From positions 1 to 39,714 of the forward strand of contig JAJPJJ010000051.1 of NCBI GenBank assembly GCA_021324295.1: a stretch of 39,714 nt of DNA, in the 5' to 3' direction. The DNA is from Bacillota bacterium. Its GTDB lineage: Bacteria; Sysuimicrobiota; Sysuimicrobiia; Sysuimicrobiales; Segetimicrobiaceae. Within the stretch, counting starts at the first letter, position 1, and every line of letters begins with the position of its first letter. Below the pieces are notes generated by a model. That model did not search any database. It was not told the DNA's origin and saw only the letters and a program-made list of their open reading frames with translations. A program made the translations under genes and the position numbers. Positions 1 to 39,714 of this stretch are shown here, piece by piece.

Positions 1-518
1 ATGATCTCCCCCAGCTCCTCCTTCGCCTCGTCCACCCCCGCCACGTCCTCGAACGTCACCCGCGTCTTCGCCTCCGTGTGCAGCCGCGCCCGGCTCTTCC
101 CGAACGAGAGCGCCTGGCTCGGCCCCGACGGGGTCTGCCGGAGCATGAGCACCCACAGGCCCACGATAATCAGCAGGGGCAGCGACGTCGTGAGCAGCGT
201 CGTCCAGATCGACGGCCGACTGCGCGGCTGGACCGTGATCTGCACGCCCTTTGATCGCAGCACCTGCAGGTACGTGGTGTCACCGGACGGCACATAGGTG
301 TGGAAAGCCCCGCCCGCCGCGAACTGGCCGGAGACGGAATCGTCGGTGACCGTCACCTGCGTGATCCGGCCGCTGCGGGCCTTGTCCAGGAATTCGCTGT
401 AGGAGATCTCCTGGGTGGCGCGCTGGTTGAACAGGGGCGCGACGAGGTAGAACACGAGCCCGACGAGCAGCGCCCACACCAAGATGTGTCCCGCATACTT
501 CGGAAGTCCCTTCATCAT
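1..518 (-). CDS. ftsH: ATP-dependent zinc metalloprotease FtsH, N-terminal part (3' end beyond window)
   Basis: Only the first 172 codons lie in the window; the gene runs off the left edge. FtsH is a membrane-anchored AAA+ protease that degrades misfolded membrane proteins and some short-lived cytosolic proteins. Visible are a first membrane segment (about residues 9-29), an extracytoplasmic region opening with the family motif ISYSEFL (38-44), a second membrane segment (about 106-126), and the start of the AAA+ module with VTFEDVAGVDEAKEEL (154-169). The Walker A, Walker B and HExxH motifs would lie outside. Two adjacent ATG codons (518 and 515) can serve as start; GGTGAG abuts the first and sits 3 nt from the second. 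The gene lies downstream of the tRNA operon on the same strand. Proximity to folE and folP recalls the ftsH-fol region of Bacillota. Confidence 0.95.
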   Translation of the reverse strand, partial: MMKGLPKYAGHILVWALLVGLVFYLVAPLFNQRATQEISYSEFLDKARSGRITQVTVTDDSVSGQFAAGGAFHTYVPSGDTTYLQVLRSKGVQITVQPRSRPSIWTTLLTTSLPLLIIVGLWVLMLRQTPSGPSQALSFGKSRARLHTEAKTRVTFEDVAGVDEAKEELGEI

Positions 519-607
519 CTCACCATCGCCGGCGGTCGCGGCCTGCGGCTTCCCTGCGGCGCGCGGACCGGCCTCCCCTCCCTCTTGGGGGGGGATCCTC
601 CACCGCG

Positions 608-613
608 ATTTTA
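608..613 (-). promoter_or_regulatory. candidate -10 element for ftsH (TAAAAT)
   Basis: On the minus strand TGGG precedes TAAAAT, a one-mismatch version of TATAAT, in the 217-bp gap between the tRNA-Leu gene and ftsH. It would give a leader of roughly 85 nt. I see no clear -35 box. The leader contains a C-rich/G-rich inverted pair (about 577-596) that could form a hairpin. The rest of the gap (614-708) shows no gene. Confidence 0.35.
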
Positions 614-708
614 CCCACTCTCGCACCTCTCTCGAGGGATGGGAGGGACGAGTGCCGCGCCCGTGCGGCGGGCCTCACAAGGAAGATACCCAACCCCGGA
701 CCGCGCGT

Positions 709-731
709 GTCGGCGGCCTCAGCCCGCCGAC
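709..731 (-). terminator. hairpin just 3' of the tRNA-Leu gene
   Basis: Perfect 8-bp inverted repeat, GTCGGCGG and CCGCCGAC, with a 7-nt loop, starting 4 nt beyond the tRNA-Leu CCA end on the minus strand. Position suggests a terminator or processing structure for the three-tRNA transcript. No T tract follows, so it is not a canonical intrinsic terminator. Confidence 0.4.
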
Positions 732-735
732 GGCG

Positions 736-823
736 TGGTGGGCGAGGTGGGAGTCGAACCCACACGGCCTATCAGGCCAGCGGATTTTAAGTCCGCCTCG
801 TCTGCCTGTTCCGACACTCGCCC
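736..823 (-). tRNA. tRNA-Leu (anticodon TAA)
   Basis: The acceptor arm GGGCGAG pairs with CTCGCCC, followed by A73 and an encoded CCA. The anticodon stem GCGGA/TCCGC holds the loop CTTAAAA, giving anticodon TAA. A long variable arm (GGCCTGATAGGCC region) fits a class II leucine tRNA, and the T-arm GGTTCGACTCC is intact. Length is 88 nt. It is the last of three tandem tRNA genes. Confidence 0.97.
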
Positions 824-871
824 GCGGATACGCTCGCGCCCGGGCCGTGTGGATTCTCGGGTATCGATCTA

Positions 872-946
872 TGGAGGCGACGGGCGGATTCGAACCGCCG
901 AATGGGGGTTTTGCAGACCCCTGCCTTGCCACTTGGCTACGTCGCC
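872..946 (-). tRNA. tRNA-Cys (anticodon GCA)
   Basis: GGCGACG pairs with CGTCGCC; the discriminator is U73, as expected for tRNA-Cys, and CCA is encoded. The anticodon stem GGGGT/ACCCC holds the loop CTGCAAA, giving anticodon GCA. Length is 75 nt. It lies 13 nt after tRNA-Gly and 48 nt before tRNA-Leu on the same strand. Confidence 0.97.
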
Positions 947-959
947 GTCGTCGAACCCC

Positions 960-1034
960 TGGAGCGGGAGATGGGACTTGAACCCACGGCCTTCTCCTTG
1001 GCAAGGAGACGCTCTACCTCTGAGCTACTCCCGC
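960..1034 (-). tRNA. tRNA-Gly (anticodon GCC)
   Basis: GCGGGAG pairs with CTCCCGC, followed by U73 and an encoded CCA. The anticodon stem TCTCC/GGAGA holds the loop TTGCCAA, giving anticodon GCC. Length is 75 nt. It is the first gene of the minus-strand tRNA operon, directly after a strong -10 element. Confidence 0.97.
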
Positions 1035-1046
1035 GCTCCGCCTGCT

Positions 1047-1052
1047 ATTATA
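1047..1052 (-). promoter_or_regulatory. extended -10 promoter of the tRNA operon (TGC-TATAAT)
   Basis: Minus-strand TGCTATAAT lies 12 nt before the tRNA-Gly 5' end, so the transcript would start about 6 nt ahead of the tRNA. GGGACA at 1076-1071 is a plausible -35 box with an 18-bp spacer. The -10 sits inside an inverted repeat, CTGCTAT and ATAGCAG around one central base (1042-1056). Confidence 0.75.
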
Positions 1053-1110
1053 GCAGACGTCGAACACGATTGTCCCAGACCGGGCGACCCCGTGCGGCGG
1101 GACCGGCGAT

Positions 1111-1116
1111 ATTATA
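1111..1116 (-). promoter_or_regulatory. second upstream TGC-TATAAT element
   Basis: A second TGCTATAAT 64 bp upstream of the first, on the same strand. The 13-bp plus-strand string TATTATAGCAGAC is identical at 1046-1058 and 1110-1122. It may be a tandem promoter for the tRNA operon. Plus-strand TATTAT in the same place could alternatively serve folE, but I see no matching -35 box for that. Confidence 0.5.
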
Positions 1117-1214
1117 GCAGACCCCGCTTCCCGACGACACGCCCGCCGGCGCGGCCCCGCGCTCCCGGCGCAGGCCTGCGGGGGATCGGCCGGCCGGAGT
1201 CGGAGGTGTCATCG

Positions 1215-1781
1215 GTGGACAAGGAGGCGATCCAGCAGGCGGTCCGCCAGATCATCCTGGCCATCGGCGAAGATCCCGCGCGCGAGGGCCTCGCCGACAC
1301 GCCGCGCCGCATCGCCGACATGTACGAGGAGCTGTTCTCCGGGCTGGCGGACGACCCCCGGCAACTGCTGGAGGTCGGCTTCGACGCCGAGGACCACCAC
1401 GAGATGGTCGTGGTGACGGACATCCCCTTCTATTCGCTGTGTGAGCACCATTTTCTGCCGATGCACGGCCACGCCCACATCGGGTACATCCCCAACGGCC
1501 GGATCCTGGGCGTGAGCAAGGTCGCCCGCCTGCTGGAGATGCTGGCCCGGCGGCCGCAGGTCCAGGAGCGGCTCACGTCGCAGGTGGCCGACTTCCTCTG
1601 CCAGGGGGGGCTGGGCGCCAGGGGCGCCGGCGTCGTGATCGAGGCCGAGCACCTGTGCATGACGGCCAGGGGGGTCAAGAAGCCGGGGAGCAGGGTGGTG
1701 ACGTCCGCGACCCGCGGCATCTTCCGGGACGATCCGCGGACGCGCGCGGAGTTCTTCGCCATCGTCGAGGGGCGGAGGTAG
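1215..1781 (+). CDS. folE: GTP cyclohydrolase I (FolE)
   Basis: It converts GTP to 7,8-dihydroneopterin triphosphate, the first step of tetrahydrofolate synthesis, in the cytoplasm. The 188-residue protein matches the usual catalytic core. The zinc ligands are visible as C76 and H79 in SLCEHHF and C148 in EHLCMTARGVKKPGS; GYIPNGRILGVSK is the family motif next to the active site. I chose the GTG at 1215 because GGAGG lies 8 nt upstream. A GTG at 1206 would overlap that Shine-Dalgarno sequence, and a longer reading frame upstream is antisense to the tRNA genes. The gene converges with folP, whose stop is 2 bp away, and no terminator fits between them. Confidence 0.96.
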   Translation: MDKEAIQQAVRQIILAIGEDPAREGLADTPRRIADMYEELFSGLADDPRQLLEVGFDAEDHHEMVVVTDIPFYSLCEHHFLPMHGHAHIGYIPNGRILGVSKVARLLEMLARRPQVQERLTSQVADFLCQGGLGARGAGVVIEAEHLCMTARGVKKPGSRVVTSATRGIFRDDPRTRAEFFAIVEGRR

Positions 1782-1783
1782 CG

Positions 1784-2917
1784 CTACCAGGACGGCACGA
1801 TCATCTGCGTCATCCGGACCAGGCGGGCCATGAACCCGACGTCGTGGGTCCGCACGAGCTGCGCGCCCTGCGCCACCCCGTACGCGACAGCGGCGGCGGT
1901 CCCTTCGAGGAGGTCCGAGACCGGCAGCCCGAGCAGGTCCCGGATGTAGTTCTTGCGCGACGTCGCGAGGTAGATCGGATACCCGAGGCTGCGGAACTCC
2001 CCGAGCCGGCGCAGCAGCTCCAGATCGGAGTCGGGCGCCTTCCCGAAGCTGAACCCCGGGTCGATCGCCAGCCCGGACGCGGGCACGCCGGCCGCCCGGG
2101 CGGCGGCCGTGCGGTCCTCGAGAAACGCGTAGACCTCGTCGACGACCGAGCGGTATCGGAGATCGGCCGGGCGGACCTTGGGTCGGCCACGGATATGCAT
2201 CACGACGAGCGCCGCCCCCGACCGCGCCGCGACCTCGGCCATCCCGAGGTCGGCGAGCCCGCTGATGTCGTTGATCAGGATGGCGCCCGCCCGGACCGCG
2301 CGGCGCGCCACCTCGGGCTTGTAGGTATCCACGGCCACGGGCACCGGGAGGCGGCCGGCGAGCACCTCGATCAACGGCACGACACGCCGGATCTCCTCGT
2401 CGACGCTGATCGCGGGGCCCGGCCGCGCGCTCTCGCCTCCCACCTCGACGAGGTCGGCGCCCTGGGCGACCATCTCGTCCGCCCGGTCGAGGGCAGCGGC
2501 CCGCTCGACGTACCGGCCGCCATCGTAGAACGAGTCCGGCGTGGCATTGAGGATGCCGACGATGAGCGGCCGGCTCAGGACAAGGCACCGCCCGCCGGCC
2601 CGGAGGCCGCGCGGCGGGGCGAGGAACCGGCCGAGCGCCTCCCCCGCCGCCCTCGCGCCCGGCGCCCCGGTCCCGCAGAGAGCCCGCAACGACGCGAGGG
2701 GCCCTGCGACCACGGCGGCGCAGCGCTCGGTGCGGACCCACAGCCCGAGCCCGTTCGCGGCGGCGGCGAGTACCTCCCGCTCACCCGGATCGAGCCCGGC
2801 GACCCTGACGCCGTAGGGCCCATCACGGCCCGCGCCGGGCGGCGCGGGCCACAGGACCACACGGGCGCGGATGGGCTCGCGCCGTGCAGGGGCAGGCGCC
2901 GACGGATCGCGCTCCAT
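1784..2917 (-). CDS. folP: dihydropteroate synthase (FolP) with N-terminal extension
   Basis: It joins 4-aminobenzoate to 6-hydroxymethyl-dihydropterin diphosphate in folate synthesis. The TIM-barrel DHPS domain begins near residue 117: GILNATPDSF (121-130), VGGESARPG (159-167), VDTYKPEVA (196-204), INDISG (215-220), then DPGFSFGK and a C-terminal RTHDV phosphate-binding motif. Loop 2 reads ESARPG where many enzymes have ESTRPG, in the region that contacts 4-aminobenzoate. The first roughly 115 residues lie outside the core; similar extensions exist in some Gram-positive homologues and their role is unclear. ATG 2917 gives 377 residues; an in-frame TTG at 2926 is also possible, and neither has a strong ribosome site. 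The 122-bp gap to the divergent TIM-barrel gene (2918-3039) probably holds promoters, but I see no clear boxes. Confidence 0.93.
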   Translation of the reverse strand: MERDPSAPAPARREPIRARVVLWPAPPGAGRDGPYGVRVAGLDPGEREVLAAAANGLGLWVRTERCAAVVAGPLASLRALCGTGAPGARAAGEALGRFLAPPRGLRAGGRCLVLSRPLIVGILNATPDSFYDGGRYVERAAALDRADEMVAQGADLVEVGGESARPGPAISVDEEIRRVVPLIEVLAGRLPVPVAVDTYKPEVARRAVRAGAILINDISGLADLGMAEVAARSGAALVVMHIRGRPKVRPADLRYRSVVDEVYAFLEDRTAAARAAGVPASGLAIDPGFSFGKAPDSDLELLRRLGEFRSLGYPIYLATSRKNYIRDLLGLPVSDLLEGTAAAVAYGVAQGAQLVRTHDVGFMARLVRMTQMIVPSW

Positions 2918-3039
2918 GGCGGACAATGGGCGGGCGGCCTCGAAGTGCTACGGTACTCTTAAACGCCGGGATGCGCCGCCCCCTGCTGCAGCGCGATGGC
3001 GGCGCCCGGCCACGAACGGCGGAGATGCGGAGGAGGAGG

Positions 3040-3891
3040 ATGGCGCGCCTGGGACTATCGATCCGCGGCGGGGAGCGGCGCGAGGAGGAGCTGGCCCTGG
3101 CCCACCGCCTCGGCTACGATGCCGTCGAGATCAGCATGGACGGCACCGGGATCGTCTTCGGCGGGCGCCTGCACGCCGGGATGCTGCGCGAGGCGCTCAG
3201 GGAGTTCAGCCGGCACGAGTTCTCGTACTCGGTGCACAGCCCGAGCAGCCTCGACCTGCGCGACCGGGCCAACCGGGACATCCAGCTCGCCCTCGCGCAG
3301 GCCACGCTCCGCTTCTGCCGGGAGGTCGGGGCGCGCGTCCTCGTGATCCACTTCGAGCAGCAGAGCCCCGTTCCGGCGGACGAGCAGGCGTTTGTGGACG
3401 CCGTCCTGCGCCTGTCCGATGAGGCCGGGGACGTGCTCCTCGGGATCGAGAACATCGAGGTGGAGCGCCTGCGGCCGGTGGTCGAGTGCGTCCGCCGCAT
3501 CGGCCGCCCGAACGTCGCCATGACCCTCGACGTCGGCCATGCGCATCTCGCGGCGGCGCACTTTGGGTTCGACGTCTTCGCGGCGATCGAAGCGGCGCTG
3601 CCGCAGATCCGGCACGTGCACGTGAACGACAACTTCGGCCGGTACGACCCGTTGCGCCTCGAGAACTTCACCCTGTACCGGACCCAGACGCCGGCGGATA
3701 CGTTCCCGCTGGGCAAGGGCGACCTGCACCTCCCGGTGGGGTGGGGCACGATCCCGCTGGAGCGGGTTTTCGGGATCCTTCGTGGTTATCGGGGCACCGT
3801 CGTCCACGAGTACCGGTACCCCCTGTTCCTCTCGTCCGCCGAGGCCGATTACGCGCGGGCCCGTCGCCTCGCCGGGCTCCTCGACGGCTGA
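3040..3891 (+). CDS. sugar phosphate isomerase/epimerase-like TIM-barrel protein
   Basis: A 283-residue member of the xylose isomerase-like / AP endonuclease family 2 superfamily. Candidate divalent-metal ligands sit at the expected strand ends: E137 in GIENIE, D164 and H167 in TLDVGHAH, H192/H194 in HVHVND, and E257 in VHEYR. Substrate cannot be read from sequence; relatives act on keto-sugars, inosose or hydroxypyruvate, and a few are endonuclease IV. ATG 3040 is chosen because GGAGG lies 6 nt upstream; an in-frame ATG at 3025 is less well placed. It lies upstream of an ABC importer on the same strand, 183 bp away, so a role in processing an imported sugar-like compound is possible but unproven. 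Confidence 0.85.
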   Translation: MARLGLSIRGGERREEELALAHRLGYDAVEISMDGTGIVFGGRLHAGMLREALREFSRHEFSYSVHSPSSLDLRDRANRDIQLALAQATLRFCREVGARVLVIHFEQQSPVPADEQAFVDAVLRLSDEAGDVLLGIENIEVERLRPVVECVRRIGRPNVAMTLDVGHAHLAAAHFGFDVFAAIEAALPQIRHVHVNDNFGRYDPLRLENFTLYRTQTPADTFPLGKGDLHLPVGWGTIPLERVFGILRGYRGTVVHEYRYPLFLSSAEADYARARRLAGLLDG

Positions 3892-3895
3892 GCGC

Positions 3896-3912
3896 CGCGG
3901 GTGCGGCCCGCG
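3896..3912 (+). other. GC hairpin just after the TIM-barrel gene
   Basis: CGCGGG and CCCGCG with a 5-nt loop, starting 5 nt after the stop codon. A 14-nt palindrome, CCGGCGGCCGCCGG, follows at 3926-3939. Together they may end or stabilise the upstream message; neither is followed by a T tract. Confidence 0.3.
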
Positions 3913-3982
3913 ACGCCGAGGACATCCGGCGGCCGCCGGCCGATAGGCGCGCCGTGCCACGGACGCGCGGTCGACCGGCGGC

Positions 3983-4011
3983 GTCCCTTCCGGTGCGCCG
4001 GACGGAGGGAC
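3983..4011 (+). other. bulged hairpin upstream of the importer genes
   Basis: GTCCCT-TCCGG, loop TGCG, then CCGGA-CGG-AGGGAC: an 11-bp stem with a 3-nt bulge, 63 nt before the binding-protein start. It could be a terminator for the preceding gene or part of the importer leader. No convincing promoter box was seen in 3892-4074. Confidence 0.35.
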
Positions 4012-4074
4012 GGACCGCCCCGCACCGAATCTGACGCAGGGATGGTGGAGCGCCAACGCGCTAGGGGGTGGGCT

Positions 4075-5220
4075 ATGGGACGAGCGGGGCGGCGATGGAG
4101 TTTGCTCGTGGCCGCGGGGACCGCGCTGGCGGTTCTCGTGGCGGGCTTCGGGGGCCCGGGTCCGGCCGGCGCACAGCAACCCGTGACACTCAACCTCTAC
4201 ATCAACGGCGACACCAACATCTTCGACCTGTGGCAAAAGGGGTTCATTCCCGCGTTCACCAAGCGCTATCCGAAATACCGCGTCAACTTCGTGGGCCTGC
4301 TGCACGGCAACGGCTCCGACGGCGTCTACGACAAGATCCTCGCCGCGAAGCGGGCGGGGCGCACCACGGATGTGGACCTCTGGGAGACCGAACCCGGCTT
4401 CGTCACCCAGGGGATCCCGGAAGGCCTGTGGGTGAAACTGAGCGCCAAGCTGGTCCCGAATATCACGAAGGTACCGACCGAACCGCTCGAGGCGGCGGAC
4501 TACTACGGGCTACCCTACCGCGGCTCGTCCGTGGTCATCGGGTACAACAGTCAGTTTGTCAAGACCCCTCCCAAGACGTTCGATGACGTCGTGGCATGGA
4601 TCAAGGCCAACCCCGGCAAGTTCACGTACTGCGACCCCAACACCTGCGGATCCGGTCAGGCGTTCGTGACGGCGGCGATCTACCGGTATGTGTCGCCCGC
4701 CAAGTACGCCGGGAAGGGGTACGATGCCAAGGAGGAAGCCGCGTGGGAGCCCGGGTGGAAGCTGCTGAGGGACCTGCAGCCGGCGATGTACAACAACGGG
4801 TTCCACCCGAACGGCAACGTGGCGGTGCTGCAACTGCTGGCGCAGCAGAACATCTGGATGGCGTCGGTGTGGTCGGACATGGGGCTGGACTTCTACAAGC
4901 GGGGCCAACTGCCCAAGAGCATGCGGTTCACGCAGATCACCCCGCCGCTCATCGGGGACGACTCGCGCGTCACGCTGCCCGCGGGGGCGGCGCACCTCGA
5001 GGGCGTCCTGACGCTCCTCAACTGGCTGCTGACCCCCGAGGCGCAGATGATGGTCATCGATATGGTCTCGGGCTACCCCGGCATCGACTGGAAGTACATG
5101 CCGGCCTCGGTCCGCGAGCGGTTCAAGGACGTGGCGAAGGGATTCTCGCCCTACCCGAACCCCAAGTACCTCGCCGACGTCAAGCGCCTCTGGCACGAGA
5201 AGGTCGTCGCCGGTCAGTGA
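4075..5220 (+). CDS. ABC importer, extracellular solute-binding protein (family 1-like)
   Basis: A secreted or lipid-free solute receptor for the importer encoded just downstream. The 381-residue product has a signal peptide: RAGRR, a hydrophobic stretch to about residue 25, and a likely cut after AGA. The mature protein has the two-lobed binding-protein pattern with LPYRGSSVVIGYNSQFV in lobe 1 and LTLLNWLLTPEAQ near the C-terminus. YCDPNTCGSGQAF contains two cysteines that could form a disulfide. Overall character is closest to polyamine/iron/YnjB-type receptors, but the ligand is unknown. ATG 4075 follows AGGGGGTG at good spacing; an in-frame ATG at 4042 would add residues before the signal peptide. 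The stop overlaps the next start (GTGA). Confidence 0.88.
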   Translation: MGRAGRRWSLLVAAGTALAVLVAGFGGPGPAGAQQPVTLNLYINGDTNIFDLWQKGFIPAFTKRYPKYRVNFVGLLHGNGSDGVYDKILAAKRAGRTTDVDLWETEPGFVTQGIPEGLWVKLSAKLVPNITKVPTEPLEAADYYGLPYRGSSVVIGYNSQFVKTPPKTFDDVVAWIKANPGKFTYCDPNTCGSGQAFVTAAIYRYVSPAKYAGKGYDAKEEAAWEPGWKLLRDLQPAMYNNGFHPNGNVAVLQLLAQQNIWMASVWSDMGLDFYKRGQLPKSMRFTQITPPLIGDDSRVTLPAGAAHLEGVLTLLNWLLTPEAQMMVIDMVSGYPGIDWKYMPASVRERFKDVAKGFSPYPNPKYLADVKRLWHEKVVAGQ

Positions 5221-6065
5221 CAGGCTCGCGACGGGAGGGAGCACTCGGGCTCGCCCTGGTGCTCCCTCCCCTCCTCCTGCTCGTCTTCCTCATCGTCCTC
5301 CCGGCCATCACGGCGGTGCTCGACACCCTCGCGCCCCCGCCGGGGGCCTCGGGGCTGACGCTCGCGCGGTACGCGCAGGTCCTGTCGGCGCGCATCGTGC
5401 GCGCCGACATCGCGTTCAGCGTCGTCGTCACGCTCGTCTCGGTGGCCGCCGTCTTCTGCCTGAGCTATCCGCTGGCCCTGTACCTCCGGTTCGCGGAGGG
5501 CCGCCTGCCCGCGGTCCTGGCGGTGTTGTTCACGATCCCGCTGTTCGTCCCGGTCGTCATCGCCTCGTTCGCGATGATCACCTTCCTCGTGAACCACGGC
5601 CTGATCTCGACCGTCCTCTACCACCTCGGCATCCAGCGGTTCCCCCCGCTCGTCTACAACGCCACGGGGATCGTCCTGACCGAGGTGTGGGCCAGCATCC
5701 CCTTCGCCGTGCTGATCCTGGGCGCCGGCCTGCAGGCGATCGACGACGCGCTGATCGACAGCGCCCGAGACGTCGGCGCGGGCCGCCTCCGAACGTTCGT
5801 GTCGATCCTGCTGCCGCTCAACGCGACGCCCACGATGATCGCGCTCACGCTGCTGTTCATCAGCATCTTCGGGTCGTTCACGATCCCCTATCTCGTTGGG
5901 GGGAACGCCCCGCAGATGCTGGGCGTCACGATGACGAACTATCTCACGCAGTACTTCCGCCGCGCCGAGGCGGTGACGATGGCCGTCATCGCGTTCGCGA
6001 TCTCGGCCGCCGTGGGGGCGGTGTACGTGGTGAGCGTGAGCCGGCGGGAGAGGGGCACGGTGTGA
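5217..6065 (+). CDS. ABC importer inner-membrane permease 1 (PotB-like)
   Basis: The 282-residue membrane subunit has about six hydrophobic segments, beginning with LALVLPPLLLLVFLIVLP (residues 11-28). The cytoplasmic EAA loop that docks the ATPase is visible as DSARDVGAGRLRTFVSILLP. It pairs with permease 2 to form the channel. The start is GTG 5217, inside the GTGA overlap with the binding-protein stop; the long upstream reading frame in this phase is a shadow of that gene. It ends by overlapping permease 2 in the same way. Confidence 0.9.
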   Translation: MTGSRREGALGLALVLPPLLLLVFLIVLPAITAVLDTLAPPPGASGLTLARYAQVLSARIVRADIAFSVVVTLVSVAAVFCLSYPLALYLRFAEGRLPAVLAVLFTIPLFVPVVIASFAMITFLVNHGLISTVLYHLGIQRFPPLVYNATGIVLTEVWASIPFAVLILGAGLQAIDDALIDSARDVGAGRLRTFVSILLPLNATPTMIALTLLFISIFGSFTIPYLVGGNAPQMLGVTMTNYLTQYFRRAEAVTMAVIAFAISAAVGAVYVVSVSRRERGTV

Positions 6066-6886
6066 GCGTCGGCTGGTACTGGGCGGTCGGCGGGCTCCGG
6101 CGGGCGGTGGCGCTCGGGGCGTTTCTGGCGCTCGCGGCGTTCATCCTGGGGCCCCTCCTCACCCTGCTGCTCTGGGCGTTCGCGGGCTCCTGGCTCTTCC
6201 CCAACCTCCTCCCCGAGTTCTCGCTGAAGTGGTGGGCCTACGTGCTCGGCAACGCCGACGTGACGAAGGCGATCCGGATGAGCTTCCTCAGCGCACCTGC
6301 CGCGACGCTCCTCTCGGCGGTGATTTGCATCCCGGCCGCGTACGCGTTCGCCCGCCTGGAGTTCCCCGGCCGGCGCGTCCTGCTCCTGTCCTTCCTGAGC
6401 GCCAACGCCTTCCCCAAGATCGGCCTGTACGTGAGCATCGCGACGCTCCTGTATCGTCTGAACCTGATGGACACCTTCGCCGGGGTCGTCCTGATCCAGG
6501 TCATCAACACGCTCCTGTTCATGATCTGGATCCCGACCGGAACGTTCCGGGGCATCAACCGGAACCTCGAGGAAGCCGCGCGCGACGTCGGCGCCGGACC
6601 GCTCCGCACGTTCTTCCAGGTCACCCTGCCGATCGCGCTGCCCGGCCTCCTCGTGGCCCTCCTGTTTGCCTTCCTCGCGGCGTTCGATGAAGCGCAGGGC
6701 ACGCTCATCGTCGGCACGCCCAACCACATCACGATGCCGGTCATGATGTACACGCTCGTGCTCAGCTATCCACAACCGGTCGGGGCGGTGTTCTCGGTGC
6801 TGCTCTCGCTGCCGTCGCTCGTCTTCCTGCTGGTCGCCCAGCGGTATCTGCGCGCCGGCTACCTCGCCGCCGGCTACAGCCTCTAA
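6062..6886 (+). CDS. ABC importer inner-membrane permease 2 (PotC-like)
   Basis: The 274-residue second channel subunit has about six membrane segments, the first at residues 15-40. The EAA loop reads LEEAARDVGAGPLRTFFQVTLP. GTG 6062 overlaps the permease 1 stop by 4 bp and is preceded by GGGAGAGGGG, a good ribosome site inside the upstream gene. The tight coupling implies 1:1 synthesis with permease 1. Confidence 0.9.
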   Translation: MSVGWYWAVGGLRRAVALGAFLALAAFILGPLLTLLLWAFAGSWLFPNLLPEFSLKWWAYVLGNADVTKAIRMSFLSAPAATLLSAVICIPAAYAFARLEFPGRRVLLLSFLSANAFPKIGLYVSIATLLYRLNLMDTFAGVVLIQVINTLLFMIWIPTGTFRGINRNLEEAARDVGAGPLRTFFQVTLPIALPGLLVALLFAFLAAFDEAQGTLIVGTPNHITMPVMMYTLVLSYPQPVGAVFSVLLSLPSLVFLLVAQRYLRAGYLAAGYSL

Positions 6887-6891
6887 GCGCG

Positions 6892-7974
6892 ATGGCACGC
6901 CTCTCTCTGCGCCACCTCTCCAAGCGGTTCGGGACGCACGCCGCCGTGCACGATCTCACCCTGGACGTCGCGGACGGGGAGCTGATGTGCCTGCTCGGCC
7001 CGTCCGGGTGCGGCAAGACGACCACCCTGCGCATGATCGGTGGCTTTGCCGCGCCGGACGCTGGCGACATCCAGATCAACGGCCGCAGCGTCGTCGCCCT
7101 CCCCCCCGAGCGCCGGCCGACCGCGATGGTGTTCCAGCGCTACAACCTCTGGCCTCACATGACCGCGGCGCAGAACATCGCGTTCGGGCTGCGGCTCCGG
7201 CGGCTCCCACGCGGCCAGATCGAGGCGAAGGTCCGGGACGCCCTGGGGCTCGTCGGCCTCCCGGGCGCCGGGCACAAGTACCCGCACCAGCTCTCGGGCG
7301 GGGAGCAGCAGCGCGTCGCGGTGGCGCGCGCGCTCGTGCTCGAGCCGCAGATCCTGCTCCTCGACGAGCCGTTCAGCAACCTCGACGCGCGGTTGCGCGT
7401 GCACATGCGCGAGGAGGTAAAGCAGCTCCAGCGGGCGGTCGGGATCACGACCGTCTTCGTAACCCACGACCAGGAGGAGGCGCTGACGATCGCGGACCGG
7501 ATCGCGGTGATGAAGGACGGCGTGCTCCAGCAGGTGGACACGCCGGCGGCCCTGTACGCGCGGCCCCGGACGCTGTTCGTCGCCGACTTCATCGGCACGA
7601 TGAACCTGTTGCCGGCGCGGATAGAGGCCGGCGCCGTGGCGGCAGGCCCCTGGCGGCTGCCGGCGGCCGGCGGGCTGCGGCCGCACGGCGGCGAGGCGAC
7701 GCTCGCGGTGCGGCCGGAGGACCTCGTCCTCGATCCCGCGGGCGCGCCGGTGCGGGTCCGGCGCGTCGTCAACCTGGGGCACTACCTCCAGGTGCTGCTC
7801 GAGTGCCCCGGGGTCGCCCCGTTGCGGATGTTCACCGAGAAGGGGGCATCCCTCGAGGAGGGCCAGGGGGTCAGGGTCCGCATCTCCCGCGCGCTGCTGT
7901 TCTCCGGGCCGGACGTCGCCGAGCTCGGCGGCCCGATGCGGCCGCCCGTGGCGGCGCCGGCAGAGGCTCCGTGA
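6892..7974 (+). CDS. ABC importer ATPase (PotA/UgpC type)
   Basis: The 360-residue nucleotide-binding subunit powers the importer from the cytoplasmic face. It shows Walker A GPSGCGKT (36-43), a Q-loop in VFQRYN, signature LSGGEQQR, Walker B ILLLDEP followed by the D-loop SNLD, and an H-loop in VTHDQEEA. A C-terminal TOBE-like beta domain starts around residue 235 (FIGTMNLLPARI, then AVRPEDLVL). It follows permease 2 by 5 nt and completes the receptor-permease-permease-ATPase set. Its stop is 4 bp from the uvrC stop on the opposite strand, with no room for a terminator between them. Confidence 0.95.
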   Translation: MARLSLRHLSKRFGTHAAVHDLTLDVADGELMCLLGPSGCGKTTTLRMIGGFAAPDAGDIQINGRSVVALPPERRPTAMVFQRYNLWPHMTAAQNIAFGLRLRRLPRGQIEAKVRDALGLVGLPGAGHKYPHQLSGGEQQRVAVARALVLEPQILLLDEPFSNLDARLRVHMREEVKQLQRAVGITTVFVTHDQEEALTIADRIAVMKDGVLQQVDTPAALYARPRTLFVADFIGTMNLLPARIEAGAVAAGPWRLPAAGGLRPHGGEATLAVRPEDLVLDPAGAPVRVRRVVNLGHYLQVLLECPGVAPLRMFTEKGASLEEGQGVRVRISRALLFSGPDVAELGGPMRPPVAAPAEAP

Positions 7975-7978
7975 GCGC

Positions 7979-9916
7979 TCACCCCGGATGCTCGGCCAGG
8001 TAGCGGTGGATCCGTTCGGCCACCGCGCGGCCGATGCCCTCGACCGCAGCGATCTCCTCGACGCTCGCCGCCCGGACGCCGCGCACCGACCCGAAGTGCC
8101 GGATGAGCGCCCGCTTGCGGCGCTCCCCCACCCCGCGGATCTCGTCGAGCACGGAGAACACGATCCGCCGCTCCCGGAGCTTCTGGTGGTATGCGTTGGC
8201 GAACCGGTGGGCCTCGTCGCGCAGCCGCTGGAGGAGCTGGAGCGCCTGTGAGTCGCGCGGCAGCGCGATCGGCTCGGAGAGATCCGGCGCGTAGACGAGC
8301 TCCTGCTGCTTGGCCAGCGCGATCGCCGGGATCGCATGGTTGTACTCGAACAGGACCTCCCGCGCGGCGCCGAGCTGACCCCGCCCGCCGTCCAGCACGA
8401 TGAGGTCCGGCAGCGCGGCCCACTTGACCGGGATCGGCTCGTCCCGGTCCAAGCGCTCCTGCTCCTCGCGCGCTCGGGCGAACCGACGCCGGAGCACCTC
8501 CTGCATCATCGCCACATCGTCCGGCCCGCCCGTGTAGCGCATGCGGAAGCGCCGGTAGTCCTGCTTCTTGAGCCGGCCGCCCTCGGCCACGACGAGGGAG
8601 GCGACGGACTCGCCGCCCTGGAAGTTGCTGATGTCGTAGCACTCGATGCGGAGGGGCGGCGCCTCCAGGCCCAGGATCTCGGCCAGCTCTCGCGGGCCGG
8701 GCCCGGCCTGGTCCCCACCGCGGGTCTGCGCCAGGTGGAGGGCCGCGTTCTCGCGGGCCATCGCTACGAGCCGCGCCCGGTCGCCGCGCTGCGGCTGGAC
8801 CAGCGCGACGCGGCCGCCCCGGCGCTCGCCCAGCCACCGCTCGATCACCTCGCGGTCGGGAAGCGGCTCCGGGACGAGGATCTCGGGCGGCGGCGCTGAG
8901 GCCGCCTCGTAGAACTGCGTGATGAACGACGCGAGCGTCTCCGCCGGCGGCACGCCGCGGGTGCCCTGCAGCAGGACGTGCTCCTGGCCGATCAGCCGGC
9001 CGCCCCGCACGAAGAACACCTGCACGCAACCGCGGTCGCCGTCCTGGGCCAGCGCCAGGATGTCGCGGTCCTCTGCGCCCGTGGAGACGATGCGCTGCCT
9101 CTCCGCCAGGGCCTCGAGGCCGCGGAGCTGGTCGCGGAGCTGAGCCGCCCGCTCGAAGTCCAGGCTGTCGGCCGCCGCCTGCATCTGCGCCCGGAGGTCG
9201 CGGAGGAGGGACTCCTGCTTGCCCTCCAGGAACGCGGCGGCCTGGCGGACCTGCTCCGCGTAGTGCTCCGGGCTCGCGCCCCACGCGACGCACGGCGCCG
9301 TGCACTGGCCGATGTAGTAATCCAGGCACGGCCGCGGGAGGTCGCGGGTGATCTCCAGGTTGCAGGTGCGCAGCTTGAAGAGCCTTCGGATCAGCCGGAT
9401 CCTGCGGCCGACGAGCTTGGGCTCGTGATACGGGTACGGCCCGAAGTACTTCCCCCCGTCCTGCTCGACCCGGCGGGTCATCACGATCCGCGGGTAGGGC
9501 TCGCTGGTCAGCTTGAGGTACGGGTACGCCTTGTCGTCCGCCAGCCGGACGTTGTACCAGGGGCGGTGACGCTTGATCAGCGTCGCCTCCAGGATCAGCG
9601 CCTCGACCTCGTTGGCGCACACCAGCGCCTCGACGTCCCGGATCTTGGAGACGAGGTGCAGGATCCGCGGGCTGTCGGTGTGGCCCGCCTGGAAGTACTG
9701 GCGGACGCGGGCCCGCAGCGAGGAGGCCTTCCCCACGTAGAGGACGCGGCCCGCCCCGTCCTTCATCAGGTAGACCCCGGGCTGGGCCGGCAGGGCCGAG
9801 AGCTTCTCGGCCAGGCCCCCGGCGCGGTCCGGACCGGCGACCGCGGCCTGGGCGTCGGGGGAGGCCAGGGCCGCGGGGCGGTCCCCGTCGGAGGTGGAGA
9901 CGTGCTCGGTCGTCAC
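7979..9916 (-). CDS. uvrC: excinuclease ABC subunit C (UvrC)
   Basis: The dual-incision nuclease of nucleotide excision repair, cutting 3' and 5' of a lesion bound by UvrB. The 645-residue protein shows an N-terminal GIY-YIG domain (PGVYLMKDGAG...LYVGKA), a Cys-containing insert (CLDYYIGQCTAPC), a UVR helix pair (SLDFERAAQLRDQL), the RNase H-like domain (IECYDISNFQGGE, LIVLDGGRGQL) and C-terminal helix-hairpin-helix repeats (IRGVGERRKRALI, VEGIGRAVAERI). GTG 9916 is preferred: TATAAT ends 7 bases before it, so the transcript would begin at or next to the start codon. A longer frame from a TTG at 9952 would put the promoter inside the gene. Confidence 0.95.
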   Translation of the reverse strand: MTTEHVSTSDGDRPAALASPDAQAAVAGPDRAGGLAEKLSALPAQPGVYLMKDGAGRVLYVGKASSLRARVRQYFQAGHTDSPRILHLVSKIRDVEALVCANEVEALILEATLIKRHRPWYNVRLADDKAYPYLKLTSEPYPRIVMTRRVEQDGGKYFGPYPYHEPKLVGRRIRLIRRLFKLRTCNLEITRDLPRPCLDYYIGQCTAPCVAWGASPEHYAEQVRQAAAFLEGKQESLLRDLRAQMQAAADSLDFERAAQLRDQLRGLEALAERQRIVSTGAEDRDILALAQDGDRGCVQVFFVRGGRLIGQEHVLLQGTRGVPPAETLASFITQFYEAASAPPPEILVPEPLPDREVIERWLGERRGGRVALVQPQRGDRARLVAMARENAALHLAQTRGGDQAGPGPRELAEILGLEAPPLRIECYDISNFQGGESVASLVVAEGGRLKKQDYRRFRMRYTGGPDDVAMMQEVLRRRFARAREEQERLDRDEPIPVKWAALPDLIVLDGGRGQLGAAREVLFEYNHAIPAIALAKQQELVYAPDLSEPIALPRDSQALQLLQRLRDEAHRFANAYHQKLRERRIVFSVLDEIRGVGERRKRALIRHFGSVRGVRAASVEEIAAVEGIGRAVAERIHRYLAEHPG

Positions 9917-9922
9917 GCCCCT

Positions 9923-9928
9923 ATTATA
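9923..9928 (-). promoter_or_regulatory. uvrC promoter, -10 TATAAT (leaderless arrangement)
   Basis: Perfect TATAAT on the minus strand with TTGGGC (9952-9947) as a possible -35 box and an 18-bp spacer. Six bases separate the box from GTG 9916, so the expected transcription start coincides with the start codon. Confidence 0.6.
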
Positions 9929-10021
9929 GACGCAACGCCCGGGCCCGCCCAACGCTCCGGGTCAGAACTCTGGCGACGGATACCGCTGTGGGACGGGGCC
10001 AGGGACGACCTCGCGCCCCAC

Positions 10022-10046
10022 TCCGCTCCGGGCAGGTCCCCGTCCC
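10022..10046. repeat. intergenic 25-bp repeat, copy A
   Basis: Starts TCCGCTCCGGGCAG and ends TCCCCGTCCC. It matches 33766-33790 at 24 of 25 positions (G10036 against A33780), and partial similarity continues for about 10 bases. It lies between the aldolase stop and the uvrC promoter. No function is known to me. Confidence 0.55.
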
Positions 10047-10082
10047 TTCCCCGCGCCGCCACCGGATATCGGCACCGGAGCG

Positions 10083-10889
10083 CTAACGGCCCTCGGCCGG
10101 CGCCGGACGCAGCGCCTGCACCGCCTGCCGCGCCGCGCCGAGCAGCAGGCGGACCTCCGAGGAGAACATCAGGCACCGCATGCCGAGATCCCGGGCGTGC
10201 TGGGCGACGGCCATCTCGGAGGGATGGATCCCGGCGGCGATCCCGTGGCGGCTGGCCACGGCCACGACGTGCCGGTACGCCTCCTGCATCGTGGGGTCCA
10301 GGAGCTGCCCCGGCACGCCGAGCGCGATGCTCAGATCGGTGGGTCCGATCAGCAGCACATCGATACCCGGGACCGCCGCGATCTCTTCCAGGTTGTCGAG
10401 GCAGCGGCGGCTCTCCACCTGCGCCATCAACATCGTCTCGGCGTTGGACCAGGCGATCGCCTCCGCCACCGGGATCCCGGTGTAGTCCGTGACGGCGCTC
10501 CGCAGGCCGAACCCGCGCTCCCCGACCGGCTGGTGCTTTGCGCACCGCACGATCTGCCGCGCGTCGGCCGCGGTCTCGACGTGCGGGACCATGAGCCCGA
10601 GCGCCCCGGCATCGAGCGGGCGGGCGATGCAGGCGTAGGAGATCTCGGTCACCCGCACGAGTGGAGCGACCCCGACGCCGCGCGCCGCGCGGCTGATCCG
10701 CTGCACCGTCTCCATGTCGGCGGACCCGTGCTCGGTGTCGATCACCAGGAAGTCGAACCCGGCCGCGGCCAGGACGTAGGCCACCTCCTCGGTCCACATC
10801 TCCGAGATCATCGTGCCGAGGACGGTGCCGCCCTCGCGCAGGCGCGCCTTGGCGTGATTGAACGCGAGCTGGGGCGGCCGGGGCGTCAT
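10083..10889 (-). CDS. HpcH/HpaI-type aldolase
   Basis: A 268-residue class II, metal-dependent aldolase of the 2-oxo-acid family that splits or forms 4-hydroxy-2-oxo acids, releasing pyruvate or a similar enolate. Family motifs: DTEHG with the catalytic His (51-55), LVRV with R79, QVES with metal ligand E159, and IGPTDLS with D185. ATG 10889 forms an ATGA overlap with the upstream dehydrogenase stop, so the two are translationally coupled. The usual pathway context for 4-hydroxyphenylacetate breakdown is absent here, so the true substrate is open; 2-keto-3-deoxy acids are another option. Confidence 0.9.
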   Translation of the reverse strand: MTPRPPQLAFNHAKARLREGGTVLGTMISEMWTEEVAYVLAAAGFDFLVIDTEHGSADMETVQRISRAARGVGVAPLVRVTEISYACIARPLDAGALGLMVPHVETAADARQIVRCAKHQPVGERGFGLRSAVTDYTGIPVAEAIAWSNAETMLMAQVESRRCLDNLEEIAAVPGIDVLLIGPTDLSIALGVPGQLLDPTMQEAYRHVVAVASRHGIAAGIHPSEMAVAQHARDLGMRCLMFSSEVRLLLGAARQAVQALRPAPAEGR

Positions 10890-11905
10890 CGGGCTGTGCC
10901 CCGCCCCGCGGTGAGGCGGCAGGTGGGCTGGTCCCGGACCGCGGGGTTGGCGAGGTACGTCGGCCACTCGCCGCGCAGAAGCTGGATCACCTGCCGGTTG
11001 ACCTTCTCGGCGAGCTCGGCGAGCGCCTCCACGGTCGTGGAGGCGTAGTGCGGCGTCAGCACGACGTTCTCCATCCCGAGCAGCGGATTGTCCGGCGCGG
11101 GCGGCTCCGGGGAGAGGACGTCGAGGCCCGCGGCGGCGAGGCGGCCCTCCCGCAGCGCGGCGACGAGCGCCGGCTCGTCCACCACGCCCCCGCGAGAGGT
11201 GTTGATGAGGATCGCCCCGGGCTTCATCGCGGCGAACGCCGCCGCGCCGATCATCCGGCGCGTCTCGTCCGTGAGCGGCGTGTGCAGCGAGACGATATCG
11301 GCGCGCGCGAGCAGTGCCTCCAGGCTGACCCGCTCCACGCCCTCCCGGGCCATCGCGGCCTCGTCGACGTAGGGGTCCGCCGCGATGAGGCGCACGCCGA
11401 ACGCGCGGCCGCGCTCCGCGACCTTGCGGGCGATGTGCCCGAACCCGACGAGGCCGAGCGTGCGGCCGCGCAACCGGTGCATCGGGAGCAGGGCGTTCGG
11501 CTCCCACCGGCCGCCGCGCACCGCGCGATCCGCCGGGAGCACCTTGCGCGTCACCGCGAGGATGAGCGCCCACGTCGTGTCGGCCACCTCGTCGTAGCAG
11601 AAATCCGGCACATGCGCCACGCACACGCCGTGCCGCGTCGCGCCGGCGATATCCACCGTGTCCAGCCCGATCCCGGTGCGGACGACCCCGACGAGCCGGG
11701 GCGCGGCCGCGCACAGGTCCGCCGGGATCGCGGCCTGGCTGACGACCAGCACGGAGGCGTCGCGCGCGGCCGCGACGCGCTCCTCCGTCGTCCGGCAGGC
11801 CACCGTCCGGATCACCCCACCGGCGGCGGCGATCCCGTCGGCGTCCAGCGGAAACCGGGGCCCGGCTTCGCCCTCCGTCCACAGCACGGTCCGGCGGTCG
11901 GCCAT
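10886..11905 (-). CDS. D-isomer-specific 2-hydroxyacid dehydrogenase (phosphoglycerate dehydrogenase-like)
   Basis: The 339-residue NAD(P)-dependent oxidoreductase interconverts a 2-hydroxy acid and a 2-oxo acid. Rossmann motif GFGHIA is at 154-159; the catalytic triad is visible as R238 in NTSRGG, E267 in DVLSPEPP and H286 in TPHYAS. It lacks a C-terminal ACT domain, so it is not a full-length regulated SerA. A strong ribosome site (GGAGG) precedes ATG 11905. Its stop overlaps the aldolase start. The pair could process a sugar acid or hydroxy-oxo acid, with one enzyme making the oxo acid that the other cleaves; this is inference. Confidence 0.92.
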   Translation of the reverse strand: MADRRTVLWTEGEAGPRFPLDADGIAAAGGVIRTVACRTTEERVAAARDASVLVVSQAAIPADLCAAAPRLVGVVRTGIGLDTVDIAGATRHGVCVAHVPDFCYDEVADTTWALILAVTRKVLPADRAVRGGRWEPNALLPMHRLRGRTLGLVGFGHIARKVAERGRAFGVRLIAADPYVDEAAMAREGVERVSLEALLARADIVSLHTPLTDETRRMIGAAAFAAMKPGAILINTSRGGVVDEPALVAALREGRLAAAGLDVLSPEPPAPDNPLLGMENVVLTPHYASTTVEALAELAEKVNRQVIQLLRGEWPTYLANPAVRDQPTCRLTAGRGTAR

Positions 11906-11977
11906 CGGTCCCTCCTCGAGGCGGTGAGCCAGTGCGATGCGGCGCGTCCGGGGTCCTGCTTCGCCGCGCGCGCCGCC

Positions 11978-14935
<2,958 letters not shown>

Positions 14936-15238
14936 CGCGATCCTCTTCCCCCCGACGCCGGCGGGCCCTCCGCCCTTGCCAGCGTCGCGGCCAGAGCAGT
15001 CTCTTCAGGCCGACCGCGGATGCGGCGAGGCCACGGGGTCCGCCCTCGGCGTCCGGCGGCCGCGGTCTTGCATCGGTGTGGCGCGGCGGTCCGCTGGAGG
15101 CGACTGCGGCGCGGGCCCGCCGCGTCCTCGGGGGCGGCGCCGGACATCGACCTCGGTGCGGTCCCACTCGCGATCTATCAGCAACGTAGATGATACATCG
15201 AGACGCGCCCGCGGGCGAGCCGCCGGGGCGCGAGCGGG
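14936..15238 (-). other. 303-bp gap between uvrB and uvrA
   Basis: I see no gene here. A possible uvrA -10 element, TATCAT, lies on the minus strand at 15195-15190 without a clear -35 box, which would leave a leader of about 250 nt. A 12-nt palindrome, CGCCCGCGGGCG, sits just after the uvrB stop. No GAAC-N4-GTTC or CTGT-N8-ACAG type LexA site was recognised. Confidence 0.4.
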
Positions 15239-17404
<2,166 letters not shown>

Positions 17405-17475
17405 GACGGGTCCCCTCTGCGGGTGCCGGGGCGCCCCCATCTGGCGGCACTCCCGGGCGAACATGCGATCACGTC

Positions 17476-17481
17476 ATTATA
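17476..17481 (-). promoter_or_regulatory. uvrB promoter, extended -10 (TGC-TATAAT)
   Basis: Minus-strand TGCTATAAT in the 115-bp gap after coaE. A start about 7 nt downstream gives a leader near 65 nt that includes the ribosome site of GTG 17404. No good -35 box is seen, as is common with extended -10 promoters. Confidence 0.6.
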
Positions 17482-17519
17482 GCACGCCGTCACCGAGCAG
17501 AGCCACGGGCGGGGAGGGG

Positions 17520-18146
17520 CTAGGCGCCTTTCGTCCTGTCCCGCAGCCTCGCCCACACCCGCTCGACCTGGCGCCGCGTCTCCTCGGGCGTGCCGTTGTT
17601 GTCGATCACCCAATCCGCGCGGGGGAGCTTGTCCCGCAGCGGCATCTGGGCGCCGAGGCGCCGGCGCGCCTCCTCCTCGGAGAGGCCGTCGCGCGCCACG
17701 AGCCGCCGCACCCGCACCTCGTCGTCCGCGGCGACGACGATGATGCCCTCGAGGCCGAGGTCGCGGCCGTCGGTCGTCTCGAGCAGCAGGGGGATATCGA
17801 ACACGATCACCGGAGCGTCCGAGGCCGCCAGACGGGCCGCCTCCTCGGCCATCCGCCGGCGGATGTGTGGGTGGGTCAGCGCGTTGAGCCGCCGGCGGGC
17901 CGCCGGGTCGGCGAAGACGCGGGCGGCGAGCGCCCGCCGGTCCAGCGTCGCGTCCGGCCGCAGGGCCTCCGGGCCGAACGCTCGCGCCACGTCGTCGTAC
18001 GCGGGGCCGCCGGGGGCGACCACCTCCCGGGCGATCCGGTCGGCGTCCACGATGGCCGCGCCGAGGCCGCGCAGGATCTCCGCGACCAGGCTCTTGCCGC
18101 TTCCGATGCCGCCCGTGAGGCCGACCCGGAGCGGGACGCGGCTCAT
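17520..18146 (-). CDS. coaE: dephospho-CoA kinase (CoaE)
   Basis: It phosphorylates the ribose 3'-hydroxyl of dephospho-CoA, the last step of coenzyme A synthesis. The 208-residue protein has the P-loop GLTGGIGSGKS (9-19), the DAD motif in IVDADRIAREVV, the LTHPHIR motif and a lid-region R-rich stretch (RLVARDGLSEEEARRRL). ATG 18146 overlaps the polA stop (ATGA), so it is translationally coupled to polA; polA-coaE linkage is seen in other bacteria. It is likely the last gene of that operon because uvrB has its own -10 element. Confidence 0.95.
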   Translation of the reverse strand: MSRVPLRVGLTGGIGSGKSLVAEILRGLGAAIVDADRIAREVVAPGGPAYDDVARAFGPEALRPDATLDRRALAARVFADPAARRRLNALTHPHIRRRMAEEAARLAASDAPVIVFDIPLLLETTDGRDLGLEGIIVVAADDEVRVRRLVARDGLSEEEARRRLGAQMPLRDKLPRADWVIDNNGTPEETRRQVERVWARLRDRTKGA

Positions 18147-20803
18147 GCCACCTCCGTGAGGTCCAGCCAGTTGGGGCCCGCCCCGATGTCCACCCAGAGC
18201 GGCACGGTGAGGGGATACGCCTCGCCCATCAGCCACCGGATCCGCGGCGCGAGGTCGCGCACCCGGTCCTCGGGCACTTCGAACAGCAGCTCGTCGTGGA
18301 TCTGCAGGACCATCTCGACGCCCTCGGCGCCCGGCAGGAGGTCCCGCGCGATCCCGAGCATCGCGAGCTTGATGATGTCCGCCGCGGTGCCCTGGATCGT
18401 CGCGTTGATCGCCACGCGCTCGGCGCGCTCGCGCGTCTGCCGCTGCCGGCTCAGGATATCCGGCACCGGGATGCGGCGGCCCAGCAGCGTCTCGACGTAC
18501 CCGTCCCGCCGGGCCTGCTCGACGGCCGTCTGCATGTACGCCGCCACGCGCGGGTAGCGGGCGAAGTAGGTCTCCATGAAGGCCCGCGCCTCCTCGCGGC
18601 TCGTCTTGAGCCGCACGGCGAGGCCGTGCTCGGTGATCCCGTAGACGATCCCGTAGTTGAACACCTTGGCCTTGCGTCGCATCTCGGCCGTCACCGCGTC
18701 CGCCGCCACGCCGAACACCTCCGCCGCGGTCGCGGTGTGGATGTCCTCGCCGCCCCGGAACGCCTCGAGCAGGCCGGGGTCCTGCGTGATGTGCGCGAGG
18801 ACCCGCAGCTCGATCTGCGAGTAGTCCGCCGACACGAGCACCGTGCCGGGCCGGCCCGCGACGAACGCGCGCCGGACCTGCCGGCCGTCCTCCTCGAAGA
18901 TCGGGATGTTCTGGAGGTTCGGCTCCGTCGTGATGATGCGGCCGGTGCTCGAGCCGGCCTGGTTGAAGGTGGCGTGCAGCCGCGCGGTCTGCGGGTGCAC
19001 CATCTCGGGCAGCACGTCCACATAGGTACCGAGGAGCTTGCTCAGCCGCCGGTGCTCGAGGATCCTGGCCACGACCTCGTTGTACGGGGCGAGCTGCTCC
19101 AGCACCTCGGCGTCCGTCGAGAACCCGGTCTTGGTGCGTTTGAGCGCGGGGAGCTGGAGCTTCTCGAACAGGACGAACGCGAGCTGCTTCGGGGAACCGA
19201 CGTTGAACTCCGCGCCCGCGAGGCGGTAGATCTCCTGGGTGAGCGCGTCCAGGCGCGCCCGGAACGTCCGCGACAGCGCCCGGAGCGCCTCGACGTCGAT
19301 CGCGACCCCGGCGCGCTCCATCCGCGCGAGGACCCCGGCGAGCGGCAGCTCGACGTCGCGGTAGAGACGGTCGACCCCGCGGTCCCGCAGCTCCGCCTCC
19401 ATGACGTCGCCGAGCCGGAGGATGACGTCGGCCGCCTCGGCCGCGCGCGCGCCCGGGGCCGGCCCGAGGGCGAGGCCGTCCCCCTCGGCGGGGGCGTCGC
19501 CGCTCAGGCGCCACCGCAGGTGGTCCCAGGCCGCGTCGGCGAGCGTGTGGGTGCGCTTGCCCGGATCCAGGAGGTACGAGGCGAGCGAGACGTCGAACGC
19601 GAAGCCCCGGGGCGCCGCCCCGGCGCCCTCCAGGAGCAGGCGGTCGCGCTTGCTGTCCTCGCTCAGCTTGGGCAGGTCGTCCCGTCCGAGCGCCTGCGCG
19701 AGCGCGGCGGGGAGCCCGTCGGAGACATCGAGGTACACCGCGTCGCCCGGCCGGACCGCGAGCGCGACGCCGCGGAGCCGGGCGAGCAGCGGGTGGCCCG
19801 CGTCCGCGACGGTGGCCAGCGCAAGCTGCCTCGCCCCCGCGAGGTACGGCCCCAGGGCGTCCGCGGTGATCGTCCGGTACGTCCCCGGCACCTGCTCCGC
19901 GGGCGCGGCCGCAGTCACCCCGAGCCGGTCGAGCAGGGACTTGAACTCCAGTCTCGTGAACAGCTCGCGCACCCGCGCCGCCTCGAACGGGCGGCGCCTC
20001 AGCGCCTCCCACGCGATCGGCACGTCCACGTCCGTGCTGATCGTCGCCAGGTGCTTGCTCTGCAGCACCTGCTCCCGGTAGGCCGCCAGGCGCTCGCGCA
20101 GCCGCGCGTCCCGCACGCCGTCGGGCCCGTCGAGGAGGGCTTCCACGGTCGCCCCCTGGGCCAGCAGCCGCGCCGCCGTCTTCCCGCCGATCCCCGGCAC
20201 GCCCGGGATGTTGTCGGTGGGATCGCCTTTGAGGCTCTTGAGGTCCGGCACCTGGGCCGGTGCCACCCCGAGCTTCGCGCGGACCGCGGCCTCATCGTAG
20301 ATCGCCGTATCGCTCGTGCCCCGGCTCGTCACCATGACGCGCGTGTGCGGCGAGACGAGCTGCAGCGCGTCCAGGTCGCCCGTGACGATCAGGACCTCCA
20401 TCCCGCGCTCCTCGGCCCGCCGGGCGATCGTCCCGATCACGTCGTCGGCCTCGTACCCGGCCACCTCGAAGACGGGCATCTCGAGCGCCTCCACCACCTC
20501 CTTCGCGAGGGCGACCTGCGGGCGGAGGTCGTCCGGCATCCTGGACCTCGTCGCCTTGTAGGCCGCGGACGCCTCGTGCCGGAAAGTGGGGCCGGGCTTG
20601 TCGAACGCCACGGCGACGTACTCCGGGCGCTCCTCCTCGAGGACCTTGAGGAGCATCGTCGTGAAGCCGTACACGGCGTTCGTGGGCCGGCCGTCGCGCG
20701 TCGTGAAGTACGGCAGGGCAAAGAAGGCCCGGTAGACCAGGCCGTTCGCATCGACGAGCAGGATCTTGGCGCGGTGGTCCGGGTGGACGGAGGCGGACGA
20801 CAT
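18143..20803 (-). CDS. polA: DNA polymerase I (PolA), degenerate proofreading domain
   Basis: Fills repair gaps and removes primers. The 886-residue protein starts with a 5' nuclease domain with intact acidic motifs (GYEADDVIG, TGDLDALQL, LKGDPTDNIPGVPGIGGKTA). The middle domain has the proofreading fold but not its catalytic residues: where E. coli has the Asp-x-Glu pair this protein reads LALATVADAGHP, and the YxxxD motif is missing. The polymerase domain is complete: motif A SADYSQIELR, O-helix RRKAKVFNYGIVYG, motif C LQIHDELLFE. The O-helix carries Tyr717 where Taq has Phe667. ATG 20803 is 10 nt after a TATAAT box and has little room for a ribosome site. It overlaps coaE by 4 bp. Confidence 0.97.
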   Translation of the reverse strand: MSSASVHPDHRAKILLVDANGLVYRAFFALPYFTTRDGRPTNAVYGFTTMLLKVLEEERPEYVAVAFDKPGPTFRHEASAAYKATRSRMPDDLRPQVALAKEVVEALEMPVFEVAGYEADDVIGTIARRAEERGMEVLIVTGDLDALQLVSPHTRVMVTSRGTSDTAIYDEAAVRAKLGVAPAQVPDLKSLKGDPTDNIPGVPGIGGKTAARLLAQGATVEALLDGPDGVRDARLRERLAAYREQVLQSKHLATISTDVDVPIAWEALRRRPFEAARVRELFTRLEFKSLLDRLGVTAAAPAEQVPGTYRTITADALGPYLAGARQLALATVADAGHPLLARLRGVALAVRPGDAVYLDVSDGLPAALAQALGRDDLPKLSEDSKRDRLLLEGAGAAPRGFAFDVSLASYLLDPGKRTHTLADAAWDHLRWRLSGDAPAEGDGLALGPAPGARAAEAADVILRLGDVMEAELRDRGVDRLYRDVELPLAGVLARMERAGVAIDVEALRALSRTFRARLDALTQEIYRLAGAEFNVGSPKQLAFVLFEKLQLPALKRTKTGFSTDAEVLEQLAPYNEVVARILEHRRLSKLLGTYVDVLPEMVHPQTARLHATFNQAGSSTGRIITTEPNLQNIPIFEEDGRQVRRAFVAGRPGTVLVSADYSQIELRVLAHITQDPGLLEAFRGGEDIHTATAAEVFGVAADAVTAEMRRKAKVFNYGIVYGITEHGLAVRLKTSREEARAFMETYFARYPRVAAYMQTAVEQARRDGYVETLLGRRIPVPDILSRQRQTRERAERVAINATIQGTAADIIKLAMLGIARDLLPGAEGVEMVLQIHDELLFEVPEDRVRDLAPRIRWLMGEAYPLTVPLWVDIGAGPNWLDLTEVA

Positions 20804-20813
20804 CTCGCGGTAG

Positions 20814-20819
20814 ATTATA
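20814..20819 (-). promoter_or_regulatory. polA promoter, extended -10 (TGC-TATAAT)
   Basis: Minus-strand TGCTATAAT ends 10 nt before ATG 20803. The transcript would start about 3-5 nt ahead of the start codon, so the polA message is nearly leaderless. Confidence 0.6.
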
Positions 20820-20928
20820 GCATTCGTTGCCGGGGGTCATCCGCCGGACCCGGCGGGGGACCCGCGGAGGCTCGCGGCGACCGAGGCGGCGGCGCGCGTG
20901 ACGCTTCCCCCTCCACGGAGGCCCGTGG

Positions 20929-20934
20929 TACTAT
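20929..20934 (+). promoter_or_regulatory. candidate promoter of tRNA-Leu(CAA) (TGG-TACTAT)
   Basis: Extended -10 element TGGTACTAT ends 15 nt before the tRNA 5' end, which suits a short tRNA leader. No clear -35 box is present. Confidence 0.5.
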
Positions 20935-20949
20935 TGGAGCGCCGGGCGT

Positions 20950-21036
20950 GCCGGAGTGTCGGAATCGGCAGACGATGGCGACTCAAAATCGCCTGGGCTC
21001 ACGCCCGTGGGGGTTCGAGTCCCTCCTCCGGCACCA
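20950..21036 (+). tRNA. tRNA-Leu (anticodon CAA)
   Basis: GCCGGAG pairs with CTCCGGC, followed by A73 and an encoded CCA. The stem GGCGA/TCGCC holds the loop CTCAAAA, giving anticodon CAA. The long variable arm (TGGGCTCACGCCCGT region) marks it as class II. Length is 87 nt. It is divergent from polA. The 109 bp after it (21037-21145) hold nothing recognisable. Confidence 0.97.
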
Positions 21037-21145
21037 CGGTCACCTGAGGGCGGTGCGCACGGAGATACTCCCGCAGCGGGCGTAGGCCCCGCGGGCGAGC
21101 ATCCAGCCTCGCAGCACGCGTAAGGCGGTCTCGAAGGCGCACGGC

Positions 21146-22210
21146 CTACTCCCACCCTGGCTTCGGCGCAAACATCCCGAGATAGTGGCTCATGAACGTC
21201 CGGAGCACGCCGGGACGCGCGACGCAGGCGGCGAGCGCGCCGAGGGCCCGGGCAGGCAGCGTGAGCACGGCGACAGTCGCCCAGCGGAGCACGCGGTACC
21301 GCCGCCGCTGCGCCCGGACGAACGCGCTGTAGCGGGCACGGGCATCCTCCAGGGTGAGCCGCCCGTCGAGCGCGCGCCCGATCAGGCGGCCGCAGACCTG
21401 CCCGGCCAGGACCGCGGAGCGGATGCCCTCGCCGCTCAACGGCAGACACTGGCCCGCGGCGTCGCCGACCGTGAACACGCCGTCCACGACGGGCGGGTGC
21501 AGGCCGCCCCGCAGGAAGCCCCCGTGCAGCGGTCCGCTCGGCATGCCGAGGCGGTCGAGGAACGCGGCGAGGGCCGGGCCCAGGCGGCTGCGGGCGCGGT
21601 AGCTCAGGAGCCCGACCCGGGTGGTGCGGCCCGCGGGGAACGCCCACGCGTAGCCGTCCGGCGCGACGTCGGGCCAGAAGTAGAAGTGCAGCCCGGGCGC
21701 AAACGGCGCCGGCACGTCGGCCTCGAGCCCGAAGTACAAGATGGGCCGGCCGCGCGGCGCGGGGTGGCTTCCAGGGCGCGGGGCCTCGGAGGCGCCGCCG
21801 GCCAGCGCGGCCCTCCACCCCGTGCAGTCCACGAGCACCCGCGCCGGGACGTCGCCGGCGGAGGTCAGCGCGACCGTCCGCCGGTGGCCACGCGCGGCCG
21901 CCCGCACCACGGGCGCGCCCGAGCCGGCGAGCGCCGCGCGGCAGCACGCGCGGTACTCGAACGTGCAGAACGGCTCCGGGACCGGCCACCGCACCTCCCG
22001 GTCCGGCGTGTGGATGACGAGGTGCTCGTGGACCTGCTGTACCGACCCCAGCGCGCCGAGGGCGGCCAGGACGCCGAGCGGCGCCCCGCAGGCGGACGTC
22101 TGCCCCTCCCCTACGTCCACGGGGTCGAGCAGGAGCGCGCGGTCGGGCAGCTCGCGGGCGACGGCCAGCCCGGCGAAGGACGCGCCGGCGATGACGACGT
22201 CGCGCGTCAC
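21146..22210 (-). CDS. FAD-dependent oxidoreductase, geranylgeranyl reductase-like
   Basis: The 354-residue flavoprotein resembles the geranylgeranyl reductase / FAD monooxygenase superfamily. The N-terminal FAD-binding strand and loop read DVVIAGASFAGLAVAREL (residues 4-21), and a second FAD motif, VFTVGDAAGQCLPLSGEGI, lies two thirds along. Members of this group saturate isoprenoid chains or hydroxylate small molecules; the substrate is not apparent here. GTG 22210 overlaps the glutaredoxin-like stop (GTGA), so the two are coupled. A cysteine-rich patch (FEYRACCRAAL) is unusual. Upstream in-frame codons are shadows of the glutaredoxin gene. Confidence 0.85.
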   Translation of the reverse strand: MTRDVVIAGASFAGLAVARELPDRALLLDPVDVGEGQTSACGAPLGVLAALGALGSVQQVHEHLVIHTPDREVRWPVPEPFCTFEYRACCRAALAGSGAPVVRAAARGHRRTVALTSAGDVPARVLVDCTGWRAALAGGASEAPRPGSHPAPRGRPILYFGLEADVPAPFAPGLHFYFWPDVAPDGYAWAFPAGRTTRVGLLSYRARSRLGPALAAFLDRLGMPSGPLHGGFLRGGLHPPVVDGVFTVGDAAGQCLPLSGEGIRSAVLAGQVCGRLIGRALDGRLTLEDARARYSAFVRAQRRRYRVLRWATVAVLTLPARALGALAACVARPGVLRTFMSHYLGMFAPKPGWE

Positions 22211-22455
22211 CGCCGTCGGCCGGCCCCGGCCAGCGCCGCGCGCAGGGCCGGGATCGTCACGCGGAGACGCGCGATCTCCCGGCCGTCGAGGAGCACGACG
22301 GGGATCGCCTCGCGGTATCGGGCCAGCAGCTCGGGATCCCGGGTGACGTCCACGTAGTCGATGCGGAATCCAAACTCCGGCCGGAGGTGCTCCAGCGCCG
22401 CGAGCGCCTTGCTGCACAGGGGGCAGTCCTGCTTGCCGTACACCACCACGGTCAT
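22207..22455 (-). CDS. glutaredoxin-like thiol protein
   Basis: An 82-residue thioredoxin-fold protein with an N-terminal strand MTVVVYGKQDC and active site C11-P-L-C14, followed by a cis-Pro motif in AIPVVLLDG (conserved IPV). This is typical of small glutaredoxin/DUF836-type proteins. CPLC is a variant of the usual CPYC. ATG 22455 follows GAGGA; an in-frame GTG at 22476 would add 7 residues. It is coupled by overlap to the flavin-dependent reductase and may exchange thiols with it, though that is inference. Confidence 0.82.
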   Translation of the reverse strand: MTVVVYGKQDCPLCSKALAALEHLRPEFGFRIDYVDVTRDPELLARYREAIPVVLLDGREIARLRVTIPALRAALAGAGRRR

Positions 22456-22516
22456 CGCCGTCGGTCCTCGCCCCACCGGGTGCCCGGCGCCCCCGCTGCC
22501 TGCCGCGACGAGCGCG

Positions 22517-23236
22517 TCACGGGGCCACCGGGTGCGCGAGGCGCAGAACAGGGAGCGCCTGCACGGCCGGGATCGTCACCGTCTCCTGACGGGCGATCGT
22601 AATGCCCAAGCCGAGCGCGCGCAGGCCTTCGACCACCCCGCCGCGGATGCGCAGCGCCCTTTCCAGGGTCTGGGGGTCGCCGATCGCGGTCACGATGTAC
22701 GGGGGGAGGAGGCGACGCTGGCCGACGATGATCGTGCCGCCGACCTGGCTGAACCCGGTGGAGGCGATCACCCGGGTGTTGTTGACGGCGATCGCCTCGG
22801 CGCCGGCCGCCCACAGCTCATTGACGACGCTCGCCAGGTCGACGTACTGGACGACCGGCGGCGCCTGGCCGGCCACCGCGAGGGTGCCGTCGCGCAGGGA
22901 GACGGCGACGCCGGGACCGCCGAGCGACACCAGCCCGGCCGCGACCCGCAGGGCGGCCAGCTCGTGCCGCAAGGCCTGGTCTGTGCTCTTGCGCTGGGCG
23001 GCCGCCGTCTCGAACCCGGCGAGGCGCCGGCTGAGCTGGGCCACCTGGCCCTCGAGGTCCTGACGCGCCTCCCGCTCCTGCCGCAGCATCGTCGCGAGCG
23101 CGTACACGTTGCGCGTGGGGACGCCCTCCTGGGTCGAGAGGACGCGGCCGGCGCGGAACTGGACGACGAGCAGGAAGCCCAGCGCCATCAGCAGCACGGC
23201 GAAGAGCGCCTGCCACCAGGCGGCGCCGCCCGTCAC
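22517..23236 (-). CDS. DUF881 family membrane-anchored protein
   Basis: The 239-residue protein has one N-terminal membrane segment (about residues 7-27, ALFAVLLMALGFLLVV), then a heptad-rich coiled coil (about 45-95) and the DUF881 domain (GPGVAVSLRDG, VNELWAAGAEAIAVNNTRV, AIGDPQTLERAL). DUF881 proteins often sit near cell division or sporulation genes in Gram-positive bacteria; their function is not established. GTG 23236 is chosen because it overlaps the dnaE stop (GTGA); a GTG three codons upstream (23245) is possible. Confidence 0.85.
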   Translation of the reverse strand: MTGGAAWWQALFAVLLMALGFLLVVQFRAGRVLSTQEGVPTRNVYALATMLRQEREARQDLEGQVAQLSRRLAGFETAAAQRKSTDQALRHELAALRVAAGLVSLGGPGVAVSLRDGTLAVAGQAPPVVQYVDLASVVNELWAAGAEAIAVNNTRVIASTGFSQVGGTIIVGQRRLLPPYIVTAIGDPQTLERALRIRGGVVEGLRALGLGITIARQETVTIPAVQALPVLRLAHPVAP

Positions 23237-26200
23237 TCTTCCCACACGTTGCCCTCGCCGAAGAGGCGCTCCAGGTCTTGCGGGAGGCTCCCGCTGTCGA
23301 GGAGGGCGCCCGGGAGCGCGAACACGTACTCGGTGCCGTCGGCGGTGACGACGTGGGCACGGACCGGGCGGTCACCGGGGTGCTCGCGCACGTACCGCTC
23401 GAGCTGGTCGAGCTCCTCGACCGAGCTGACCCGGACGCGGAGCGCGGGACGCGCGGGCGGCCCGCTCCCCCGCGCCCCGTTGCCCCCGCTCGCGCGCGCC
23501 GCCGTCCCGTTGCGCGCGGCCGCAGGGCCCGGGCGCGCCGGCATCCCACTCGCCCGCGCGGGGGCCGGGGCCGCAGCCGCTGCCTCCTCCGGGGTCGGCG
23601 GCAGCGACAGGATCTCGTCGCAGAGGAGCTTGACGGATTGTTCCTCGATATCGACCCTCCCCCGCAGGAGGACCACAGCGTCCCGCTTGAGGGCGAAGCC
23701 CTGCTGCTCGTACGCCCGCGGGAACACGAGGACCTCCACGCTGCCGGTAAGGTCCTCCAGGGTGAGGAACGCCATCGTGGATCCCGACCGCGTCACGCTG
23801 CGCTTGACGCCCGCGACGAGTCCCCCCACCACGACCTCCTGGCGGTCCGGCAGGTCCGCGAGCTGCGCGACGGTCGAGGTCACCCGCCGGCTCAACACCG
23901 GCTCCCACCGCCGCAGCGGGTGATCGGAGATGTACAGGCCGAGCATCTCGCGCTCCATGGTGAGCAGCTCGTCGCGCGTGAACTCCGGGGCCGACCCCTC
24001 GGGCGGCGCCTCCACGGGCGCGCCGCCGAGGTCGAAGAGGCCCGTCTGGCCCTGGGCGCGATCCCGCTGGGCGCGCTGGGCGCGGTCCAGCGTGTCGTCG
24101 AGGGTCTGCAGCATCTGCGCGCGGGAGGCGCCGAGCGAATCCATCGCGCCGGCCTTGATGAGGCTGGCGATCACCCGCTGGTTGACCTGGCGCGTGTCCA
24201 CGCGCGCGCAGAAGTCCGCGAGGCTGCGGAACGGCCCCCCCGCCGCGCGCGCCGCGATGATCGCCTCCACGGCGCCCACGCCGACGTTGCGGATCGCCGC
24301 GAGGCCGAACCGGATCGCGTCCGCGGTCCGGTCCGGCGCCGTGGAGGCGACGGCGAACGACGCCGCGCTGGCGTTCACGTCGGGCGGGAGGATCCGGATC
24401 CCCATCCGGTGACACTCCGCGACGGCCTGCGCGACCTTGTCCATGTTGCCGGCGTCGCTGCTGAGCACCGCGGCCATGTACTCGGCGGGGTAGTGCGCCT
24501 TGAGGTAGGCGGTGTAGTAGGCGATGAGGCCGTAGCAGGCGGCGTGCGCGCGGTTGAAGCCGTACCGGGCGAACGGCTCGAACTGCTCGAAGATCTGATC
24601 CACGACCCGGGGCGGCACGCCGTTCTTACGGGCGCCGGCGACGAACTTTTCCCGCTGGGCGAGCAGCCGGTCCTTGATCTTCTTGCGGATCGCGTAGCAC
24701 AGGACGTCCGCCTCGGCGAGCGTGTACCCGGCGATCGCCTGCGCGACCGTCATGATGTCCTCTTGGTAGACCATCACCCCGTAGGTCTCCTTGAGGACCA
24801 GCTCCAGACGCGGGTGCAGGTAGGTGACGGGCTCCTGGCCGCGCTTGCGCCGGATGTAGGCCGGGATGTTGGCCATGGGGCCGGGCCGGAACAGCGCCAC
24901 CATCGCCATGACGTCCTCGATCCGGTCCGGCCGCAGCTCCTTGAGGTACCGCGTCATCCCGCGGCCTTCGAGCTGGAAGATCCCGGTCGTGTCGCCGGAC
25001 GCCAGCAGGTCGTAGGTCTTCCGGTCGTCCAGCGGAAGGCGCTGGAGATCGACGGTGACGCCGCGGGTCTCCCGGATGATCCTGATCGCGGTGTCGAGGA
25101 TCGTCAGGTTGGCGAGGCCGAGAAAGTCGATCTTGAGCAGCCCGAGCCGCGCGACGCTGTTCATGTCGTACTGGGTCATCAAGAGGTCGCCCTTCGTGGC
25201 TCGCTGCAGCGGGACGTGATCGGTCAGCGGATCGCGCGAGATGATCACGCCGGCGGCATGGGTGCTGGCGTGCCGGGCCACGCCCTCGAGCTTCTGGGCC
25301 ATGTCGAGGAGCCGGCGCACCTGCGGGTCGCCCTCGGCGGCCGCCCGCAGCTCCGGCTCCTGCTGGAGCGCCTCCCGCAGCGTGACCGTCGGACCGGGGA
25401 TCAGCTTGGCGATGCGGTCGACGTCCCCGTACGGCAGCCCCATCACCCGGCCGACGTCCCGGATCGCGGCGCGCGCGCCCATCGTCCCGAACGTGATGAT
25501 CTGGGCCACGCGGTCGGCGCCGTACTTCTCCACCACGTACTGGATGACCTCATCGCGCCGGCTGTCCATGAAGTCGACGTCGATGTCCGGCATCGTGTAC
25601 CGTTCGAGGTTGAGGAAGCGGTCGAACGGAAGGCGGTAGGCGATCGGGTCCACGTCCGTCACGCCGCACGCGTACAGGACCAGGCTCCCCGCGGCGGACC
25701 CGCGCACCGTCGTCAGGATGCCGCGCCGGCGCGCGAAGTTGACGAAGTCCTGCACGATCAGGAAGTACGGCGCGTACCCCATCTGGCCGATGACGCCGAG
25801 CTCGTAGTCGAGGCGCTCGGCCAGCGCGGGGGTGATCTGCCCGTAGAGGCGCCGCAGACCCCCTTCGCACAGCCGGCGGAGGTAGGAGTCGGCGGTCTCG
25901 CCGGGCGGCACGGGGAAGTGGGGCAGCTTGGTCCGGCCGGTCTCGATCCTCACATCGCACCGCTCGGCGATGTCGAGCGTGGCGCGCAGGGCCTCCGGCA
26001 GCTCCGCGAACCGCGCCGCCATCTCCTCCGGGCTCTTGAGGTAGAACTCGGGCGTATCGCCCATCCGGGGCTTGTCCTTCTGATCGAGGCCGATGCCCAT
26101 CTGGATGCACATCAGGGCATCCTGCGCGTCGGCCTCGTCGCGCGTGACGTAGTGCACGTCGTTCGTGGCGACAAGCGGCACGCCGAGCGCGCGCGCGAGC

Positions 26201-26778
26201 GGCACGAGGCCGCGCACGACGGCCTGCTGGTCCGCCAGGCCGTGATTCTGCACCTCCAGGTAGAAGTTGCCGGGCCCGAAGATATCCCGGTACGCGGCCG
26301 CGAGCTCGCGCGCCGCCTGGAAGTCCTCGCGCAGAATGGCCCGCGGGATCTCGCCCTGCAGGCACCCCGAGAGCCCGATGAGGCCCGCGGCGTGGCGGCT
26401 GAGGAGCTCGCGGTCGATCCGCGGCTTGTAGTAGAAGCCGTCGAGGTGCGCGGCCGTCGTGAGCTTGAGGAGGTTGCGGTACCCCTCGTCGGTGGCGGCG
26501 AGCAGCACGAGGTGGAACGCCGACGCATCCAGCTTGGGGTCCCTGTCCGTCATCCGCCGTGGGGCGACGTAGGCCTCCATGCCGATGATCGGCCGGATCC
26601 CGTGGGCCCGCGCGCTCTCGTAGAACTCGATCGCCCCGTACATCACGCCGTGATCGGTCAGGGCCAGGGCCGGGAGGCCCAGCGCGGCGGCCCGTTGCAT
26701 CAGGGCGTCGATCCGGCTCTCGCCATCGAGGAGGGAGTATTCGGTGTGCAGGTGACAGTGGACGAACTCAGGGGGCAT
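23233..26778 (-). CDS. dnaE: DNA polymerase III alpha subunit (DnaE) with intact PHP domain
   Basis: The replicative polymerase subunit, 1181 residues. The N-terminal PHP domain appears to retain nine metal ligands: H9, H11, D18, H43 (LTDHGVMYG), E68 (GMEAYV), H89, C139 (SGCLQG), D207 and H209 (TNDVHY), so it probably has its own 3'-5' exonuclease. The catalytic aspartates are in TMPDIDVDFMDSRRDE. HASTHAAGVIIS and FNRAHAACYGLIAYYTAYLKA are further family motifs. Near the C-terminus an OB fold follows (VVVGGLVAGVKRSVTRSGSTMAFLTLED is the region; about residues 985-1060). ATG 26778 follows GGAGGAG. It overlaps the DUF881 gene by 4 bp. Confidence 0.96.
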   Translation of the reverse strand: MPPEFVHCHLHTEYSLLDGESRIDALMQRAAALGLPALALTDHGVMYGAIEFYESARAHGIRPIIGMEAYVAPRRMTDRDPKLDASAFHLVLLAATDEGYRNLLKLTTAAHLDGFYYKPRIDRELLSRHAAGLIGLSGCLQGEIPRAILREDFQAARELAAAYRDIFGPGNFYLEVQNHGLADQQAVVRGLVPLARALGVPLVATNDVHYVTRDEADAQDALMCIQMGIGLDQKDKPRMGDTPEFYLKSPEEMAARFAELPEALRATLDIAERCDVRIETGRTKLPHFPVPPGETADSYLRRLCEGGLRRLYGQITPALAERLDYELGVIGQMGYAPYFLIVQDFVNFARRRGILTTVRGSAAGSLVLYACGVTDVDPIAYRLPFDRFLNLERYTMPDIDVDFMDSRRDEVIQYVVEKYGADRVAQIITFGTMGARAAIRDVGRVMGLPYGDVDRIAKLIPGPTVTLREALQQEPELRAAAEGDPQVRRLLDMAQKLEGVARHASTHAAGVIISRDPLTDHVPLQRATKGDLLMTQYDMNSVARLGLLKIDFLGLANLTILDTAIRIIRETRGVTVDLQRLPLDDRKTYDLLASGDTTGIFQLEGRGMTRYLKELRPDRIEDVMAMVALFRPGPMANIPAYIRRKRGQEPVTYLHPRLELVLKETYGVMVYQEDIMTVAQAIAGYTLAEADVLCYAIRKKIKDRLLAQREKFVAGARKNGVPPRVVDQIFEQFEPFARYGFNRAHAACYGLIAYYTAYLKAHYPAEYMAAVLSSDAGNMDKVAQAVAECHRMGIRILPPDVNASAASFAVASTAPDRTADAIRFGLAAIRNVGVGAVEAIIAARAAGGPFRSLADFCARVDTRQVNQRVIASLIKAGAMDSLGASRAQMLQTLDDTLDRAQRAQRDRAQGQTGLFDLGGAPVEAPPEGSAPEFTRDELLTMEREMLGLYISDHPLRRWEPVLSRRVTSTVAQLADLPDRQEVVVGGLVAGVKRSVTRSGSTMAFLTLEDLTGSVEVLVFPRAYEQQGFALKRDAVVLLRGRVDIEEQSVKLLCDEILSLPPTPEEAAAAAPAPARASGMPARPGPAAARNGTAARASGGNGARGSGPPARPALRVRVSSVEELDQLERYVREHPGDRPVRAHVVTADGTEYVFALPGALLDSGSLPQDLERLFGEGNVWEE

Positions 26779-26813
26779 GCACTGTCTCCTCCGGCTCGCC
26801 TGCGTTCCGTCCC

Positions 26814-26819
26814 ATTGTA
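26814..26819 (-). promoter_or_regulatory. dnaE promoter, extended -10 (TGC-TACAAT)
   Basis: Minus-strand TGCTACAAT in the 53-bp gap after the TrmA-like gene. The start would give a leader near 30 nt that contains the dnaE ribosome site GGAGGAG. It belongs to the same sequence class as the tRNA, uvrB and polA elements. Confidence 0.55.
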
Positions 26820-26831
26820 GCAGAACCGCTC

Positions 26832-28235
26832 TCACCCGGCGACCGCGGTCAGCAGCACCGCGAGCCGGCTGGTATGGGGGCTCGTGTCGATCGGCTGGAC
26901 GCGCGTGATCCGGAACTGCGATGCGGCCAGCGCCGCGGCGTCCCGGCGCACCGCGCCCAGCGCCTGGCCCAGGTAGACCACTCGCCTCACCCCGCTCAGC
27001 CGGAGCCGGTGCGGCAGCTCTCGCGGCAACCCCGCGCCGCCCGGGTGCAGAAACGCCAGCCGCACCGCGCCCCACCGGCGGGCGACCTTCTCGAGGGCCT
27101 TAGCGGGATCGCGCGTGTAGAAAGCGCAGTTCTCGATCCGGTTGAGCCGCGCGTTGTCCCGGGCCGCATCGATCCACTCGGCGTCGGTCACGCCCGCGAC
27201 ACGGCCGGCCGCCAGCGCGAGCTGCAGCGAGTAGGCGCCGATCCCAGCGCCGGGCTCGAGGATCGTATCGTCGCGGCTCGGGTCGAGCGCGGCGAGGACG
27301 AGCTCGACGATCCCGGGGAACGCGCGCGCGTTCGAGGGGAACTGGGCAAGCAGCGGCACATGGTAGCGCACGCCCGCCGCCTCGTCCCGCACGTAGGGCC
27401 GGCCCCAGAGGAGCCGGGCGCGGCGGCCGCCGAGCAGGTGGCTGCGCCGCGGGACGCGGACCTCCAGGATGCCGACGAGCCCGGGGACGCGGTCGAGCAG
27501 CGCGCGCACGACCACCGCGCGGCCCGCGATCCCGAGCGGCGCCGCAAGGCACAGGCCGAGCAGCACCTCTCCGGTCGCCGCGCCGGTCCGGGCGACGAGG
27601 CCCCGCAGGATTCCGTGTCCGGGGGCCCGGCCCAACGTCCGCCGGTGGGCGTCCTCGCTCGCCGCCGCCCCGGCGGCGGCGCCGGATGCAATCGCGGGCG
27701 CGAGCGAGCCGAGGGCGGCCCGGACCGCCGCGAGCGCCGCGAGGTTGCCGGGCTGCTGCACCGGGCACGCCCGCACATCGACGATCCGCTCGCCGCCCCA
27801 CGTGAAGAACCCCACGACCGGGCGTCCCTCGCGCATGCTCATCGCCGCCTCGAGCCGCGTGCGGAACTCCCAGGGCGGCTCCCAGCCGACCGCGGGATCC
27901 ACGGGCGTGCCCGCGAGGCCCGCCTGCTCGAGCGTGTCGCGGACGAGCCGCGTCTTCTCGTCGAGCTGCGCCCGGTAGTCGAGGTGCTGCCACTGGCAAC
28001 CGCCACACCGTCCGAAGTGCGGGCACGGCGGGCGCGTGAGGCGGGCCGAGCTGCTCCGCAGGGCCACGAGGCGGCCGCGGAGGCGGCCGGGCGCCACGTC
28101 GACGAGCCGGATCGTCGCCTCGTCTCCCGGAGCGGCGTACGGCACGGCCACGGTGCGCCCGTCGACCGTCGCGAGCGCCTCCCCGTCCGGGCCCATCCGG
28201 TCGAACCGGGCCACGAGCCGCGTGCCGACCACCAT
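26832..28235 (-). CDS. TrmA/RlmD-family protein lacking catalytic Cys (putative degenerate RNA uridine methyltransferase)
   Basis: The 467-residue protein has the architecture of class I SAM-dependent tRNA/rRNA m5U methyltransferases. It has an N-terminal TRAM OB fold (residues 1-60), Fe-S ligands C71-x5-C77-x2-C80 (in CPHFGRCGGC) and C157 (DVRACPV), a linker, and a Rossmann domain with SAM motif LEPGAGIGAYSLQLA (326-340) and the C-terminal SPHTSRLAVL. Two catalytic motifs are absent: DPPR-x-G is replaced by LHPGGAG (396-402), and the SCNP loop with the nucleophilic Cys is replaced by YLGQAL (421-426). Methyl transfer by the usual covalent mechanism is therefore unlikely. ATG 28235 fits the TRAM start; a frame from TTG 28433 adds a Pro/Arg-rich stretch. 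The 184-bp gap to gatB holds nothing else clear. Confidence 0.82.
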   Translation of the reverse strand: MVVGTRLVARFDRMGPDGEALATVDGRTVAVPYAAPGDEATIRLVDVAPGRLRGRLVALRSSSARLTRPPCPHFGRCGGCQWQHLDYRAQLDEKTRLVRDTLEQAGLAGTPVDPAVGWEPPWEFRTRLEAAMSMREGRPVVGFFTWGGERIVDVRACPVQQPGNLAALAAVRAALGSLAPAIASGAAAGAAASEDAHRRTLGRAPGHGILRGLVARTGAATGEVLLGLCLAAPLGIAGRAVVVRALLDRVPGLVGILEVRVPRRSHLLGGRRARLLWGRPYVRDEAAGVRYHVPLLAQFPSNARAFPGIVELVLAALDPSRDDTILEPGAGIGAYSLQLALAAGRVAGVTDAEWIDAARDNARLNRIENCAFYTRDPAKALEKVARRWGAVRLAFLHPGGAGLPRELPHRLRLSGVRRVVYLGQALGAVRRDAAALAASQFRITRVQPIDTSPHTSRLAVLLTAVAG

Positions 28236-28419
28236 GCGGCCGCGCTCCTCCGGCGCGGGGCGGCGACGCCGCCGCGCCACGACGGGGGCCGGGCGGGCGG
28301 CAGCTCTCTCGCCCAGGTGGCGGTAGAAGCGGTCCTTCTCGAGACGCCCCGCGGGCTCGACCGCGCCCGACGGGTGGCCGGGCGGCGGAGCACCCGGAAC
28401 CGAAGGGTCGCGAGGGGGA

Positions 28420-29877
28420 TTATCCGGCCCCAAGTCGTTCTCGGAGGAGGCGGTTCACCAGGCCGGGGTTCGCCCGTCCCCGGGTCTTCTGCATCACCTG
28501 TCCCACCAGGAACGCGATGGCGCGACCCTTCCCGGCACGGACGTCCCCGGCCGCCGCCGGGTGGTCGGCGATCACCTCGTCGACCACCGCCCTGAGCTGC
28601 GCCTCGTCGCTGATCTGGACGAGGCCCCGCTCCCGCACGATCTCGCCGGCCCCCCGGCCGGTCCGGAGCATCTCCTCGAGCGCTTCCTTGGCCGACCGGC
28701 CGCTGAGGGTGCCGGCGTCGATCAGGGCCAGCAGCTCCGCCAGGGCCGCGGGCGCGAGCGGGGCCTCCTCGATCTCGAGGCCGGCGGCGTTCAGGTACGC
28801 GGCGACGTCGCCGAGGAGCCAGTTGCTCACGACCTTCGGCTGGGGGAAGTGGCGGACGGTCTCTTCGAAGAAATCCGCCATCGGCCGCGTCGCGGTCAGC
28901 AGCCCGGCGTCGTGCTCCGGGAGGCCGTAGGCCTCCACGTACCGGCGGCGCCGCGCCTCCGGCAGCTCGGGCAGGTCCGCGCGGATGCGCGCGATCCACG
29001 CCTCGTCGACGCGCAGCGGGACGAGGTCCGGTTCCGGGAAGTAGCGGTAATCCTGCGCCTCCTCCTTTTCGCGCGAGGCGAACGTGACCTGCCGGTGCTC
29101 GTCCCAGTGGCGGGTCTCCTGCACGACGGCCTCGCCGCGCGCGAGCAGCGCCGCCTGCCGCGCCTGCTCGAAGCGCAGCGCGCGCTCCACGGACCGCAGC
29201 GAGTTCATGTTCTTGACCTCGGTGCGGATGCCGTGGGCCGTGCCGGGGAGACGCAGCGAGAGGTTGGCGTCGCAGCGGAGCGTGCCCTCCTCCATCCGGC
29301 CGGTCGTCACGCCCGCGTACTGCAGGAGCACGCGCAGCCTGGCCAGGCACAGCCGGGCTTCCTCCGGCGACCGCAGGTCGGGCTCGGTCACCACTTCCAT
29401 GAGCGGCGTGCCGCAGCGGTTGTAGTCCACGAAGCTCCGTCCTTCGCCGTGCACGAGCTTGCCGGTGTCCTCCTCGAGGTGCACCCGGCGGATCCCGATC
29501 CGGTGGACCGTCTCGCCGACCTCGAAGACCAGCACGCCGGCGGTGGCGAGCGGCGGATGGTCCGCGTACTGGTACTGTGAGATCTGGTAGTTCTTCGGGA
29601 GGTCCGGGTAGTAGTAGTTCTTGCGGTGGAACTGGCTCTCGGGCTCGATTTGGCAGCCGAGGACGAGGGCGGCGCGGAGCCCGAGCTCGACGGCCCGGCG
29701 GTTGAGCACCGGCAGCGAGCCGGGGAGCCCCAGGCACACCGGGCAGGTCAGGGTATTGGGCGGCGCCGCGAACGCCACGGCGCAGCCGCAGAACATCTTC
29801 GTCGCGGTGCTGAGCTGGACGTGCACCTCGAGGCCGATGACGGTCTCGAATCTCGCCGCCGTGTCAGCGATCGTCAT
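28420..29877 (-). CDS. gatB: aspartyl/glutamyl-tRNA amidotransferase subunit B (GatB)
   Basis: The kinase subunit of GatCAB, which activates the side chain of Glu on Glu-tRNA(Gln), or Asp on Asp-tRNA(Asn), before amidation. The 485-residue protein opens with FETVIGLEVHVQL. Zinc-type cysteines are in MFCGCAV and CPVCLGLPG, and YYYPDLPKNYQISQY is a family signature. The C-terminal helical and tail domains (about residues 290-485, ending in MQKTRGRANP) bind tRNA. ATG 29877 has GGAG nearby. It is separated from gatA by 121 bp containing a strong hairpin. Confidence 0.96.
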   Translation of the reverse strand: MTIADTAARFETVIGLEVHVQLSTATKMFCGCAVAFAAPPNTLTCPVCLGLPGSLPVLNRRAVELGLRAALVLGCQIEPESQFHRKNYYYPDLPKNYQISQYQYADHPPLATAGVLVFEVGETVHRIGIRRVHLEEDTGKLVHGEGRSFVDYNRCGTPLMEVVTEPDLRSPEEARLCLARLRVLLQYAGVTTGRMEEGTLRCDANLSLRLPGTAHGIRTEVKNMNSLRSVERALRFEQARQAALLARGEAVVQETRHWDEHRQVTFASREKEEAQDYRYFPEPDLVPLRVDEAWIARIRADLPELPEARRRRYVEAYGLPEHDAGLLTATRPMADFFEETVRHFPQPKVVSNWLLGDVAAYLNAAGLEIEEAPLAPAALAELLALIDAGTLSGRSAKEALEEMLRTGRGAGEIVRERGLVQISDEAQLRAVVDEVIADHPAAAGDVRAGKGRAIAFLVGQVMQKTRGRANPGLVNRLLRERLGAG

Positions 29878-29960
29878 GGCTCCGGTCGCACCCGCCTTCT
29901 CCGCGCCTGGCCGGCGACGCCGGGGGCCGCGCCTCTGCGGGGATTCGCGAGGCCGCGCCG

Positions 29961-29987
29961 GCTCGCCTCCCGGCCCGGGAGGCGAGC
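29961..29987 (-). other. 12-bp perfect hairpin between gatA and gatB
   Basis: GCTCGCCTCCCG and CGGGAGGCGAGC around a 3-nt loop, starting 11 nt after the gatA stop. No T tract follows, so it may be an mRNA 3'-end stabiliser or partial terminator rather than a full intrinsic terminator. Confidence 0.6.
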
Positions 29988-29998
29988 GGCCGGGCCGG

Positions 29999-31474
29999 TC
30001 AGCGCGCCGCGGACGCCACGGGCGGGCGGGCCGCGTGGAAGTCGGTGGCCCGCTCGAGCGCGTACGCGATATTGAGCACCGTGCCTTCGTCGAACGGGCG
30101 CCCGATGACCTGCAGACCGACCGGAAGGCCGCCCGCGAACCCGCACGGGACGGAGATCCCGGGCACGCCCGCCAGGTTCACCGGCACCGTGAAGACGTCG
30201 GCCAGGTACATCTGCAGCGGGTCCTGCGTCCGCTCGCCGAGCCGGAACGCCGTGGTCGGCGCCACGGGGCCGAGCAGCGCGTCGAACTTCGCAAATGCCG
30301 CCTCGAAGTCGCGGCGGATCAGCGTTCGGACCCGCTGGGCGCGCAGGTAGAAGGCGTCGTAGTAGCCCGCGGACAGCGCGTACGTCCCCAGCATGATGCG
30401 CCGCTTCACCTCCGGGCCGAACCCCTCCCGGCGGGTGCGCGCGTACATCGTGTAGAGATCGTCCGCGCGGGCGGTGCGGTGCCCGTAGTGGACGCCGGCG
30501 TACCGGGCGAGGTTGCTGCTCGCCTCGGCGGGCGCGACGAGATAGTAGGCGGGAAGCGCGTACGGCGCGTGGGGCAGCGAGACCTCCTCGCAGACCGCGC
30601 CGAGGCCGCGCAGCGTCTGCACCGCCTCCCGCACGGCCGCGGCGACGCCGCCGTCCGTGCCCTCGGAGAGGAACTCGCGCACGATGCCCAACCGCAGCCC
30701 CTTGACCTCGCCCGCGAGCTGCTCGTCGTAGGGGGGGACCTCGATCTCCGCCGAGGTCGAGTCCGCGGGATCGCGGCCGGCGATGACCCGCAGCGCGAGC
30801 GCCGCGTCCCGCACGTCGCGGGCGAACGGCCCGATCTGGTCGAGCGAGGACGCGAACGCGATCAGGCCATAGCGGGACACCCGCCCATAGGTCGGCTTGA
30901 GGCCGACGACGCCGCAGAACGCCGCCGGCTCGCGGATGCTCCCGCCCGTATCGCTGCCGAGCGCGAGCGTCGCCTCCCCGGCGGCGACGGCGGCGGCCGA
31001 GCCCCCGCTGCTGCCGCCCGGCACCCGGTCCAGGTCCCACGGATTGCGGGTCGGGCCGAACGCCGAGTTCTCGGTGCTGCTGCCCATCGCGAACTCGTCG
31101 CAGTTCGTCTTCCCCACCAGGATCGCGCCGGCGCGGCGGAGGCGCGCGACGACCGTCGCGTCGTAGGGCGGCCGGAACCCGTCGAGGATCCGCGACCCGG
31201 CGGTGGTGGGCCACCCGCGCGTGCAGATGTTGTCCTTGAGCGCGACCGGGACGCCGGCCAGCGGCGGGGCATCCTCGCGGTGCGCGCGCGATTCCCACCG
31301 GGCCGCCTGCGCGACGACGGCGTCGGCGTCCCAGAAGAGGTAGGCGTGGATCCGATGCTCGAGCGCCTCGAGGCGGTCGAGCACCGCCCGGGCCGCCTCG
31401 CGCGGGGAGGCCGCTTTGCGGCGGTAGAGCGCGCGCAGCTCCCACGCGGGCCGGTCGGCGAGGGACGCGGGCAC
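29999..31474 (-). CDS. gatA: aspartyl/glutamyl-tRNA amidotransferase subunit A (GatA)
   Basis: The amidase subunit of GatCAB: it releases ammonia from Gln or Asn and passes it to GatB. The 491-residue protein has the Ser-cis-Ser-Lys triad at K80 (VALKDN), S155 (GGSSGGSA) and S179 (SDTGGSIRE). The substrate-binding region includes [23 protein letters not shown] 31474 follows AGGGA, and gatC ends 5 nt upstream. Together with GatB and GatC it implies that the organism makes Gln-tRNA and/or Asn-tRNA indirectly. Confidence 0.96.
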
Positions 31475-31479
31475 GGTCC

Positions 31480-31770
31480 CTACTCGGCCTCGATCACGGG
31501 CGGCACGACGACGTACCCGTCCTCGGCCTCCGGCGCGTTCCCCAGGGCGTCCTCCCGTGCGAGCGAGGGCTGCGCGACGTCGTCCCGCAGCACGTTGGCC
31601 ACCGGCAGCACGTGGGACGTGGCCGGGACGTCGGTCAGGTCCAGCGCGTCGAGCCGGCGGAAGTGCTCCAGGATGCTGCCGAGCTGGGCGCGAAACAGCT
31701 CCCGCTCCTCCGGCGACAGCTCGAGCCGGCCGAGCCGGGCGACGTGATCGACGATCCGGTCATCGATCAT
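31480..31770 (-). CDS. gatC: aspartyl/glutamyl-tRNA amidotransferase subunit C (GatC)
   Basis: The small scaffold subunit that clasps GatA and GatB. The 96-residue protein starts with [20 protein letters not shown], has the mid-region [17 protein letters not shown], then the [34 protein letters not shown] ending spread over the last 35 residues. ATG 31770 has no strong ribosome site. It is the first gene of gatCAB and lies 37 bp after the second binding-protein gene, with no terminator visible, so read-through from the ABC genes is possible. Confidence 0.94.
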
Positions 31771-31807
31771 CGGGTGCGGCCCCCGCCCTCCATCGTCGCA
31801 ACGTCCC

Positions 31808-33583
31808 CTATCCCTTGTAGATCGTGTAGTAGTACTGGCCCGGAAAGATCGGGTTGTAGTACCATCCGTGCACCCAGGAGCGCATCGTGTAGTAGGTCAC
31901 GGGCTGGACGAGGAACAGGTACGGCACGTCGTTGTAGGCGATCATCGAGAGCTGGCGGTACAGCCCCTTGCGCTGCGCCGGGTCGGGCGTGCTGACCGCC
32001 TGCTCGATCAGCCGGTCGGCCTCCGGGTTCCGGTAGCCGCCGCGCACCGGGAAGTAGCCGTTGGCGGCCAGGAACGGCTGCGCGAAGTCGTGCGGGTCCG
32101 GGTAGTCGGCGAACCACCCGAGGAAGTACATCGTCCCCTTGTGGGCGAACAGCAGGCTGTTGAGGCTGCTCGCCGGGACCGGCCGCGCGTCGATCTGGAA
32201 CTTCGGGTTGAGCGCGCCCACCGAGTCCTTCACGATCTGGGCGCCGACCTGCCGCGCCGTGTTGCCGGCCGTAAACGGGATCGTGAACTTGAACCCCGTC
32301 GTCCAGACCCGGCCGCCGTGCGCCTCCTTGAACTCGGCGATCGCGCGGTCCCGGTTCGTCGTGTAGATCGGCACGCTCGCGTCGTACCCGAGCAGGCCCT
32401 GCGGGATCACCCCGTGCGGGCGGACTCCCTTCCCCGCGTACGCGCCGCTCAGGTTGGCGGCGTAGTCGAACGCGTAGGCAAATCCGCGCCGGACGTGGAT
32501 GTCGGCGAAGAAGTCCGGGGGGATCCCGTTCCCGTCGAGCTTGCCGCTCCCGACGTCCGGGTTGCCCTCGGTGTTGATCCGGTAGTTGAACTGCAGCGTC
32601 TGGAGGGCGATCTGCGGCAGGTTGTCCTGCATGACCGTCCCCGGGATGCCGCGCAGCTGCGACTGCTGGTTGAGCGACGCGACGATGAGGTCCGCGTCGC
32701 CCTGCTGGAGCTGCAGCCGCCGGGTCGCGAACTCGGAGACCGACCGGATCACGACGCGGGCGAGGCGCGCGGGCTTGCGCCAGTAGTTGTCGTTGCGGAC
32801 GAGCACGATCTGCTTGGCCTGCCGGTCCCACTCCTGCAGCTTGAACGGCCCGGTCCCGTCCATGTGATCGAACTGGTAGCGGTCCTCGGTCTTGGGGTTG
32901 TTGTACCGCTGCCACGTGGTGGGGCTCCCGTCCCAGTCGCCGTGCGCCGCCGCCCACTTCCGCGGCATCACGGCGGTCCAGGCGGCGACGATCGTCAGGA
33001 ACGGCGCGAACGGCTTCTTGAGCCGGAACACGACCGCGTTGCCCTGCGCGCTCACGGCCCGCGCCACGTCCGCCCACCGCACCTGGATCTTGCCGTGCTC
33101 GTCCCGCGTGCTGTCCACGCCGAGCAGCGGCGAGAGCAGCAGCCACGCCGGGCCGCCGGCCTGATCCTGCAGGAGGAACCGCCGGACGGAGTACACCACG
33201 TCGTCGACGGTCATCACGGACCCGTCGTGGAAGTGCACGCCCTGGCGGATCGGGAACGTGTAGGTCAGCCCGTCCCTGCTGATCAGGCCGTTCCGCAGGC
33301 TCGGCACCTGGGTCGCCAGCATCGGCTCGTAGCGGTCGAGCGCGGAGCCGGCGTACATGATCAGGGTCTCGTAGACGTTGGGCCAGATCGGCTCGTACGA
33401 GTAGATATCGTACGCGAGCGCCGGGTCGAGGCTGGAGACGTCACCGAACTGCAGCTCGACGAGCGTGTCCGGGTTCCGGACGGCCTCGGTGGCGCCGCGG
33501 GCCGTGACCGTGCCGAGCGAGGCGACGACGACCGCGGCCAGCGCGAGCGCAGCGACCCGATACCACCCCACGGCGGTCCTCAT
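31808..33583 (-). CDS. ABC transporter solute-binding protein family 5, copy 1
   Basis: The 591-residue oligopeptide/dipeptide-type receptor has a signal peptide (hydrophobic residues about 10-25, likely cut after ARGA). Family features: LVELQFGDVSSLDPALAYD at the mature N-terminus, YTFPIRQGVHFHDGS, MDGTGPFKLQEWDR, NDNYWRKPARL, and the C-terminal NDVPYLFLVQPVTYY. It is closely similar along its whole length to the copy at 35953-37713, including a 54-bp stretch of identical DNA. GGAGGGAGGAG precedes ATG 33583. It lies downstream of the permease genes after a 325-bp gap, so it may be a second receptor for the same channel. The ligand is unknown. Confidence 0.93.
   Translation of the reverse strand: MRTAVGWYRVAALALAAVVVASLGTVTARGATEAVRNPDTLVELQFGDVSSLDPALAYDIYSYEPIWPNVYETLIMYAGSALDRYEPMLATQVPSLRNGLISRDGLTYTFPIRQGVHFHDGSVMTVDDVVYSVRRFLLQDQAGGPAWLLLSPLLGVDSTRDEHGKIQVRWADVARAVSAQGNAVVFRLKKPFAPFLTIVAAWTAVMPRKWAAAHGDWDGSPTTWQRYNNPKTEDRYQFDHMDGTGPFKLQEWDRQAKQIVLVRNDNYWRKPARLARVVIRSVSEFATRRLQLQQGDADLIVASLNQQSQLRGIPGTVMQDNLPQIALQTLQFNYRINTEGNPDVGSGKLDGNGIPPDFFADIHVRRGFAYAFDYAANLSGAYAGKGVRPHGVIPQGLLGYDASVPIYTTNRDRAIAEFKEAHGGRVWTTGFKFTIPFTAGNTARQVGAQIVKDSVGALNPKFQIDARPVPASSLNSLLFAHKGTMYFLGWFADYPDPHDFAQPFLAANGYFPVRGGYRNPEADRLIEQAVSTPDPAQRKGLYRQLSMIAYNDVPYLFLVQPVTYYTMRSWVHGWYYNPIFPGQYYYTIYKG
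32891..32944. repeat. 54-bp identical segment shared by the two binding-protein genes, copy 1
   Basis: Identical base for base to 37036-37089, inside the paralogous coding regions (around YNNPK back to AHGDWDG). Identity at every third codon position suggests recent duplication or gene conversion. Nearby blocks (for example around 32760-32790 and 36905-36935) are almost identical too. Confidence 0.85.
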
Positions 33584-33908
33584 GCTCCTCCCTCCCTATC
33601 TCCTTTCTCCTTGACGCGGCACCCGCGTCCCAGCGGGGTGCGCTACTCCTCCGTATCGCGACTCCGGCGATGGACAGGGCCGGGGCCAAACCCGCCCTCC
33701 GCTCCCAGCCGACGCGACCCGCTTCAGTGTGACGCGGCGGCCGGCCAACGGTGCCGCGCGGAATGTCCGCTCCGGGCAGATCCCCGTCCCCCTTCCTCCG
33801 CGGTCGCTCCCCGAAGCGTGCGGCGTGATCGAGGAAGACCTGGACCGGAAGCGAAGGACAGACCCCCACGCCTTACCGTATCCGCCACGACGCTGCCGCC
33901 GGGCCGCA
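33584..33908 (-). other. 325-bp gap before binding-protein copy 1
   Basis: No gene seen. It contains copy B of the 25-bp intergenic repeat and a modest hairpin (33619-33641, GCACCCGC with GCGGGGTGC, one bulged G) close upstream of the ribosome site. I could not identify a convincing -10/-35 pair, though a promoter for the second receptor gene is plausible given the length. Confidence 0.4.
33766..33790. repeat. intergenic 25-bp repeat, copy B
   Basis: Matches 10022-10046 at 24 of 25 bases, in the same orientation relative to the window. Both copies lie in gaps between minus-strand genes. Confidence 0.55.
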
Positions 33909-34874
33909 CTATCGGCTGCCCTGCAGGCGCGGGTCGAAGATGTCGCGGAACGCATCCCCCAGCAGGTTCCACCCCAGGACGAACAGGAAGATCGCGGCCC
34001 CCGGCACGACCAGCGTGTACCAGTACGTGAACGGGTCCCCGGCTGTCCCGGTGATCCAGTTGTGCGACAGGTTGATGAGCTGGCCCCAGTCGGCGTAGCC
34101 GGGCGGCACGCCCAGCCCCAGGAACGAGAGCGCGGCGAACGTGATCACGATGTTGCCCATGTTGAGCGAGGCCAGGATCAGGATCGGGTAGACGGTGTTG
34201 GGGATCACGTGGCGGAGGATGACCCAGAAGTCCCCGGCGCCCAGCGCGCGGGCGGCCTGGACGTACTCCATGTCCCGCACGCGCAGGAACTCGCCCCGCA
34301 GGAGGCGCGTGTAGGTGGGCCACTCGACCGCCGCGATCGCGATCACGAGGTTGCGCACGCTCGGGCCGAGCACGGCGACGATGACGACCGCCAGGATCAG
34401 CCCGGGGAACGCGAGGACGATGTCGGTGACCCGCATCACGATCTCGTCCACGCGGCCGCCGTAGTACCCGCTCAGGCTGCCCAGGACGAGCGCGATCGCC
34501 ACCGCCGTCGCGATGACGGTGAGCGCCACGACGAACGCGGTCCGCGCCCCCCAGATGACGCCGTAGTAGAGATCGAACTGCTGCTCGGTCGTCCCGAGCG
34601 GGTGCCCCGGCCCGGGCGGCCGGGGGTCGCTCGCGTACCCGGAGTGGGGGATCAGGTACGGGTTCCTCTCGGTCGGGTGCGCGAGGACCGGTGCCAGGAC
34701 CGCGAGCGCGACGAAGAACAGGATGATCGCGGCCCCGAGCACGGAGAGCGGGTTGCGCTGGAAGCGCCGGACCGTCCGGTGCCACGGCCGCTCCCCCGCG
34801 CGCGGGCGCACCGGCGAGCCGGGCAGCGGGAGCGCAGGGGTGGCGGGCGAGGGGGGGGTGCGGACCGCGCTCAT
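33909..34874 (-). CDS. oligopeptide-type ABC permease (DppC/OppC-like)
   Basis: The 321-residue membrane subunit has a Pro-rich cytoplasmic N-terminus (residues 1-30), the OppC-type opening RTVRRFQRNPLSVLGAAI (34-51 region) and about six membrane segments. The EAA loop, YVQAARALGAGDFWVILRHVIPN, contacts the ATPases. ATG 34874 overlaps the DppB-like stop (ATGA). The C-terminus, GWNLLGDAFRDIFDPRL, is typical of the family. Confidence 0.94.
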   Translation of the reverse strand: MSAVRTPPSPATPALPLPGSPVRPRAGERPWHRTVRRFQRNPLSVLGAAIILFFVALAVLAPVLAHPTERNPYLIPHSGYASDPRPPGPGHPLGTTEQQFDLYYGVIWGARTAFVVALTVIATAVAIALVLGSLSGYYGGRVDEIVMRVTDIVLAFPGLILAVVIVAVLGPSVRNLVIAIAAVEWPTYTRLLRGEFLRVRDMEYVQAARALGAGDFWVILRHVIPNTVYPILILASLNMGNIVITFAALSFLGLGVPPGYADWGQLINLSHNWITGTAGDPFTYWYTLVVPGAAIFLFVLGWNLLGDAFRDIFDPRLQGSR

Positions 34875-35896
34875 TGCAGCCGGATCCGGGGATCGACGAC
34901 GGCGTAGAGGACGTCCGCGCAGAGGTTCCCCAGGACGAGCAGGCCGGCGAAGATGAGCGCGAACCCCGTGACCGCCGGGATGTCGAGCTGCTGGCTCGCC
35001 CCCACGCCCCAGCGGCCGATCCCCGGATAGTTGAAGACGCTCTCCGTGATCACGACCCCGCTGAGCAGGCCGATGAACAGCAGGCTCGCCAGCGTGATCA
35101 CCGGGATGAGGGCGTTGCGGCGCGCGTGCCGGTCCACGACGATGCGCCGGGGGAGGCCCTTGGCCTGGGCGGTGCGCACGTAGTCCGCCCGCAGCGTCTC
35201 CAGCATCGAGGAGCGTGTGATCCGCACCAGGACCGCGACGAGGTAGTACGTGAGGGTCGCGACCGGGAGCACGAGATGCCGGACCGCGTCCCAGAAGATC
35301 CACCCCTGCCCGTTTAGCAGGGCATCGACGGTCATGAGGCCGGTGTACACGTGGAACTTCCCGCTGCGCACGTACAGGTCCGCGTCGAGCGAGAGCCGCC
35401 CCGGCGGGAACCATCCGAAGTGCCCGTAGAACACCATCAGCAGCAGGAGCGCCCACACGAACGTCGGCAGCGACGCGCCGCTGATCGACGTGACGCGGCT
35501 CAGGTGGTCGATGAGCTTGTCCTTGTTGACCGCCGAGGCCGTGCCGAGCCAGATCCCGAGCGCCAGGATGCACAGGAACGCGTACATCGCGAGCTCGAGC
35601 GTGGCCGGGAAGAAGCCGCGGATCGCATCCGCGACCGGCTCCCGCGCGGTCTCGCTCCACCCGAGGTCGCCGTGCAGGACCTGGCGCAGCCAGTCCCCGT
35701 ACTGCACGTACACCGGCTGGTCGAGGTGGTACTTCCGGATGATGTCGGGCAGCGCGTTGAGCTGCTTGGGGTCGGTGATGTAGAGGCTGGCCCGCATCGC
35801 GGGCGTCAGGAACTGCAGCAGCGCGAAGATGAGGGCCGTGACGCCCAGGGCAACGAGCGGGAGCAGCAGGAGTCGTCGGACGATGAAGGCGATCAT
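34871..35896 (-). CDS. oligopeptide-type ABC permease (DppB/OppB-like)
   Basis: The 341-residue membrane subunit opens with MIAFIVRRLLLLPLVALGV, typical of DppB, and has about six membrane segments. The EAA loop is visible in DYVRTAQAKGLPRRIVV, and VVITESVFNYPGIGRW is a family motif. ATG 35896 is chosen over an in-frame upstream codon at 36022 that would run through the binding-protein gene. The ribosome site is weak and lies against a very stable hairpin, which may limit its translation relative to the binding protein. Confidence 0.94.
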   Translation of the reverse strand: MIAFIVRRLLLLPLVALGVTALIFALLQFLTPAMRASLYITDPKQLNALPDIIRKYHLDQPVYVQYGDWLRQVLHGDLGWSETAREPVADAIRGFFPATLELAMYAFLCILALGIWLGTASAVNKDKLIDHLSRVTSISGASLPTFVWALLLLMVFYGHFGWFPPGRLSLDADLYVRSGKFHVYTGLMTVDALLNGQGWIFWDAVRHLVLPVATLTYYLVAVLVRITRSSMLETLRADYVRTAQAKGLPRRIVVDRHARRNALIPVITLASLLFIGLLSGVVITESVFNYPGIGRWGVGASQQLDIPAVTGFALIFAGLLVLGNLCADVLYAVVDPRIRLQ

Positions 35897-35903
35897 GGTC
35901 GCC

Positions 35904-35938
35904 GCGGGCCGGCCCGTCCCGGGGACGGGCCGGCCCGC
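35904..35938 (-). other. 16-bp perfect hairpin between binding protein and permease genes
   Basis: GCGGGCCGGCCCGTCC and GGACGGGCCGGCCCGC around a 3-nt loop, filling most of the 56-bp gap. It begins 14 nt after the binding-protein stop and ends 7 nt before the DppB-like ATG. No T tract follows. Such hairpins typically stabilise the upstream message and let more receptor than permease be made. Confidence 0.8.
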
Positions 35939-35952
35939 CGCTACAGGGTTCG

Positions 35953-37713
35953 CTACTCCTTGTACAGCGGGTAGTAGTTGGCGCCGCCGAACACCGGGTT
36001 GTAGTACCAGCCGTGCACCCACGACCGCATGACCACGAACCCGACGGGCTGCGCCACGTAGAGCTGCGGCACGTCCTGGTAGGCGATCCGGGTGAGCTGC
36101 TTGTAGATCGCCGCTCGCTTGGCCGGATCCACCGTCGTGGCGCCCTCCCTGACGAGCCGGTCCGCCTCGGCGTTATGATAGCTGTTCCGCTTCGGGTAGT
36201 CGCCGTTCGACGCCAGGAACGGCTGCGCGAAGTCGTCCGGGTCGGGGTAATCGACCGCCCACCCGAGCGCGTACAGCGTGCCCTTGTGCGCGTTGGTCGT
36301 CTGCAGGAACTGCGACCACTGCATGTTCCGGATATCCAGCTTGAACTTGGGGTTCAGCGACTCGACGACGTCCTTGAGGATCTGGGCGCCGATCTGCCGC
36401 ACCGTGTTGCCCGTGTTGTAGGTCAGGGTGAACTTGAACCCCGTGTCCCACACCTTGCCGCCCCACGCCTCCTTGAACTCGGCGATCGCCTTGTTCCGGT
36501 CGAACGTGTACCGGGGCGCGCTCGGGTCGTAGCCGAGGAGGCCCTGGATGATCGGCCCGTTGGGCTGGACCGCCTTGCCGCGGTACGCGTCCCGGATGAA
36601 CGTCCCGTAGTCGAAGGCGTACGCGAACGCCCGGCGCACGTGGACGTCGCTGAAGAAGTCCGGCGGGATCCCGTTGCCGTCGAGCTTCCCGCTCCCGACG
36701 TCCGGGTTCCCGGTCGCGTCGATCTTGAAGTTGAAGTGGAGGGCCTGGAGGACGAGCTGCGGGAGGTCGTCGTGGATCGTGACGCCGGCCATCCCCTGCA
36801 CCTGGCTCTGCTCGGGACGATTGACGTCGATCAGGTCCGCGTCGCCCTGCTGGAGCTGCAGCCGCCGCGTGCCGAACTCCTGCACCGTCCGGATCACGAC
36901 GCGCGCGAGGCGCGCGGGCTTGCGCCAGTAGTTGTCGCTGCGGACGAGGATGACCTGCTTGGCCTGCCGGTCCCAGGTCTGGAGCTTGAACGGCCCGGTC
37001 CCGTCCATGTGGTCGAAAGCGTACCGGTCCTGCAGCTTGGGGTTGTTGTACCGCTGCCACGTGGTGGGGCTCCCGTCCCAGTCGCCGTGGGAGGCGGCCC
37101 ACGCTTTCGGCATCACGAACGAGAAGCCGGCGATGATGCTGAGGAACGCGCCGTACGGGTGCGCGAGGTGGAACACGACGTTGTCGCCCTGGACCGTCAC
37201 GGCCTTGGCGACATCCTGGTAGGTCACCTGGAACTTCCCGTCGCCGGCCCGCGTGCTGTCCTTGCCGGTGAGCGGCGTGAGGAGCAGCCAGGAGGGACCG
37301 CCGTCGCGGTCCTGCAGCATGAAGCGCAGCATCGAGTACCGCACGTCCTCGGGGGTCATCGTGGAGCCGTCGTGGAACTTGACGCCCTTGCGGATCGGAA
37401 ACGTGTAGGTCAGGCCGTCCTTGCTGACCAGGCCGTTCTGCAGGCTCGGCACCTGGGTCGCCAGCAGCGGCACGTACCGGGACAGCACGGAGCCGTCGAA
37501 CGTGATCAGGGTCTCGTAGACGTTGGGGTAGATGATCTCCGCGCTCGCCGTATCGTACGCGTACGCCGGGTCCAGGCTTTCCGGATCGCCGAAGCGCAGC
37601 GTCACGAACGTGTCCGGGTTCTTGACCGGCGCACCCGCTCCTCGCGCTCCGGTCCCCAGGGTCAGGACCGCGAGCACCAACACCACCGTGCACGCGAGCA
37701 CGCGCTGTTTCAC
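35953..37713 (-). CDS. ABC transporter solute-binding protein family 5, copy 2
   Basis: The 586-residue receptor of the DppBC/OppDF-like importer. The signal peptide spans about residues 1-26 (KQR, then a hydrophobic run, ending ARGAG). Family motifs: TLRFGDPESLDPAYAYD, YTFPIRKGVKFHDGS, MDGTGPFKLQTWDR, SDNYWRKPARL and QDVPQLYVAQPVGF near the end. The GTG start at 37713 is supported by a long Shine-Dalgarno match, AGGAGGGGTGA. It is paralogous to copy 1 throughout. It is followed by a 16-bp hairpin and then the permeases, the usual order for such operons. Confidence 0.94.
   Translation of the reverse strand: MKQRVLACTVVLVLAVLTLGTGARGAGAPVKNPDTFVTLRFGDPESLDPAYAYDTASAEIIYPNVYETLITFDGSVLSRYVPLLATQVPSLQNGLVSKDGLTYTFPIRKGVKFHDGSTMTPEDVRYSMLRFMLQDRDGGPSWLLLTPLTGKDSTRAGDGKFQVTYQDVAKAVTVQGDNVVFHLAHPYGAFLSIIAGFSFVMPKAWAASHGDWDGSPTTWQRYNNPKLQDRYAFDHMDGTGPFKLQTWDRQAKQVILVRSDNYWRKPARLARVVIRTVQEFGTRRLQLQQGDADLIDVNRPEQSQVQGMAGVTIHDDLPQLVLQALHFNFKIDATGNPDVGSGKLDGNGIPPDFFSDVHVRRAFAYAFDYGTFIRDAYRGKAVQPNGPIIQGLLGYDPSAPRYTFDRNKAIAEFKEAWGGKVWDTGFKFTLTYNTGNTVRQIGAQILKDVVESLNPKFKLDIRNMQWSQFLQTTNAHKGTLYALGWAVDYPDPDDFAQPFLASNGDYPKRNSYHNAEADRLVREGATTVDPAKRAAIYKQLTRIAYQDVPQLYVAQPVGFVVMRSWVHGWYYNPVFGGANYYPLYKE
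37036..37089. repeat. 54-bp identical segment shared by the two binding-protein genes, copy 2
   Basis: Partner of 32891-32944. The two form direct repeats about 4.1 kb apart that bracket the DppB- and DppC-like permease genes. Confidence 0.85.
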
Positions 37714-37759
37714 GGCGAATCACCCCTCCTTTTGGGATCGGGCAGAGTTGCCTTCCCGG

Positions 37760-37784
37760 GGTCCCTCGGCCTGTGGCCGGGACC
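37760..37784 (-). other. hairpin in the leader of binding-protein copy 2
   Basis: GGTCCC-GGCC, loop ACA, GGCC-GA-GGGACC on the minus strand: a 10-bp stem with a 2-nt bulge, roughly 45 nt upstream of the start codon. Confidence 0.55.
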
Positions 37785-37823
37785 GCCCTCGGCAGTCGCG
37801 CCCCTGTACCCTACGCGGCCGCC

Positions 37824-37845
37824 CGCACGGGGGTTCGCCCGTGCG
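37824..37845 (-). other. 8-bp hairpin in the leader of binding-protein copy 2
   Basis: CGCACGGG and CCCGTGCG around a 6-nt loop, without a T tract. It could be a terminator-like or regulatory stem. Confidence 0.5.
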
Positions 37846-38052
37846 CAGCGAGCATGGTACCTTCCTAGCGCGGCGGAGCAGCAGTCCGGTGGCAGGCACG
37901 GCACGCTGTGGGGTCTCGCCTTCCTTCGAGAAACGGAGCCCCACCCCGGCACATTGCTGAGGAGATGCAACGCGCTGGGGACCCCGGGAGGACGCCCAGG
38001 CCAGCCCCCCACACCTCCTCTCACCGGCCGCCGAACGACCGCGGATGACCCG

Positions 38053-39090
38053 CTAGCCGGGCGCCCCTGTGGCCTGCGCGACGACCGCCGCCCTGCTGCG
38101 TTGCCGCGCGAACGGCCGGACCGGGCACGCCACGAAATGCCCGCCCCCGATATCCTCGAACGGCGGCTCGTTGGTGCGGCAGCTCGGCTGGGCGTACAGG
38201 CACCGGGTGTGGAAGCGGCACCCCGACGGCGGGCTGACCGGGCTGGGCACATCACCCGGCAGGATGATCCGCTCTCGCCGCATCTCCGGGTTGGGGATCG
38301 GGACGGCCGAGAGCAGCGCCTCCGTGTACGGGTGCTGCGGGTTGCTGAACAGCTCGTCGGCGTCCGCCATCTCCACGATCTTGCCGAGGTACATGACGGC
38401 GATGCGGTCGCTGATGTGCTTGACCACGGACAGGTCGTGCGCGATGAAGAGGTACGTCAGCACGAACTCCTTCTGCAGCTCCTCGAGGAGGTTGAGCACC
38501 TGCGCCTGAATGCTGACGTCCAGCGCGGAGACCGGCTCGTCCGCGATGATGAGCTTGGGGTTCACGGCGAGGGCTCTCGCGATCCCGATCCGCTGCCGCT
38601 GGCCGCCGCTGAACTCGTGCGGATACCGGTTGGCGTGGTAGGGGGAGAGCCCGACGACCTCCAGCAGCTCCTGGACCCGGCGGATCTTCTCCTTGCCGCG
38701 CGCCAGGTTGTGGATCTCCAGTGGCTCCCCGATGATGTCGCCGACGGTCATTCGGGGGTTGAGGGACGAGTAGGGGTCCTGAAAGATGATCTGCATGTCC
38801 CGGCGCAGGCGGCGCAGCTCCTCCTTGCCGAGCTTGAAGATGTCCCGCCCCTCGAACAGCGCCTCCCCGGCCGTGGGCTCCTGCAGCCGCAGGATGACCC
38901 GGCCGGTCGTCGTCTTGCCGCACCCGGACTCGCCGACGAGCCCGAGGGTCTCGCCCCTGCGGATGAAGAAGCTGACGTCGTCGACCGCCCGCACGGCCCC
39001 GACCTGCCGCTGGAAGATGAACCCCTTCGTGACCGGGTAGTACTTCCGGAGATTGCGAACCTCCAGCAGGACCTCGCCGTTGCTCGCCAT
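38053..39090 (-). CDS. oligopeptide-type ABC ATPase (OppF/DppF-like)
   Basis: The 345-residue ATPase subunit has Walker A GESGCGKT (53-60), Q-loop in [19 protein letters not shown], signature [15 protein letters not shown], Walker [13 protein letters not shown] and an H-loop in IAHDLSVV. The C-terminal oligopeptide-transporter domain ([12 protein letters not shown], then [15 protein letters not shown] and HFVACPVR) has four Cys that in some relatives hold an Fe-S cluster. GGAGG sits 5 nt before ATG 39090. It pairs with the OppD-like subunit just upstream and is the last gene before the 339-bp leader region. Confidence 0.95.
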
Positions 39091-39132
39091 ATGCCCTCCG
39101 TCCGGGGCAGCCCCTCAGGTATGCCCTTCGCC

Positions 39133-39714
<582 letters not shown>

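Follow-up and report, generated by a model that had tools for sequence, protein, structure and literature searches.

What does a homologue of an RNA methyltransferase do once its active site has changed beyond recognition? The window analysed here, a stretch of 39,714 nucleotides, comes from the candidate phylum Sysuimicrobiota (CSP1-3), for which a single class with a single order has been described (PMC11604079), and it holds a gene of the TrmA/RlmD family of RNA m5U methyltransferases, hereafter gene X. The initial annotation had read it as a long, undamaged frame that keeps its Fe-S cysteines, a TRAM domain, a SAM-binding loop and a C-terminal SPHT, but lacks the catalytic Cys and the DPPR motif, and had proposed either an RNA-binding protein or a methyltransferase with a different mechanism.

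An RlmD-like protein and its former active site

The frame is as first described: gene X opens with ATG and runs for 467 residues with no internal stop, and a promoter and terminator scan around it found nothing. Its product matches Escherichia coli RumA (RlmD) with an E value of 1.9e-31, and both RumA and RlmCD align over its full length. It scores 197 bits against the NCBIfam model TIGR00479 (RlmD), above the curated cut-off of 183.55, so that the protein would be misnamed RlmD; a Pfam search finds no match in it to PF05958 (tRNA_U5-meth_tr), a model that three canonical copies from the host phylum match with 77-94 bits. An AlphaFold2 model, built from an alignment of the gene X protein with related proteins, reached a pLDDT of 91.8 and a pTM of 0.90, and Foldseek identified RlmCD as its best fold match (TM 0.88/0.91), with RumA at 0.80/0.89 and the TrmA structure 3bt7 at 0.62/0.77. 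Sequence similarity, TIGR00479 and TM-scores of 0.80-0.88 place the protein in the TrmA/RlmD family as a homologue, and the high scores to RlmCD and RumA indicate that the family fold has been kept without the active site. Although that fold is recovered, the model has no Cys at the catalytic position; a structural check for a hidden one thus leaves the altered motifs standing.

Residues were mapped through the alignment of gene X with RumA, whose Q265, F294, E315 and D363 we take to be SAM-binding. Counts in the following list refer to 22 orthologues, largely from draft genomes, from families f1, f2, f3, f4 and f6 of one candidate phylum, probably this one, to three relocated copies from one genus (below), and to a comparison set of 64 canonical relatives.

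26832..28235, minus strand: gene X, RlmD/TrmA-family paralogue, predicted to be catalytically dead; 467 aa, stop codon included
28065..28229, minus strand: TRAM domain, residues 3-57; Pfam PF01938, 28.9 bits (cut-off 21)
27996..28025, minus strand: Fe-S ligands C71, C77 and C80 in CPHFGRCGGC; kept in 22/22 orthologues and 3/3 relocated copies
27765..27767, minus strand: fourth Fe-S ligand C157; kept in 22/22 orthologues and 3/3 relocated copies
27336..27338, minus strand: P300 in place of Gln (RumA Q265); Pro in 19/22 orthologues, Gln in 64/64 canonical relatives
27231..27260, minus strand: SAM motif I remnant LEPGAGIGAY, residues 326-335 (canonical LDLYCGVGTF)
27111..27113, minus strand: R375, a new invariant of the gene X clade; Arg in 22/22 orthologues and 3/3 relocated copies, Gly in 56/64 canonical relatives
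27030..27047, minus strand: HPGGAG (397-402), replacing DPPRxG in the RumA alignment
26958..26969, minus strand: GQAL (423-426), replacing the catalytic SCNP; Cys in 0/22 orthologues, 64/64 canonical relatives
26859..26861, minus strand: A459, replacing the general-base Glu (RumA E424); Glu in 0/22 orthologues, 64/64 canonical relatives

The alignment bears out the four proposed Fe-S cysteines, with C71, C77, C80 and C157 falling on RumA C81, C87, C90 and its fourth ligand, and P453 and T455 of the C-terminal SPHT are kept. The Fe-S ligands and general-base Glu of RumA have been described (PMC5614603), and the family mechanism combines a nucleophilic Cys with a proton-extracting Glu (PMC7237155). 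In gene X the nucleophile, RumA C389, has become Q424, and RumA D363, E315 and F294 have become H397, T350 and G329; with P300 and A459, all six scored catalytic and SAM-binding positions are lost. Of what marks an RlmD enzyme, gene X thus has, at the level of sequence, the TRAM domain and the four Fe-S cysteines, and has neither the Cys nucleophile, nor the general-base Glu, nor any of the SAM-binding residues (0/4). The reported SAM-binding loop stands only in part: a remnant, EPGAGIG, is there, but the SAM contacts are gone and sister families lose the loop (DAACEDG, DLTAATP). Because the SAM-binding positions have been lost together with nucleophile and base, m5U methylation by the known mechanism is very unlikely, and the enzyme appears almost certainly dead.

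Conservation, selection and descent

The losses are shared. Equivalents of RumA Cys389, Glu424, Asp363 and Gln265 are each absent from 22/22 orthologues; of the six scored positions, none is kept in 20/22 and one in 2/22, against all six in 62/64 canonical relatives and five in 2/64. R125, G142, R211 and G278 are invariant across both sets alike. At former functional positions, the orthologues have near-invariants of their own, with R375 in 22/22, G400 and L426 each in 21/22 and P300 in 19/22; residue 424 is Arg or His in 20/22 and residue 459 is His in 15/22, and SAM motif I is not conserved among them. These new near-invariants argue for a new constrained role over drift. In a contig scan for the family with 80 matches listed, the motif-less loci (L065-L068 and L090) are all matched to contigs of the host phylum and the others have canonical motifs; of these others, 30/30 placed in the alignment among the matches listed keep the catalytic Cys, some of them without a literal SCNP.

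The purifying selection that the initial annotation had suggested looking for is evident. Nei-Gojobori dN/dS was 0.12-0.33 for nine pairs of gene X orthologues, similar to the 0.18-0.23 of the canonical paralogue (eight pairs from the same genomes). Pooled by domain, gene X gave 0.22 from TRAM to Fe-S, 0.22 in the central domain and 0.24 in what was the methyltransferase domain, against 0.22, 0.24 and 0.21 for the same domains of the canonical copies; since these are alike, the former catalytic domain is about as constrained as the active one.

The conservation is also ancient. Gene X proteins form one group (100% SH-aLRT) on a long branch, separate from all canonical sequences; a grouping of the phylum's gene X and canonical copies as one is not rejected (AU p 0.22), and the gene may have arisen by a split within the phylum or by an older one, both being compatible with the tree. 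Its family groups agree with the gatB tree, consistent with vertical descent. Gene X was not found in the assemblies of families f5 and f7, which form one clade by gatB, showing that members of the phylum can do without it; the absence may reflect loss or ancestral absence, depending on the root. A candidate copy in f7 (G042:C46) proved to be the end of that genome's canonical copy, overlapping the sequence on C126 by 146 bp at 99.3%, and leaving f7 without gene X in its assembly, and the gap between gatB and dnaE in f5, where a copy might have lain hidden, carries a class III aminotransferase-like gene (three genomes, by eye). In genus g2 the copies (L202, L203 and L204) lie away from the gat locus at one common location; they keep the four cysteines, are strongly diverged and have evolved much faster (branch of 1.7 changes per column), and their neighbours (HD-domain, MFS, TPR-HTH, fumarase and CoA-transferase genes) offer no functional hint.

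Gene neighbourhood and the canonical paralogue

Three genes frame the locus:

29999..31474, minus strand: gatA, first codon provisional; named from sequence, with a homologue beside gatB in relatives (62-79% identical)
28420..29877, minus strand: gatB, directly upstream of gene X; Pfam GatB_N and GatB_Yqey
23233..26778, minus strand: dnaE, downstream of gene X; Pfam PHP, DNA_pol3_alpha, finger and HHH_6

The order gatA-gatB-X recurs in f1, f2, f3, f4 and f6, all five families that hold gene X, one genus being the exception. In most relatives dnaE lies 3' of gene X on the same strand, in some cases with 1.5 to 2.6 kb between the two. Several contigs break off before dnaE could appear, and in one genome (G003) none was found in the 9.8 kb downstream of gene X. 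Among the matches listed, several Bacillota carry canonical rlmCD 2-3 kb downstream of gatB, so the position of gene X may be inherited synteny rather than a functional link. Among genomes that keep gene X, most of those in f2 and several in f4 have GlnRS, which is absent from f5, a family without gene X; AsnRS is widespread. GlnRS, AsnRS and GatCAB occur together in several f2 and f4 genomes; GatCAB looks redundant there, yet is retained.

Elsewhere in the window, genes for two SBP_bac_5 peptide-binding proteins (31808-33583 and 35953-37713) flank two permease genes (34871-36022, and one within 33909-35660), and homologues of these genes lie near gatA in many relatives. The gene after dnaE (22517-23245) is DUF881-like by eye and kept in the operon across families; Pfam gave no match on its scanned part (22820-23245). 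By their Pfam domains, uvrA and uvrB occupy 11978-14935 and 15239-17464 on the minus strand, and tRNA genes for Leu(taa), Cys(gca), Gly(gcc) and Leu(caa) lie at 736-1034 and 20950-21036.

A second, canonical TrmA/RlmD paralogue, which the initial annotation had proposed seeking, does exist in the host genome. It lies on another contig (G000:C40:11979-13274), unlinked to gene X, has the motifs FFQTN, DLYCGVGTF, LDPPR, SCNP and HVE intact, and is the only PF05958 match in the genome. Most genomes bearing gene X likewise carry one canonical copy. A search for TrmFO across 43 genomes of the class found none, and each of these genomes has at most one active TrmA/RlmD-family enzyme, an observation that puts the source of tRNA m5U54 in question. 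In genus g8 no canonical copy was found, either in G005 (97% complete), which has gene X, or in G004 (89%); this may be real or an assembly gap, and if the absence is true the genus may make no m5U through the TrmA/RlmD family.

Catalysis-independent roles and their rivals

Comparison with characterized relatives defines what gene X has kept. With E. coli RlmD (23S rRNA m5U1939) it shares the TRAM, central and Rossmann domains, the Fe-S ligands and the fold, and differs in having no nucleophile, general base, SAM residues or PF05958 match; of Streptococcus pneumoniae RlmCD (m5U747/m5U1939), which is active without an Fe-S cluster (PMC5614603), it is the mirror image as far as its residues tell. 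E. coli TrmA (tRNA m5U54), with which it shares the family-level fold, is an active enzyme, whereas gene X has TRAM and Fe-S ligands and no active site. Roles beyond chemistry have precedents in the family: TrmA is a tRNA chaperone, an RNA role independent of catalysis (PMC11301382), a tRNA mutant is rescued by yeast Trm2 even when that enzyme is catalytically inactive, and for bovine TRMT2B, in which the catalytic Cys is changed to Tyr in an otherwise conserved protein, a function purely as a tRNA chaperone has been suggested (PMC7237155). The TRMT2B change, reported with a conserved SAM site and mostly in one mammalian subfamily (PMC7237155), differs from gene X, which loses active-site and SAM residues across five bacterial families. 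We found no report of a dead RlmD paralogue in bacteria in the open-access literature. The family is known and this kind of pseudoenzyme has a eukaryotic precedent; what sets gene X apart is the loss of the whole active site, the new invariants and the retention across most families of a phylum.

That the TRAM domain, the Fe-S ligands and the central domain have all been retained suggests that the gene X protein binds RNA. With the active site lost but the Fe-S residues and RNA-binding fold kept, it probably holds RNA rather than methylates it, and, given the precedents of TrmA chaperone activity and the TRMT2B suggestion, a non-catalytic RNA role seems most likely. The RNA-binding option first proposed therefore fits the kept domains well, while the binding itself, like assembly of an Fe-S cluster, the RNA target and a chaperone role, is something we infer. 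We give roughly even chances to gene X being a pseudo-methyltransferase that persists as an RNA-binding Fe-S protein, whose role is probably that of an RNA chaperone or of an assembly factor. A paralogue of a 23S rRNA m5U methyltransferase of the RlmD/RlmCD type would have lost both SAM binding and catalysis prior to the divergence of the families that hold gene X, and selection would have kept its Fe-S-stabilised RNA-binding body; the protein would then most likely bind, and remodel or hold, an RNA element, perhaps 23S rRNA near the RlmD/RlmC sites or the tRNA elbow, with methylation presumably done by the separate canonical paralogue.

The strongest rival is a partner role for that paralogue, in which gene X would pair with the one canonical RlmD-like enzyme or lend it specificity for RNA, much as the inactive METTL14 and TRMT6 serve active partners. 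Most gene X genomes do carry one canonical copy, the sole PF05958 protein of the host, and with no TrmFO found in the 43 genomes, this single enzyme may need to act on more than one RNA. The canonical copy nevertheless occurs without gene X in f5 and f7, G005 has gene X with no canonical copy found there or in its sister G004, the two genes are unlinked in the host, and RlmD and RlmCD work as single chains; we regard a partner role as unlikely. Its place after gatB would instead be explained if gene X served GatCAB as the tRNA-binding scaffold of a tRNA-dependent amidotransferase (a transamidosome), as the gatA-gatB-X order in five families might imply. Such a role is distinctly improbable, being disfavoured by the distribution of GlnRS and AsnRS and by the absence of gene X from f5 and f7: these two families have GatCAB and no GlnRS, yet do without gene X, and it is still kept in f2 and f4, where GlnRS occurs in most f2 genomes and in several of f4, and AsnRS in most. 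In one genus, moreover, it lies away from gatB, and since several Bacillota have rlmCD close to gatB, inherited synteny may account for the linkage.

The newly conserved residues in and around the former active site (R375, G400, L426 and positions 424 and 459) could also be read as signs of an active enzyme with different chemistry, or of residual SAM binding for regulation. We consider this very doubtful, and the methyltransferase with a different mechanism first envisaged unlikely, because the SAM residues have gone as well as the nucleophile, and motif I varies among orthologues; the lost acid and thiol have no conserved replacement. Slow decay of a paralogue, or an assembly error, would accommodate the drift of the active-site sequence and the long relocated g2 branch. 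The 22 intact orthologues, dN/dS near 0.2 in every domain, the high-confidence fold and Fe-S cysteines invariant even in relocated copies rule out a sequencing error or pseudogene and leave decay a negligible chance. Returning to the retained RNA-binding protein, we can only tentatively entertain a stronger form, in which this lineage might have converted an RNA methyltransferase of the Fe-S type into a dedicated RNA-binding protein without enzymatic activity, an Fe-S-dependent and possibly redox-responsive factor of tRNA or ribosome maturation whose former SAM pocket carries newly conserved residues.

The functional role of the RlmD Fe-S cluster has been called unclear, RlmCD methylating without one (PMC5614603); in gene X, where the chemistry is lost and the cluster ligands are absolutely conserved, cluster function becomes separable from catalysis for study. 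Automatic annotation of such proteins as active RlmD would mislead inventories of rRNA modification. Gene X offers a natural case, spanning most of one phylum, for catalysis-independent roles of RNA-modifying enzymes.
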